From Chitinophagales bacterium (lineage in GTDB: Bacteria > Bacteroidota > Bacteroidia > Chitinophagales > JADJOU01): a stretch of 64,000 nucleotides of DNA. The position numbers and the translations under genes are program-made. Where the stretch lies: positions 62,001 to 126,000 of the forward strand of contig JAURJQ010000002.1 in the NCBI GenBank assembly GCA_030832185.1, in the 5' to 3' direction. Under the pieces are notes generated by a model. It ran no database searches. It was given only the letters and a program-made list of their open reading frames with translations, and was not told the DNA's origin. Position 1 is the first letter of the stretch. The number at the start of each line of letters is the position of its first letter. Below, piece by piece: positions 1 to 64,000 of this stretch.

Positions 1-2
1 AT

Positions 3-776
3 GGAGGAAATAGAGGTTATCATTTCGGTCAGACCGTCTCCTCTACAGGAGTATCAGGTCTTACTGCTAAATTAAATCAAGGTCAATTTGCTATTGGTTT
101 TGGACAATTAGCTTATTCCATTACAGGTACTCCTTCTGCTGAAGGTACAGCATCATTTGCACTTAACATTGGAGGTAAAACATGTACCTATTCTATACCA
201 GTTAGATCCTCTACTGGTCAGGTGTTGAATCTTAGTTGCGATAAAGGTCAGTTGAGTACATCTGTTTTAGTAGGCACTTTAAATCCTGGGGTTTTCTTTA
301 CAGTTCCTTATCAAGGAGCTAATGGTGGTCCATTGACCGCTCAGGCTATAGCATCAACAGGAGTTACTGGTCTAACAGCTCAATCTGCTGCAGGTGTATT
401 GAATTTTGGCGATGGTTTGCTAAAATATAATCTTAGCGGAACTACCACAATTAACGGTTGGGCAAATTTCGCTATACAAGTTGGTAACCAGCAGTGTATT
501 TATTCAGTTCAGGTAACTCAAAATGGCTCTTCAATTCAGACAGCATCAGATATTCTAGAATTATATAAAGCAGGTTCTACCATTCATATCAATAATCTTA
601 AAGAGAATGTCAATTATTCTATTTATGATATGACGGGAAAAGCGAAGATGGAAGGCCTAATGAAAAAGACAGAAAATACGATAGATTTAAAGTATACAGG
701 ACTAGCTTCAGGCACTTACTTTATTCTTCTGCAAGGAGAAAAAACTTCTCAGAGTCTAAAATTCATTTTAGATTAG
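3..776 (+). CDS. Secreted T9SS type A sorting-domain protein, 5'-truncated by window edge, with tandem ~104-aa domains
   Basis: Frame 3 is open from nt 3 (GGNRGYHFGQTVSSTGVSGLTAK...) into the listed ORF at 222; C-terminus YDMTGKAKMEG...GLASGTYFILLQ..SLKFILD matches a type A CTD. Confidence 0.8.
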   Translation, partial: GGNRGYHFGQTVSSTGVSGLTAKLNQGQFAIGFGQLAYSITGTPSAEGTASFALNIGGKTCTYSIPVRSSTGQVLNLSCDKGQLSTSVLVGTLNPGVFFTVPYQGANGGPLTAQAIASTGVTGLTAQSAAGVLNFGDGLLKYNLSGTTTINGWANFAIQVGNQQCIYSVQVTQNGSSIQTASDILELYKAGSTIHINNLKENVNYSIYDMTGKAKMEGLMKKTENTIDLKYTGLASGTYFILLQGEKTSQSLKFILD

Positions 777-798
777 GAATATGGTAAATAATTGATTT

Positions 799-832
799 TA
801 AAATGCTCTGTTTAAACAGAGCATTTATTTTA
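799..832 (+). terminator. Rho-independent terminator
   Basis: Perfect inverted repeat aaatgctctgttt/aaacagagcattt (801-826) followed by T-rich tract. Confidence 0.75.
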
Positions 833-1042
833 TATTCAATTATTTATTAGATACAACGAAATTCAATTTTAGGATTTTAAATGACCTATGCATCCTATTT
901 AGGCCATTGCTGATCAGTGAAGTCTGGTGCTAATTTTTATATATAAACATGAGACATTAAATTAGAATTCTTAATTTTAAAGCGAAGCTGAAATTTAATT
1001 GTACTTTTGGAAGGATATTCGCGTTAAAAGACATTTCAAATT

Positions 1043-1693
1043 ATGATTTATAAATTAATAGAAACAAATTCCGTATTAACTATATTCCTCAATGAATTGA
1101 GAGATAAGGCCATTCAGAAGGATCGAATGCGGTTTCGTATAAATATCGAGCGAATAGCCGGCATCCTAGCTTATGAAGCTAGCAAGACTTTAATATTTGA
1201 AGACGATCAGATTCAGACTCCACTAGGCCAGAAAATGAGCCATGGCATTCAAGACCAAATAGTCATCGCTAGTGTCTTGCGCGCTGGCCTCCCAATGCAT
1301 TACGCTGTTCTAAATACATTTGACACTGCAGATAATTGTTTTGTGAGTGCTTATAGAAAGCATCATAAATCGGGCGAATTTGAGATAAGATTAGAATATA
1401 TTGCAAGTCCTTCTTTGGATGAAAAAACACTTATTTTATGTGACCCTATGATAGCTTCAGGTGCTAGTATTTTGGCTACTCTGGAGCAATTACAGCGCTA
1501 TGGCATTCCTAGGCGAATTTTGATTTTAGGAATCATTGGAAGTGCTCAGGGTGTAGAGACTGTTGCTAAAAAATTTCCCAACATTGATATTTTTATAGGA
1601 GATATAGACGATGAATTAACGGCTAAAAGTTATATAGTGCCGGGACTAGGAGATGCTGGTGATTTATGCTTTGGAGATAAAGTTGATTTATGA
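1043..1693 (+). CDS. upp: Uracil phosphoribosyltransferase
   Basis: 216 aa; PRPP-binding-like LCDPMIASGASILATLEQL; UPRT-like N-terminus and GDAGDLCFGD C-terminus. Confidence 0.9.
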   Translation: MIYKLIETNSVLTIFLNELRDKAIQKDRMRFRINIERIAGILAYEASKTLIFEDDQIQTPLGQKMSHGIQDQIVIASVLRAGLPMHYAVLNTFDTADNCFVSAYRKHHKSGEFEIRLEYIASPSLDEKTLILCDPMIASGASILATLEQLQRYGIPRRILILGIIGSAQGVETVAKKFPNIDIFIGDIDDELTAKSYIVPGLGDAGDLCFGDKVDL

Positions 1694-3597
1694 AATTAAA
1701 AATAAGCACTCTGTTTTTATTGTGTTTTACCATTATCTTAGGTCATGCACAAACAAGGCAAAATGAAATAGTTAATGAAGCTATAAGTTTATATGGTTTT
1801 GGAAGAATTGATGAAGCTTTTAAGGCCTTAGATGATTGTATAGCAAAGTATCCTAATTTTGACCAAGCACTCTATATAAAAGCTAATTGGTGTATCATTA
1901 GCAAGAAATACGGCGACGCGTTACCGCTTTTAGAAAAGCTTGAATCTATAAATCCTAAGTTTAACCCACAGCAAAAGAAACTCATTGCTGAATGTTATTT
2001 TTCTATGAAAAATTATGATAAAGCGGAAGAGTATATTCTAGAATTTTTAAAGCATCCTAATTTGAGCCCTCAAGCTCAAATATATGGACAGCGGATGGTG
2101 AAAAATTTAGACTTTGTGCGCAGTCAAACCAATAAAACAGCAAATATTGTTTATCATAACCTAGGCCCAGAAGTGAACTCATCGTTTAATGAATATTTTC
2201 CTTCAACCAATGGTGACGAATCTACTATTTATTTTACTCGAAGAGATAAACAAGGAGAGGATATATGGTTAAGTTATGCTCAGGGCAACAATTGGAGTAC
2301 CGCATACAAAATAGATGAACCAGAATTAGAGAATGAAATGAGATATGTTTCTATTAATACACATAGTAATGATGGGGCTCATACTATTTCAACGAACGGT
2401 AGGCAACTTTTATTTACATCGTGCCATAGGCCAGCACCTGATGGTTTGGGTTCATGTGATATTTTTATTTCATTTAAAAAAGGAGAAGAATGGGGTCGTC
2501 CAAAAATGATACCAGATGTGAATACTCGTGGATGGGAATCACAACCTTGTTTATCTGCGGATGGCAAGAGGTTGTTTTTTGTTAGTAGCCGTGAAGGTGG
2601 AATAGGGGAAAGTGATATATATATGAGCGTGCGCACTCAAGAAGGGTTTTCTACCCCAGTAAATTTGGGAGCGAAAGTCAATTCTATAGGAGCCGAAGAT
2701 AGGCCCTTTATACATCCAGATGGGCAGACCTTGTATTTTTCTTCTGATGCCCATCCTGGCTATGGTGGGAAAGATCTGTATATGTCTCGCTGGGAAAATG
2801 GAGAATGGCAAACTCCTATAAACTTAGGTGATCAAATTAATTCTATAGGAGATGAGATTTCTATTTTTATCAATACACTAGGAGATAAGGCATATATAGC
2901 TAAAGAAAATAATGAAAATAATCGCTCTGATTTTGATATTTATTCATTTAGTTTACCTAAAGAATTTAGACCTAAAACTGTAACCTATTTGAAAGGTATT
3001 GTATCAAATGCCAAAACAGGACAGCCACTCAAAGCATCTATTAAATTAAGTGATATAGCAGAGAGCAAATCTATTTATACCTTAAATAGTGATGAAAAAT
3101 CCGGAGATTTTTTGATGACTATTTTGGCTGATAAGGAATATGGGTTTCATGTGATAAAAGAAGGTTATGCTATTTACTCGCAGAATTACTCTTTTAGTGC
3201 CACCGACAATCAATTAACTCCACAGGTATTGGAGATAAAGCTTATGCCACTAGAAGCGGGGGCTAAATTTGAATTAAGAAATGTCTTTTTTGAGACAAGC
3301 AAATTTGATCTAAAAACTACCTCCTATCCTGAGCTAAATTACATCGTCGATATCTTAAAAAACAATCCTAATTTGAACATTCTTGTAGGCGGGCATACTG
3401 ATAATGCGGGTAATGTGGCTAATAATCTCACCTTGTCAGAAAACAGGGCGAAGTCTGTTATGAATTATTTAATAGAAAAAGGAATAGCAGCAGAGCGATT
3501 AAGCGCAAAAGGATACGGTTCTTCTAAATCAATACATACTAACGATACAGAGGAAGGAAGAGCAAAAAATAGACGTACGGAAATAGAGATTCTTTAA
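1690..3597 (+). CDS. PorE-like OmpA family protein (TPR + PD40 propeller + carboxypeptidase-regulatory-like + OmpA C-terminal)
   Basis: Signal peptide; TPR region; repeated SxDGxxLFFxSxRxGGxGxxDIY PD40 motifs; OmpA motif GGHTDNAGNVANNLTLSENRAKSVMNYLIEKGI...GRAKNRRTEIEIL. Confidence 0.85.
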   Translation: MKLKISTLFLLCFTIILGHAQTRQNEIVNEAISLYGFGRIDEAFKALDDCIAKYPNFDQALYIKANWCIISKKYGDALPLLEKLESINPKFNPQQKKLIAECYFSMKNYDKAEEYILEFLKHPNLSPQAQIYGQRMVKNLDFVRSQTNKTANIVYHNLGPEVNSSFNEYFPSTNGDESTIYFTRRDKQGEDIWLSYAQGNNWSTAYKIDEPELENEMRYVSINTHSNDGAHTISTNGRQLLFTSCHRPAPDGLGSCDIFISFKKGEEWGRPKMIPDVNTRGWESQPCLSADGKRLFFVSSREGGIGESDIYMSVRTQEGFSTPVNLGAKVNSIGAEDRPFIHPDGQTLYFSSDAHPGYGGKDLYMSRWENGEWQTPINLGDQINSIGDEISIFINTLGDKAYIAKENNENNRSDFDIYSFSLPKEFRPKTVTYLKGIVSNAKTGQPLKASIKLSDIAESKSIYTLNSDEKSGDFLMTILADKEYGFHVIKEGYAIYSQNYSFSATDNQLTPQVLEIKLMPLEAGAKFELRNVFFETSKFDLKTTSYPELNYIVDILKNNPNLNILVGGHTDNAGNVANNLTLSENRAKSVMNYLIEKGIAAERLSAKGYGSSKSIHTNDTEEGRAKNRRTEIEIL

Positions 3598-3650
3598 AAA
3601 TAGTTAAGACTGTTTAGTTTTTTTAAACCTTCTGTGTCCTTGATATATCT

Positions 3651-3658
3651 TAGATTTG
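3651..3658 (+). promoter_or_regulatory. Putative Bacteroidota -7 box (TAGATTTG)
   Basis: Matches TAnnTTTG upstream of the ATG at 3689; no clear -33 TTTG. Confidence 0.35.
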
Positions 3659-3688
3659 CATTACAAATAAATTTAAACAAATAAGAAA

Positions 3689-4168
3689 ATGAAAAAAATA
3701 TTATTACTCGCTATCGTATCTGTGCTTAGTTTAGGTCTAGTTGCTCAAGCTAGTGCTCCTGCAAAGCCAGCTAAAGTAAAAAAAGCAAAAGCTGCCGCAG
3801 CTGCAGAAGTTAAAGCTGTATCTGTCGCTCCTATTTCAAATGACCCTTCTATCTTTCTTGAAAAAGAAACAGTAGACTATGGAGTAATAGAAAAAGGTGC
3901 AGATGGTGTGAGAACTTTTAAAGTAACCAATAAAGGTGCTCAGCCTTTATTATTGACCAATTGCAGTGGATCATGTGGTTGCACAGTTCCTACTTGTCCG
4001 CGTGAACCTATTCTCCCAGGTAAGAGCGCAGAGATTCAAGTAAAGTATGACACTGGTAGACCTGGTCCTATCAACAAGCAAGTAAATATTGCAAGCAATG
4101 ATCCTCAGAATCCAAACAAAGTGGTATTCATAAGAGGTGAGGTGAAAGATACACCGGCTGCAAATTAA
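3689..4168 (+). CDS. DUF1573 domain-containing secreted protein with Ala/Lys-rich N-terminal linker
   Basis: Signal peptide; DYGVIEKGADGVRTFKVTNKGAQPLLLTNCSGSCGCTVPTCPREPILPGKSAEIQVKYDT. Confidence 0.85.
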   Translation: MKKILLLAIVSVLSLGLVAQASAPAKPAKVKKAKAAAAAEVKAVSVAPISNDPSIFLEKETVDYGVIEKGADGVRTFKVTNKGAQPLLLTNCSGSCGCTVPTCPREPILPGKSAEIQVKYDTGRPGPINKQVNIASNDPQNPNKVVFIRGEVKDTPAAN

Positions 4169-4189
4169 GATTATAAATAAAAAGAGAAG

Positions 4190-4220
4190 AGCCATCCTTA
4201 ATTCGGATGGCTTTTTTTTT
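4190..4220 (+). terminator. Rho-independent terminator
   Basis: agccatcc-ttaattc-ggatggct followed by T9. Confidence 0.85.
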
Positions 4221-4311
4221 ATCTTTTGTCCTGCATCTCAGATCTAGTATTAAAATAGATTTCTAACAACTCATTTCTCCTATCCAAATCAATTATCTCA
4301 ATTCTCTTAAC

Positions 4312-6072
4312 TTGCCATATAAAAAACTATTTTACTTCTTAAATTTACATAAGTGGACCTTTATCACAGGTACTGTTTTTGTCATCCTCGCCAATTTCGC
4401 TAGTTCCTATACAAATAAGCTCGTCGAAAAATTCATCAATGCTGTGGTGAAGATGATACAGGCTCCCAATCCAGGCACTGTAAATATCCATCAAGAGGTT
4501 TTTATTTTTTTAGGGTCCTATATCGGGCTCACATTGCTCTCAGCACTTTTTACTTTTCTCATGCGACAAACCATTATTGTCGCTAGTAGGAAAATAGAAC
4601 AAAAGCTGAAAGATGATTTGTATGCTCATATTCAAAGGCTAACTATTACCCATTTCAAAAAGTTTCCTATAGGCGACTATATGAGTAGAATGGCCGAAGA
4701 CGTGGGGAAAATTCGTGAAATATTTGGACCAGCAGTTATGTATCTAGTCAATATGGTTACTACACTTAGTGTGTCCATTTTTTTTATGTTGGAAATAAGC
4801 CCAGAACTCACTTTCTATGCCATTTTGCCTTTACCATTTTTATCCTTTTTCATCTATTTTTTCAATATTTACTCTCTACAGTTTAATAAAAAACTTCAAG
4901 AAGAAATGTCTGCAATGACTTCCGTAGCGCAGGAAAGTTATAACGGTATTCGGATTATAAAATCGTTTACCTTAGAAAATAAAGTATTTCAGACCTTTTC
5001 ATTAATTAGCGATTCCTTTAAAATACAATCCCTCAAAATTGTCAAATTAGATTCTTTCTTTATGCCTATCGTCTCGCTGCTCATGGGCGCTAGCATATTG
5101 CTAAGTATATACAAAGGCGGTATGTTAGTCATAGACGATAAAATCCAGATAGGAGGATTAACGTCTTTTATTATGTTTGTCAATAGGCTTTTATGGCCTG
5201 TGATGAGCATCGGTTGGGTAGCTAGTCTATTTCAAAAAGGGAAGTCAGCTTTTATTCGGTATGAAGAAATTATGGGATTACCTATAGAAACTGCTCAGAA
5301 GAAAATAGAGACTGCCAATGTCAAATTAACTGGAGATATTCAGTTTCAGAATGTGTCTTATACCTACGAAGATACAGGAATACAAGCACTACATAATATC
5401 AGTTTCCATATCAAGCCTGGCGAGCGATGGCTCATCATAGGCAAGACCGGTAGTGGTAAATCTACCTTAGCTGAATTATTGATTCGATTTTATCAAAATT
5501 ATCAAGGTTCTATTCTGCTAGATGGTAGACCTTTGGAATCCTATGGCAACTCGTTTATTCGAGAACAGATTTCCTACATACCCCAAGACGTTTTTCTTTT
5601 TTCCGATACAGTGAAAAACAATATAGGATTCAACACTGCGGCTACATCTGATGAAGAAATTATCAACTCAGCCAAAGACGCTCAAATTCATAAGGAGATT
5701 ATTCAGTTCAAAGAAAGTTATCAAACCATGGTGGGTGAGCGGGGCATTACATTATCTGGTGGACAGAAGCAGCGCATATCTATCGCTAGAGCTATGATAA
5801 AGCCGAGCCCTATCTATCTCTTTGATGACTGCCTGAGTGCATTAGACGTCAAAACTGAGAAGCAGCTCATAGAGGCCATGAACCAGAGAGATAGCAAAAG
5901 CACCATTATACTTATCACACATCGTATTTTTAACCAACTCAATTTCCACAAAGTGCTCGTGCTCCATGACGGAAAAGTGGCCGAAATAGGCAGCCATGAG
6001 GATCTCATGAATAGAAAAGGATACTATTATGATATTTACAAAAAGCAGGAAATGAAAGGAGTAGAATTATAA
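4312..6072 (+). CDS. ABC transporter, fused permease-ATPase (MsbA/lipid exporter-like)
   Basis: N-terminal TM domain; Walker A GKTGSGKST; signature LSGGQKQRISIARA; Walker B PIYLFDDCLSALD; TTG start. Confidence 0.9.
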   Translation: MPYKKLFYFLNLHKWTFITGTVFVILANFASSYTNKLVEKFINAVVKMIQAPNPGTVNIHQEVFIFLGSYIGLTLLSALFTFLMRQTIIVASRKIEQKLKDDLYAHIQRLTITHFKKFPIGDYMSRMAEDVGKIREIFGPAVMYLVNMVTTLSVSIFFMLEISPELTFYAILPLPFLSFFIYFFNIYSLQFNKKLQEEMSAMTSVAQESYNGIRIIKSFTLENKVFQTFSLISDSFKIQSLKIVKLDSFFMPIVSLLMGASILLSIYKGGMLVIDDKIQIGGLTSFIMFVNRLLWPVMSIGWVASLFQKGKSAFIRYEEIMGLPIETAQKKIETANVKLTGDIQFQNVSYTYEDTGIQALHNISFHIKPGERWLIIGKTGSGKSTLAELLIRFYQNYQGSILLDGRPLESYGNSFIREQISYIPQDVFLFSDTVKNNIGFNTAATSDEEIINSAKDAQIHKEIIQFKESYQTMVGERGITLSGGQKQRISIARAMIKPSPIYLFDDCLSALDVKTEKQLIEAMNQRDSKSTIILITHRIFNQLNFHKVLVLHDGKVAEIGSHEDLMNRKGYYYDIYKKQEMKGVEL

Positions 6073-6219
6073 AATAGAAATTAAGATGTTTCCTCGCCTT
6101 TATGTTCACATGGGTTAAGTCTTTGATATAGAATAAAATCCAATTTAATTAGTATTTTCAACTCCTCTTTACATGGTTTTTTTAAAATATTAACGTATTC
6201 TATTCCAAAAACGTAACTT

Positions 6220-6249
6220 TTTGTTTAATTCGTATTATATTTACATTTG
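6220..6249 (+). promoter_or_regulatory. Putative Bacteroidota promoter TTTG-N18-TACATTTG
   Basis: TTTG at 6220-6223 and TACATTTG at 6242-6249, 14 nt before the ATG at 6264. Confidence 0.5.
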
Positions 6250-6263
6250 AAATAAATTGTGAT

Positions 6264-9200
6264 ATGAAAAAACTTTACCTTCTAATTCTTTTCGTTTCTT
6301 TTGAAAACTTAGTATTTGCACAAGCTGCACCTACAGGTTATTGCGCTTCTCAGCCTAGTAGTACTGAATATGCAGATATTGATGAGGTTATATTTGGTTC
6401 GATAAATAACAAAACAAACTGTACTAGTTTGACTGGTAGTCAAGGAACTGGAACAGGCACTGTTGATTTATATACTAGTTTTGTGAATTCCTCTGTTCCT
6501 ATTCCCATTGTGACACCAGGCAGTGCGACTCCTATCGATGTGACAATTAGAAATTGTGGATTTGGAGCTTCTTTAAACTTCAATTATTGTGGACAGGGAA
6601 AGGTTTGGATAGATTTTAATCGAGATGGTGTATTTCAAGATCCAGCGGAAATGACTACACTAGGCGGAACTGCTTGTTTTGGAAACTTTCCTAACCCTTC
6701 GACCTTATCTGCAACAGTAGTAGCTCCTAGTACAATTTCTTCAGGATTCACGAGAATGCGGGTGACATGGCGAATGTATGAAAATACGCAAGCGGCTATC
6801 ACTCCATGTGGAGCGGGGGGCTTAACCAATGGCACCAACTGGGGGGAGACAGAGGATTATATAGTTTTACTTGGAACTAAAAAATGGGACTACAGTATGA
6901 ATACTATGTTGGGTCCAGATAGTATATCCTTCTGTGGTCAAGATCCAGTAATCATAAAAGCTGGCTACTCCAATACTGGCAATCAACCATTGTCAGGCGG
7001 TAGAATTGATTTGTTTATAACGGGTGCAGAGCCAGGTAGTACTACCAATTTATTTTTTAATAAGACTTGGACCCAGACGACTCTGCTAGGACAGAAAGGA
7101 ACAGTAGATTTTCCACCAATCTTGTTCCCTAAGGATGAATTAGTTAAAATGACCTTTGTCACCTATTTTCCTCTAGATTCAAATAAGAGCAACGACACCT
7201 TGGTGAAGTTCGTTCAGGTATATAAAAATCCCGTTTATAAGTTAAAATCAGATACTACATGCGCGGATTCATTCAATACCGTTCAGATATATGACAAACC
7301 TTTGCCTTTATTTCATAAGTGGAATAATGAATCTATTGCAGATATAACTACGTATAATTTTGATAGTAGTAGTAGTGTCGGTATTCAGGTTAGTAGAGGC
7401 TGGAAGTGCAATGTGGTAGATGTTCTTCCTGTGAGAGTGAAACCTTTGCCAAAGTTAACTATGGCTCGAGATACGGTCTTGTGTAATGGTCAGAATGTCA
7501 ACCTATCAGTGAGCATGGATTTACCAGGTTCTGCTCGCTGGAATTCCAATTCTAATTCGACCTTGAATGTTTCTAATTCGGGAAATTATGCAGCTACGGG
7601 AATTGCAAATAATGGTTGTCAGAATATTGGTTTTACAAAGGTTACGGTGGTTAATCCCCCTGCTCAGCCATATATATTAGATACAGTGTGTGCAGGTGAG
7701 ACAGCCAAGCTAGGCCTAGATTATACTGGTACTGATTTTATCTACAAATGGGCAGGAAGAACGGAGACGACTCCATTGATCAATCCTACCCCTGTTATAA
7801 CAAATGGTATAGAGAAGTACTATGTACAGTGGTGGTATCAGGGCTGTACGAGTCGAGATTCTGTAGTACTCAAGGTGAATCCACTGCCGAGTGTGACCCT
7901 CAATTTTCCACCACCTATTTGTCCTTTTTTCTCTAGTACGATAGTAGCTTCTGGAGCACCTAATTTTGTATGGAGAAATGGGCTAGGTACTAATTCTTCT
8001 GTGACGGTGAGCCCTCTCACAACCACAGACTACTATGTGAAAGGTACAGATGCCAATGGCTGTTCAAAAGAGGTGATGCATAGACAATTTGTCTATCCTA
8101 GTCCTGACATGAAGGTTTATTCAAATAAATTTAAAGACAATGTCTGTCTTGGGGATTCTGCTACCATTTATGTAAATGGAGGTAAAACTTATAGCTGGTC
8201 TACCGGATCTAGTGATTCTATTCTAAGAGTTACCCCAACCCAATCTTTCCAATGGACGATGATAGGAACGGATAATAATGGATGTAAAGATACACTGTCC
8301 TATAGGCTGAATGTAAAGCCTGCTTTTAGTATTACATACGATAAGACAATAAAAGGATGTGAGGGAGAAGTAGTGACGCTCCGCGCCTCAGGTTCTAAAG
8401 AATATGACTGGGGGCAAGGCCCGACTCAAGATAGTTTTAACACAGTGACTTTAATTAATACGACGAGTTATCAAGTGACGGCTACTAGCCCACATGAATG
8501 CCAGGTGGTAGCTTCTATACCTGTCACCGTGTTTAAGAAGCCAGTAGGTCAGATAAGTGATTTGACCATATGTAAAGGCGAAACGGGAATCCTAGAAGCG
8601 AAAGGAGGCGATACATTTACTTGGAATTTTGATGGCAAAAATTATATTACGGGAAATGGTAATTTAGGCACGTATACGCACACTGACACAGCTACAATAG
8701 GTGTAGAAGTGATTAATATAGCAGGATGTAGAGATACTGCCTGGACTACGGTCATTGTGATCAATACGGATAATCAAGAAGTCATATTTAAGTCTCCATT
8801 GGATTCATACAACTGTGCGTCCCCTAAGATTCCGATTACGTTATCGGCTACTCCAGCAGGTGGAGTATGGTCAGGTGGCAGTTATGTCGATGGTAATAAG
8901 CTGAGTCCTGCGGGTCTGAATGGGAATATACAGGTACTCTATACGTTCTTCGAACCGATAAATAACTGTAAGGTCGAGCGAATCAAAACGGTCTTATTTA
9001 AGTGTACGAGTGGTATTTCAGGGATAGATAATTATGACGACTGGACTGTATACCCTATGCCATTCTCCGATAAGCTGACAGTGAAGTATAGAAGTGATAA
9101 GTCAGAATCTGCAGATATATATATTTATGATTTATCAGGCAGAGAAGTTTACCATTATTCGCATAGATTATTGCCGGGAGAAAATATCATAGACATGAAT

Positions 9201-9284
9201 AATCTAGGTCTAGCCAAGGGTACTTACTATCTTGACTTTCAGACGGAGTCTGTCAGCAGACAAGCGAAAATGATAGCGCAGTAG
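6264..9284 (+). CDS. Large secreted protein: GEVED domain, Ig-like repeats, T9SS type A sorting domain
   Basis: GKVWIDFNRDGVFQDPAE...NWGETEDYIV (GEVED); repeated C-x-G / NGC.D Ig-like units; C-terminal VYPMPFSDKLTVKY...IYDLSGREVYHY...GTYYLDFQTE. Confidence 0.85.
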   Translation: MKKLYLLILFVSFENLVFAQAAPTGYCASQPSSTEYADIDEVIFGSINNKTNCTSLTGSQGTGTGTVDLYTSFVNSSVPIPIVTPGSATPIDVTIRNCGFGASLNFNYCGQGKVWIDFNRDGVFQDPAEMTTLGGTACFGNFPNPSTLSATVVAPSTISSGFTRMRVTWRMYENTQAAITPCGAGGLTNGTNWGETEDYIVLLGTKKWDYSMNTMLGPDSISFCGQDPVIIKAGYSNTGNQPLSGGRIDLFITGAEPGSTTNLFFNKTWTQTTLLGQKGTVDFPPILFPKDELVKMTFVTYFPLDSNKSNDTLVKFVQVYKNPVYKLKSDTTCADSFNTVQIYDKPLPLFHKWNNESIADITTYNFDSSSSVGIQVSRGWKCNVVDVLPVRVKPLPKLTMARDTVLCNGQNVNLSVSMDLPGSARWNSNSNSTLNVSNSGNYAATGIANNGCQNIGFTKVTVVNPPAQPYILDTVCAGETAKLGLDYTGTDFIYKWAGRTETTPLINPTPVITNGIEKYYVQWWYQGCTSRDSVVLKVNPLPSVTLNFPPPICPFFSSTIVASGAPNFVWRNGLGTNSSVTVSPLTTTDYYVKGTDANGCSKEVMHRQFVYPSPDMKVYSNKFKDNVCLGDSATIYVNGGKTYSWSTGSSDSILRVTPTQSFQWTMIGTDNNGCKDTLSYRLNVKPAFSITYDKTIKGCEGEVVTLRASGSKEYDWGQGPTQDSFNTVTLINTTSYQVTATSPHECQVVASIPVTVFKKPVGQISDLTICKGETGILEAKGGDTFTWNFDGKNYITGNGNLGTYTHTDTATIGVEVINIAGCRDTAWTTVIVINTDNQEVIFKSPLDSYNCASPKIPITLSATPAGGVWSGGSYVDGNKLSPAGLNGNIQVLYTFFEPINNCKVERIKTVLFKCTSGISGIDNYDDWTVYPMPFSDKLTVKYRSDKSESADIYIYDLSGREVYHYSHRLLPGENIIDMNNLGLAKGTYYLDFQTESVSRQAKMIAQ

Positions 9285-9310
9285 TTTTTAGAATTTTTAG
9301 TTAAACGTAT

Positions 9311-9346
9311 AAAGTCGCAAAGTCAGTAATGGCTTTGCGACTTTTA
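9311..9346 (+). terminator. Rho-independent terminator (long perfect stem)
   Basis: aaagtcgcaaag/ctttgcgacttt 12-bp perfect stem. Confidence 0.8.
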
Positions 9347-9584
9347 GTATTGGGTGTTTTTTATTGTTCGCCATTCACTAGGAAAATTTCAATCAAATGA
9401 TTACTGGATTGAAATACAATCTATATCGGGGTTAAACCCAACTAAATCATGTAGTTCGCAACAAAGTTGCTTCTAATGATCAATTTGGGTTAAATGTTCC
9501 AACTAGAACTTTCTATTTTCTTTATAACTTTGCTGCTTAATTTTGTTTTTATATTCGTTTAAGTGGAATAGACGAAAAACTTTT

Positions 9585-9609
9585 AACTTAACACTTTCAA
9601 CTTAACACT
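9585..9609. repeat. Short direct repeat AACTTAACACT x2
   Basis: 11-mer aacttaacact at 9585-9595 and 9599-9609, immediately upstream of purL. Confidence 0.7.
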
Positions 9610-9614
9610 GAACT

Positions 9615-11837
9615 ATGTCTTTAGCTCCCGAAACCATTGACGCTGGCACCAAACTAGGATTAACTGTAGAAGAGATACAATCTATTGCAGACAAGATAGG
9701 TCGAGAACCAAATTTTACAGAACTGTGTATCTTCTCTGTCATGTGGAGTGAGCATTGTAGTTATAAAAACTCTATCAAATGGTTAAAGACATTACCTCGT
9801 GATGGTGAAAATATGCTGGTCAAAGCTGGGGAAGAAAATGCCGGGGTCGTGGATATAGGAGATGGAATAGGCTGTGTATTTAAAATAGAAAGTCACAATC
9901 ACCCCTCTGCTATAGAACCATATCAAGGCGCAGCCACAGGCGTGGGAGGTATTCATAGGGACATATTTACCATGGGTGCCCGTCCTATAGCAGCGTTAAA
10001 TTCACTTCGTTTTGGAGATTTGAAAGATGAAAAGACCAAATGGTTATTATCTGGAGTAGTCAAAGGTATTGGAGACTATGGAAATTGTTTCGGAGTACCT
10101 ACGGTAGCTGGTGAGACTTTTTTTGATGCATCTTATGAAGGAAACCCACTAGTCAATGCAATGTCTGTAGGAACTATTGATGTGAATCATATTATCTCTG
10201 CTACTGCCGCCGGTGTTGGGAATCCCGTTTTTATTGTCGGCTCTGATACAGGTAAGGATGGTATAGGCGGCGCCTCCTTTGCCTCAAAAGATATATCAGA
10301 GGATAGTGCTACCGATCTTCCTGCGGTGCAGGTAGGAGATCCTTTTCAGGAGAAATTATTGCTAGAAGCTAGTTTAGAATTAGCTAAAACAGGAACTATC
10401 GTGGGTATGCAGGATATGGGTGCAGCTGGAATTACTTGTTCTACCTCAGAGATGAGTGCCAAAGGTGAGGTCGGTATGAATATATGGCTCGATAAAGTTC
10501 CTACACGTCAGAAAAATATGCATCCATTCGAAATATTGCTCTCAGAGAGTCAGGAGAGGATGCTCGTAGTGCTAGAAAAAGGTAAAGAACAAGAAGCGCT
10601 CGATATATTTGAAAAATGGGATCTTAATTGTGTTCAAATAGGTGAAGTAACAGGAGATGGTATATTGAATTATTATATGAATGGAGAATTGGTAGCGCAA
10701 TTACCAGCTTATGAATTAGTTCTCGGCGGCGGTGCTCCAGTCTATGATAGAGCTTTTACTGAGCCTGCATATTTCGCTGAGTATAAAAAATTTGATATGA
10801 ATCAATTAGCTGAGCCTAGTGATTACATAAAAGTAGCAAAAGAGCTTACTGCTCTGCCTAACATAGCCTCTAAGCGATGGGTCTACAATCAGTATGATAG
10901 TATGGTAGGTATCAATAATACGAATACAAATCAACCATCAGATGCTGCAGTGACACGGATAGTAGGAACGAATAAAGCTATTGTATCTACAGTAGATTGC
11001 AATGCACGCTATGTAAATAATGATCCTTATCGCGGTGCTATGATAGCCGTCTCAGAGGCAGCTAGAAATATAGTATGCAGTGGTGGAGAACCACTTGCTA
11101 TTACCAATTGTCTGAACTTCGGCAATCCGCAGAAGCCAGAAGTTTATTGGCAATTTGTAGAAGCTATAAAGGGAATGGGCGAAGCTTGCAGACAGCACAA
11201 TACGCCTGTAACAGGAGGTAATGTTAGCTTTTATAATCAAAATGAAAAAGGCCCTGTTTTCCCAACTCCAACTATTGGTATGGTGGGTCGGATGGAAGAT
11301 TTATCCCTTAAAACAGGCTTAGGATTTCAAAAAGAGGGTGACTTGATCTATTTGCTTGGAAATAGTCAAAATGACTTAGCAGGCAGTGAATATTTAGCCA
11401 ATTTAAGAGGTATTAAGGCGAGTCCTGCACCCTATTTTAATATGGAAGAAGAAAAACTATTGCATCAGGCTATTTATCAATTGGTGAGAAAGCGCATTTT
11501 ATCATCATGTCATGATATAGCCGATGGTGGATTACTGACTACCTTGTTAGAATCAGCTTATGTGCATGAACTCGGATTTGAAGTATCTACGGACAATAGT
11601 TTTAGAAAAGATGCTTTTCTATTCGGCGAAGCGCAGGGGAGAGTAATAGTTTCTCTTTCATCTAGTCACGCTGCGGAGTTAGAATCATTCTGTAAAGAGA
11701 TGAATTTAAATTGTCAAAAACTAGGGGTAATCAAAGGAAATTCAGCTGTGATAGACGGTGTGAGTTTTGAAACTATTTCATTTTTTAAACACCTTCATTT
11801 GACTAGTCTGGAAAAAGAAATTTTAGGGAATAACTAG
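9615..11837 (+). CDS. purL: Phosphoribosylformylglycinamidine synthase subunit PurL
   Basis: 740 aa; [69 protein letters not shown]. Confidence 0.95.
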
Positions 11838-11893
11838 TCTTGAGATGAATGGTATAAAATGGAATTCATTCATTTTATTGCCTACTGTTTTTT

Positions 11894-12364
11894 TTATGTG
11901 GTTTTACGTCTCTTCGGATAAACTACCCATATGGGGCCTATCAGTAAGAATTGAATGTCTTTTATAAATGAAGGTTTTTTGCCTTCTATATGGTGACCTA
12001 TAAACTGTCCTATCCATGCGAAGACAAATAGTATAAACGAATAGCGAAACATAGCTCTAGAAGATTTCATAAACATAAATTTCCATAAAAAGCATGAAAT
12101 AATACCCAGCACAAATCCGACAACTAAAAATCCAAGTCCTACTTTAATGTTAAGTCTAAAATAAAAGACTAAGGCCAATGCATAGAAGGCATTTGCCCAG
12201 TTTAGATATAAAATATTTTCTTCAGACATGGGAAGGTTGATTTGAAATAACATAAAATATATGCTCATAAAAATAAGCGGAACACATATTTTGTGAATCA
12301 AAATATTAGTTTTGTTTTTGTGACTTTCTCCATAATCTTCTAGCCAATCTTGCAGTGATTTCAT
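11894..12364 (-). CDS. DUF962/Mpo1-like membrane protein
   Basis: MKSLQDWLEDYGESHKNKTNILIHKICVPLIF...QFIGHHIEGKKPSF; multiple TM helices. Confidence 0.8.
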   Translation of the reverse strand: MKSLQDWLEDYGESHKNKTNILIHKICVPLIFMSIYFMLFQINLPMSEENILYLNWANAFYALALVFYFRLNIKVGLGFLVVGFVLGIISCFLWKFMFMKSSRAMFRYSFILFVFAWIGQFIGHHIEGKKPSFIKDIQFLLIGPIWVVYPKRRKTT

Positions 12365-12373
12365 ATCTAAATA

Positions 12374-13210
12374 TTATAGGTCTGAAATTTTAATTAGCTG
12401 ATCTAATACGATTCTTCCATGATCATTCTTTTTTAAGCTGCCTAATTCATTCGCAGGATCATGTTCGAAAAAAATGAATGCATTCTTATCTAAAACTTTT
12501 TGATATAATTTTTCGCGTTCGCTTAGTGTTTCTAATGGGCGAATATCATAGGCCATAACATAAGGCATAGGTATATGAAACGAGGATGGCATTAAATCTG
12601 CCGCAAATACGATCGTTTTGCCATTGTAGTCGATATACGGTATAGCCATGGCTTCGGTATGTCCGTGCACAAAATCAAACTCAATTCCCCAGTGGATAAA
12701 ACTATCGCGCTCGAGAAATGATAACTGCCCATGCTCCTGTATTGGGACAATATTTTCTTTTAAAAAGGATGCTTTTTCGCGTTCATTCGGCGTCAGAGCC
12801 CATTCCCAATGAGTTTCATGACACCAGTATCTTGCATTTTTAAACTGTGGCACTAACCTATCCCCCTCTCTATGGATAGCGCCTCCACAGTGATCAAAAT
12901 GTAAATGAGTAAGAATGACATCGGTTACATCATCTATCGAATAATCTTTAGATTGTATCGAGCTAATCAGATTTCCTTCGCCATGCGGGTGAAAATGAGA
13001 TCTAAACTTATCATCTTGCTTATGCCCCATACCCGTGTCTATGAGAATAAGTTTATTGTCTCGCTCTATGAGCATGCATCGCATAGCCCAAGTGCATAAA
13101 TTATTAGCGTCAGGTGGATTTAACTTAGACCACATAGTTTTAGGAACTACCCCAAACATGGCACCGCCATCTAATTTGAATAAACCTGCATCTATGGAAT
13201 GTACTTTCAT
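12374..13210 (-). CDS. MBL-fold metallo-hydrolase
   Basis: TDVILTHLHFDHCGG motif, DTGMGHKQ, VHGHTEAM and FAADLMPSSFH. Confidence 0.85.
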   Translation of the reverse strand: MKVHSIDAGLFKLDGGAMFGVVPKTMWSKLNPPDANNLCTWAMRCMLIERDNKLILIDTGMGHKQDDKFRSHFHPHGEGNLISSIQSKDYSIDDVTDVILTHLHFDHCGGAIHREGDRLVPQFKNARYWCHETHWEWALTPNEREKASFLKENIVPIQEHGQLSFLERDSFIHWGIEFDFVHGHTEAMAIPYIDYNGKTIVFAADLMPSSFHIPMPYVMAYDIRPLETLSEREKLYQKVLDKNAFIFFEHDPANELGSLKKNDHGRIVLDQLIKISDL

Positions 13211-13348
13211 CTTTTTTTGATTTTGATCTATGACAAATTTAGCAGTTTTTTTGTTAAGTAGTACAATACATAATGTCTACAATCTATGAATTGAATACCA
13301 ATGCCAGATGGGAATTCAATATTCTAATAATTCTATTTCTTTATCTTA

Positions 13349-13356
13349 TATCTTTG
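13349..13356 (+). promoter_or_regulatory. Putative -7 box TATCTTTG
   Basis: Exact TAnnTTTG match 18 nt before the ATG at 13374. Confidence 0.4.
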
Positions 13357-13373
13357 TAGCATCATTAGATAGG

Positions 13374-14450
13374 ATGATTAAGGTCATAGACAAATATATT
13401 ATTAAACAATTTTTTGGTGGGTTCATCTTCGCCTTGATACTTATCGTATCAGTAGCCATGACCATAGATTTAGGTGAGCACATGAATAAATTTGTCTTGC
13501 ACAATTTGACAATTGGACAAGTTTTAGGAGAATTTTACATTTACTTCATTCCTTATCTCGTAGGATTACTGGGTCCTTATTTTGTTTTTATTACTGTTAT
13601 TTATTTTACTTCGAGATTATCTAGTCGATCTGAAATAATAGCCATGTTTAATAGCGGCATGAGTTTCAAAAGATTGCTCGTCCCCTACATACTTACTAGT
13701 ATGATTTTAGCTTTAATATTTTGGCTAGCAGTCAACTATATTATACCGCATTCCGATGTCAAAAGATTGGCTTTTGAGAATAAATATATAGCCTACCAGA
13801 CACAATCATCGGATGCCCATATTCATAGGCGGCTCAATGATTCTACTTATTTTTATCTAAGAGTATATGATAACATGGCCAAAACAGCCTATAATGTAAC
13901 CATAGAGAAGATCGTAAATGGAGAGCTAAAGGAAAAGGTCATGGCTGATAAAGCCACTTTTGATACCTTAACTAGAACTTGGAGATTAGAAAAATTATTC
14001 ATCCGCTCATTCATAGATGGAAAAGAAACTATAGAGGTTCTTGAATCAAAAAAGTATCCTGTCAATCTAGACCCAACCCTATTGATTAAACGCTGGACCC
14101 ATATACAGGAGTTAAACCGCACAGAACTGAGTGAATTAATTAATCAATTACAACTTCAAGGGTCTGATGCTCGGCTTTATGAAATTGAATATCACAAAAG
14201 AACATCCAAGTGCTTTGGTATTATTTTATTAACTATAGTTGGGGTTATCTTAGCCTCTAAAAAAGTGAGAGGGGGTATTGGCCTACATTTGATGTTAGGT
14301 CTAGCCTTAGGTTCAGTTTATGAAGTGATAGTGAAGTTTTCTGATTCCTTTGCTATAAAAGCTAGCTTGACCCCTCTAGTAGCAGCTTGGCTACCTAATT
14401 TTCTATACTTGATTTTGGCCGGAATTCTCTGGAAAAAATATCAAGAATAA
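13374..14450 (+). CDS. LptF/LptG (YjgP/YjgQ) family permease
   Basis: MIKVIDKYIIKQFFGGFIFALILIVSVAMTIDL; typical LptF/G topology; in-frame ATG at 13374 preferred over ORF start 13308. Confidence 0.85.
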   Translation: MIKVIDKYIIKQFFGGFIFALILIVSVAMTIDLGEHMNKFVLHNLTIGQVLGEFYIYFIPYLVGLLGPYFVFITVIYFTSRLSSRSEIIAMFNSGMSFKRLLVPYILTSMILALIFWLAVNYIIPHSDVKRLAFENKYIAYQTQSSDAHIHRRLNDSTYFYLRVYDNMAKTAYNVTIEKIVNGELKEKVMADKATFDTLTRTWRLEKLFIRSFIDGKETIEVLESKKYPVNLDPTLLIKRWTHIQELNRTELSELINQLQLQGSDARLYEIEYHKRTSKCFGIILLTIVGVILASKKVRGGIGLHLMLGLALGSVYEVIVKFSDSFAIKASLTPLVAAWLPNFLYLILAGILWKKYQE

Positions 14451-14454
14451 ATTC

Positions 14455-14484
14455 TTGCATTTAAAAAATAAATTTTTATCTTTG
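14455..14484 (+). promoter_or_regulatory. Bacteroidota promoter TTG-N19-TATCTTTG driving tRNA-Glu
   Basis: TTG 14455-14457, TATCTTTG 14477-14484, tRNA starts at 14505. Confidence 0.65.
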
Positions 14485-14504
14485 CACTCGCAATTTTTGC
14501 AAAA

Positions 14505-14576
14505 GCACCGTTCGTCTATCGGTTAGGACTTCAGGTTTTCATCCTGGCAAGAGGAGTTCGATTCTCCTACGGTGTA
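14505..14576 (+). tRNA. tRNA-Glu (anticodon TTC)
   Basis: Folds as cloverleaf: acceptor GCACCGT/ACGGTGT, D-arm GTCT/GGAC, anticodon stem TCAGG/CCTGG with loop TTTTCAT, T-arm AGGAG-TTCGATT-CTCCT. Confidence 0.95.
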
Positions 14577-14591
14577 CAACACGAATTTTTT

Positions 14592-14627
14592 AAAACCCTC
14601 GAAACTCAATGTTTTCGGGGGTTTTTG
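14592..14627 (+). terminator. Rho-independent terminator after tRNA-Glu
   Basis: aaaaccctcgaaa / ttttcgggggttttt hairpin with T tract. Confidence 0.7.
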
Positions 14628-14682
14628 CTTTTTAGGGCTTTCCTATTTTTTGCCTTTTTACCCTATGTTTTGACAGGTTTTG

Positions 14683-14783
14683 TCCCCCTAATGTCCCCAG
14701 ATTATTTTCTATAAGCCTCTTATTTATTGATATGACACTTTATATCAATAGCGACTTAATTAGGGGACAAATAGGGGACATTG
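14683..14783. repeat. Imperfect inverted repeat of GGGGACA-rich motifs
   Basis: tgtccccctaatgtcccc and ggggacaaataggggaca flank ~65 nt. Confidence 0.5.
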
Positions 14784-14878
14784 TTTTAATTACTAATAAA
14801 AATTAATATCAATACCTTTGATGTATAAGATTAATGAAAGAGTAGCTACATTTAACATACAACAATAATCTATAATTT

Positions 14879-15454
14879 ATGGTATTAAATGATTCTGATA
14901 ATTTCGTCTCAAATGGCAGTCAAAGAGATAGTCCAAATTACGATAAACTACATTCTGATAATTTATTGGCCTTTGAAAATGTCTATAAAACATTTACTTT
15001 TAGCTTAATATCTGAATTAAAAGAGCCTATAATGTATATTTTGTTTGAATATATCGAAGGGGAAGCAAATTTTGAAAAAACTTTAGAAAAATTAGGTTAT
15101 CTACTTGATAAATATAATATTGAAGGTGATAATTATGAATCTGCAAGTGAAGTAATAAAACAATACAAGCGTGCGCAGGGTCAGATACTAGCAAATAAGT
15201 TTAATGTACAATACTTTAGATACTCAGGAACTGTTATAGAAGATTCTCGTCAATTCTGTAAGCAAAGGGTTAGTAAAATATTTTCAAAAAATGAAATTGA
15301 ATCTTGGTCTAATTTGGAATGGGAGGGTAAAATTGAAAATACAAATCCTGATAATATCTTTTTTAGGTGCGGTGGCAAAGGCTGCCGTCATTCAATAAGA
15401 CCAGTAAGTGAAAAAATGGCAAAAAGTGAGGGTTTTAATGTTTACAACAATTGA
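14879..15454 (+). CDS. Hypothetical protein
   Basis: 191-aa ORF with ATG start; no recognised family; C-terminal FFRCGGKGCRHSIRP. Confidence 0.55.
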   Translation: MVLNDSDNFVSNGSQRDSPNYDKLHSDNLLAFENVYKTFTFSLISELKEPIMYILFEYIEGEANFEKTLEKLGYLLDKYNIEGDNYESASEVIKQYKRAQGQILANKFNVQYFRYSGTVIEDSRQFCKQRVSKIFSKNEIESWSNLEWEGKIENTNPDNIFFRCGGKGCRHSIRPVSEKMAKSEGFNVYNN

Positions 15455-15571
15455 AATAGGATTCTAATGAAATAAGTTCAATGTATGTCCTGTGTTTTGA
15501 GTTATATTTGAATTTAAAGAATGGAGACTAGAAACCATTTAAAAAAACGGACTAAATATAAAATTTATAAA

Positions 15572-15952
15572 ATGGGATTATTTTCGGCAATTCTTGGAAA
15601 TGCAGGTGCAGTAAGCCAAGAAGAATTAATTAAAAAGTTCGGACAATTACTTACAGAGGGTGAAGAAATTGAACTTGGATTCAAGCTAGTAAGGGATACT
15701 TTTATTTTTACAAATAAAAGACTTATACTCGTAGATGTTCAAGGTATTACAGGCAATAAGCAAGAATATAAGTCAGTGACTTATAAAAGTGTATCCAGAT
15801 TCAGTATTGAAACTGCTGGTACTTTTGACCTTGACGCTGAATTGAAAATATGGATTTCAAGCGAAGCACAACCAAGTATAAAAAAGCAGTTCAATAAATC
15901 TGTTAATGTTTATGACGTTCAAAAGATTCTTGCCTATCATGTTCTTAATTAG
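15572..15952 (+). CDS. Bacterial PH-domain protein (bPH_1-like)
   Basis: MGLFSAILGNAG...LTEGEEIELGFKLVRDTFIFTNKRLILVDVQGITGNKQEYKSVTYKSVSRFSIETAGTFDLDAELKIWIS; internal ATG at 15572 matches the usual start. Confidence 0.8.
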   Translation: MGLFSAILGNAGAVSQEELIKKFGQLLTEGEEIELGFKLVRDTFIFTNKRLILVDVQGITGNKQEYKSVTYKSVSRFSIETAGTFDLDAELKIWISSEAQPSIKKQFNKSVNVYDVQKILAYHVLN

Positions 15953-15976
15953 AATTATACGATGTTTTAATAAATA

Positions 15977-16147
15977 GTAATTCGCAGGATTCTTATATTA
16001 GTTTTTCTATCTAGCTGCCAATCTGATGCAGATAAAAAGACCATAGCAGACTAGAAAAAGACTATTGATAGCCTGGAAATAGAACTAAACGATTATAAGG
16101 TATTGCACTCTATAGCAAAGGAAATAATCGAAAAGGATACGACCTAA
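15977..16147 (+). pseudogene. Degraded small lipoprotein with internal amber stop
   Basis: Frame reads ILILVFLSSCQSDADKKTIAD*KKTIDSLEIELNDYKVLHSIAKEIIEKDTT*; lipobox-like LSSC, one in-frame TAG, no clear start codon. Confidence 0.5.
16107..16138 (+). repeat. Copy 1 of a 32-nt direct repeat flanking the LamG gene
   Basis: actctatagcaaaggaaataatcgaaaaggat; compare 17699-17730. Confidence 0.75.
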
Positions 16148-16208
16148 ACTAACTAACTCAAGAACAGCCAGGAAGATCTATATTTTCTAAGAAATTAGCT
16201 AAAAGTTA

Positions 16209-16216
16209 TACCTTTG
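16209..16216 (+). promoter_or_regulatory. Putative -7 box TACCTTTG
   Basis: TAnnTTTG match 22 nt before the ATG at 16239; no clear -33 box. Confidence 0.35.
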
Positions 16217-16238
16217 TAAAATATCTTAAAATTACTTT

Positions 16239-17615
16239 ATGAGAAAAATTTCATTAATTGCCTTCACAGTTTTAATATCTTTCCAGATTTTAGCACAAGT
16301 ACCATCTTATGTACCTACCAATGGACTTGTTGGCTGGTGGCCATTTACAGGTAATGCTATTGATAGCAGTGGGAATGGCAATCATGGAACGGTGAATGGA
16401 GCGACATTGACAACTGATAGGTTTGGAAATTCTAACATGGCGTATAGTTTTGATGGGGTTAATGATTGGATTGAGGTATTGCATAAAGCTTCCTTAAATC
16501 TACCAAATGGATCTATAAATATATGGTTTAAAACTAATTCTAATAATAGAATGACATTACTTAACAAATCTGTTTTCAATGGTGCTAGTAACGAAAATTA
16601 TACATTATTTTTAGGATATTTATTTCCTGCAGGTCCAACAGGTATCGGATATTTTTCTAAGTACAATAGTAATTGTATGCCTAGTAATGGTTGGAATGGA
16701 CCAGTGAATTCTTTAAATTATTCTGACCAATTGTATCATATGTTGACATGTATTACAAGTTCAGCCGAAATTAAAATTTATGTTGATGGTATTCTTAAAG
16801 CTTCTTCAATAGCCCCCTCAACAATAGCTGATACATGCTCTAATTCAAATTTAAGATTTGGTCGTAATCATGCAGCAGACTTATCTTATTTTTCAGGAGA
16901 TATTGACGATATAGGCATTTGGAATAGGGCTTTAACAGAATGTGAGATTTTAGATTTGTATAATTCACAATTAGGCTCTTTTAAAAATACTCCAATAAAT
17001 GTAAATCCGCCATCAAGTGTGATAGGAACTAGTGCTGTTTTCACTAGTTTAAAACCATTACAAGCAATTCAATGGCAAAGTAATTCAAATGAAATAGGAT
17101 GGGTTAATTTGCCAAATAACTCAAAATATAATGGTGTAACAAATGATACATTAGTTGTATCAAACTTACAAGTTTCAAATCATAATCAAGCTTTTAGAGC
17201 TATAGCCTGTAGTGATACCTCCAATATTGCGTATGTAAAAATTACAGATACGTGTATCACGAAAGTTAATGATACTATAAAAGTCACTAAATACGACACC
17301 ATTAAAGTAACGGACACTTTAGTCATCAACGCTACACTTTCAGGAGTGAGTGCACCTAATAATACGAATAGACTTATTATCTATCCAAACCCAGCAAAAG
17401 ATCATATCACGATTGATTATGGGGTATTTAGTCGTATGAATGGTTATACGCTTAAGATTGTCAATACCCTTGGGCAGACCGTATTCTCCACACCTATTAA
17501 TCAGCAGACGTCCTACATCAATCTCTCAACCTGGACAGGTAAAGGAATGTATTATGTGCAGATTTACGACGCCTCGAATACCATGACAGAGAATAGAAAG
17601 ATAGTGTTACAGTAG
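16239..17615 (+). CDS. LamG/concanavalin-like domain secreted protein with T9SS type A sorting domain
   Basis: VPTNGLVGWWPFTGNAIDSSGNGNHGTVNGATLTTDRFGNSNMAYSFDG; DDIGIWNRALTECEILDLY; C-terminal IYPNPAKDHITIDY...IVNTLGQTVFS...GMYYVQIYD. Confidence 0.9.
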   Translation: MRKISLIAFTVLISFQILAQVPSYVPTNGLVGWWPFTGNAIDSSGNGNHGTVNGATLTTDRFGNSNMAYSFDGVNDWIEVLHKASLNLPNGSINIWFKTNSNNRMTLLNKSVFNGASNENYTLFLGYLFPAGPTGIGYFSKYNSNCMPSNGWNGPVNSLNYSDQLYHMLTCITSSAEIKIYVDGILKASSIAPSTIADTCSNSNLRFGRNHAADLSYFSGDIDDIGIWNRALTECEILDLYNSQLGSFKNTPINVNPPSSVIGTSAVFTSLKPLQAIQWQSNSNEIGWVNLPNNSKYNGVTNDTLVVSNLQVSNHNQAFRAIACSDTSNIAYVKITDTCITKVNDTIKVTKYDTIKVTDTLVINATLSGVSAPNNTNRLIIYPNPAKDHITIDYGVFSRMNGYTLKIVNTLGQTVFSTPINQQTSYINLSTWTGKGMYYVQIYDASNTMTENRKIVLQ

Positions 17616-17698
17616 TAGTTAGTTATTGGTCATTTATCCTAGATAAAGGCTAATTTGATTTGAATGATTTGTTTTCCAATAGAATTGTAAGATTTTTT

Positions 17699-17730
17699 AC
17701 TCTATAGCAAAGAAATAATCGAAAAAGATT
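17699..17730 (+). repeat. Copy 2 of a 32-nt direct repeat
   Basis: actctatagcaaagaaataatcgaaaaagatt, differing from 16107-16138 by one indel and one substitution. Confidence 0.75.
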
Positions 17731-17882
17731 CTACTATTATTCAATAGGTTTTATTGAATTTAAGTGCAATTTAGGGTAAATTATTGGTATTCTTGGGTCT
17801 GTACATTTTGTAGCTTTTAGTCAATCACAATATTGATTCCTGTAATAATACTATCTTCGTTTGATTCTACTTTATCGTGTAC

Positions 17883-17916
17883 ATAGAGCCCTCATTTTTG
17901 AGGGCTCTATTTTATA
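17883..17916. terminator. Strong bidirectional terminator
   Basis: atagagccctca-tttt-tgagggctctat perfect 12-bp stem followed by T-rich tract, between convergent genes. Confidence 0.85.
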
Positions 17917-18001
17917 TCTGCAAAATCGAACTTATTTCAAGTGTTTATGCTAAATAGGAGTTAATACCATTGGTATACTGGTAAAATACCAAGAATAGAC
18001 C

Positions 18002-18604
18002 TTATCGAATCATTTTTTTCAATATATCTATACTAATGCGAGCTTCTCGAATCGCAAATGCATTTACCAGCCATTTTGGAATTTTACCCTTCGGGTCAGC
18101 AGATGCATAATATTCCATATATATATCACCAGAGGTCGTTTTCTTAAACTGCCATGAGGTATTGGCTTGTGTCATTCGAATGACTTTTGATTTGATTGCA
18201 ACCATTTTTCCATCAGTAGAGCTAGTTCCTAAAGAGTAAGTTGTGTCAGTACTTTTTATAGTGACTTTAGAGACAATATCCCGATCAGAAATAGTCAGAG
18301 GCATTTTGAAGTAAAAATATTGATAGCTAGACTGCGCATCAATTCTTTTCAATAGCTTTGCCTCTGTGCAGCTGCTAAACAATTTTTTATTGGTTTCTAT
18401 GTCATTTAGAGCTAGTGCCAATTTTTTAAAATTGCCTTTAAAATTATGAATAATTTTAATCTCTTTAATGTCAGATATGTCAGATTCCCTGACAAAGACT
18501 TGATAATTTGATTCATTAATTTTTGTTTCCCAAACGTTCGATTTTTTGTTTTCTGTCTGGTGGAAAACAATAGATAACAGAAGTATTGAAAAGGTTTTTA
18601 GCAA
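18002..18604 (-). CDS. START-domain lipid-binding family protein
   Basis: Signal peptide; WETKINESNYQVFVRESDISDIKEIKI..., FYFKMPLTISDRDIVSKVTI, YYASADPKGKIPKWLVNAFA. Confidence 0.75.
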   Translation of the reverse strand: MLKTFSILLLSIVFHQTENKKSNVWETKINESNYQVFVRESDISDIKEIKIIHNFKGNFKKLALALNDIETNKKLFSSCTEAKLLKRIDAQSSYQYFYFKMPLTISDRDIVSKVTIKSTDTTYSLGTSSTDGKMVAIKSKVIRMTQANTSWQFKKTTSGDIYMEYYASADPKGKIPKWLVNAFAIREARISIDILKKMIR

Positions 18605-18638
18605 GGGAATAGAGGTTAAACCGCTTTATTAAAATCGC

Positions 18639-18872
18639 TTAAGATGAAATCTCATTTTGGTTTTTCTTTTGATTTTGCCTATGAAGCATATATAAGCTGA
18701 ATATGAGAATAAGCGGAATACTCATTAAAAAAATAATGGCATAATTTATCCAATGAACAGCTGTGGATCCTCTTTCTAGCGATTGCTCTGCTCCGGCTTT
18801 ACACATAGCGCATTGCGCAATACTTTGGCCGTAGCTGACTAGAATAAAGAAGCAAAAAACTATAGGTTTCAT
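18639..18872 (-). CDS. Small membrane protein with CxxC after signal sequence
   Basis: 77 aa; QCAMCKAGAEQSLERGSTAVHWINYAIIFLMSIPLILIFSLYML. Confidence 0.65.
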   Translation of the reverse strand: MKPIVFCFFILVSYGQSIAQCAMCKAGAEQSLERGSTAVHWINYAIIFLMSIPLILIFSLYMLHRQNQKKNQNEISS

Positions 18873-18906
18873 AGGTTTCTATATTTAGAAAAATATATGG
18901 CAGACA

Positions 18907-20151
18907 TTAATTATTCATAGTTAATTGTTCTTTTTTGTAGGCCTCTAACCCATTTTTTAGGCATTCAGTAGCTTCTCTGATTTCAGATAATTCCAGCACA
19001 TAGGCTATTCTCACTTCATTCTTTCCTAGGCCTTCGGTAGCGTAAAATCCTGCGGCCGGAGCCATCATGACAGTGGAACCGTTGTAAGAAAATTTCTCCA
19101 ACATCCATTGGCAAAAATGATCTGTATCCTTTACTGGCAGTTGGGCCATTGCATAGAATGCACCCCCTGGTAGCGGACACAGAACCCCCTCTATTTTATT
19201 TAATAAATCTACTAAGAGATTTCTACGAGAAATATATTCCTTATTGACGGCTTCAAAATAGCTAGCAGGAGTTTCTAGTGCGGCTTCTGCTGCTACTTCA
19301 CTATATGTAGGGCTGCTCAATCGGGCTTGAGCGAATTTCAATACAGTAGATAAAACATCTTTATTTTTTGTAATGAGGGCTCCTAGTCTCGCACCGCAGG
19401 CAGAGTATCTCTTAGAGATACTATCTACTACTATAGCGTGATTAGCTAATTCGGGCATAGCCAGAATAGAGGTGTGGGTCTTTCCATCATAGACGAATTC
19501 TCGGTATACCTCATCCGCAAACAAAAATAAATCATGCTTTAGCACGATTTCTTTTAATAAGTTCAGCTCTTCTTTTGAATACAAATATCCAGTAGGATTG
19601 TTAGGATTACAAATGAGTATAGCTTTGGTTTTGGCAGTGATTTTTTTCTCAAACTCATCAATACTAGGCAAGGCAAAACCAGTTTCGATAGATGAAGTAA
19701 TCGGAACGACCTTGATATTCCCTGCGGTAGCAAATCCATTGTAATTGGCATAAAAAGGTTCTGGAATGATGATCTCATCATCTGGATCCATCACAGACAT
19801 AAATCCAAAAAGCAAAGCCTCACTACCACCCGTAGTTTCTATGATTTCGGAGGCTGCAATATCAGCACCTACAGATTTATAATAATCTACTAATTTGAGC
19901 CTATATTTTTCACTACCCTCACTGTTTAGATAAGAGAGAACCTTATAATCAAAATTCTTTATAGCATCCCGCACCACATGAGGAGTCTCAATATCTGGCT
20001 GCCCTATATTCAGATGAATCACTTTAACCCCTCGCTTCTTAGCTTCAGTGGCGAACGGGACTAATTTTCTTATCGGGCTTGGTGGCATGAGCTCACCTTT
20101 TTTGCTTATTTTGGGCATAAGAGTTTGATTTTTTCTACATATAGTTTTCAA
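18907..20151 (-). CDS. Pyridoxal-phosphate aminotransferase class I/II (AspC-like)
   Basis: LNIGQPDIETPHVV; CNPNNPTGYLYSKEEL; DSISKRYSACGARLGALI; overlaps gcvP end by 17 nt. Confidence 0.9.
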   Translation of the reverse strand: MKTICRKNQTLMPKISKKGELMPPSPIRKLVPFATEAKKRGVKVIHLNIGQPDIETPHVVRDAIKNFDYKVLSYLNSEGSEKYRLKLVDYYKSVGADIAASEIIETTGGSEALLFGFMSVMDPDDEIIIPEPFYANYNGFATAGNIKVVPITSSIETGFALPSIDEFEKKITAKTKAILICNPNNPTGYLYSKEELNLLKEIVLKHDLFLFADEVYREFVYDGKTHTSILAMPELANHAIVVDSISKRYSACGARLGALITKNKDVLSTVLKFAQARLSSPTYSEVAAEAALETPASYFEAVNKEYISRRNLLVDLLNKIEGVLCPLPGGAFYAMAQLPVKDTDHFCQWMLEKFSYNGSTVMMAPAAGFYATEGLGKNEVRIAYVLELSEIREATECLKNGLEAYKKEQLTMNN

Positions 20152-22969
20152 TTGGTAGACAACTACAAACTAAGTTTCTATCTCCATAGCTGCTATCTAC
20201 TTTACTCACGCTCACCCAGAATTTATTTTGTTTTATACTAGGAAGTGGATAGAGCGCTAACTCTCTGCTGTATGGAAATTTCCATTCATCACAAAGTGCT
20301 TCTTCGGCCGTATGGGGAGCATTTTTCAGCGGATTGTTATCTTTTGGATAAACTCCGTTTTCTATATCCGTTATTTCACCGCGTATAGCCACCAGCGCAT
20401 CTATCAATCTATCTATCTCTTTTTTATCTTCGCTCTCCGTAGGCTCTATCATCAGTGTGCCTGCTACTGGGAAAGAAACAGTAGGTGCATGCAGACCATA
20501 ATCCATTAATCGTTTAGCCACATCTTCTACCTCTACACCTAGTGTGTGCTTAAACGGTCTGAAGTCTATGATTAATTCATGCGCTATACGACCATTGTCA
20601 CCAGTATATAGCACTTCATAATACTTTTCTAACTTAGTTTTTATATAATTAGCATTTAGAATAGCATATTCTGTAGCTTGTCTTAGTCCTTCTGAGCCCA
20701 GCATTTTGATATAAGCATAGGAAATCAAACATATACTAGCAGAGCCATAAGGAGCACCAGATATAGTTTGACTTGCTTTATCGCCCCCAGTTTTTACTAG
20801 AGGATGGGTAGGTAAAAATGGAGCTAGATGACTAGCTACGCATATAGGGCCAACACCTGGACCACCGCCGCCATGAGGTATGGCAAAGGTTTTATGAAGA
20901 TTTAAGTGACACACGTCTGCTCCTATAAATCCTGGACTAGTCAATCCTACCTGAGCATTCATATTGGCACCATCCATGTACACCTGTCCACCATGATCGT
21001 GTATGATTTTACATACTTCCATGATGCTTTCTTCAAATATACCATGTGTAGAAGGGTAGGTAACCATGAGTGCGCACAAATTGTCTTTGTGCTCCAATGC
21101 TTTGGCGCGAAGATCGTCTAAGTTTATATTTCCATTTTCATCAGATGGAGATACCACTACTTGTAGACCAGCTAGCACTGCACTCGCTGGGTTAGTACCA
21201 TGAGCCGAACTAGGTATAATACAAACATTTCTATGTCCCTGACCTAGAGATTTTTGATAATCTCTTATGACCATGAGTCCAGCATATTCGCCCTGTGCTC
21301 CAGAATTTGGCTGTAATGATGTGGCTGCGAATCCTGTAATATGTGCCAGGTCTTTTTCGAGTGTATGTAGCATTTCATAATAACCAGCAGCCTGCTCTTG
21401 AGGTACAAATGGATGGATAGAACTGAAATACTCCCAGCTGAGTGGCATCAATTCTGTAGCAGCATTGAGCTTCATAGTGCAGCTACCAAGCGGTATCATA
21501 GATTTAGTCAAAGACAAATCTTTATCCTCCAGACTCTTAATATAACGCATCATTTTCGTTTCGGTATGATATGTATGAAAGATTGGATGTGTGAGTATTT
21601 GAGATTCTCTCGCGAATAGACTATCTATATTCACTTCTAAATAGCTAGTGTTAGATTTCTTTCCTGTATACTCCTCCAATACCTGAATTATATGTTGCAA
21701 ATCCTTTTGACTCGTGTTTTCATGAATAGAAATCCGAACGATATCTCCTTCGAAGTAGAAATTTATTTCATTTCGCTCAGCTATTGCTTTTAGCCTAGCA
21801 CTATCCTTCACGCTGAGTGAAATTGTATCAAAAATAGCAGATTGATTCGTCACCTCAATTCCTAATTCTGAGGCTACTGCCTTTAACATCGATGCCTGTG
21901 AATGGATTTTTTTAGCTATGGCTTTTAGATTATCAGGACCATGATAAATGGCATACATGGCTGCCATGTTGGATAATAAAGCCTGTGCTGTACATATGTT
22001 CGAAGTAGCTTTTTCTCTTCGGATATGCTGCTCTCTTGTCTGGAGGGCCATTCTGAGGGCGTTTTTACCTCTTCGGTCTTTAGATACACCGATGATTCTT
22101 CCTGGTATACTGCGTTTAAATTCTTCCGTAGTTGCAAAGAAAGCCGCATAAGGACCACCAAAACCAATAGGCACTCCAAATCGCTGTGAGCTACCTATAG
22201 CGCAGTCTGCACCCATCTCTCCCGGTGATTTTACAAGGAGTAATGACATAATATCGGCTACCACTGCCGTATAAATTCCTTGGGCTTTTAATTCGCTAAA
22301 TTTATAGGTATAATCTTTCAAATCACCATTCAGTCTTGGATTTTGAACTAAAACCGCAAAGTAATTTTCATTGAATGAATGATTAAGTGCATCGCCTTCC
22401 TCAATGACTATTCCGAGCAATTCTGCCTTAGTCTTGATGACAGCTTTGGTCTGTGGAAATACAGAATCGTCTACAAAGAAGATATTACTCGAAGTAGACG
22501 TCTTGTTTTTAGCTGCATGAAACATGGTCATCACCTCGCCCCCAGCAGTGGATTCATCTAAAAGTGATGCATTGGCTATCGGTAGACCGGTCAGGTCTAT
22601 GATCATGGTTTGATAGTTGAGAAGAGACTCTAATCTTCCCTGGGCTATCTCCGCCTGATAAGGCGTGTATTGGGTATACCATCCTGGATTTTCAAAAACA
22701 TTGCGTAAGATCACTGACGGCGTGATGGTATCGTTGTACCCCATACCTATATAGGTTTTAAATACCTTGTTTTTCTTTCCTATTTCTTTTATGTGAATAA
22801 GATATTCCTGCTCAGACATAGCCTCTCCGATTTGCAGTCTTTCTGGACTGAGAAGTTTGGCAGGTACGGTCTCTGATATGAGTTCATCTATATTTTTTAC
22901 CTTGATTTCATTTAAGAGTTCATTCAATTCATTAGGAGAAATACCGATGTGACGTTGAGCAAATTTCAT
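20135..22969 (-). CDS. gcvP: Glycine dehydrogenase (decarboxylating), P protein
   Basis: 944 aa; FAQRHIGISPNELNEL; GMGYNDTITPSVILRNVFENPGWYTQYTPYQAEIAQGRLESLLNYQTM; HLNLHKTFAIPHGGGGPGVGPI. Confidence 0.97.
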   Translation of the reverse strand: MKFAQRHIGISPNELNELLNEIKVKNIDELISETVPAKLLSPERLQIGEAMSEQEYLIHIKEIGKKNKVFKTYIGMGYNDTITPSVILRNVFENPGWYTQYTPYQAEIAQGRLESLLNYQTMIIDLTGLPIANASLLDESTAGGEVMTMFHAAKNKTSTSSNIFFVDDSVFPQTKAVIKTKAELLGIVIEEGDALNHSFNENYFAVLVQNPRLNGDLKDYTYKFSELKAQGIYTAVVADIMSLLLVKSPGEMGADCAIGSSQRFGVPIGFGGPYAAFFATTEEFKRSIPGRIIGVSKDRRGKNALRMALQTREQHIRREKATSNICTAQALLSNMAAMYAIYHGPDNLKAIAKKIHSQASMLKAVASELGIEVTNQSAIFDTISLSVKDSARLKAIAERNEINFYFEGDIVRISIHENTSQKDLQHIIQVLEEYTGKKSNTSYLEVNIDSLFARESQILTHPIFHTYHTETKMMRYIKSLEDKDLSLTKSMIPLGSCTMKLNAATELMPLSWEYFSSIHPFVPQEQAAGYYEMLHTLEKDLAHITGFAATSLQPNSGAQGEYAGLMVIRDYQKSLGQGHRNVCIIPSSAHGTNPASAVLAGLQVVVSPSDENGNINLDDLRAKALEHKDNLCALMVTYPSTHGIFEESIMEVCKIIHDHGGQVYMDGANMNAQVGLTSPGFIGADVCHLNLHKTFAIPHGGGGPGVGPICVASHLAPFLPTHPLVKTGGDKASQTISGAPYGSASICLISYAYIKMLGSEGLRQATEYAILNANYIKTKLEKYYEVLYTGDNGRIAHELIIDFRPFKHTLGVEVEDVAKRLMDYGLHAPTVSFPVAGTLMIEPTESEDKKEIDRLIDALVAIRGEITDIENGVYPKDNNPLKNAPHTAEEALCDEWKFPYSRELALYPLPSIKQNKFWVSVSKVDSSYGDRNLVCSCLPIENYM

Positions 22970-23214
22970 AAGTTGATTAATATTAAAATAGTGTTATTGT
23001 AATTGTATGAGCAAATGTAAAGGATTTTTTTTATTTTATAGTGAATCCAAAGAGTAAGCTTTGTTAATAATCTATAAGGGTATTAACATTGGATTTCCAT
23101 TAAGTGGCCTTACTTCTAAATAATAGAATTACAACAAATTAACAATTGGCAATTCATAAAGCTTTAATTATTTTTAAGAGTAAACTATTTTTTGTGTATC
23201 TTTACGCATCAATA

Positions 23215-23319
23215 ATGAAATGTAATTTTATGAAATTGCAACAAAATTCTATACTAAAACGCGCGAATCCTTTTCGCAACGCTAAACGCATCCCGTTAAC
23301 CTTAAAACAGAGTCTATGA
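23215..23319 (+). CDS. Putative basic leader peptide / uORF (34 aa) overlapping start codon of the giant secreted protein
   Basis: MKCNFMKLQQNSILKRANPFRNAKRIPLTLKQSL*; TGA overlaps the ATG at 23316 (ctATGA); not in ORF track because short. Confidence 0.3.
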   Translation: MKCNFMKLQQNSILKRANPFRNAKRIPLTLKQSL

Positions 23320-26300
23320 AAACAATCTACTTTAAAATCAGCTTACTGCTGCTCTTTCTCAGTTTATTTTCTGGAATCTTCGCCATGGGCGGAGGTGGAG
23401 GTGGAGGCTGGGGGAGTGGTCCACGAAAGACCTCTTTATTCCTGGCGGGAGCAGAGCTTAAAGTGCGTCCCCTTAATGTAGCCCCTAAAACGGATCCCAA
23501 TACTAGAGATACGGTAGAGATACGCCTCATCTACTATCGTGACTGTGAGGCCAATCCTGGCACGTCTTATACTTTTCCCACTGTGACAGATACCATGATA
23601 GGTATGCTCTACAGTAAATCTAAGTGTGAGTTCTTAAAATTTGCTTGTTGGTTTAGAGCTGATTTATCGGATAGATATGCGACTCCGATATGCCCATATA
23701 ATAGTTTTGATACCAAATGTGAGACGGCGAATTCTGCTCGAATCGGCTACAGGACTGAAGTATTTACTGATACGGTCGTCCTACCCTACAATGCAGACGA
23801 TTGGGTGATCGGTATGATGTATAGTAATGCTGCTCTCACTACTACCATGGATTGGTACACCCGGAAATACGGCGGAACGCCCTCTAGGCAATGCGCTTTG
23901 AGTCAAATACAGGCCCCTCCTACAGGTTTCGGGGTGCCTCGTGGCATGAATCCTCCTAGTCCCTTTTCTGTAAGAATAGCGGGTATAAATATGAGAACAT
24001 TTGGTCAAGATCCCACGGAATCATACTTTTATATCGAAGCGGAATATAGTAATGCTATCCCATGTGGTTTTTTTCCTGGAGGAAATCCACCTATTCAAAA
24101 ATATTGTGCGAATACCACGCCTAATTCGGCAGGTACGCCTTTTATATTCATCTGTGAGAATAGACAACGGCTCTTTAATCTCGGCTATTTCGACGATGAT
24201 GGTCATACGCTAGCTTTCGAGAAGTCTACTCCTATGAAGGCGGGTTGTTTCGGGGACCCGGCATGCGGTCAGCCCGATAGAAGTATAGAATATCTAAACT
24301 TTGCAGGGATATATAATGAGAGCAATCCTTTAGGACCAGCATCTACATATATCATGGATCCAGCTACGGGAGAACTAGATATTACTATGCTGCCGCCGGG
24401 CGCACCTAAAACTGGTGTAGGAAAGTATAAAGCCGCAGTGAAAATTACAGAGACCGATCCTAAGTCAGGAGTTATAGCTGGAAAAGTATATAGAGATTTT
24501 ACGATTACTGTGATAGCTGATGAGGAGTGTGAGGCTGATAATTCATTAACTGAATCCTCCTTCTTCATTCCTGGTTCAGCGCATAATTTTCAGAATTGCG
24601 CTTTAGTGCCGGGTAGAACGGATTTGATAGAAGCCTGTGATGGTACTAATATTAAGTTTAGTGTTAGAGCTTTTTCTCTCACTAACTTGCCGAATGCAGC
24701 CCTTGTAATTACAGGGGAACTTTCCAATGGTATTTTAAATACGGGAGGGTTTATTTCCTCACAATATATAAATAATATCTTTCCTACATTTGATACAGCT
24801 ATAGGTACTTTAAATTGGAATATACCAGCGAATACACCGCCGGGTATTTATCCGGTTATCTTCCAGATTCGAGACTGTGTGAACGGATATATTTTGAGTA
24901 GATCGGTAGTATATAGAGTGCGCATTAATAAGAGAAACCGCATTGATTGGGGATATTTGAACTTCACTCCGCAGGGAACGAAAGCTATATTTTCTCTAGA
25001 CCCGACTTCTAGACGAGCATTTCATTGCGGCAGTCCGCTCCCTGTAGTATTATCTGCTGCATCTGTAGAAAATGATGCGATTATAGCATGGAGATCTTAT
25101 AAAGGAGCATCAACTACAACTGGAACTCTCGAAAATTCTGAACCAAATTCGGATAGTTGGGATCCAGCTCAGGCTGATCCTACTTCAAATTATGTAGTAG
25201 AAATGGTGACGAATCAGTACTGTAATAACCGAGACACGGTACTCTTAATTAGTAAGTCACCGATAACGCCTACTTTGCAGTCGAAATTACAAGATAGTTG
25301 CTTTAATACGAAAGGGCAGCTAGAAGTAGGTGGCCTATCTGCCAGTGCTGCTTTGACTTGTATGTATGATTGGCAGTCATTAAATTCAGAATACGATGTG
25401 ACTCCTAGTTTCCTTTCCAATACGGCTGATATACGATTGGTAAAAAAGGACAACACCTACATATGCTATGTTATTTCTCAAGATACCTGTATATACCCAG
25501 TGAGTGTAGAATTGACTATGAGTGGAATTAAACCAAGAGGTCAATTCGTGACGGATAGACAATATGCTTGTCCAGGCGATACCATCAATGTATTTAACGT
25601 CCTATTGACTACTTCTATATGTAGTCCTAGGGTAGAGTTTTCAAAGGAGAAGGCCAATAGTAATCTTACCTTTGCCTATCCAGGTACTCAGTCCAATACC
25701 AATCCTACACCAAAAGTATTTACAGCAAGTGCTACGATAGATCGTGGAAGAACCGCACTGCTATATAAAGGAACCGAACTTTGTGTTTTAGGTATGAAAC
25801 CAGGAATCGTAAAAGAATTGGCTTTCTATATAGATGGAGTCAATGATCCAAATATATATAACAATATAGATATATGGATGCGCTGTACAGATCGTTTCGA
25901 CCTGCAAAATGGCCAATTTGAAGATACGTTCTCAATGCGGAAAATGTTCTCCGCCTCCAATAAATCAATTTCTGTCGGATGGAATGACTTTGATATAGCA
26001 GACTTCGTATGGGATGGAAAATCCAATCTTTATTTTGAAGTATGGACGTCATGCAACAAGCCATGTAACAATCCAGTAGCGACTTCTCCTGCTTACCTCG
26101 ATAATTTGACCAACTATGTTTCCATCATAGGCAAATATGGTATTAGTGCAGGTACTTTTGAAACAAGTGGCGTAGTCACTTCAAATTCTAGACATAATAT
26201 TAGATTTAAGTATTCTGAATTGTTGGAAAACATACAGTTAGATTGGAATCAAAAACCTTTTACCTACTACGATGGCGAGAGAAATATTCCATATGTTTCT

Positions 26301-29240
26301 AATTTAGTGTCAAAGTCAGGCGGTAATCCATTTAAATCACTCCAGCCATCTATTGTTTCTTCCTACCCAGTTGTCTATAATGTGAAAATGACAAACGGTG
26401 CATGCAGTGATTCTGCCTTTGTACTCGCCCAAATTGATACGAATTATAAAGTAAAAGTGACTCCAAAGCTAGCGACTAAATGTACAGGTGATACTGTTCA
26501 CACATCTACTGAAAGAAGAGTTCTAGTGCCGAGACCCCTAAATCTAAATTGTGGCCCAATAGTTTCTGGGGCTTTATGTTCTAAACCTATCGCTGATCCC
26601 AACAATACTGGAGGTACAAGGGATGACGTTAATGGTGTAACAGGCGGATATGGCAATAAAGAAGAAGATTCCTGTAGAGTGAGAGATTCGATTTTTTTCC
26701 CGAGAATAGGAAATGCTACTACTACAGATGGTGCAGGCAATGTAAACCCTTCTCCATTTGGCGGGGGCGCTGGCGGTGTAGGCGCTTTAATTACGGACAA
26801 GAGAATTCAGATTTTATATCCATTTTCTGAATTAAAGAACATACTGGGTATGAAGCCTGGATATATTAGGGAGTTAGCATTCGAAATTGTACAACCTTTC
26901 GTCAATACCAATAAGATGCTAAACTTTGCTATACGTATGAAATGTGCGCCAAATAGCCAAGATTCTTTTGTTAATTCTAACTTTGAGTCCTTAGCTACCT
27001 TTGAAGAGGTCTTTTATAGAGAAGAGATAACTACTGTATTCGGTTGGAACCGTTTTACGCTCGATAAAGGGAAGGAGTATGCGTGGGATGGAAAATCTGG
27101 GATCATTATAGATATTTGTTTTGACAATTTCACTGGCTATGATTATAGATCGGAGCGAGTGAGAGCCACTACACAGACTAGGCGAAGATGCCTCAGTCAG
27201 TCAGCACGTACTACGGGTACTCAGGCCGAAGTATTTGGTTGTAATTTTCTAACTGGTGCCTTAGATTTAGTCAGACCTAATATTGAGTTCACGATATGTA
27301 AAGCTACACGAACCCCGCCTCCAATTCCTAGAGAAATATTTTGGGCTCCATTTGATTTTATAAGTAATACATTAATTCCGAACCCAATTATTTATAATCA
27401 ATTCACAACCAAATACTACACTATTCTAGATTATGTAGATACCACATATGGTAAGAATACAGTGATTTGTCGTGTTCGAGATACCATGAATTCCATAGTG
27501 GATCGTCCGACTATTACATTTGATCCACCTATAGCTGTGGCCTGTGAAGGTCAGTCTGTGACTGTATCTGCGGGAGTATTGGGTATGAATCAGAATTTGT
27601 ACACTTATGAATGGGATACGACCCAGTTTGGCAAGGTAAAAGCGGATTATACAAGTCCTGTGCAGATAATTCGTCCGCCAAATCCAGGCTATCATTATGT
27701 TAAAGTGAGAAGTGCAAATAATCCAAATTGTTATAATATTGATAGTATTTGGGTTGATATACAGAAGCTTAAAACCATGCCAGATCTTGGGGCCGCAGCT
27801 CTTATATGTCCTGGAGACTCCGTCTTATTATCTATCCCCAATAACGTGGGATACAAGAAACCAAGATGGAAATTCGCTGGACAAATTATTGATACAGGCT
27901 ATAGTCTTAAAGTAGCCACACCAGGTGCTTATAGCATGATAATAGATTCAGGTGCTTGTACGAATACCTCTCTCGACAAGTGGATTATACTTCGAAAAAA
28001 AGATACAGCAAGCTTATTAAATCTATTGGCTACTATATGTGAGGGAGATTCTGCTCTGATAGGATACAACCAAGGAGATGATATAGCAAATCCTATATGG
28101 AATACAGGGGCTACAACTCCATATATCAAAGTAAATCAACCTGGAATTTATTTCCTTGTAAATCCTAGAGATCAGTATGGCTGTTTAATGCACATGAGGG
28201 ACAGTACAACGGTTTCGGTTATATCCAACCCAGACTTTAAGTTAATCGATGATACTATATGTATGAGTAATAATCAGAAGATAACCCTACAGCCGGTGCC
28301 TTTTGATTCTAAAGCCCAATATACGTGGTATCCTGATGGCAGAAAGTTGCCTTACCTCGATGTGTATACACCAGGTGTATATAGGGTAGTAAGAGACATC
28401 AATGGTTGTCAAAAAGAAGCTACTGCTCTTGTAGTGAATGATACTGCAGGTAGAATCCTCTTAGGTAAAAATCAAGCTGTCTGCTGTGATGAGGTCATCA
28501 CTCTAGATGCTAATCCTGAGGGTAAGCGCTATAAAGGATATCTCTGGAGCTCTGGCCAGCGAAGTCAGGTGATTTATACGGCGCCAAACGTATCAGGTCT
28601 CTATGTGGTAGAAGCCATAAAGCCTAATGGCTGTAAGGATACGGGATCTATTTTTATTGATTCTAAGTGTGGTCAGGTTCGTGCTAAGCCCGATAGAGAT
28701 GTAATCTACATAGGTGAAGAGAATAAAATTAAAGGGGAACATTTGCTGATTACTGCTACAAATATTACGTATAAATGGATCCCAACATCGGATACAATCA
28801 ATAAGTTGAGATTTAAAGATAGTCTGAGTCCTATAGCTATTGCTAGAGATACTGGAGATATTGAATATGTTCTAGTTATGACAGTTACAGATTCTAACTA
28901 CATGCCTCCCAAGGAACCTTGTGTAGAAAATGAAGTTGTTCGATTTAAAACTTTGAAAAATCAAATGGACACTGTAAATATATTTACACCCGATGGAGAT
29001 GGAATAAATGATTATTTTTATCCCCGAGTGCTGGGAGTGGTAGAGTTTAAAGAATTTAAAATATATAATAGATATGGTCAACTTCTTCATGATGATGCTA
29101 AAAAACCATGGGATGGAAAATTCAATGGAGAGTATCAGCCAGTAGGAGTGTACGTGTCTTTTATTTCTTATGAACTCAATGAAGCACGAAAGGATAAACA
29201 AACAAAATACGATAAAATAATAGTGACGCTGGTCAGGTGA
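23316..29240 (+). CDS. Giant (1974 aa) secreted protein with CHU_C (T9SS type B) C-terminal domain, gliding-motility/adhesin-like
   Basis: Signal peptide followed by Gly-rich GGGGGGGWGSG; multiple Ig-like units; C-terminal VNIFTPDGDGINDYFYPRV..FKIYNRYGQLLHDDAKKPWDGKFNGEYQPVGVYV. Confidence 0.9.
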   Translation: MKTIYFKISLLLLFLSLFSGIFAMGGGGGGGWGSGPRKTSLFLAGAELKVRPLNVAPKTDPNTRDTVEIRLIYYRDCEANPGTSYTFPTVTDTMIGMLYSKSKCEFLKFACWFRADLSDRYATPICPYNSFDTKCETANSARIGYRTEVFTDTVVLPYNADDWVIGMMYSNAALTTTMDWYTRKYGGTPSRQCALSQIQAPPTGFGVPRGMNPPSPFSVRIAGINMRTFGQDPTESYFYIEAEYSNAIPCGFFPGGNPPIQKYCANTTPNSAGTPFIFICENRQRLFNLGYFDDDGHTLAFEKSTPMKAGCFGDPACGQPDRSIEYLNFAGIYNESNPLGPASTYIMDPATGELDITMLPPGAPKTGVGKYKAAVKITETDPKSGVIAGKVYRDFTITVIADEECEADNSLTESSFFIPGSAHNFQNCALVPGRTDLIEACDGTNIKFSVRAFSLTNLPNAALVITGELSNGILNTGGFISSQYINNIFPTFDTAIGTLNWNIPANTPPGIYPVIFQIRDCVNGYILSRSVVYRVRINKRNRIDWGYLNFTPQGTKAIFSLDPTSRRAFHCGSPLPVVLSAASVENDAIIAWRSYKGASTTTGTLENSEPNSDSWDPAQADPTSNYVVEMVTNQYCNNRDTVLLISKSPITPTLQSKLQDSCFNTKGQLEVGGLSASAALTCMYDWQSLNSEYDVTPSFLSNTADIRLVKKDNTYICYVISQDTCIYPVSVELTMSGIKPRGQFVTDRQYACPGDTINVFNVLLTTSICSPRVEFSKEKANSNLTFAYPGTQSNTNPTPKVFTASATIDRGRTALLYKGTELCVLGMKPGIVKELAFYIDGVNDPNIYNNIDIWMRCTDRFDLQNGQFEDTFSMRKMFSASNKSISVGWNDFDIADFVWDGKSNLYFEVWTSCNKPCNNPVATSPAYLDNLTNYVSIIGKYGISAGTFETSGVVTSNSRHNIRFKYSELLENIQLDWNQKPFTYYDGERNIPYVSNLVSKSGGNPFKSLQPSIVSSYPVVYNVKMTNGACSDSAFVLAQIDTNYKVKVTPKLATKCTGDTVHTSTERRVLVPRPLNLNCGPIVSGALCSKPIADPNNTGGTRDDVNGVTGGYGNKEEDSCRVRDSIFFPRIGNATTTDGAGNVNPSPFGGGAGGVGALITDKRIQILYPFSELKNILGMKPGYIRELAFEIVQPFVNTNKMLNFAIRMKCAPNSQDSFVNSNFESLATFEEVFYREEITTVFGWNRFTLDKGKEYAWDGKSGIIIDICFDNFTGYDYRSERVRATTQTRRRCLSQSARTTGTQAEVFGCNFLTGALDLVRPNIEFTICKATRTPPPIPREIFWAPFDFISNTLIPNPIIYNQFTTKYYTILDYVDTTYGKNTVICRVRDTMNSIVDRPTITFDPPIAVACEGQSVTVSAGVLGMNQNLYTYEWDTTQFGKVKADYTSPVQIIRPPNPGYHYVKVRSANNPNCYNIDSIWVDIQKLKTMPDLGAAALICPGDSVLLSIPNNVGYKKPRWKFAGQIIDTGYSLKVATPGAYSMIIDSGACTNTSLDKWIILRKKDTASLLNLLATICEGDSALIGYNQGDDIANPIWNTGATTPYIKVNQPGIYFLVNPRDQYGCLMHMRDSTTVSVISNPDFKLIDDTICMSNNQKITLQPVPFDSKAQYTWYPDGRKLPYLDVYTPGVYRVVRDINGCQKEATALVVNDTAGRILLGKNQAVCCDEVITLDANPEGKRYKGYLWSSGQRSQVIYTAPNVSGLYVVEAIKPNGCKDTGSIFIDSKCGQVRAKPDRDVIYIGEENKIKGEHLLITATNITYKWIPTSDTINKLRFKDSLSPIAIARDTGDIEYVLVMTVTDSNYMPPKEPCVENEVVRFKTLKNQMDTVNIFTPDGDGINDYFYPRVLGVVEFKEFKIYNRYGQLLHDDAKKPWDGKFNGEYQPVGVYVSFISYELNEARKDKQTKYDKIIVTLVR
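25755..26067 (+). repeat. Intragenic duplicated domain, copy 1
   Basis: ALLYKGTELCVLGMKPGIVKELAFYI...IWMRCT...GWNDFDIADFVWDGKSNLYFEVWTSC. Confidence 0.6.
26800..27150 (+). repeat. Intragenic duplicated domain, copy 2
   Basis: IQILYPFSELKNILGMKPGYIRELAFEI...IRMKCA...GWNRFTLDKGKEYAWDGKSGIIIDICFDN. Confidence 0.6.
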
Positions 29241-30259
29241 TGAAGAGAAAAATTTATTGGAGTCTAATATTAATTTGGGGGTGGAGTATTTCAATACTTC
29301 ATTCCCAAAATAATTTACATTATAGCCAATTCTATAATGCTCCTATGTTTTTAAATCCTGCTTTCACTGGTCAGATAGGTGAGGACTTGTTTAGACTGAA
29401 TGCTCATGCTAGAAATCAATGGTCTGGCTTATCAGGGGCAGATGGTAAATTTTTATATGAAACACGATCTGGAGGTGTCGATTTATCATTGATGAAGCGT
29501 AGATTCGGAGTTGGACTCTATATCATGCAAGATGTAGCGGGAGGCGGAATATTCTCCACGACTCAAGGCAACTTATCTATGTCCTATTCTTTTATAATGG
29601 GAGACAATGTTTTAAGTTTTGGGGGCCAAGGACTTTATAATTTAACGCAACTGAATCCAAACGACCCAAGGTGGGTAACCGGTTCTCAGTTTTTGGAGCC
29701 AAGTAATTCTTATTTTGATTTCAACGCAGGAGTCAATTTTAAGTGGGATCTTTATTATCTGACGGCAGATATTGGTTTAGCTTCAAATAATTTGATTCAA
29801 GCGCCACAGCGTTTTTCTCAGTCGGGCACTCAAGGATTGCAGGTACCTAGGTCTTACAAGGCATATACATTACTAGATTTTGATATGACGGAACGCATGA
29901 AGTTGCTCCCGGGTTTTTATGGATCTTTTCAGGCGGTATCTACTAATTTTGTTATGGGAACAAATTTTTCTTATAAACTGCTGAAAGGAGGGACTTATGG
30001 GAATAGTATCATTATGGGCGTTTGGTTCAGAACCAATGATGGGAACCTAGAATCTGTGATTCCGAAATTTGGCATGAAAATGAACAAACTTCAAATTATG
30101 GGCTCTTATGATGCTAATGTATCTCTTTCCAAGGCGGGAAGTTCAAAATATTTAAATGGAATTACGAACACTTTTGAAATAAGTATTATATTTACAGGCA
30201 AACCAAAAGTAACTCCTCCTTTGTTAGAAGATGACTTTATTCTGAACCCTAGATATTAA
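29237..30259 (+). CDS. PorP/SprF family T9SS outer-membrane protein
   Basis: SQNNLHYSQFYNAPMFLNPAFTGQ...RLNAHARNQWSGLSG; overlaps stop of the giant CDS by 4 nt (translational coupling). Confidence 0.9.
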   Translation: MMKRKIYWSLILIWGWSISILHSQNNLHYSQFYNAPMFLNPAFTGQIGEDLFRLNAHARNQWSGLSGADGKFLYETRSGGVDLSLMKRRFGVGLYIMQDVAGGGIFSTTQGNLSMSYSFIMGDNVLSFGGQGLYNLTQLNPNDPRWVTGSQFLEPSNSYFDFNAGVNFKWDLYYLTADIGLASNNLIQAPQRFSQSGTQGLQVPRSYKAYTLLDFDMTERMKLLPGFYGSFQAVSTNFVMGTNFSYKLLKGGTYGNSIIMGVWFRTNDGNLESVIPKFGMKMNKLQIMGSYDANVSLSKAGSSKYLNGITNTFEISIIFTGKPKVTPPLLEDDFILNPRY

Positions 30260-30285
30260 ACCTATATATAAACTATAAGAGAATT

Positions 30286-32448
30286 ATGCACTGTATCCCA
30301 AGAATAGTCTTACTTATAGCTCTATTCAGTTTTGTATTTCAAGTTTCCTCTCAAAACAGGACTAGTCCTTCAGCTAGAAATACGGAGAAATCCAAGCCTA
30401 ACCAGTTGAATCAAGACTTGGTTAAGTATAAGAATTTATCCTATGGAAAAATGTTGAGATATGCTACATTACTGGAAAATGATGGAAGCTATGTCAATGC
30501 TGTAGAGTATTATAAAATGGCTCACGCAAAAAAACCAACCAATAAATGTGTCTTGCAGAAATTATCTGAGTTAAATTTCAAACTTAGAGATTATGTAGCT
30601 GCAGAAGAGTATACTAGAAAACTTTTGGATTTAGATAAAAAATATGATAAAGACGCTGACATAAGACTGGCGTTATGTATGAAGGCAAATATGAAATATA
30701 AAGATGCCTTAGATGAATTAAATTATGTGCGCGCTAATAAAAAATCTACACTTTCTATGAGCATAGTGGAGAACGAAATAAAAGGTGCAGAATTAGCAAT
30801 TGAAACTAGAAACATAAAAGATCCAAAAATAGCGGTAGAGAATGTAAAGCAAATTAATGGATATCTGCAAGAATATGCTCCTCAGCCATTGAAAAATGAC
30901 AATTTAATCTACTCATCTTTGATATCTGATACAGCATTAAATGTTACTAGGCTGAAGTATGAAGGTAAAGATTATACTTCTAAAATAGTATTTACCAAAT
31001 TAGATCGAGATAAGAATATTTTTGCTCGTCCTGAGCTATTACCTCAGGAAATTAATAAGCCTGAGGTACACATAGGCAATGGTTTTATAGATGAAGCGGG
31101 AAAGACAATATACTACACCCAGTGCGCTGAAGATAGAAAACTTAATATGAAGTGTAAGCTTTGGATGGCAGAAAAAAAAGATGGTGTATGGGTGCCAACT
31201 GAATTGACTAAGCTAAATGAAAAGGGAACCACGAATACACAGCCTGCTCTTTACGACGATGGTTTAGGCGCTAAGTATCTTCTTTATGTTAGCGATAGAC
31301 CCAATGGTAAAGGCGGAATGGATATTTGGGCTTCAAAAATTAACGATGGTAGTGCTACTGCAGCCCTTACTGAGAAAAAAACAAATACCAAGGCATCTAA
31401 AGGTAGTACAGGTAAATTTGGTGAACCAGTGAATCTAACACAGATAAATACGTTTGGAGATGATGTGACCCCTTTTTATCAGAAAAAAGATAAAACTTTA
31501 TATTTCTCATCAAATGGCTACCCAAGTGTAGGTGGTCATGATATCTTCAAAGTGAATGGTGTAATTGGAAAATGGGATAAAGTAATCAATATGAAATTTC
31601 CAATTAACTCTTCGGTTGATGATCTTTACTTTAAGTTAGATGAGAATGATGAGGGCTACTTTGTGTCTAATAGAAATGGATCGAAATCTCCTAGAGGCTA
31701 TACCTGCTGCGATGACATATGGAGTGTTCGTAAGGCTGAATATAATATTTGGGTCAAATCTATTTATGTCTCTTCTGCGGATATAGATACTAAGAAGCCA
31801 TTAAATGGTGTAGACGCCTTGATGATAGATAAAGATGGCAAATTAGTCATACGTGCAGTGACAGAAAAGGATAGTCATTTTATGGTAAAGGTCAATGCGG
31901 GCCAATCGTACAGAGTGAACGGATTAAAAGAAGGTTATTATCCGGGTATTGACTCATTTTCTACTCCTAAAGTTTTATTTAAAAATGACACTATATATAA
32001 GACCTTTTATCTAGATCCAATCGAGAAGAAGCGCTATGTAGTAGAAAATGTCTATTATGCATTTGATAAATCAGTTGTGCGGCCAGAATATTTTACTATC
32101 CTTGATAGTGTTTTATCTTTAATGAAAATTTTCCCGAATGTATTCTTAAAAATAGATGGGCATACCGACGGACGAGGTACAGAGGTCTATAACCAAGCTC
32201 TTTCAGAAAGAAGATGCAAGGCTGCGGCTGAATATTTATTAGAAAAAGGCTTAGCTCCAGAGCGAATCATTATGAGAGGATATAGTGAATTAGTTCCTAT
32301 TGCTCCAAATACTACTCCATCTGGAGAAGATGATCCTGCGGGTAGAGCAAAAAATAGGCGAGTGGAATTTAAGCTTCTTTCTCCTAGTGGTAGAGATCCT
32401 AAATATGATATAGACTACAGAGTCAATGTCCCTTTCGGTATTGAGTAG
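30286..32448 (+). CDS. PorE-like OmpA family protein (TPR + PD40 + OmpA)
   Basis: TPR N-terminus; DGLGAKYLLYVSDRPNGKGGMDIWAS, DKTLYFSSNGYPSVGGHDIFK; OmpA motif LKIDGHTDGRGTEVYNQALSERRCKAAAEYLLEKGL...GRAKNRRVEFK. Confidence 0.88.
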   Translation: MHCIPRIVLLIALFSFVFQVSSQNRTSPSARNTEKSKPNQLNQDLVKYKNLSYGKMLRYATLLENDGSYVNAVEYYKMAHAKKPTNKCVLQKLSELNFKLRDYVAAEEYTRKLLDLDKKYDKDADIRLALCMKANMKYKDALDELNYVRANKKSTLSMSIVENEIKGAELAIETRNIKDPKIAVENVKQINGYLQEYAPQPLKNDNLIYSSLISDTALNVTRLKYEGKDYTSKIVFTKLDRDKNIFARPELLPQEINKPEVHIGNGFIDEAGKTIYYTQCAEDRKLNMKCKLWMAEKKDGVWVPTELTKLNEKGTTNTQPALYDDGLGAKYLLYVSDRPNGKGGMDIWASKINDGSATAALTEKKTNTKASKGSTGKFGEPVNLTQINTFGDDVTPFYQKKDKTLYFSSNGYPSVGGHDIFKVNGVIGKWDKVINMKFPINSSVDDLYFKLDENDEGYFVSNRNGSKSPRGYTCCDDIWSVRKAEYNIWVKSIYVSSADIDTKKPLNGVDALMIDKDGKLVIRAVTEKDSHFMVKVNAGQSYRVNGLKEGYYPGIDSFSTPKVLFKNDTIYKTFYLDPIEKKRYVVENVYYAFDKSVVRPEYFTILDSVLSLMKIFPNVFLKIDGHTDGRGTEVYNQALSERRCKAAAEYLLEKGLAPERIIMRGYSELVPIAPNTTPSGEDDPAGRAKNRRVEFKLLSPSGRDPKYDIDYRVNVPFGIE

Positions 32449-32572
32449 CTTAATTTTTTAGATATAAATTATCTCTTTCATTGCTTTTATTTCGATAGTA
32501 TAGTGAAATAACGATTAATTTTGTTCCTTGTAGGGACAAAAATCCTAATAAATTAAGATTAATCAAATTATC

Positions 32573-33514
32573 GTGGCACTCAATAAAGATGTAAAAGTAG
32601 CTTTACTTACCTTTCTTTCCGTTATTCTATTTATAGTCGCTTATCTATTTATGAAAGGCACCTTACTGCAAAGCGGAAATCCAAAATATTGCGCCATCTT
32701 CCAGAATGTAGATAAGGTTAAGAAATCAGATCACGTCTATTTGAGTGGAGTTGTTGTGGGTACGGTGGATAAAATTGAATTTACAGATTTAGCTCATCCT
32801 AAGGACGTTCGAGTGATCTTCACCGCCGATAAGGAATTAAAGATTCCCAAGGATTCTAAAATACAAATAACTAGTACGAGTATTATGGGCAATATGGGTT
32901 TAGTCTTACATTTAGGAAATTCTAATGAGGTAATCCGTGAAATGGAAACAATAATGGGTCTTCCTGAAAACGGAATACTCCAATCACTATCTAGTGAAAT
33001 TGGCCCTTTAGCTAAGTCATCTGATTCCTTATTACATAATGTAAACTCCTTATTTGATCGAGGACAAAAAGAAAATGTCTATATCACGGTAGATCAAATG
33101 AATGCTACATTAGCCACCATTAATATTACATTGGCTAATATGAACAGAATGATAGAGAATAATCAAAAACCCATTCATCAGACCATGGTTAATTTTGAGC
33201 GTATTTCAACCTCTCTCGCTAAAAAACAAGACGATATCAATGCAACTATTTCAAATATTCGTGAGTTAACAGGTAAGGCAAATCAATCAGATATTACTGG
33301 TATGATGCAGAATTTAAATAAATCAGTCAATGAGATGAATATCTTATTGTCAGATATAAATCAAGGACAAGGGAGTATGGGTAAATTGATGAAAGACCCT
33401 TTGCTATATAATAATTTAAACACGACCGTACAAAATGCGAATGAGTTAATGATTGATTTCAAGGCGAATCCTAGACGCTATGTTGGATTTTCAATTTTCG
33501 GAGCTAAGAAGTAG
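32573..33514 (+). CDS. MlaD/MCE family protein
   Basis: Single N-terminal TM; CAIFQNVDKVKKSDHVYLSGVVVGTVDKIEF...SIMGNMGLVLHLGN; GTG start. Confidence 0.88.
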   Translation: MALNKDVKVALLTFLSVILFIVAYLFMKGTLLQSGNPKYCAIFQNVDKVKKSDHVYLSGVVVGTVDKIEFTDLAHPKDVRVIFTADKELKIPKDSKIQITSTSIMGNMGLVLHLGNSNEVIREMETIMGLPENGILQSLSSEIGPLAKSSDSLLHNVNSLFDRGQKENVYITVDQMNATLATINITLANMNRMIENNQKPIHQTMVNFERISTSLAKKQDDINATISNIRELTGKANQSDITGMMQNLNKSVNEMNILLSDINQGQGSMGKLMKDPLLYNNLNTTVQNANELMIDFKANPRRYVGFSIFGAKK

Positions 33515-33519
33515 TATCT

Positions 33520-35025
33520 ATGAAGGCCAAGCGTCTCAGCTATTTCATTTTTTTTAGTACTCTTTTATTTTCTACAGAGCTATTTTCTCAGGAATTATAT
33601 GAAGTAGAAATCCTTCCTCCAACTGCGCAGGGGATCGTGGAGACAGTCAATGGGGAACAACTGAAAATTTTAGTAGGCAATGTGAAATTAAAACATAGGC
33701 TGAATTATATTGACTGTGATTCTGCTGTTATATACCCCAATAATAATATTGATGCTTTCGGACATGTAATCATTCGAAAAAAGAGTGGAGCAAAAGTTTA
33801 TGGAGATAAATTGAATTATCTCAGTCTTCAGAAAGTTGCTATCATTCGCGGAAATGTTATACTTATCGATAAGAAATCTAAGCTCCATGCAGAAGATATT
33901 ACCTATGATTTAAATAATGATGTGGGACAATATTTAACTGGAGGTAAAATGGTGAATGGCGAGTCTGAAATCACTTCACAGACAGGGACATTTTATACTC
34001 AGCAAAATCTAATCTTATTTCGACAAAACGTCAAGGTAAATCATCCTAAGTATAAATTAGAATCCGACTCTCTAATGTATAATACAAAAGAGAAGCGAAG
34101 TATTTTCAAGACTAGTACTAAAATAGAAAATGATAGCGGATTTATATGGTGCAATGCGGGCTGGCATGATGAAGAAAAAAATCAATCTAGCTTTGGCAGA
34201 GGTACATATATTTACAATCCTCCTAGTTGGTTACTCACTGATTCTATTTTCTACGATAAAAAAAATGGGAAAAGCTATATATATAAGACATTCGAATACC
34301 ATGATACGGCAGCCAAGACTCATTTATTTGGAGACTCGGCCTATATGTATAATGACAATAAGGATATGATAGCATATAAAAGACCTATTCTCATTATGGA
34401 GTCAAGTGACAATAAGCCAACATTTGTGAGAGGCGATATTTTGATTAATCAAGCTACTTCGAAAAGTGAACGAGTCATGAAAGCTATAAGCAATGTAAAG
34501 CTATTTAATGATAATTTTCAGGCGGCGGGTGACACTCTGATTTATAAAACAATAGATTCTACAATTTATATTACTAAAAATGCATTTCTATGGCAATCAA
34601 AAAGCCAGTTGTCAGGATTAAAATTATTTATCTATTTATTAAATAAGAAGCCAAAACGTATCAATGTTTATGGTAATTCATTTATGGCTCAAGAAGAAGA
34701 AGTCAATGGTCATTACAATCAGGTGAGCAGCGATTCTAGCCACTTTTTCTTCAGAGATGGTAAGATGGACTATTTATTTGCCTTTGGTAATTCTAAGTCT
34801 ATTTACTATGGAAAAGAGGAGGGCAAAGGCTATCTAGGTTTAAATAGCAGTGAGAGTTATAGTTTGAAAATGATTTACGATACTAGTAAACCCAAGGAGG
34901 TGGTATTTTATAAAAATCCTAAAGCTATTTTCTATCCTGTAAAAGAAATCACAGAGTCCAATCGTTTTTTGACTAATTTTGTATGGAAATCTGCATTGCG
35001 GCCTAGGTCCAAAGATGATTTATAA
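33520..35025 (+). CDS. OstA/LptA-like periplasmic protein
   Basis: LKILVGNVKLKHRLNYIDCDSAVIYPNNNIDAFGHVIIRKKSGAKVYGDKLNYLSLQKVAIIRGNVIL; repeated OstA-like beta units. Confidence 0.8.
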   Translation: MKAKRLSYFIFFSTLLFSTELFSQELYEVEILPPTAQGIVETVNGEQLKILVGNVKLKHRLNYIDCDSAVIYPNNNIDAFGHVIIRKKSGAKVYGDKLNYLSLQKVAIIRGNVILIDKKSKLHAEDITYDLNNDVGQYLTGGKMVNGESEITSQTGTFYTQQNLILFRQNVKVNHPKYKLESDSLMYNTKEKRSIFKTSTKIENDSGFIWCNAGWHDEEKNQSSFGRGTYIYNPPSWLLTDSIFYDKKNGKSYIYKTFEYHDTAAKTHLFGDSAYMYNDNKDMIAYKRPILIMESSDNKPTFVRGDILINQATSKSERVMKAISNVKLFNDNFQAAGDTLIYKTIDSTIYITKNAFLWQSKSQLSGLKLFIYLLNKKPKRINVYGNSFMAQEEEVNGHYNQVSSDSSHFFFRDGKMDYLFAFGNSKSIYYGKEEGKGYLGLNSSESYSLKMIYDTSKPKEVVFYKNPKAIFYPVKEITESNRFLTNFVWKSALRPRSKDDL

Positions 35026-35052
35026 TACCGCATAATAAATAAAAAATAATCT

Positions 35053-35214
35053 ATGCATAAACTACGGTTTTTCATTTTTTTTCTAGTGGTCTCTGTGGCT
35101 TCACTTACTAGTTGCGGCTTGCTAAAGAAAGGGTGTAATTGTCCAAAGGCCAAAACCGCCATTATTCCTAATTCTTCAAGCGAAAATAGATATGAACATT
35201 CTGAGCGCACGTGA
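35053..35214 (+). CDS. Small Cys-rich lipoprotein (53 aa), absent from ORF track
   Basis: MHKLRFFIFFLVVSVASLTSCGLLKKGCNCPKAKTAIIPNSSSENRYEHSERT*; lipobox LTSC. Confidence 0.7.
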   Translation: MHKLRFFIFFLVVSVASLTSCGLLKKGCNCPKAKTAIIPNSSSENRYEHSERT

Positions 35215-36166
35215 TTTTAGCAATCAAAATGAAATCAGATGGTGCCCAGGCTGCGGGGATCATGCTATCTTGAAGCATTTTCAGTCAGCCTTAGCTAAGA
35301 CGGGAGTCAAGCCAGAGGATACTGTTGTCTTATCTGGCATAGGATGTGCCTCCAGATTACCATACTATATGAATACTTATGGATTCCATACCATACATGG
35401 TAGAGCGCTTCCTATAGCTACTGGGGTGAAACTCGCGAGGCCTGAAATCAACGTATGGATTATAACTGGAGATGGTGACGCCCTCTCTATTGGTGGAAAT
35501 CATTATTTGCATTTATTTAGAAGAGATATTAATCTAAGTATTTTACTTTTCAATAATCATATATATGGCCTTACCAAAGGTCAATATTCTCCCACGTCAG
35601 AGCTAGGTCAGTTTTCTAAATCTTCTCCTAGAGGTAGCGAGGAATCAGCCCTGAATGCCTTAAATTTAGCTTTAAATTCAGGAGCAGGCTTTATTTGCAG
35701 AACCTTCGATAGAGATGCTGGTTTTATCCAAGGCTATATGCAGGAAGCCCAGTTTCATCAGGGCGCAGCTTTGATAGAAATCCTGCAGAACTGTCCCATT
35801 TTTAATGACGGTATTTTTGACACTATCATCGAAAAGAAGAATCAAGCAGAAAAAGTATTGCGCTTGAAACATGGCGAGCCCTTGCTATTTGGTGAAAATA
35901 ATGAATGGACATTACTTCTAGACCGTATGGAGGTAAAAAAGGTAGAAGCCGCATCTTTGGATCAGGCTCAATGGTGGATTCATGATGAAACATCTAAATT
36001 CAAGGCTCATTTACTAAGTCAATTAGGCCAAGGGGAATATCATGATTTGCCTGTAGCTATGGGAGTTATTTATAAAAACCCAAGAAAATTCATTGAAAAA
36101 CAGTATGATGATTACAATTTTACCCTTGAACAGAAAATAAATCAAGGTAAAATCAAAGAAATGTAA
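35192..36166 (+). CDS. 2-oxoacid:ferredoxin oxidoreductase subunit beta (TPP-binding)
   Basis: RWCPGCGDHAIL; HGRALPIATGVKLARPEINVWIITGDGDALSIGGNHYLHLFRRDINLSILLFNNHIYGLTKGQYSPTS. Confidence 0.92.
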   Translation: MNILSARDFSNQNEIRWCPGCGDHAILKHFQSALAKTGVKPEDTVVLSGIGCASRLPYYMNTYGFHTIHGRALPIATGVKLARPEINVWIITGDGDALSIGGNHYLHLFRRDINLSILLFNNHIYGLTKGQYSPTSELGQFSKSSPRGSEESALNALNLALNSGAGFICRTFDRDAGFIQGYMQEAQFHQGAALIEILQNCPIFNDGIFDTIIEKKNQAEKVLRLKHGEPLLFGENNEWTLLLDRMEVKKVEAASLDQAQWWIHDETSKFKAHLLSQLGQGEYHDLPVAMGVIYKNPRKFIEKQYDDYNFTLEQKINQGKIKEM

Positions 36167-36195
36167 AAAAAAACCAGCTATTTTTAAAAAAACTA

Positions 36196-36203
36196 TAACT
36201 TTG
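36196..36203 (+). promoter_or_regulatory. Putative -7 box TAACTTTG
   Basis: TAnnTTTG match upstream of the ATG at 36219/36231. Confidence 0.35.
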
Positions 36204-36218
36204 TACTCATCGTAAAAA

Positions 36219-37928
36219 ATGTATATTTATATGAATAAAAATTTATTGCTTTTAGTTCTTGTTCTGATTGGCTTCAACATAAGTGCGCAAGATAAAAAAA
36301 CAGAAACTATTACAGCTCCAGCAGAGGCAGCGCCAGCTGCAGCCCCTAAGAAAAAAATCTCAACGTCAGGTTCTAACACTAATCCTTGGGAAATTGGTAT
36401 TTCTGGTGGATTGAATTATGTCTGGGGAGATGTCAGCTCCAGAGTAAAATTAGATCTTAATAACTCAACTTTCGGAATCCATATTAGAAAAGCACTTTCT
36501 AATAATTTCTCTTGGAGATGGCAGTATAACTGCGGTATAGCCACTATGGCTGACTTTAGGCCACACTATACAGCAGTAGTCAACGGGCTATCAACTAACC
36601 CAAATAATAACGTATGGTTTGTTTCGTCTCAGATGTATTCTCATTCTTTATCTTGGGACCAGGTTTTAACTGTAGGTAATTCAGGTATGAAAAAGATGAG
36701 TCCAAAGTGGACCTTAGATCTATTCGCTGGTCCTGCAATCTTCTTATACCAAACCAATCTTGATAGACAAAATGATGCTACTGGACAGCAATATAATTGG
36801 AACCAATTGTTACAAGTTTACAATTCAGGACTAGGTCAGAGTCCAAATAATTTTACTGGAGATCAGAGAGCTAAAAGACTAGTCGCTGAGGCAATGGATA
36901 ATATAATGGATGGCAAATATGAGCCAAATTCAGCGGCGAATAATGGAGGAAAGTCAACTATTGGGGGTTACGCTATAGTTCCAGCTGCAGCCTTTGGAGC
37001 TAGTGTTAATAGAAAACTAACGAATAGATTTAGTGCATCTCTAGAGCATAGAATATTTTATGTCTTTGATGATTATTTAGATGGTGAGCGTTTTGCTAAT
37101 AACTTTCAAACGTCTCCTTCATACAGTCAGATGAATGATATGGTTCATCAGACCACAGTTAAATTAAATTATAATCTAGGTAAAGGAACTGCAGCTCCGC
37201 TTTATTGGAGAAATTCTAATGAAGAGTTACAAAAGAAACTAGCTGAAATGAATCCTAGAAAGGAAATCAATGCCGCATTTGCGGATGATGATGGTGACGG
37301 TGTTCCTAATATCTTAGATCAAGAACCATCTTCAAGAGAAGGATGTCCTGTAGATACTAAAGGAGTCATGTTGGATAGCGATAAAGATGGCTTGATAGAC
37401 TGTGATGATAAAGAGCCTTATTCTCCAGCAGGCTACCCTGTAGATAATCAAGGTGTAGCAAAAGTTCCGCCTCCAGCATGTTGTGCAGATATTACTAAAG
37501 CAGCTGCCACACAAGTTAAATCTGCTAAACCTGCAGGAGATTGTTCGGAGGTTACTTTACCATCAGTTACGTTTGAAAAAGATAAGTATGGATTAAATTC
37601 TAATAGTGCAGTATCTCTTCAGTCTATAGGTGAGAAGATGCAAAAGTGTCCTGATATGAAATTAGTAGTAAATGGTATAAATGATCGAAATAATAAGAAC
37701 GGCAAGTATAATGAACAGTTGTCTTATAATAGAGCTATGGAAGTCGCTAATTATTTGGAAGAAAGGTTCGGATTATCTAGAGATCGTTTTATAGTTCGAT
37801 ATAATTTAGAAGGCACTGGCGATGCTGATGCAGATAGAGCGGTCATGTTTAGAAATGCACAAGAAGGTGAGTCTGGCGCTAATAACCCTCCTTCACCGCA
37901 CCCGGGCTTAAAAGCGGGCCAAAAATAA
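36219..37928 (+). CDS. OmpA-like outer-membrane protein with thrombospondin type 3-like Asp-rich linker
   Basis: N-terminal barrel-like region; DDDGDGVPNILDQEPSSREGCPVDTKG...DSDKDGLIDCDDKEPYSPAGYPVD; divergent OmpA-like C-terminus LSYNRAMEVANYLEERFGLSRDRF. Confidence 0.8.
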   Translation: MYIYMNKNLLLLVLVLIGFNISAQDKKTETITAPAEAAPAAAPKKKISTSGSNTNPWEIGISGGLNYVWGDVSSRVKLDLNNSTFGIHIRKALSNNFSWRWQYNCGIATMADFRPHYTAVVNGLSTNPNNNVWFVSSQMYSHSLSWDQVLTVGNSGMKKMSPKWTLDLFAGPAIFLYQTNLDRQNDATGQQYNWNQLLQVYNSGLGQSPNNFTGDQRAKRLVAEAMDNIMDGKYEPNSAANNGGKSTIGGYAIVPAAAFGASVNRKLTNRFSASLEHRIFYVFDDYLDGERFANNFQTSPSYSQMNDMVHQTTVKLNYNLGKGTAAPLYWRNSNEELQKKLAEMNPRKEINAAFADDDGDGVPNILDQEPSSREGCPVDTKGVMLDSDKDGLIDCDDKEPYSPAGYPVDNQGVAKVPPPACCADITKAAATQVKSAKPAGDCSEVTLPSVTFEKDKYGLNSNSAVSLQSIGEKMQKCPDMKLVVNGINDRNNKNGKYNEQLSYNRAMEVANYLEERFGLSRDRFIVRYNLEGTGDADADRAVMFRNAQEGESGANNPPSPHPGLKAGQK

Positions 37929-37953
37929 AATAGTTTCTAGTCAACTAATAATG

Positions 37954-37987
37954 AATAGCTCCGAAAATTTCGGAGCTATTTTTTTAT
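37954..37987 (+). terminator. Rho-independent terminator
   Basis: aatagctccgaaa-a-tttcggagctatt followed by T7. Confidence 0.85.
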
Positions 37988-38008
37988 TCCTACTATTTTT
38001 GTTACTTT

Positions 38009-40051
38009 ATGAAGAATTTTAAACGATACACAGTCACAGCAGCATTGCCTTATGTCAATGGACCTAAGCATATAGGTCATTTGGCAGGAGCATATTTGCC
38101 CGCGGATATTTATGTGCGGTACTTGAGATTACAAAAAAGAGATGTTGTTTTTATCTGCGGTAGTGATGAGCTCGGCACAGCTATCACCATGCAGGCCTTA
38201 AAGGAAAAAATTAGTCCTAGAGAACTTGTAGATAAGTACCATGCCCTATCTCAAGATTGCTTTGCCAAATTAGGGATATCGTTTGATATTTACCACCGCA
38301 CTACGGAAAAATTGCATTTTGATACAGCACAAGAATTTTTCTTAGATTTCTATAATAAAGGATTATTTGAAGAAAAACTAACGGAGCAATATTATGACGA
38401 AGAAACCAATAGTTTTTTAGCTGATAGATACATACAAGGCACCTGTCCAAACTGTGGAAGCGACAAAGCTTTCGGCGACCAATGTGAAAGCTGCGGTAAG
38501 TCACTTGATCCTACAGATCTTATTCATCCTATTTCTGTAGTGACGGGAAATATACCTGTAAAGAAAGAAACAAAAAACTGGTATTTTAAATTAGGGGACT
38601 ATGAGCCATGGTTGACAGAATGGCTTGTAGAGGGTAAGAAAGGACAATGGAAGACAAATACATATGGACAAGCTAAGAGCTGGATAGATGGTGGACTGCA
38701 GGCTAGATCGATGACTAGAGATGGAGATTGGGGTGTTCCAGTGCCAATAGAAAATGCCGACGGAAAAATTCTTTATGTTTGGTTCGATGCGCCTATAGGT
38801 TATATTTCGGCAACTAAGCAATGGGCAATGGATAAGGGAGTTTCTTGGGAGCCTTATTGGAAAGATGCGAACACGAAGTTGGTTCACTTCGTAGGAAAAG
38901 ATAATATCGTTTTTCATTGTATTATCTTTCCCATTATGCTCAAGGCAGCAGGGGGCTATATTCTGCCTGAAGATGTGCCAGCGAATGAATTTCTCAACCT
39001 AGAGGGACAGAAAATGAGTACCAGCAGGCGATGGAGTTTAGATATGTTTGAATATCTAGAAGCATTACCAGATAAGGTAGACGAGCTTCGCTATGCGCTC
39101 ATTTCTAATTTGCCAGAAAATAAAGATGCAGACTTTTCATGGAAAGATTTTCAACTAAAGGTTAACTCTGAATTGGTAGCCATAGTAGGGAATATGGTCA
39201 ATCGAGTATTTGTATTGACGCATAAATTTTATGAAGGAAAAGTGCCTAATGCCGCAGAGTGCAGTCAGTTAAAAGAATTTATTCTTGAGCGAAAATCAAA
39301 AGTCTCCGCGGCTATTGAGAATTATTCATTTAGAGAGGCCTTAGTAGAAGCTATTTTATTAGCTCGTCACGGCAATAAAATCTTAACAGAGAAAGAGCCG
39401 TGGAAAGTAGTTAAAGCCAATCCTCACGAGGCCGGAGTTGTCTTATATGACTGTTTTCAAATCATAGCTAATTTCGCTATCTTGATAGAACCATTTCTGC
39501 CGAATACTGCTCGAGTCTTATGGGAAAAATTGAATATGCAATGTGAATTTTCTTGGGATAGAATAGGCGATTTACAAATGGTACCAGTAGGTCATATCAT
39601 TCAGGATTCCTTCTATCTTTTCTCTAAAATGGAAGATGATGTTATTCAAAAACAAATCGATTATTTATACGCAAAAACACATAAAGAGGAAATAATGGAA
39701 AATCAAGCAACAGAAAAACAAGAAGAAAAATTAATTAGTTTTGATGATTTTTCAAAAATGGATATACGCATAGGAACTATCTTGACCGCAGAGAGAGTTG
39801 AGGGTACAGATAAGCTGATGAAGTTGAGCGTAGATTTAGGATCCGAAGTGCGAACTATAGTATCTGGCATAGCTCATGTATTTAATGTAGATGATGTGGT
39901 CAATAAGCGCGTCCAAGTTCTAGCTAATCTAGCCCCTAGAAAAATAAAAGGAATAGAGAGCAAAGGTATGATTCTCTTTGCAGATAATGTCGAAGGTTTG
40001 GCTTTTGTATCTCCGCTAGGCGACGTGCCAAATGGTGCTGGAGTGAAGTAG
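38009..40051 (+). CDS. metG: Methionyl-tRNA synthetase with C-terminal tRNA-binding domain
   Basis: TAALPYVNGPKHIGHLAGAYLPADIYVRY; FVGKDNIVFHCIIFP; KMSTSR; zinc motif CPNCGSDKAFGDQCESCG; C-terminal FSKMDIRIGTILTAERVEGTDKLMKLSVDLG. Confidence 0.97.
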   Translation: MKNFKRYTVTAALPYVNGPKHIGHLAGAYLPADIYVRYLRLQKRDVVFICGSDELGTAITMQALKEKISPRELVDKYHALSQDCFAKLGISFDIYHRTTEKLHFDTAQEFFLDFYNKGLFEEKLTEQYYDEETNSFLADRYIQGTCPNCGSDKAFGDQCESCGKSLDPTDLIHPISVVTGNIPVKKETKNWYFKLGDYEPWLTEWLVEGKKGQWKTNTYGQAKSWIDGGLQARSMTRDGDWGVPVPIENADGKILYVWFDAPIGYISATKQWAMDKGVSWEPYWKDANTKLVHFVGKDNIVFHCIIFPIMLKAAGGYILPEDVPANEFLNLEGQKMSTSRRWSLDMFEYLEALPDKVDELRYALISNLPENKDADFSWKDFQLKVNSELVAIVGNMVNRVFVLTHKFYEGKVPNAAECSQLKEFILERKSKVSAAIENYSFREALVEAILLARHGNKILTEKEPWKVVKANPHEAGVVLYDCFQIIANFAILIEPFLPNTARVLWEKLNMQCEFSWDRIGDLQMVPVGHIIQDSFYLFSKMEDDVIQKQIDYLYAKTHKEEIMENQATEKQEEKLISFDDFSKMDIRIGTILTAERVEGTDKLMKLSVDLGSEVRTIVSGIAHVFNVDDVVNKRVQVLANLAPRKIKGIESKGMILFADNVEGLAFVSPLGDVPNGAGVK

Positions 40052-40052
40052 T

Positions 40053-40162
40053 CCAAATTTAAACTAAAACTGACTGGGGTTTGTCAATAAATCTTCTGGA
40101 TTTAATTCTATACTTCAAAATAATTACTCTCAATCTTCTTGATACTTTTTAGTTTAAATTGG
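40053..40162. repeat. Long-range near-perfect inverted repeat
   Basis: ccaaatttaaactaaaa (40053-40069) vs ttttagtttaaattgg (40147-40162), one-base difference. Confidence 0.6.
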
Positions 40163-40231
40163 TATAAATTGACAATAATTCAACCCATTCTGTCCCTATT
40201 TATACCTAATTTCGTATTCGTAAAACTATTC

Positions 40232-43009
40232 ATGAGCATAACAAAATTAACACTGCTAGTTTCTTTAGTCTTTATTGGTGTAAGATTGACTAGTCAGCAA
40301 ACTTATCAAACCTATGTTTTAGATAAGTTGACTAATAAGCCTATCCAAGGAGCCGTTTGTATTCTGATTCAAAAAAAGAATAGAAAAATGTTAGGCTATG
40401 CTCGCACAAATAGTTTAGGAGAATTGAAAATTACAGCAGATACATTAAAGGATAGCGTGGTTGTCCGAATTTTTCATAAGAAATATGTCGATTATGCAAC
40501 TGAGATAAACTATTATAAGTATCCACGCTATAGAGACACCGCTGAATTACTCCCTCTGAGTAAAGTCCTACAGACTGTTCTGATCACTGCTAATAAAGCT
40601 ATAACTATGAATGGAGATACAGTGACTTATATAGCCGATAGTTTTAAACTGCCTGCAGGTTCTTCTACCGAAGATTTATTAAAACGTCTACCAGGTATTC
40701 AAGTGTCAAAAGATGGCACTATAAAAGCACAAGGTAAGAAAGTAGAACGTGTGCTCGTCGATGGAGATGATTTTTTCGGAGAAGATGCTTCGGTAGCTAC
40801 TAGAAATATAGAAGCGAGCATGATAGACAAAGTAGAAGTGATCGATGCTGCTACGAGAAAATCTGATGCCACAGGATCTGATGATGAAAAGATAAAAATC
40901 ATAAATCTAAAGCTGAAAGATGATGCGAAGAAGGGCTATTTCGGTAGAAAGGAGGGTGGATATTCTAATACCAATCGATATAACGGGACGGCAATGGCCA
41001 ATGTATTCAGGGCTAATACAAAATTGTCAGGATTTTTCAGTACAGACAATATGCGGTCAAGAATGAACTGGCAAGATATGCGAGATATGGGAATAGATAA
41101 TCAAAGCTGGACCTATGATGATGACCTAGATGCATGGATAGATAAAGGAGGTGATGCCGGGGTAGGAAATACCTTACAGGTCATACCACAGAATATTAAA
41201 ACAGGAGGAAATATAAATCAAAAGTTTAGTGATGGCAGTGGTGTGCTGAAGGCTAGATTTAATCATAATCAAAGTAGTTATGATGGAGATCAATATAGTA
41301 AAAGCACGATCTATTTCAATGAGGCCAAACAAGATGTCGAAAATAGAAATTACATCAGATCTAAGAATTTAAAAAACTCAGGTTTATTCTCTATTGATAA
41401 GATAATAGATTCACAACAAAAAATTCACTTCGGCTTCTCAGCTAATATATCTCAATATGAAGGATTTAATCGCACAGAGAACACAATACTTTATGATTCT
41501 ATACTTGTCAATAAATCCAGTCGATCGAATCCTTTTGAAAATAGATCAGAGTCCTATGGTTTCGTAGGGGAATATGAAAGAAAATTTAATAAGAAGGGAC
41601 GATTATTTGGTTTGATGGCAGATTATTCCATTAAATATACGAATGGAGACCGTTTTAGTATTATGAATGGATGGTTATTTAAAAATACAGGTGATTCTAC
41701 TTCTCAGAGTCAAGATCAGATGACACAGCTACTCAATAGAAATAACAATTTAAAATTATCTCTAAGTTATGTTGAACCTTTATTTATAAAAGGATTTTAT
41801 GCGGAAATGGGAGTCAACTACGTATTGGGAAAGAACGCCTCTTTTTTCAATACGTTTAATCAAAATCCTTTTACGCAGGCCTATGATCAATCTATTGCTT
41901 CTTTAAGTAATAATTATTTTTACAATATAAATGCCTGGAGTCAACAATTAAAGCTAAACTATAAAAGCAAAAAAATCGATTGGTTCGTCGGCACTAAATT
42001 TCATCAAATTTCACTAGATCAGATTCTTCTTGATTCTGGGAAAGGTTCCTTAGAGAGAAGCTTCAACTATATTTTACCATCGGCTAATTTTTCTTGGAAA
42101 TATAAACGAAATAGTAATTTATCGCTTGGGTTTCGCAAATCAGTGGTAGCTCCTTCTATTCGCCAAATACAGCCTTTTATAGATAACTCTAATCCACAAT
42201 ATGTGACTACAGGTAATCCTAATTTATCTCCTATTGAGAATTATAGTTTCTCCTTAAAAAATAATTTCTATTATCCAATATCACAAACGAATCTTTGGGC
42301 AAATTTATCCTTTAAGCACATTGTCAATGATATTGTGGATTCTACCATTATCTCAGAAAATGGAGCTGTACAGAATTTCTTCACCCAAGTAAATGGCAAC
42401 AATACTGCGAATTTAAATATATGGTATGGAGTCTTTTTTAAACCGCTGAAAATCCAAATAGATCCTGGTTTCTGGATGAGTCTAAATAATCGAAGTAATT
42501 ATTTCAATTCAAAACTTATACGAACGAATAATATTAATTCGGGATTTTATTTGGAAATGAGCAAGAGTATAGATAGTTTATTACAGTCTAGCCTTACCTT
42601 AAATGTGGATTGGAATCAAGCCCGATCGGATAATCCCAATTTTCAAAATACGGATAATCTAACCTATCAGATAAGTACCAAACATGAGCTGACCCTGCCC
42701 CTAGATTTAAAAGTGATGGGAGAATTAGATTTTCAGATACTGCCTAGCAATACAGCCTTTTCCGACAACCAAACCTTTACACTATTTAATGCAAGCATAG
42801 AGCGAAGCTTCCTGCCTGAAAATGCCTTGACACTTAGATTTTCAGCCTATGATATTCTGGGGCAGAATAGAGCTATAGTCCGCAGCCTTTATCAGAATAC
42901 GATAAGCGAAACGGTCAATCAAGCATTAACTCGCTACTATATGCTGACTATGGTGTATAAATTTAAAAATAAACGAAAACAAGGAAGTAATGAGGCATCT
43001 GATTTTTAA
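40232..43009 (+). CDS. TonB-dependent receptor-like outer-membrane beta-barrel protein (OMP_b-brl family)
   Basis: CarboxypepD_reg-like N-terminus; plug-like LKRLPGIQVSKDGTIKAQGKKVERVLVDGDDFFGEDASVATRNIEASMIDKVEVID; in-frame ATG at 40232 opens a signal peptide. Confidence 0.88.
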   Translation: MSITKLTLLVSLVFIGVRLTSQQTYQTYVLDKLTNKPIQGAVCILIQKKNRKMLGYARTNSLGELKITADTLKDSVVVRIFHKKYVDYATEINYYKYPRYRDTAELLPLSKVLQTVLITANKAITMNGDTVTYIADSFKLPAGSSTEDLLKRLPGIQVSKDGTIKAQGKKVERVLVDGDDFFGEDASVATRNIEASMIDKVEVIDAATRKSDATGSDDEKIKIINLKLKDDAKKGYFGRKEGGYSNTNRYNGTAMANVFRANTKLSGFFSTDNMRSRMNWQDMRDMGIDNQSWTYDDDLDAWIDKGGDAGVGNTLQVIPQNIKTGGNINQKFSDGSGVLKARFNHNQSSYDGDQYSKSTIYFNEAKQDVENRNYIRSKNLKNSGLFSIDKIIDSQQKIHFGFSANISQYEGFNRTENTILYDSILVNKSSRSNPFENRSESYGFVGEYERKFNKKGRLFGLMADYSIKYTNGDRFSIMNGWLFKNTGDSTSQSQDQMTQLLNRNNNLKLSLSYVEPLFIKGFYAEMGVNYVLGKNASFFNTFNQNPFTQAYDQSIASLSNNYFYNINAWSQQLKLNYKSKKIDWFVGTKFHQISLDQILLDSGKGSLERSFNYILPSANFSWKYKRNSNLSLGFRKSVVAPSIRQIQPFIDNSNPQYVTTGNPNLSPIENYSFSLKNNFYYPISQTNLWANLSFKHIVNDIVDSTIISENGAVQNFFTQVNGNNTANLNIWYGVFFKPLKIQIDPGFWMSLNNRSNYFNSKLIRTNNINSGFYLEMSKSIDSLLQSSLTLNVDWNQARSDNPNFQNTDNLTYQISTKHELTLPLDLKVMGELDFQILPSNTAFSDNQTFTLFNASIERSFLPENALTLRFSAYDILGQNRAIVRSLYQNTISETVNQALTRYYMLTMVYKFKNKRKQGSNEASDF

Positions 43010-43715
43010 ATTATTCGGGATTATCCAATGTCTCGCGATAGCTAATATCGCGAAGGCGCAGTTTATAAGAAACTATGAAGTGATCTATGAGAAAAAAATC
43101 AATATGGAGAAGTTGTCTAAGTGGTGGCGAAGTGATGACAAAGATGGCAAATTCTGGAAGGATAATTTTAAGTTGAAGACCAATTCGCAATTTTCTAGCT
43201 ATGAGAGGGTAGAAAAAGATATCTCAGAAGAATCTAACTGGGTATGGGGGCACGTTTCTTATAGTCAAACCTTTATAGATATACTCGGAGGCCAACAAAC
43301 TAGTCAGAAAGAAGTGAGTGAAAAGACATTTCTAGTGCAGGATTCTATCCCTAAACTTCAGTGGTATATACAAGACGAGGTAAGAACTATAGCGGGTTAT
43401 CCGTGTAGAAAAGCTATGACTAAATTTAAAGATAGTGTAGTAATAGTGGCGTATTTTACAGAGCAACTCTATGCGCCCATAGGTCCTGAATCAGTTACTG
43501 GGCTGCCAGGCACCATTCTAGGCATGGTTATCCCTATGTTTGAAACTACTTGGTTAGCCACAACGGTTACCTCACTAGAGTTGAATCCTTCTAAAGTGAT
43601 TCCACAGCCAAAAAAAGGAGAAAAAACGAATCTAAAAGCACTAGAAGATATCCTCCAGAAAACATATAAGGAATATGATAAACCTTATAAACTAGTGCTG
43701 AGGGTATTGTTGTAG
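42990..43715 (+). CDS. GLPGLI family protein
   Basis: PIGPESVTGLPGTILGMVIP signature; QFIRNYEVIYEKKINM; overlaps upstream barrel gene. Confidence 0.88.
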   Translation: MRHLIFKLFGIIQCLAIANIAKAQFIRNYEVIYEKKINMEKLSKWWRSDDKDGKFWKDNFKLKTNSQFSSYERVEKDISEESNWVWGHVSYSQTFIDILGGQQTSQKEVSEKTFLVQDSIPKLQWYIQDEVRTIAGYPCRKAMTKFKDSVVIVAYFTEQLYAPIGPESVTGLPGTILGMVIPMFETTWLATTVTSLELNPSKVIPQPKKGEKTNLKALEDILQKTYKEYDKPYKLVLRVLL

Positions 43716-43758
43716 TAAGATATTCAGCTTTGGGAAGCCAGAGCCTCGTGTCTTGAGT

Positions 43759-44170
43759 TTATTCTATATTAATATTACCTATTTCTTTCATCAGTCTATA
43801 CGCCTTAGTCAATTCTGCAATGATTTTCTGATAATGCAGAATATAATCAAACTCTAATTTTCTTTTTTCCGTTCTTTTAGTGACTTCTGATCAGGCTGAT
43901 AGTCTTCTATGTTGACGTTCCAAGTGACTTCTGATCCATGGTCGAATTATTGGGTTTCGTTGACCTAGACTCTGTTGTTTTCATTTCTAGTTTTTAGGAC
44001 TATATTATCTCTCCGTCTTATGGATATTTGGCGATTATTTTTATACTACAGGGCTTTCAGTTAACTGCTATAGTAAGGCAATAAATTTATGCTCTTTAGC
44101 ATTACCTTGTTTTATCTTTTGGTTCTTCTTTTCTATTTAGCTCTGCATAGTCATTTACAAAAGAGGTCAT
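43759..44170 (-). pseudogene. Frameshifted/decayed gene of unknown family
   Basis: Minus-strand fragments MTSFVNDYAELNRKEEPKDKTR* (44170..44102), WNVNIEDYQPDQKSLKERKKEN and, in another frame, RKLEFDYILHYQKIIAELTKAYRLMKEIGNINIE* (ends 43759). Confidence 0.35.
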
Positions 44171-44312
44171 TTAGTGTCGCAAAGGTGTAAAATTTGCAGT
44201 TTACGTTATATGATTAACTGTCTTCCCAAATTCAGGACTTTTGAAAAGTCAAATAACTAAGATTTCAAAACACAAATTTTCCCTTACCTTTGCCTTACAA
44301 ATGATTTACTAA

Positions 44313-44981
44313 ATGCTAGATAATTTTAAGAAATTTCTGAACGAAGAACAAGACCCTGCTGCAATAGAAAAGGTCAGCGAAAAGCTACGTGGTATTATTA
44401 TGAATGGAGAAATTCTGGAGTACATAGCCGTGCAGAAGAAGCCTGCAGTTAATATTTCTCCGGATTGCGTAGCTCTCACGAATAAGCGCATCATCTTTTG
44501 TCGTCCGAAAAATCTTGGTTTTTCTATGGACTTTTCTGACTATGTATGGAAGGATGTCATCGATTCTAAACTCAAAGAAGAACTTCTAGGAGCTGTTTTC
44601 TCTATCAATACGACTAAGGGCAGTGATAGCTTAGATTATTTACCTAAAGCGCAAGCAAGACGACTATATGCTTTAGCACAGGAGCTGGAGGAGACGCAGC
44701 GTGAGCTCAGAAGACAGATGGAGCTGGAGGAGAAACGAGCCGCTTCGGGTAGTATTCAAGTTCATTCAAGTACTTCGCCCTTAGAGTCGAATCCAACTAT
44801 CACGAGCCCTCTTGTTTACGATTTGCCGCTAGTTATAGAGCAACTAAGTGCAGTAGTAGATGAAAAAAAAGAAGATGATATTACAGCAGCCCTTCTAAAG
44901 TTGAAAGCCCTTTTCGAAAGCCAACTGATATCAAGAGAGGAATATGAAGCCAAAAAAGCTGAGGTTTTGACTAGAATTTAA
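44313..44981 (+). CDS. PH-domain protein with C-terminal SHOCT domain
   Basis: NISPDCVALTNKRIIFCRPKNLGFSMDFSDYVWKDVIDSKLKEELLGAVFSI; C-terminal ALLKLKALFESQLISREEYEAKKAEVLTRI. Confidence 0.82.
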   Translation: MLDNFKKFLNEEQDPAAIEKVSEKLRGIIMNGEILEYIAVQKKPAVNISPDCVALTNKRIIFCRPKNLGFSMDFSDYVWKDVIDSKLKEELLGAVFSINTTKGSDSLDYLPKAQARRLYALAQELEETQRELRRQMELEEKRAASGSIQVHSSTSPLESNPTITSPLVYDLPLVIEQLSAVVDEKKEDDITAALLKLKALFESQLISREEYEAKKAEVLTRI

Positions 44982-45007
44982 TTATTATTGAAGAAATATT
45001 TTATACC

Positions 45008-45325
45008 ATGGAAGATCCAAATCAGCAGCAAATAGAAATAGACATATCGCAAGATATGGCCTATGGTGTCTATTCCAATCTAGCTATTATTTCTCACTCA
45101 CCTACAGAGTTTGTTACCGACTTTATTCAGCTTACCCCTAATACGCCTAAGGCCTTTGTGAGATCTAGAGTTATTATGGCACCAGAGAATGCCAAACGAT
45201 TTCTGCGTGCGCTCCAAGATAATGTGAAGCGATATGAAGATAGTTTCGGTAGAATCAAGGATAGTGATACTCCTCCAGTTTACCCTAATACCTTTCAAGG
45301 CGGTGGACCTCCTTCTTCAGTATAG
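45008..45325 (+). CDS. DUF3467 domain-containing protein
   Basis: QIEIDISQDMAYGVYSNLAIISHSPTEFVTDFIQLTPNTPKAFVRSRVIMAPENAKRFLRALQDNVKRYE. Confidence 0.88.
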   Translation: MEDPNQQQIEIDISQDMAYGVYSNLAIISHSPTEFVTDFIQLTPNTPKAFVRSRVIMAPENAKRFLRALQDNVKRYEDSFGRIKDSDTPPVYPNTFQGGGPPSSV

Positions 45326-45343
45326 TTTAAATTTTAAATGTAA

Positions 45344-45402
45344 AGTTTTAAGTGTTAAGTAGATGATCACAACTTAAAACTTCTAACTCATAACTTAAAA
45401 CT
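45344..45402. repeat. ACTTAACACTTAAAACT-type short repeats in direct and inverted orientation
   Basis: agttttaagtgttaagt (45344-45360; reverse complement acttaacacttaaaact) plus aacttaaaact at 45371-45381 and 45392-45402. Confidence 0.65.
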
Positions 45403-45409
45403 AATAAAT

Positions 45410-47452
45410 TTGGTTCACCCTTCTTTTTTATGGGCTTTACTTCTTCTGGTTATTCCAGTTATTGTCCATTTATTCAATCTGAGAAAGTATAAAAAAGAAT
45501 ACTTCTCTAATACGAATCTACTGAGATCTATACTGAGTGAAACCCAAAAAACGTCTAAGCTCAAAAAGCGTTTGTTATTAGTTGCTCGAATGTTCGCTAT
45601 GGTCTTCATTATTCTAGCATTCGTGCAGCCTCTATTTAATAAAAAGCAGCCAGGACAATTTAGCGGACAGCCAATAATAAGTATTTATATAGATAACTCC
45701 TACAGTATGGAAGCCCCTGCCGGTCAACTAAGGGCTATAGAAGATGTCAAGCAGAAAGCGTTAGACATCATAAAATTGACTGAGAACCAAGGAATGTACC
45801 AAGTATTAACGAATGATTTCATTGAGAATCAATTACAGCTCCTGCCATATTCAGAAGCTAAGGAGGCCATTCGTGCGATTCAGATTAGCTCCAATCGAAA
45901 GACAGCGAATGAAATTTGGGATAAACAAATTAAAACAACACAAACTAATACCTCACAGCGCAAGGTATTCTATTGGTTGAGCGATTTTCAGAAAAATCAA
46001 TTCGATAAGATCAATCAAATTGCTGATTTTCCGCTCACGTGTATACCTGTCATACATAATGAAAAGCGAAATGTTTACATCGACTCCGCTTTTATTTATT
46101 CGCCAGTTATCAAACTAAATGAAGATGTAAAAATAATTTATAGGATACATAAATCTAGAGGTGATAAGACTGATAAATCTTTAGTGACTTTGATACTCAA
46201 CGACGCCGTAAAGACTAGAAAAGAATTAGTATGGGGTAATCAGTTTGTCTTAACTGATACCTTGACGATGAAGGTAGTTTCAAAAGATTGGCAGTATTTA
46301 AAACTTAATATTTCAGACCCTTCCATCTCTTTCGATAATGAATATTTCTTTTCATTTTACATAGCACCTAAGCCTTATATATCCATGATCAATGGAGAAG
46401 TGGATCATAAATTTATTGTAAATGCTTTAAAGGCAGATGATAATTTTGAAGTTCATAATTTTCAGAATATTGATTTATCCTTAGAAGAAATAAAAAATTC
46501 GAACCTTATTATTTTAAATCAATTAGCTCAACTAAATCAAGCAGAAAAAATAAATGAATGGTTAAAAGGCAATAAAAATATAGCCATTTTCCTACCTTCA
46601 GATGTATCAATTAATTCCTATAATAAAGCCATGAATACTCTTGGTCTGCAGCCTATATCGGCCTATGAACAGAAATCAGTGCGAATAAAACAATTTAATC
46701 TGCAGGACCCTTTACTTAAGGATGTATTCTCTCAACTAGATAAGCTATCTGACCTTCCTAGTTTTTCCTTTTATTATGGAATGAGTGGTTATTCTAAGCG
46801 CGCTAAGGAGGTTCTTATTTCTTATGATAATGGAGCGCCATTTCTCATTCGGTATAGTAGACTAGGTGAGGGCAGTATCTATTTATTTACGGGATCTATA
46901 GCGGCATCGCAGTCAGATTTTGTCTACAGTTCTATATTTGCTCCTCTTATGTATAAGATGGGGGCAGCTGCATCTAGTTTTCAAGTAAATTCTTATTTTC
47001 TAAGATCTGCTTCGTCTCTTATCTTTCCTATGTCTGAGCAGAATAAGGATCGGGTTTATAGCATTACTGGGAAAAACATCAAAGTCATTCCAACGCAACG
47101 TAGAATAGGAAATCAACTTCACTGTCAACTTCATGAATCTATAACCGAAAGCGGATTTTATAAAGTAGAAAATTTGGCAGGTAAGACTGTATACCAGTTA
47201 GCCCTCAATCATCAGCGAGGTGAGAGCCGCATGGAATTTTTGGAAGCAGGTGAACTGGAGGATGCTTTGGGATATAAAAATCTAGAAGTAGATAACGGAA
47301 ATGCGAGCTATCTAAATAATTTAAAATCCATTACAGGTATAAATCTGTGGAAGATTTGGGTGTTATTAGCTCTTTTATTTTTAGTACTAGAAATGGTTAT
47401 CGTTTTATTCTGGGATAAAGCTAACCAATTGACCAAACCTAATAATCAATAG
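45410..47452 (+). CDS. BatA-N/VWA-type membrane protein
   Basis: MVHPSFLWALLLLVIPVIVHLFNLRKYKKEYFSNTNLL (BatA N-term); ISIYIDNSYSME MIDAS-like; C-terminal TM; TTG start. Confidence 0.85.
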   Translation: MVHPSFLWALLLLVIPVIVHLFNLRKYKKEYFSNTNLLRSILSETQKTSKLKKRLLLVARMFAMVFIILAFVQPLFNKKQPGQFSGQPIISIYIDNSYSMEAPAGQLRAIEDVKQKALDIIKLTENQGMYQVLTNDFIENQLQLLPYSEAKEAIRAIQISSNRKTANEIWDKQIKTTQTNTSQRKVFYWLSDFQKNQFDKINQIADFPLTCIPVIHNEKRNVYIDSAFIYSPVIKLNEDVKIIYRIHKSRGDKTDKSLVTLILNDAVKTRKELVWGNQFVLTDTLTMKVVSKDWQYLKLNISDPSISFDNEYFFSFYIAPKPYISMINGEVDHKFIVNALKADDNFEVHNFQNIDLSLEEIKNSNLIILNQLAQLNQAEKINEWLKGNKNIAIFLPSDVSINSYNKAMNTLGLQPISAYEQKSVRIKQFNLQDPLLKDVFSQLDKLSDLPSFSFYYGMSGYSKRAKEVLISYDNGAPFLIRYSRLGEGSIYLFTGSIAASQSDFVYSSIFAPLMYKMGAAASSFQVNSYFLRSASSLIFPMSEQNKDRVYSITGKNIKVIPTQRRIGNQLHCQLHESITESGFYKVENLAGKTVYQLALNHQRGESRMEFLEAGELEDALGYKNLEVDNGNASYLNNLKSITGINLWKIWVLLALLFLVLEMVIVLFWDKANQLTKPNNQ

Positions 47453-47469
47453 TGGTTTAAATTATTCAT

Positions 47470-48693
47470 GTGAAAGTAATCCTCTATATAGCTTCTAGAT
47501 ATTTGTTTTTTAAAAATAAAAGACAAGCAATCAATTTATTGAGCCTTATTACCATGTTTGCTATGGCCTGTGGTTCTGGAGCACTAATCATCATCCTTTC
47601 TACCTTCAATGGCTTTGAAAATCTTTCGATGAGTCTACAAGAAAGTTTTCAGCCCGATCTTACCGTTAGCCCTAAAAAAAATAAACAATTCGAGGCATCA
47701 GAGGAACTTTATCAGCAATTAAAAGCTCATCCTAATATAGAGTCTATATCCTTGGTATATGAAGACAAGGTCTATGTGAAGTATATGGGCAAAGATATTC
47801 TAGCTACAATGAAGGGTGTAGATGCGTCTTATTTTCAGACTAATGAAGTGAAAGATTATATTATAGCCGGTGATACTGTTTTGGAAAATGAAGAATATAG
47901 TTTTGCTCTAATAGGGCTGGGATTGGCGCAGAAGCTAGATATCAATCTTAATAATCAATTCGAGCAGTTAGAGTTATTTAGTCCAAAGACATCATCTGCT
48001 AGTAGTTCGATGACCGATAATTTCGATCGGTCTTACATTACACCAGGTGGAATATTTAGTGTATATCAAGACTATGATGACAAGTATATCATCGCTCCAT
48101 TATCTTTCGTACAATATCTAAAATCAGCAAGTGAGAATCAGGTCACCGCATTAGAGCTCAAAATAAAAAATCCATCTATCACATCTACCAAAGAAGTTAT
48201 TAAAAGTATAGTAGGTGATGGTTTTTATGTCAAAAATAAGCGAGAACTTAACGAGACTTTCTACAAAATCTCACAGATAGAAAAATTAGTGACCTTGTTT
48301 ATTTTGGTATTTGTCTTAGCTATTTTGTCCTTCAATTTTATAGGTTCGCTTACCATGCATATCATCGAGAAAGAGGAAGATATTCGAATGCTTCATTATT
48401 TAGGTCTCAAGTCTAATCAGATTTTCTCACTCTATATGTTCTATGGTATCTTCCAAGGGCTACTAGGGGGTATCATTGGCTTGATTTTTGGGTTAGTCAT
48501 ATGTGCAGTTCAATTCACCTTCGGCATAGTTAGCATGCCGGGTTCGGGTACCTTCGTAGTGCATTCCTATCCTGTGATGATTTACGGCTCGGACATAGCC
48601 TATATCTTAGGCATTATTTTCACTGTTTCTGCCTTGGCATCTGTTTTCCCTGCTCTGAGAGCAAAGAATTCGATAGCGGTAAACCAAAAATAA
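47470..48693 (+). CDS. FtsX/LolC-type ABC transporter permease
   Basis: FKNKRQAINLLSLITMFAMACGSGALIIILSTFNGFE; LVFVLAILSFNFIGSLTMHIIEKEEDIRMLHYLGL; GTG start. Confidence 0.88.
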   Translation: MKVILYIASRYLFFKNKRQAINLLSLITMFAMACGSGALIIILSTFNGFENLSMSLQESFQPDLTVSPKKNKQFEASEELYQQLKAHPNIESISLVYEDKVYVKYMGKDILATMKGVDASYFQTNEVKDYIIAGDTVLENEEYSFALIGLGLAQKLDINLNNQFEQLELFSPKTSSASSSMTDNFDRSYITPGGIFSVYQDYDDKYIIAPLSFVQYLKSASENQVTALELKIKNPSITSTKEVIKSIVGDGFYVKNKRELNETFYKISQIEKLVTLFILVFVLAILSFNFIGSLTMHIIEKEEDIRMLHYLGLKSNQIFSLYMFYGIFQGLLGGIIGLIFGLVICAVQFTFGIVSMPGSGTFVVHSYPVMIYGSDIAYILGIIFTVSALASVFPALRAKNSIAVNQK

Positions 48694-48818
48694 CAAGTTA
48701 TTCACTCTTAGTAGCTAGTTGATCGGTAAAGCCTATCAGCTAACCTTTGCTTCATTCTAGTTATAATGATTTTAGCCATTAATAGCTATACCAAAAGTAT
48801 ATTAAGTATTTCCTCATA

Positions 48819-48852
48819 AAAAAATGCTATCCATAGGATAGCATTTTTTAAT
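48819..48852. terminator. Bidirectional terminator between convergent genes
   Basis: aaaaatgctatcc-ata-ggatagcattttt. Confidence 0.85.
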
Positions 48853-48867
48853 CTGTTATGAGAAAAT

Positions 48868-50976
48868 TTAGAATACGTTGATTCTATTGTCATCCATGCG
48901 GAACCTATTGAGAATGGCTTCAAATAGTCCTCTTACTTCTTTAAATCCTTGATTTAATTGAGTCTTGGTTTGTAGTTCTTCTGCTGGTCCCATGTTGGAA
49001 GGATTAACTTTTGTAGTCATGATACAAAACACAGCCCCAGTTCCTTTGATAGGTTTTGATAGTTGGTTTGCCTTCAGACCAGAGGCTACCGTTACTACAG
49101 CCGGCTCGGGCATAGCGCCTAGTGCCGACTTGCCATAACTAAAATTCATAGAGGTATCTACAGAGACTTTGTTTTTAGCGGCAATTTCCTCCAAGGTTTT
49201 ACCACTCATCTTAGCAGCTATCATTTTAAATGCTTTTTCATTTCGCACCATAGGAGTTATTTCTGCTTCAATATCTTCTAGCTTGATGTCTTCTCTAGAT
49301 CTAGATCCAAGATTTCCACAGTAGACATAATTATTGCCTATTTGAATCATGCTCGACACCTCTCCACTCTTAGAGTTAAATGCCCATCGAATAGCTTCTT
49401 TAGGATTACCATCGGTTCCTTCTAGGGTTTTAGTTTCTTTATTTACATAGGTCGTTTTGAATTTTACCTCAGGGTAATTTTTCGCTACTTTTTCAATTTG
49501 CTTGGCATTCGTGCATTTCTGTATAAACTGCATAGCTTTGCTCAATATAGCCTGCTGAGTTTCATTAGAAGGAACATATGGCATGGATATTTCACCTATT
49601 TGGACCGCAGGTATTCTTGCAGGGAAATTTAATACCTTGACTATTTTAATGGCACCTTCTTTTTCTGCTATGGTTTTGAAATGTCTGGTGGTAGCTCCGT
49701 GCCAAAATATCTCTGGGTTCAGACTTTTATCCGCTCTAGCCAATACTATAGGAGGACTTTGACCTCTATCCGCAGAGTATTTTGCTGCTATTTGATCGAA
49801 ATCCATATTTAATGTATCTACCATTTTAAATATACTGTCTATGAGTTTATATCGCTGCATTTGAGCCTCTTGTGTTTTGACATCTTGAAATGATATAGTG
49901 ATAGTTTTTACTAGTACAGAGTCCGCTATATTTTTCTTACTGAGCACTCTAAATGCTTTTACATTATCCTTGTCAATATAAGGACCTACTATAGCACGTG
50001 GCGCTGCAGCAAACATTTCAGAAATACGCGGATTATCTCCTAGCTGATCAGCAGAGTAGAAATTAGTATTATATCCACCATTATCACCATAGGCTCTGAA
50101 AAATGAGGTGTCGTTTGTAGCTGTCCTCATTTCCTCTATTCGCGCATTAATTTTGGTGAAAATCTGCGCTGAGTCATTAAGGGATGGCTTGAGATCAAAG
50201 GAAGCTACAGCTACCTGCACGGTAGGAACCAGTGCTGTAAATTTATATTTATTCTTATCAAAGTATTCTTCCAGCTCACTTTTTTCACATTTTATTTTTT
50301 CTACATCTATAGTACTGTATGGCACTGCCACATATTTTATGTCAGTACTCGTGCCGAATAGCTTAATGTCATAATCGCTTTGCCACTTGGGTACATAGAG
50401 CGCATTTTCTACTATTTGATTAAATTTATTTACTTTTCTATTCTCAAGGATTTCTTCCGCAAAAGCATTCCACTGTCTTAGTCTGGTACCCGGAGGAGTG
50501 CCTGGTTCGTCTTGATTGATAGTCTTGAGAAAATTCTCTAAAGCCATAGGGTCAAACTGTCCCATTTGATTTTTAAAAGCGGGTATCTGCATAAATGCCG
50601 GGTCTATATTTTGCCCTCTAGTTATTTCTATAATTTCCTTGTCAGAAATCGTTATACCAAGATCAGATAACATTTTTGTTATTGTGTTTTTCTTGACAAA
50701 CTGTGAGAATATCTGATCTCTTAGTTGGTTAGATTCTTCTTCAGTCAAGGATTGACCACCTTTTTGTGCTTTCATCTCAGCTTCTCTCTTGTCATAATCT
50801 TTTCTATAATCATCGTATTCTAGGGTCTCTCCGTTTATCTTACCTATATAATTATCTCGGGCAGTCATATTGCTGAGATTCGGACTGATATCCTGATATA
50901 AAAAGGCTATGATACAGAAGCCGATAATCCCAAAGATGATGTAAGCTCTTTTTTGAATGGTGGAAATAATTTTCAT
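48868..50976 (-). CDS. SurA/PpiD-like membrane-anchored peptidylprolyl isomerase/foldase
   Basis: MKIISTIQKRAYIIFGIIGFCIIAFLYQDISPNL; IGKINGETLEYDDYRKDYDKREAEMKAQKGGQSLTEEESNQLRDQIFSQFVKKNTI. Confidence 0.85.
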   Translation of the reverse strand: MKIISTIQKRAYIIFGIIGFCIIAFLYQDISPNLSNMTARDNYIGKINGETLEYDDYRKDYDKREAEMKAQKGGQSLTEEESNQLRDQIFSQFVKKNTITKMLSDLGITISDKEIIEITRGQNIDPAFMQIPAFKNQMGQFDPMALENFLKTINQDEPGTPPGTRLRQWNAFAEEILENRKVNKFNQIVENALYVPKWQSDYDIKLFGTSTDIKYVAVPYSTIDVEKIKCEKSELEEYFDKNKYKFTALVPTVQVAVASFDLKPSLNDSAQIFTKINARIEEMRTATNDTSFFRAYGDNGGYNTNFYSADQLGDNPRISEMFAAAPRAIVGPYIDKDNVKAFRVLSKKNIADSVLVKTITISFQDVKTQEAQMQRYKLIDSIFKMVDTLNMDFDQIAAKYSADRGQSPPIVLARADKSLNPEIFWHGATTRHFKTIAEKEGAIKIVKVLNFPARIPAVQIGEISMPYVPSNETQQAILSKAMQFIQKCTNAKQIEKVAKNYPEVKFKTTYVNKETKTLEGTDGNPKEAIRWAFNSKSGEVSSMIQIGNNYVYCGNLGSRSREDIKLEDIEAEITPMVRNEKAFKMIAAKMSGKTLEEIAAKNKVSVDTSMNFSYGKSALGAMPEPAVVTVASGLKANQLSKPIKGTGAVFCIMTTKVNPSNMGPAEELQTKTQLNQGFKEVRGLFEAILNRFRMDDNRINVF

Positions 50977-51122
50977 TTTATTATACTTTTTCTTTTATTA
51001 TTTTTATTTTTCGGGAAATCAGAACTTTAGAGGAAATAATTGACTACAAAGTCCTGATATTTCAATAGAATCGCAAATATACAGGAAAAAATTTATTTCG
51101 TCATTATAATGCAAATGCTTGA

Positions 51123-51848
51123 TTATGTATGAGATAGTGCTTTATTTGTTTGAGTCCTTATTTGTTCAATCTTCTCTATAGAATACCTCCTCCCATCTAT
51201 ACTATAAACAGGCACTATGCCGCGAATGGCACTAGATATAAAGCAAGACTCAACTTGATTTAGTTCATTTAAATACAAGCTCTTTTCCTCTATTGCCATA
51301 TTTTGAGTAAGAAATCTTCTAAATACTCCGTTTACAGCTCCTGAACTTAGTGGAGGGGTGTAGACTTTCCCATTTATGATATAAAAAAAATTTGAAAATG
51401 AAGTTTCTACCACCTCTCCATGCTTATTTAAGATGATGGATTGGGAGGCTGAAGATTGCAGCGCGAAATTTATAGAGTCCTCATAAAGCGATTTATTGTA
51501 TTGCTTCCATTGCCCTAGTTTATTTATAGGTTTGGTGTAGTCTGGATAGATAACTAAGGCTATCGGTGGATAATTATTAAAGTGGAATGGGCGGGTAGCT
51601 TTAGTTTCAATTATATCTATTGATAGAGTTGATTCTCTAATTGCGAATTGTAAACGGAGCTTTTGTTCCTCTTCTTTTTGATATAAAGCTGTCTCTAATC
51701 TTGATCTCAAACTATCGATGTCAAAATCTATTTTTAAATTCAAATGATTACCTAGTTCTGAAATACGCTGAAAGTGCAGTGCTAGAAATGGAAATTCTGA
51801 ATTGTGGTAAAGAATAGATTCAAAAAAATAAGACGGGTTCGGGTTCAT
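51123..51848 (-). CDS. Aminotransferase class IV (aminodeoxychorismate lyase-like)
   Basis: ILNKHGEVVETSFSNFFYIINGKVYTPPLSSGAVNGVFRRFL; in-frame start MNPNPSYFFESILYHN. Confidence 0.8.
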   Translation of the reverse strand: MNPNPSYFFESILYHNSEFPFLALHFQRISELGNHLNLKIDFDIDSLRSRLETALYQKEEEQKLRLQFAIRESTLSIDIIETKATRPFHFNNYPPIALVIYPDYTKPINKLGQWKQYNKSLYEDSINFALQSSASQSIILNKHGEVVETSFSNFFYIINGKVYTPPLSSGAVNGVFRRFLTQNMAIEEKSLYLNELNQVESCFISSAIRGIVPVYSIDGRRYSIEKIEQIRTQTNKALSHT

Positions 51849-53283
51849 TTTCTTTAGAAAGAGATTGTAATCTGACAAGAAGTGCAAGAAAGATGAAAAA
51901 TAAAGACCCGTTTTTACTCGTTTCTATCAAATCATTAAAAAATAATATGACTATAAATATACCTACAATAGCTGCGAGAGCTATCATAAAGGAACGAATA
52001 TATGGAGATGCGGATGAATCATAAACCTGCTGAATATAATAGAGCACTAAACCGATGAATATGACAAATAAAATGAGGCCCACCAGTCCCTGCTCAGCCA
52101 AAAGTAACCAGAAATAGTTATGGCAGGACAGTTGCAAAGGATTGTCGCTCACCCATGTTTTAAAGTACATCACAGAGTATGGTTTGTAGGTGCTTGGGAA
52201 ATTATTAGGACCATAACCCGCTATAGGTCGTTCTTGATACATTCTAAAAACACTGATCCACATATTGAGCCGCTCCATACTAGAGGCATCTTTGCCATAA
52301 AATGTCGAGATCAAATGGTCTTTAAACTCATCGTGCATCACTGTAGTATTATAGTCAGGTGCTAGTCTAAGGTAAAAATAATCATAGGAAAAAACGAATA
52401 AAACGCTTATGATGACCATGACGGCTAGGATATAACCAAGCACTAATTTCTTAATTTTTAATAGAAAAACTAAAGCTAAGCCGCCAAGAATAGCTAGATA
52501 ACATGCTCTAGTGTAAGAAAAATATATAGCTATAAGCAGAAAGGGAATAGAGCCGCTGAGAACTAATCGTGGTATCGAGCCCTTAGTATACCAACTCCTA
52601 GCAATATATACGAGAGGTAATATCAAGGTCATGGTAGTTGCATAAATCACATGATTGTCATAAAAGGGAAGGGAATATTCATTGGTAAATTCAAAACTAA
52701 AATCTCCTAGCACGGTGCGCACAAAACTATAAATGGCCGTGAGCATAATAGGAATATATAGCATCCAAAATAATTTTTTGAAATCCCTAAATCCCCTCAT
52801 CATATAGAAAGTTAAAATAAAAAAAGAAGTAATATACCATATTTTGGCTAGTATATACTTGAAGGAGATGACAAAATGAACGGCCTGTAAGGATGCTATA
52901 AACGACCATATCCATAGAATAGCTAATCCCCAGGTGAGTTTATGGTTCCATAAGAAATTAAGTTGTTTAGGTCTGCAGATCAGCCACAATATCCAGAAAA
53001 TTGCGGTTAGTCCTATACTAATGAATTCTGTAGGAAAATCAGTAGACAATTGTTTATTAAAATCGAAAGTAACTGAGCATGCAATGCTAAATATAAGTAT
53101 CCAATACAAAAATCGGACATGATAAAAAATAATAAATAAAAACAATATCGCAAATGGAATGACTCCTATCCAAAATTTTTCTAGATAAATACCTCCTAAT
53201 AAAAATGGAATGAAAAATAAGAACAAACCATATAATATAGCCCGCTCATGGATTGTTTTTAAGCTCTGTACAAGGCTATTCAA
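51820..53283 (-). CDS. O-antigen ligase/polymerase (Wzy_C) family membrane protein
   Basis: Many TM helices; RACYLAILGGLALVFLLKIK; RLNMWISVFRMYQERPIAGYGPNNFPSTY. Confidence 0.88.
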   Translation of the reverse strand: MNSLVQSLKTIHERAILYGLFLFFIPFLLGGIYLEKFWIGVIPFAILFLFIIFYHVRFLYWILIFSIACSVTFDFNKQLSTDFPTEFISIGLTAIFWILWLICRPKQLNFLWNHKLTWGLAILWIWSFIASLQAVHFVISFKYILAKIWYITSFFILTFYMMRGFRDFKKLFWMLYIPIMLTAIYSFVRTVLGDFSFEFTNEYSLPFYDNHVIYATTMTLILPLVYIARSWYTKGSIPRLVLSGSIPFLLIAIYFSYTRACYLAILGGLALVFLLKIKKLVLGYILAVMVIISVLFVFSYDYFYLRLAPDYNTTVMHDEFKDHLISTFYGKDASSMERLNMWISVFRMYQERPIAGYGPNNFPSTYKPYSVMYFKTWVSDNPLQLSCHNYFWLLLAEQGLVGLILFVIFIGLVLYYIQQVYDSSASPYIRSFMIALAAIVGIFIVILFFNDLIETSKNGSLFFIFLALLVRLQSLSKENEPEPVLFF

Positions 53284-53286
53284 TGC

Positions 53287-54141
53287 TTATAGTGATTTTC
53301 GAATATAAGATATTTGATTAACTACTACCGCAGTGAGGAGTGAAAAGAAAAATCCTCCCAATATGGACAAGGCCACAATGAGCCAGCGCACTGGTTTTGT
53401 TTTTTTCTCTGAGGCGGCTGCTTTTTCTAGGATAGTAATCGACGAAAACTTATCATTATTAGATACTTTGTACTGCGTCAGTGCTTCACTGAGTTGCTTA
53501 ATCTCAGAGGTTAGATTGTCTTTATTAGCAGGACTAGAAGCAGAGGAGAGTTCGTTATTTTTATTCTTAAGCTCCACTTCTAGCATTTTGATAATTTTAG
53601 TTTTACCTTCTGTAACTGGTTTGGTAGCTATTTCATCAATCTTAGTAGCGATATCGTTTACCATTTGAGCGCACTTTTCCTTATCAGTATCCAAAAGTGT
53701 TATTTCTATAGCATCTTTATCATTTTTGAGCGCATGGTAGTTATCAAGAAATTCCTCTTTGACCTTCGTGAATAGGTATTTTTCATCTGCTTTATATTTA
53801 TAATGCGTTTTGAGATCATATTTATTTATAATATAGTCTATGACCTCTGATGAATTCGCTACCTGTAATATTCTGCTTGCATCATATTTATTCCCAAAAT
53901 ATGAAAACTCCGCTTGGCCTTGCTGCTGCCCAAATATCATATTCCTATCTGCCATAGTCATACTGATAGGGTAGAGTATCGTTCTAGATTTAAAGTATTC
54001 TGGCAAAATCAAGGAAACGATAATGGATAAAAGACCACAAGCTAGGGTAAAAAAGAAGATTTGCTTTTTAAATCGGCTCCATATTCTGACTAAATCTATC
54101 AGCTGGTAATCATGAAGAGGCCTTAAATTAGGTTGATCCAT
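53287..54141 (-). CDS. Wzz/chain-length determinant family protein
   Basis: YQLIDLVRIWSRFKKQIFFFTLACGLLSIIVSLILPEYFKSRTILYP; coiled coil; C-terminal TM. Confidence 0.8.
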   Translation of the reverse strand: MDQPNLRPLHDYQLIDLVRIWSRFKKQIFFFTLACGLLSIIVSLILPEYFKSRTILYPISMTMADRNMIFGQQQGQAEFSYFGNKYDASRILQVANSSEVIDYIINKYDLKTHYKYKADEKYLFTKVKEEFLDNYHALKNDKDAIEITLLDTDKEKCAQMVNDIATKIDEIATKPVTEGKTKIIKMLEVELKNKNNELSSASSPANKDNLTSEIKQLSEALTQYKVSNNDKFSSITILEKAAASEKKTKPVRWLIVALSILGGFFFSLLTAVVVNQISYIRKSL

Positions 54142-54220
54142 TTTTTGTTTTTTTTATTAGAATGAAAAGAAAACGAATATAGAGGAATATTATTTTGAAT
54201 GTGCTAAAATGATAAGCGAA

Positions 54221-54526
54221 CTATATTAATTCTATCACTGGATCCCAAAATAGTTCTTGGAATGCAATAATTTTATCCTCTTTTACAAGTATTCCCTCCG
54301 CTTCCAGGAGAGCTTGCATCGATGATTCTGTTGAGAAATGATGCTTACCTGTGAGCAACCCATTTCTATTTACCACTCGATGAGCAGGTATATCAGGTCG
54401 GAACTTATGACTATCATTCATAGCATAACCTACTAATATAGAGCTATTTACAGCACCTAATGCCTTAGCTATAGCTCCATATGATGTTACTCTACCAAAA
54501 GGAATTTTAACAACTATCTCATACAC
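54221..54526 (-). CDS. Alkyltransferase-like (ATL) protein, MGMT family without catalytic Cys
   Basis: VVKIPFGRVTSYGAIAKALG; PAHRVVNRNGLLTGKHHF where active MGMT has PCHRV; GTG start, true N-terminus may lie upstream (frame continues ...SSHFFENVYEIV). Confidence 0.85.
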   Translation of the reverse strand: MYEIVVKIPFGRVTSYGAIAKALGAVNSSILVGYAMNDSHKFRPDIPAHRVVNRNGLLTGKHHFSTESSMQALLEAEGILVKEDKIIAFQELFWDPVIELI

Positions 54527-54624
54527 ATTTTCAAAAAAATGACTTGATTTGATTTTATTATTTATATTTTTGGCACTCGTTTTGATATTTTTATTTATTT
54601 TGAACTCCGCAAAAATAACAAAAT

Positions 54625-55257
54625 ATGATTAAAGCACTTGTTATAGGCTTATTTACCATGTTCTCATTGACTGTATCCTCACAGTCTAGTTTGTATTATA
54701 ACCCTAGTGAACAGGTAGATCAGGAGTGCGAGAATTCTTTAGTGACTACCTTTTCAAAGTATTTTACTAAGAATGAAGAACCAAAAAAAGAGGTAACTAA
54801 AACTGTTAGTTTCTCAGCCATAGCCAGTAATTTTTATTCCAATTCTATCGATAATGTCATATCTGTAGGTAAGACATTTTTAGGTATACCTTATAGATGG
54901 GGAGGGACCACAGAAAATGGTTTTGATTGTAGTGGCTTTATAAGACATATTTTTGATTGGTTTGGAGTAAGTCTGCCAAGAACATCAAGAGAAATGGCTA
55001 ATTATGGCTCCTATGTAAGTAGAAATGAACTTCAGAAAGGGGATCTTATTTTCTTTTCTGGTAGAAATTTAAAACGCGGTGTGATTGGGCATATCGGTAT
55101 CGTAGTTGAAGTAACGAGTGAAGCCGTGAAAATGATGCATTCTTCTTCCTCAAAGGGTGTTCATATCGAGGACCTCAATAAAAGTGAATATTTTAGCAGA
55201 AGGTATATGACTGCTCGCAGACTGCCGTTGAGTGATATGCAGTCAAATAACAATTAA
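54625..55257 (+). CDS. NlpC/P60 family cell-wall hydrolase
   Basis: FLGIPYRWGGTTENGFDCSGFIRHIFDWFGVSLPRTSREMA...LQKGDLIFFSG...GHIGIVVE. Confidence 0.93.
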   Translation: MIKALVIGLFTMFSLTVSSQSSLYYNPSEQVDQECENSLVTTFSKYFTKNEEPKKEVTKTVSFSAIASNFYSNSIDNVISVGKTFLGIPYRWGGTTENGFDCSGFIRHIFDWFGVSLPRTSREMANYGSYVSRNELQKGDLIFFSGRNLKRGVIGHIGIVVEVTSEAVKMMHSSSSKGVHIEDLNKSEYFSRRYMTARRLPLSDMQSNNN

Positions 55258-55274
55258 AATCATATTAATATCTT

Positions 55275-56012
55275 TTGTTTATGTTTGATTTTGACTATCT
55301 AAAGAAGTCGAAATCGATTGCCCTTTTGATAGATCCAGACGAAACTCGTATAAATACAGATTGGATAAATTTAATCAACACTACAAGTCCTGATTTGATT
55401 CTTATAGGGGGCAGTCAGCCGTTTCCCATTGCAATTCTGGACGAAATGGTCACTTGTTTGAAAGCAAATTGTCAGATTCCTTTATTGGCTTTCCCAGGTG
55501 ATATTAATCAAGTGAATCCTATGGTGGATGGACTATTAGCTCTCTCAGTGGTACAGAGCTTTGATGCTCGGTTTATCTTGTCCCCATTATTTCACATCTC
55601 AAAATTTATAGATAAGTATAAAATTTCAACTTTTTTCACACCCTATCTCATCCTGGGAGGGAGCGGGCTCACGTCAGTAGAAAAAGTTCTAGAAGATAAA
55701 ATTAATCAAATAGATCAGATAGATACACTTGAAGACTATCTTTTAGGCTTGAAAGTATTAAGCCCGGCCTGTATTTATCTTGAAGCGGGGAGTGGATCTG
55801 AAAAAATTTTAAACCTAGATTATGTAGCTAGTGCTAAAAATATATTGCCATCAAGCTATATTTTTGCTGGTGGGGGAGTGCGCAAACTAACCCAATTGCA
55901 TGAACTTTGGACTGCTGGTGCCGACTGCGTTGTAGTAGGGAATTGGATAGAAAGAGATAAACAAGCCTTGGTTGATATCTGCATAGAGAGAAATAAAATC
56001 AACGGTTACTAG
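55275..56012 (+). CDS. Geranylgeranylglyceryl phosphate synthase family (PcrB/GGGPS)
   Basis: ALLIDPDETRI; LILIGGSQPFP; IPLLAFPGDINQV; YLEAGSGSEK; IFAGGGVRKLTQLHELWTAGADCVVVGNWIERD. Confidence 0.9.
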   Translation: MFMFDFDYLKKSKSIALLIDPDETRINTDWINLINTTSPDLILIGGSQPFPIAILDEMVTCLKANCQIPLLAFPGDINQVNPMVDGLLALSVVQSFDARFILSPLFHISKFIDKYKISTFFTPYLILGGSGLTSVEKVLEDKINQIDQIDTLEDYLLGLKVLSPACIYLEAGSGSEKILNLDYVASAKNILPSSYIFAGGGVRKLTQLHELWTAGADCVVVGNWIERDKQALVDICIERNKINGY

Positions 56013-56051
56013 AACTTTATAACATTGGTTTGTGTTCGATAATCTTTAGTC

Positions 56052-57176
56052 ATGGAATTTAAAGTGTTTAAACAAATTTCAGAAGTAGGCGAGATCCATT
56101 GGGATTCGCTTGTTTCTAAGAGGTTTTTCTTGTCTTATAAATACCTGTATGCTATGGAGAAAGCATGCGAACAATTAGAATATCGCTATGTATTAGCAAC
56201 CGATAAGGGTCAGTTTGTTTCTCTTTGTTATTTCCAATTGATTCCCTTTTCTGGAGCGGCGCTCAGAAACTACCTACCTCCTAATGCTTTTTTTAAATGG
56301 TTATTCGAATATACTTTAGCTAAGGTCAAGACCAAGCTTCTTGTTCTAGGAAATGTTATTTTTACTTGTGAGAATGGAGTGTTAATTCATGATAGCTACA
56401 AGTGTGACGCAGAAAATTTGATTAATTCGTCACTCCATGCCGTATTGAACTCTTTAGATAGGACTCCCTTAGGCACTATGATCTCAGAGAATATTAAAAC
56501 GATATCGTCCAAACTTTTTTGTACTAAAGCATTTCATATTTTTAAGGTAGAAGATAGGATGGAGCTTGATATAAAAGGGTTTGTTACATTTGATGACTAC
56601 TTAGATAAATTGCATTCTAAATATAGACTTCGTGTGCGCAAGGTAAATGACTTAAATAAGAATACCTCAATCATTGACATAAATAAGGAAAATTTCAATG
56701 CATACAAAGAAGATTTAAGGAGGCTGTTTCTTAATGTTTTAAATAACTCTAAGTTTAAATTAACCACCATTTCTGTCGATTACTTTTATCAGTACCTTAG
56801 TTATGTAGACAGATTTCATTTGAAGGGATTGATGGCTGAGGGAAAGCTAGTGGGTTTTGTATCTTATTTTCAACTAGATAGTATTATCGAAGTTCATTAT
56901 GTAGGTATAAATTATGAATATAATGAAAGCCATAGAGTTTATAATTTCATTCTGATTCTTATGATTAAAATAGCTGTAGGGCAACAAATACCTAAAATAT
57001 GTTTCGGACGAACTGCACAGGAATTAAAGAGTACACTAGGTGCACAGCCCTTCTCCACACTAAGTAGTCTCAAAATAAATTACCCACTTTTAAATATATT
57101 TACTCCAATATTTTTAAGTAGAATGGTTCCAGAATCATGGGTGCAGAGATCACCTTTTAAACATAGAGAGAAATGA
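56052..57176 (+). CDS. GNAT-like acyltransferase family protein
   Basis: FDDYLDKLHSKYRLRVRKVNDLNK; LMAEGKLVGFVSYFQLDSIIEVHYVGINYEYNESHRVYNFILILMIKIA. Confidence 0.7.
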   Translation: MEFKVFKQISEVGEIHWDSLVSKRFFLSYKYLYAMEKACEQLEYRYVLATDKGQFVSLCYFQLIPFSGAALRNYLPPNAFFKWLFEYTLAKVKTKLLVLGNVIFTCENGVLIHDSYKCDAENLINSSLHAVLNSLDRTPLGTMISENIKTISSKLFCTKAFHIFKVEDRMELDIKGFVTFDDYLDKLHSKYRLRVRKVNDLNKNTSIIDINKENFNAYKEDLRRLFLNVLNNSKFKLTTISVDYFYQYLSYVDRFHLKGLMAEGKLVGFVSYFQLDSIIEVHYVGINYEYNESHRVYNFILILMIKIAVGQQIPKICFGRTAQELKSTLGAQPFSTLSSLKINYPLLNIFTPIFLSRMVPESWVQRSPFKHREK

Positions 57177-57481
57177 CATTAGAAGAAGCGCAGAAAGCGG
57201 TTGATGACTGGATAAATAAGAAAGGATTAGGGTACTTTGATGTTTTGACCAATACGACTGTACTTATGGAGGAAGTTGGCGAGCTCGCGCGTGTAGTTTC
57301 TCGCACAGAGGGCCAACAGAAACGAAAAGAAGGTGAAGTGTTAAATTTTGCAGAAGAATTAGCAGATATTCTATGGGTTGTTCTATGTCTAGCAAACCAG
57401 AAAGACGTAGATTTGACCTCAGAGTTGCATAAGAGTTTTGTTAAAAAAACAAAAAGAGACGTGAATCGCTTCACTACATAG
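57173..57481 (+). CDS. MazG-like nucleotide pyrophosphohydrolase
   Basis: VLTNTTVLMEEVGELARVVSRTEGQQKRKEGEVLNFAEELADILWVVLCLANQKDVDL; ATGA overlap with preceding CDS. Confidence 0.88.
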   Translation: MTLEEAQKAVDDWINKKGLGYFDVLTNTTVLMEEVGELARVVSRTEGQQKRKEGEVLNFAEELADILWVVLCLANQKDVDLTSELHKSFVKKTKRDVNRFTT

Positions 57482-57504
57482 AAAATTGTAGTTGAAAAAT
57501 ATCC

Positions 57505-57532
57505 TTGCTTTTATAAAAAAAATCTATCTTTG
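57505..57532 (+). promoter_or_regulatory. Putative promoter TTG-N17-TATCTTTG
   Basis: TATCTTTG at 57525-57532, 46 nt before the ATG at 57579. Confidence 0.5.
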
Positions 57533-57578
57533 CAGCGAAAATTCAAATAGAAAAAAATTTTAAACTAAATATTTCAGT

Positions 57579-59489
57579 ATGAAAAAAACTTTATTAATTC
57601 TAACATTAACTGCTGCTACTATAGCTTCTATAGCGCAGACAGCGAATAATCGTTGGAACTTTGGAGCTGGTGTCGGCTTCACAGATTTTGTAAATCCTAT
57701 CAATAAGCAATTTTTGATGGTGGAAAGATGGAAAGGTGCTGCGAATCTCAATATTCAAAGATATCTTGGAAAGTCTTTCGACGGAAGGTTGAATGTAACC
57801 TTCGGAGAGGCATTCTATCCAGTTGCCTTAAATCAAACATTTGCAAATCAGACAGTTCCTACAAATTTTGACCAAACTCAAAAGGGTAGAATGAGATATG
57901 AAAACTCTTCATTATTCGACGGAGGACTTAATCTAGTTTATAAATTAAATAACGGCTATATCTTTAAAGAAGATGCTTTCATTAGTCCTTATTTATTCTC
58001 TGGGGTGGGTATCAATTCCATTAATAAGATAGGAACTCAAAATGGTTCAAATCTTGGTGGTGCTGGTTCTGATCAGATAAATCCTTATATCCCAATAGGT
58101 TTTGGATTAGGATTTAATCTTAGTGACAGATGGAATGCTGCTGCAGAATATGGTTATAAAGTAGCCTTGGGTGAAGCATACAACTATGCAAGCTCTGCTA
58201 TTAGATTGGGTTATAACTTCGGTGGTGGTGCTTCAGTTAATGCTGATGCTCCTGCTGCTGCCTCTACTACTGATGAGCCAGCTATCAATGCCAATTGGTG
58301 TAATAAATACAACTGGAAGGTAGGTGTTGGCGCTAACTTCAATAGTTTTGAAGCAGTTCAAAGAGCTCAAAACTTTATGCTCGAAGATTATACGACTTCT
58401 CTAGGTCTTAATTTGACTAAGTATGTTACTAGATTCTTTGATCTAAGAGCAAACTTAGGCTTCGGCAACGTATTCTATCCATTACAAAGTGGCGCTTCTA
58501 TGCCATTTGATGGTGACAACTGGAGCGGAACAAGAGCTGGTACAAGATATAGAACTGCCCAAATGATCGATTTAAATCTACAACCAGTATTAAAGTTTGC
58601 CAACGGTTCATGGATGAAAGAAAACGCAATTTTCGCTCCATACGCATATGCTGGTCCTGGTATAAATGTTATTACTTCTATAGGAAATTGGAATGCAGCA
58701 CCTATCGCGGGAAATGCTAATCAAAAAACCTATGGTACAGATGACGTAAATTTCCATTTAGGTACTGGTATAGGTTTTAATTTTAGAACTTCTGACAAGT
58801 TCTCTATTCAATTAGAAGGTGGTAGAAATTGGAGATTGGATAATAGTTATTCTTATAACCAAGCTGCTCTAAGAGGTGTATATGCCTTAGGTAATTGTGT
58901 TGGTACAGCTACCCCTGCTAAAAAGTCTACGACTGAGGCTCCAAAAGTTGTTGATTCTGATGGTGATGGTATTCCTGATCTTACAGACGAGTGTCCTTAC
59001 GTACCTGGCAAGGCAGAAATGTTTGGTTGTCCAGATTCTGATAATGATGGTATTGGTGATTCAAGAGACAAGTGTCCGTTCGAGGCTGGTCCAGCTTCTA
59101 ACAACGGCTGTCCAGAAGTGGCTGTTGTTACTCCAGTGGAGCCTGCAACCACTACAAATAGTGCTACTAAAACCAAGAATGTAGTAGGAAGTTATGAAGT
59201 ATTCTTCACAGGTTGCAACACCCTTTCACCTGGTCAAGTTGAGTCTTTACAGCAAATAGCTACAATGCTTAAATCTAACCCTAATTACACTGTAGAAATA
59301 GGTGGTAACACATCTAAAGGTGGATCTAAGTCTTGTGCTCTTCAAAGAGCTCAAAAAGTAGCTCAACTATTAAGAATGAAAGGTGTTAATGTAACTAATG
59401 CCAAAGTAACCTCTTATGGTGATTCAAGAACAAAATATAACAGTGGCCAAGATAACAGAGCAGACGTTCAAATCTACTCATTTGAATAG
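57579..59489 (+). CDS. OmpA family protein with two tandem barrel-like domains, TSP3 linker and OmpA C-terminal domain
   Basis: Barrel-like units RWNFGAGVGFTDFVNP... and YNWKVGVGANFNSFEAV...; DSDGDGIPDLTDECPYVPGKAEMFGCPDSDNDGIGDSRDKCPFEAGP; OmpA tail. Confidence 0.87.
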   Translation: MKKTLLILTLTAATIASIAQTANNRWNFGAGVGFTDFVNPINKQFLMVERWKGAANLNIQRYLGKSFDGRLNVTFGEAFYPVALNQTFANQTVPTNFDQTQKGRMRYENSSLFDGGLNLVYKLNNGYIFKEDAFISPYLFSGVGINSINKIGTQNGSNLGGAGSDQINPYIPIGFGLGFNLSDRWNAAAEYGYKVALGEAYNYASSAIRLGYNFGGGASVNADAPAAASTTDEPAINANWCNKYNWKVGVGANFNSFEAVQRAQNFMLEDYTTSLGLNLTKYVTRFFDLRANLGFGNVFYPLQSGASMPFDGDNWSGTRAGTRYRTAQMIDLNLQPVLKFANGSWMKENAIFAPYAYAGPGINVITSIGNWNAAPIAGNANQKTYGTDDVNFHLGTGIGFNFRTSDKFSIQLEGGRNWRLDNSYSYNQAALRGVYALGNCVGTATPAKKSTTEAPKVVDSDGDGIPDLTDECPYVPGKAEMFGCPDSDNDGIGDSRDKCPFEAGPASNNGCPEVAVVTPVEPATTTNSATKTKNVVGSYEVFFTGCNTLSPGQVESLQQIATMLKSNPNYTVEIGGNTSKGGSKSCALQRAQKVAQLLRMKGVNVTNAKVTSYGDSRTKYNSGQDNRADVQIYSFE

Positions 59490-59518
59490 TATCATTGTTA
59501 TTAACTGAAATAATTAAG

Positions 59519-59550
59519 GAAGCCGCTCAATTTTTTGAGCGGCTTTTTTT
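59519..59550 (+). terminator. Rho-independent terminator
   Basis: agccgctcaa-tttt-ttgagcggct followed by T7. Confidence 0.87.
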
Positions 59551-59620
59551 ATTAATATATTTTTACGCATACTAGTCTATACAATATTTTTTATTTACCT
59601 TTGTTCCATATCTACTTCTA

Positions 59621-61690
59621 GTGATCCAAATAGAAAATTATTTACTTCTCTTTTTTTTCATATTAGCTGCAACCTTGGTTGCATTTTTTTACATAAAACG
59701 TCAGCGATTACAAACGATTTGGATTAGATATATACTTGGAGCGCTCAGATTCTTAAGTATCTTTTCACTTTTACTCTTGTTGTTATCTCCTATACTCAAA
59801 TGCAATAAAACGAAATCGATTCGTCCTAAATTAGTTTTATTAGTTGATAACTCTCGCTCGATTAAGTTTTCAGATAAGGAAAATTTCAAATCTGAAGTAG
59901 AAAAGCTAGTCGAAAAATTGGCTGATTTGAATCTATTTATTGATGTAAAGGCATTTGATGAAGAAGTCAAGCCTATAGATTCTTTAAGTCAAAATGGTCA
60001 GCGGACAGATATAATTTCAGCGCTCACCAGCATAATTTCATTGCAAACAGAAGAAAATATTCAGAGAATAGTATTAGTCACTGATGGAAATTACAACCAA
60101 GGAAATAACCCCATTTTTTTCAATAATAAAGCTTTGATTCCTTTAGATGTAATTTTGATTGGAGATACTACTCCTATTAATGATTTTAGGCTTGAAAATC
60201 TAGAGGGCAACAGTATCATGCTTCAAGATGATATTAATGTAGTAAATACAATCATTTCCGGTAGCAGTATTGAGGGAGGACAGTTATCCATTTCATTAGA
60301 AGAATTAACAGCCTCTGGATCGCGAATTGTTCAGGAGAAGACAATCAAGGCTAGTAAAGGAGATTTTAGCGAATCCGTTCAGTTTAAGTTGTCTGGACTC
60401 ACAAAAGGTATGCATCATATACGTGCTAATATAAAAACTCGTATTAAGGAATTAAATTTAAGAAATAATTCTAAGGATATTTTTATTGACGTTCTTGATG
60501 GAAGTAAGCAAATTGAAATCCTCTCTAATTTTCCTCATCCAGATATATCGGCACTTAAATTTTGGTTGAATTCAAATAAAAGTTTTAAGGTTAAAGTAGC
60601 TATTGCTGAATCAAATCTTTCGTTTTCTGAAAGTACCGATTTGGTCATTTTGTATCAATTGCCAAATCAATTGAACAATGCAAGAGAGATAATAATGAAA
60701 GCCAAGGCATCGGGAAAGTCTATCCTTTTTTTTCTTGGTACCCAGACAGATTACAATGCCTTCAATCAATCTCAGAAATCTTATCGCATCCAGGTCAAAG
60801 GCAATTTCTTACAAGACTACACGGCAAAGTTAAATCCAAGTTTTTCCAAGTTTTATTTAAGAGAAGTTTCAAATACCGTTTTTCAAAATTACTCACCATT
60901 ATCCAATTATCTATTGACCATAGATCCCCTTAAAGGTGCTAACCATTTATTGCTAGCACGCATAGGCAGAACAGAGTCAGAGCAGCCTTTAATTTCATTT
61001 TCAAATGAGGATAATATACAAATAGGCTTAGTGGCTGGAGAAAATATTTGGAAGTGGAAAGTAAATAATTATCAAACGCGGAAGAATTTCGAAGAGACAC
61101 AAGATCTTTTATATAAGATGGTTAATTACCTGGCTATTAGGAAGGATAAAAAGCAATTGGTTACAAGTATGTCTAATCATTCTATGGCAGAGGGCGAATC
61201 TTTCATCATTTCTGCCAATACCTATAATGAGATTTATCAGCCTACTAAGGCAAAAAGCATTAACTGCAAAATCAAGGGAGGCGAATTAGATTGGAAGCAG
61301 TATGAGATGTTGCCATTAGAAAACAGTTATTCTATAAGCCCAAAAGACCTAAAGCAAGGAAACTATCAATATAAAATAGAAGCCAATATCGCTGGGAAAG
61401 TATACCTAGACGAAGGTAAGTTTAGTATTTATAAAGATGATATAGAAGATATATATAGTCCGTCGAACTACGAGGATATGAACACTTTGGCCATTAAAAG
61501 TGGTGGAAATCTTATTCTGTGGAGGAACAGAGCATCCTATGATATGAATGTCATTAAAGAAAATCAGAAAGAAAAGTTAATAAGTGAGACTCAAAGACTC
61601 AAGGCTAATGATATTTTATGGTTATTATTATTCATTTTAATGACCTTAAGTATTGAATGGCTTCTCCGAAAATATTTTGCTCTAAATTAA
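59621..61690 (+). CDS. VWA-domain-containing membrane protein
   Basis: Two N-terminal TM helices; PKLVLLVDNSRSIKFSD; RIVLVTDGNYNQGN; C-terminal TM; GTG start. Confidence 0.8.
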   Translation: MIQIENYLLLFFFILAATLVAFFYIKRQRLQTIWIRYILGALRFLSIFSLLLLLLSPILKCNKTKSIRPKLVLLVDNSRSIKFSDKENFKSEVEKLVEKLADLNLFIDVKAFDEEVKPIDSLSQNGQRTDIISALTSIISLQTEENIQRIVLVTDGNYNQGNNPIFFNNKALIPLDVILIGDTTPINDFRLENLEGNSIMLQDDINVVNTIISGSSIEGGQLSISLEELTASGSRIVQEKTIKASKGDFSESVQFKLSGLTKGMHHIRANIKTRIKELNLRNNSKDIFIDVLDGSKQIEILSNFPHPDISALKFWLNSNKSFKVKVAIAESNLSFSESTDLVILYQLPNQLNNAREIIMKAKASGKSILFFLGTQTDYNAFNQSQKSYRIQVKGNFLQDYTAKLNPSFSKFYLREVSNTVFQNYSPLSNYLLTIDPLKGANHLLLARIGRTESEQPLISFSNEDNIQIGLVAGENIWKWKVNNYQTRKNFEETQDLLYKMVNYLAIRKDKKQLVTSMSNHSMAEGESFIISANTYNEIYQPTKAKSINCKIKGGELDWKQYEMLPLENSYSISPKDLKQGNYQYKIEANIAGKVYLDEGKFSIYKDDIEDIYSPSNYEDMNTLAIKSGGNLILWRNRASYDMNVIKENQKEKLISETQRLKANDILWLLLFILMTLSIEWLLRKYFALN

Positions 61691-61719
61691 GTTATCTTTC
61701 TAACTAATTTATTTCGTCA

Positions 61720-63465
61720 TTGCTAGGATCTAATTTTATTTTATCATCAGCAGCCATAAATTTAAGCAAATTACTAGGAGGCTGTTTTTTATTATCGGCA
61801 ATGTCTGTTTCCTTGTATGGACAGGAAATAGATAATAATGATAGTGCGAGCCAAAAATATAGTCAATATTTCACAAGAGAAGAATGGCTGAGAAAAAAAG
61901 ATGGTCTCGTAAAAAAAGGATTTTTATTAGCTAGTGTAGACTCAATAACTTTAGGAAAGGATGGCTTAGTTTCTTATCGACTAATAGCAAATAGAAGATA
62001 TGATAGTCTTGTATTAGTGATCAAGTCTAGTTCAAATAATGTTAAGGATACTTATTTTATCAAAGGCAACTCATTTATAGCCTTATCAAAAAAACTAGAT
62101 GAACTTTTGAATTATCAAATTCAGCAGGGATATCTAAAAGCAAACTATGTTTACGATACTACTCATTTCTACGATCAGAAACTAACTCTGCTATACGAAT
62201 TAAATTTATACAAAAAGTATCGAATTGATTCCATTAGACTTCATAGTTCTTCCCCTTCTATGAATTTAGATTTTATCAGGCAATATATAGCAAGATATTA
62301 TAAAGATAAAAACCAATTTGATTGGAAGGAGATTGCCACCCAATTGCGGTTTTTTGATTTTATGGAAATGGAAAAAAATCCAGATTTCACTTTGTTGGAT
62401 TCTACGGCAATATTAAATTTGTATCTTAAAGAACGCAAGTTAAATCAAGTGAATGCCATTCTAGGAATATTATCTAATGCCTATAACTCAGGTCAGGTAG
62501 AATTGACCGGCGATGTGAAGCTTGAATTAGTAAATTTATTTAAACGAGGAGCTTCTTTTCAATTAAACTGGCAAAAAAATCTCGATAATAGTCAATTCTT
62601 ATACTCCAAAATCAATGTGCCTTTTATACTTAACACAAAATTAGGGGTAGGAGGATATTTTAATTTGGAGAAATTTGATACATCTTTTCTTCGTCAGCAA
62701 TATCAATTAAGTTTAAACTACTATATGCAGTCCAATCATATACTATCTTTTCATTTCAGGAAAAATAAAACTAACATTACAGGTTATAACCAACTTTCTG
62801 TCTTAAATGGAAACCTACCAAGATATCTAGACTATAGTACTAATGAACTTGGACTAGGTTACAGTATTCATAAATTGAATAGGCCATTTTTTACAAAACG
62901 AGGCTGGTCCCTAGAATCTTATATGCTCATAGGAAATAAAACTACATTGATTAATTCGCGTATAGCTGAATTAAAAGACATGAATGGAGAATCTCTTGCT
63001 CGTCTATATGATAGTATACCAGCTTCGCAGCTTACGTTTTCTTTTATGGTTGATTTAAATAAGTACACTCCTTTAAGCGAACAACTTATTCTCAGATCTC
63101 ATTTACTATCTAGATCATGGTTCTCAGAGACTATTAGTACCAGCGAAATGCACTTTTTTGGAGGATATAAATTGCCTAGGGGATTTGACGATAATAATCT
63201 TTTATCTCCATGGTTTGTAATTCTTAGTCAGGATCTTCAATATTATCTATCAGAATATTTTTATTCTAATATTTTTGTGGACTTGACTTATATGAAAAAC
63301 TATATTAATAAATCTACAAGCATACCTGTAGGCATTGGGGCTGGTCTTTCCTTGAAGACTGGGGATAATATTTTCCAGTTAAACATGGGTTCTGGCTTTT
63401 TAGGTGATTCTAGATTTTCTCTTGGAAATATGAAGGTACATTTTAATTACGTCAGTGTTTTTTAG
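61720..63465 (+). CDS. Omp85/BamA-TamA-like outer-membrane protein
   Basis: POTRA-like N-terminal half; beta-barrel C-terminus with GGYKLPRGFDDNNL and GDSRFSLGNMKVHFNYVSVF (terminal Phe). Confidence 0.75.
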   Translation: MLGSNFILSSAAINLSKLLGGCFLLSAMSVSLYGQEIDNNDSASQKYSQYFTREEWLRKKDGLVKKGFLLASVDSITLGKDGLVSYRLIANRRYDSLVLVIKSSSNNVKDTYFIKGNSFIALSKKLDELLNYQIQQGYLKANYVYDTTHFYDQKLTLLYELNLYKKYRIDSIRLHSSSPSMNLDFIRQYIARYYKDKNQFDWKEIATQLRFFDFMEMEKNPDFTLLDSTAILNLYLKERKLNQVNAILGILSNAYNSGQVELTGDVKLELVNLFKRGASFQLNWQKNLDNSQFLYSKINVPFILNTKLGVGGYFNLEKFDTSFLRQQYQLSLNYYMQSNHILSFHFRKNKTNITGYNQLSVLNGNLPRYLDYSTNELGLGYSIHKLNRPFFTKRGWSLESYMLIGNKTTLINSRIAELKDMNGESLARLYDSIPASQLTFSFMVDLNKYTPLSEQLILRSHLLSRSWFSETISTSEMHFFGGYKLPRGFDDNNLLSPWFVILSQDLQYYLSEYFYSNIFVDLTYMKNYINKSTSIPVGIGAGLSLKTGDNIFQLNMGSGFLGDSRFSLGNMKVHFNYVSVF

Positions 63466-64000
63466 GCTATTCATAACTATTAGTGTTCTATACTTATCAT
63501 CCTTACCGCTGATATCGCAAGATTTAATAGCAAAAAGGATTATAAGTAATAATAATATTGTAGGGTCGAGAACAGAATTCGATTCATCTAAATTGTTTTA
63601 TAACCTTAAATTTATTTCAGAAAAAAAAGCCAGTGTTAAAAGAAATATAGAAATAATTCATAAAAGAGAAAACAGCACAGACCGTTCATCTTTCTTTTTG
63701 CTACTATTATTTTTATTTATTTTTTCTATGGTGCGCTATGCTTCTGAAAAAAAGTATAGTGATTTAATAACGACTTTTTTTTCATTCAAGATTAGGAGTT
63801 TATATTCATACGGATTTTTAAAATCAACGCTCGTCACAATAGCGTTTGTAGTGCTTTTAAGCTATTCTACCTCTAAATTATTAGAGATATATGTTAGTGT
63901 CAACGCCTTAAATAAGAACTTTATGTTTGTTCTTTCATCTATTACTTTAATTCTTTTTTTTCGTTTTATTATTTATCGATTAGTGGTATATATTTTCAAT
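63455..64000 (+). CDS. DUF4271-like integral membrane protein, 3'-truncated by window edge
   Basis: GTG at 63455 overlaps previous stop; open to 64000: VFFRLFITISVLYLSSLPLISQ...FFLLLLFLFIFSMVRYASEKKYSDLITTFFSFKIRSLYSYG. Confidence 0.7.
   Translation, partial: MFFRLFITISVLYLSSLPLISQDLIAKRIISNNNIVGSRTEFDSSKLFYNLKFISEKKASVKRNIEIIHKRENSTDRSSFFLLLLFLFIFSMVRYASEKKYSDLITTFFSFKIRSLYSYGFLKSTLVTIAFVVLLSYSTSKLLEIYVSVNALNKNFMFVLSSITLILFFRFIIYRLVVYIFN

Follow-up and report, generated by a model that had tools for sequence, protein, structure and literature searches.

The 64,000-nt stretch of Chitinophagales DNA analysed here (the window) carries a three-gene cassette that most likely represents a static, wall-anchored system for a type B surface protein of the type IX secretion system (T9SS). 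Its fitting model, by analogy, is the substrate/PorP-like/PorE-like operon exemplified by Fjoh_3952-3951-3950 and by PG1035-PorP-PorE, and the cassette thus belongs to an operon kind that is already known. Comparison across genomes further revealed that the last residues of the PorP/SprF-family carrier track the lineage of the neighboring PorE-like protein, so that a role of the tail in coupling the carrier mechanically can be put to the test.

The source genome (2.2 Mb, 31 contigs, 99% complete) has close relatives among named metagenome assemblies of Saprospirales, Sphingobacteriales and Chitinophagales; it encodes both SprA and GldK, along with 20 CHU_C domains above cut-off and ten PorP/SprF genes, the window carrier among them. 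A type B protein is encoded directly upstream of six of these carriers, and the cassette is one of several carrier systems in the genome. The initial annotation had called it the best candidate for an uncharacterised surface machine, which was overstated, given the ten carriers in this genome and the five substrate/SprF-like/PorE-like operons counted in Flavobacterium johnsoniae, one of whose substrates has been imaged as static (PMC12618676).

Judged from the DNA, the three genes form an operon-like row, lying adjacent on the + strand in the order of the known operons. The first encodes a giant type B substrate of 1974 residues and 51 Cys (23316..29240), the second a PorP/SprF-family outer-membrane carrier of 340 residues (29237..30259, read from a GTG), and the third a PorE-like protein of 720 residues (30286..32448). 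The 4-nt overlap first reported between giant and carrier genes holds for the GTG start at 29237, while an ATG at 29240, the following codon, is equally possible and gives a 1-nt overlap (TGATG), as in family relative G005, where the carrier starts with ATG. The 26-nt gap between carrier and PorE-like genes was borne out by the ORF coordinates. Gene order was identical and spacing nearly so in three members of the genus (G001, G002, G003), one further member of the family (G005) and one genome from a different family (G014), which argues that the row is more than chance. An MCE/MlaD-domain gene (32573..33514, + strand; PF02470, 45 bits) is a conserved neighbor in family f1, found 3' of the row in 5/5 f1 genomes read and sharing 4 nt with the PorE-like gene in G005; it is a possible fourth member of the operon. 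A scan for promoters and terminators gave counts no different from shuffled sequence.

The assignment of the first gene rests on its C-terminal sorting domain (residues 1886-1962; 28971..29201), which scored 42 bits against CHU_C PF13585 (cut-off 27) and 39.2 bits against the type B profile TIGR04131 (cut-off 35); the N-terminus is signal-peptide-like, as judged by eye. CHU_C is the sole Pfam domain of the giant and no SprB repeat was found by Pfam, in agreement with the earlier statement that it bears no close resemblance to SprB beyond the C-terminal domain (CTD). A domain is duplicated internally (copy 1, residues 806-909, 25731..26042; copy 2, residues 1157-1267, 26784..27116, with strands in the structural model), the copies matching each other in a profile-profile comparison with 97% probability and 35% identity over 104 columns. 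In the structural model, residues 1085-1974 form a chain of beta domains (mean pLDDT 72.7), including an Ig-like array at approximately residues 1401-1880 (27516..28956; from the model and PDB fold matches), and the N-terminal half was modeled poorly (mean pLDDT 35). Orthologues are 97, 78 and 76% identical within the genus and 34% in G005. The giant is probably an adhesin-like surface protein.

The carrier matched PF11751 (PorP_SprF) with 117 bits (cut-off 22.3) over positions 3-271 of 273, and TIGR03519 with 146.5 bits (cut-off 90.55), as expected for a family barrel spanning the whole length of the protein; no relative of solved structure was found by sequence. It contains no cysteine and ends in ILNPRY, the NPRY end of the predicted periplasmic tail (30245..30256) being marked by conservation of NPR among carriers. 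SprF-type, track-coupled carriers are recognized by a Cys motif in the periplasmic C-tail and by the absence of an adjacent porE-like gene; the window carrier lacks the former and has a PorE-like gene immediately downstream. It is nested in a 44-member clade (support 96) in which 40/44 members have a tail Cys, often ending CP[RK]F versus NPRY in the window.

In the third protein, OmpA (residues 590-680) and PD40 (387-421) were detected above the Pfam cut-offs, with TPR-like repeats below cut-off, so that the ORFs and domains of the cassette as originally described (type B CTD giant, PorP/SprF, TPR-PD40-OmpA) were confirmed apart from the strength of the TPR call. Of the HMM search proposed at that time, the CHU_C and PorP/SprF parts stood, while the PorE model NF052230 gave 241.9 bits against a curated cut-off of 600, and the protein is therefore filed as PorE-like only. 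Its best NCBIfam model was CHU_0125 (278.9 bits, cut-off 620). No Cys followed the signal-like stretch in this protein or in five relatives when searched by eye for a lipobox, and the protein thus departs from PorE as a lipoprotein. Three side chains of the OmpA domain (32053..32325), D628, N636 and R643, align without gaps to P. gingivalis PorE (6top) at Asp576, Asn584 and Arg591, which bind peptidoglycan (PMC7192894), and are invariant in six relatives. The window protein is accordingly predicted to keep all three peptidoglycan-binding side chains of PorE.

A general relation between carrier tails and PorE neighbors was sought and failed in its initial form. Within this genome, 8/10 carriers have a tail Cys, and both of the Cys-less ones (window and C16) have a PorE-like gene downstream, as does the C1 carrier, which bears a Cys tail. 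In a phylum-wide draw of 153 loci, from whose tails a PR class was defined after viewing, a PorE neighbor accompanied 46/54 PR tails and 5/70 Cys tails, an association never attained in 20,000 within-genome shuffles. The rule was then fixed in writing ahead of 40 newly fetched loci, among which a PorE neighbor was present for 9/18 PR tails versus 7/21 for comparison (odds ratio 2.0, P 0.34); this set held only one Cys tail, and 16/16 carriers with a PorE neighbor were without Cys. The PR-tail test failed partly because the porP genes of porP-porK-porL-porM rows also bear PR tails, and the inference from a PR tail to a neighboring PorE gene was rejected. Also rejected as general was the rule that a PorE neighbor excludes a Cys tail, since 26 Cys-tailed carriers adjoin PorE-like genes. 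On a tree of 194 carriers, tail and neighbor traits followed the clades and had changed independently only a few times; none of the independent-pair tests was significant.

A second sampling, which began from PorE and used window-type and C1-type PorE-like proteins as queries, gave a consistent pattern. With the window-type query, the carrier directly upstream had no tail Cys in 29/29 readable loci, ending in NPR[FY] in 28/29 and NPIY in 1/29, across families f1, f5, f8, f10 and f20; in named genomes, sampled in a draw that overlaps this one, the ending was NPR[FY] in 20/20 loci. With the C1-type query, which represents a sister PorE lineage also present in this genome, 26/28 adjoining carriers had a tail Cys, mostly as C-x-R-[FYL]. 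When 122 PorE-like proteins were placed on a tree, the 34 labelled NPR grouped in a single clade (support 100), with one change of the NPR label and four of the Cys label (27 in shuffles). NPR was identical in 21 carriers, window included (16 distinct at 90%), at a median identity of 39% and with only 34/344 alignment columns fully conserved, and such strict conservation of the last residues argues for constraint. Co-inheritance of linked genes would also yield a match between tail and PorE lineage. The giant has relatives in family f22 that adjoin carriers ending LFCPRF, with a PorE-like gene next, which indicates that tail type does not follow the giant. At the named loci, a giant was directly upstream of the carrier/PorE pair in 9/20, at a distance of 487 nt in 1/20 and absent in 10/20; as half of these pairs have no giant, the carrier/PorE pair is the conserved unit.

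A long extension at the C-terminus marks seven carriers of the first set. Of three extensions searched against Pfam (two from the first set and one from the second), one gave an OmpA match (67 bits) and two matched SPOR, at 38.8 bits and at 20.3 bits, the latter just under the cut-off. OmpA and SPOR are peptidoglycan-binding families, and their presence suggests that carriers are held at the tail. No published report of a pairing between tail type and PorE lineage was found in the open-access literature searched; within that literature, both the strict pairing and the existence of carriers with a PorE neighbor as well as a tail Cys appear to be new.

These findings are consistent with a model that we regard as probable, if not securely so: a dedicated type IX secretion module displays one giant adhesin-like protein and holds it fixed on the surface. 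The giant would enter the periplasm by its signal peptide and cross the outer membrane through SprA, after which the adjacent PorP/SprF-family barrel would take it over at the type B CTD and remain bound to it. The periplasmic tail of the barrel would dock on the PorE-like protein, and this protein would grip peptidoglycan through its OmpA domain, so that the giant is tied to the wall and kept off the gliding track. Gene order, domains, conservation, the absence of a tail Cys, the peptidoglycan-binding residues and the tracking of PorE lineage by tail type were observed here, whereas carrier-dependent secretion, a PorE-PorP-substrate complex and a static substrate are established in relatives. 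We infer that the window's three proteins would behave likewise, that contact with the PorE-like protein is made by the NPRY tail, and that the giant is an adhesin. Counting against the model are the score of the PorE-like protein under the curated PorE cut-off and its want of the lipobox of P. gingivalis PorE, the half of the named carrier/PorE loci without an adjacent giant, and the nesting of the carrier in a mostly Cys-tailed clade. The earlier description of a dedicated substrate plus secretion/anchoring module is well supported, and fits published type B substrates and PorP-like shuttles.

It is improbable that the pair is instead a house-keeping part of the T9SS, serving as the working PorP-PorE of this lineage with the giant capping it, a role suggested for PG1035. 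In favor of this, the pair is retained in five families, often without a giant, and no PorP was found on the GldK-bearing contig; against it, porP-porK-porL-porM rows have carriers of a separate clade (support 96), the C16 PorE-like protein of the same genome outscores the window protein against PorE (324 vs 242 bits), and many T9SS genomes have no such carrier or a different one. More doubtful still is a gliding adhesin module in which the GldK track carries the giant along the cell, as implied by the original label of SprB/SprF-like. SprF is disulfide-bonded to the moving GldK track via a C-tail C-x-C, and when this motif is missing the adhesin is still displayed while normal movement is lost (Liu et al., 2025, PMC12635249). 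The cassette shares with SprB-SprF a giant type B substrate and an adjacent PorP/SprF-family carrier (PMC12635249), GldK is encoded in the genome, and the carrier's own clade is largely Cys-tailed. Nevertheless, the carrier has no Cys and has the porE-like neighbor that is absent at sprB-sprF and present at six porP-like genes of F. johnsoniae (Gorasia et al., 2022, PMC9143113), and no PorE homologue is encoded alongside the F. johnsoniae movers tested so far (PMC12618676), so that the label is misleading (PMC9143113; PMC12635249). Because Cys-less SprF still makes short contacts with the track (PMC12635249), the absence of Cys is no proof of immobility. Very unlikely is a prey-catching or cell-cell gripping device related to GhpA, the grappling hook protein of Aureispira (PDB 9flp and others), pieces of which are the first of the Ig arrays that head the PDB fold matches of the giant's C-terminal half and which a family profile finds with 867 bits across 15 stretches that include the C-terminal sorting domain: the TM-scores are only about 0.25, GhpA has 5898 residues versus 1974, and the giant sequence alone gives no match at E up to 1, so that the likeness, visible only with the profile and confined to Ig repeats and C-terminus, is read as shared generic Ig repeats and not as a hook.

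The mechanical meaning of the tail patterns is a matter of hypothesis. We put forward, as a tentative and rather improbable scheme, that the last few carrier residues are the mechanical coupling: C-x-R-[FY] tails would couple covalently, N-P-R-[FY] and [ST]-P-R-F-F tails would dock on PorE lineages that match them, and a fused SPOR or OmpA domain would grip the wall directly. The N-P-R-Y type of the window would have arisen inside the Cys-tailed clade, a one-residue change four from the end helping to replace disulfide coupling of the carrier by docking to the wall alone. The question raised is what each carrier tail holds, and whether the tail decides if a surface protein moves or rests.

Known systems resemble the cassette to differing degrees. 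The third protein shares its TPR-PD40-OmpA architecture with CHU_0125 of Cytophaga hutchinsonii (PMC5891637), at the sub-threshold score given above. In P. gingivalis, a PorE-PorP-PG1035 complex comprises the three matching protein kinds, with matching OmpA peptidoglycan-binding residues (PMC9143113); PG1035 is small and PorE a lipoprotein, whereas the window encodes a giant and a non-lipoprotein PorE-like protein in clustered genes. The substrates of porE-adjoining porP-like genes have been proposed to be fixed to the wall (PMC9143113). Fjoh_3952-Fjoh_3951-Fjoh_3950, compared here by its published description, likewise runs from type B substrate to PorP/SprF-like carrier to PorE homologue in one operon and is proposed to form a wall-anchored static complex; Fjoh_3952, imaged as static (Paillat et al., 2025, PMC12618676), is unrelated to the window giant outside the CTD as far as seen. 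In the published split, moving type B proteins have a Cys-tailed carrier and no PorE neighbor, and static ones have a PorE neighbor; the relatives studied here reveal a further kind, with both PorE neighbor and Cys tail, and the window cassette fits the static kind cleanly.

Directly downstream of the PorE-like gene of the cassette lies a gene for an MCE/MlaD-domain protein (window 32573-33514), which occupies this position in all five of the family f1 genomes read and which, in the f1 relative G005, overlaps the PorE-like gene by 4 nt. No MCE/MlaD-domain gene was found downstream in G014, from another family. Elsewhere in the window, a second TPR-PD40-OmpA protein of 635 aa (1691-3598; L084:5691-7598) has no adjoining PorP/SprF gene, and its score against the PorE model (233.5 bits) is close to that of the cassette protein (241.9 bits).

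Long C-terminal extensions were observed on PorP/SprF barrels at L217, L219, L223, L225, L228, L232, L306, and L326. Pfam matches identified OmpA and TSP3 repeats in the L217 extension and SPOR in that of L223 and, weakly, L306, while the remaining extensions looked similar by eye. These barrels resemble carriers bearing their own peptidoglycan-binding domain.

On contig C26 of the same genome as the window (L077:5142-7785), a Cys-tailed carrier is followed by a partial GldK-family match, a GldJ- or GldK-like lipoprotein separate from the true GldK on contig C11. The latter carries GFRC near its C-terminus, whereas GldK-like proteins downstream of porP at L171, L175, L318, and L323 carry GFRT or GFRD; the Cys of GFRC is, therefore, not invariant.

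In family f22, relatives of the giant adjoin carriers ending in LFCPRF or LFCPRY (L051, L053, L055, L057, and L059), in contrast to LFNPRY or ILNPRY in the window lineage; a PorE-like gene comes next in both. In addition to the cassette, the genome contains a further carrier/PorE-like pair on contig C1 (L083:8093-11094), where the carrier terminates in YYSIDCLRL and a tail Cys and a PorE neighbour thus occur at one locus. This pair is of a type that contradicts the published two-way split, in which movers have a Cys-tailed carrier without a PorE neighbour and static systems have the PorE neighbour.
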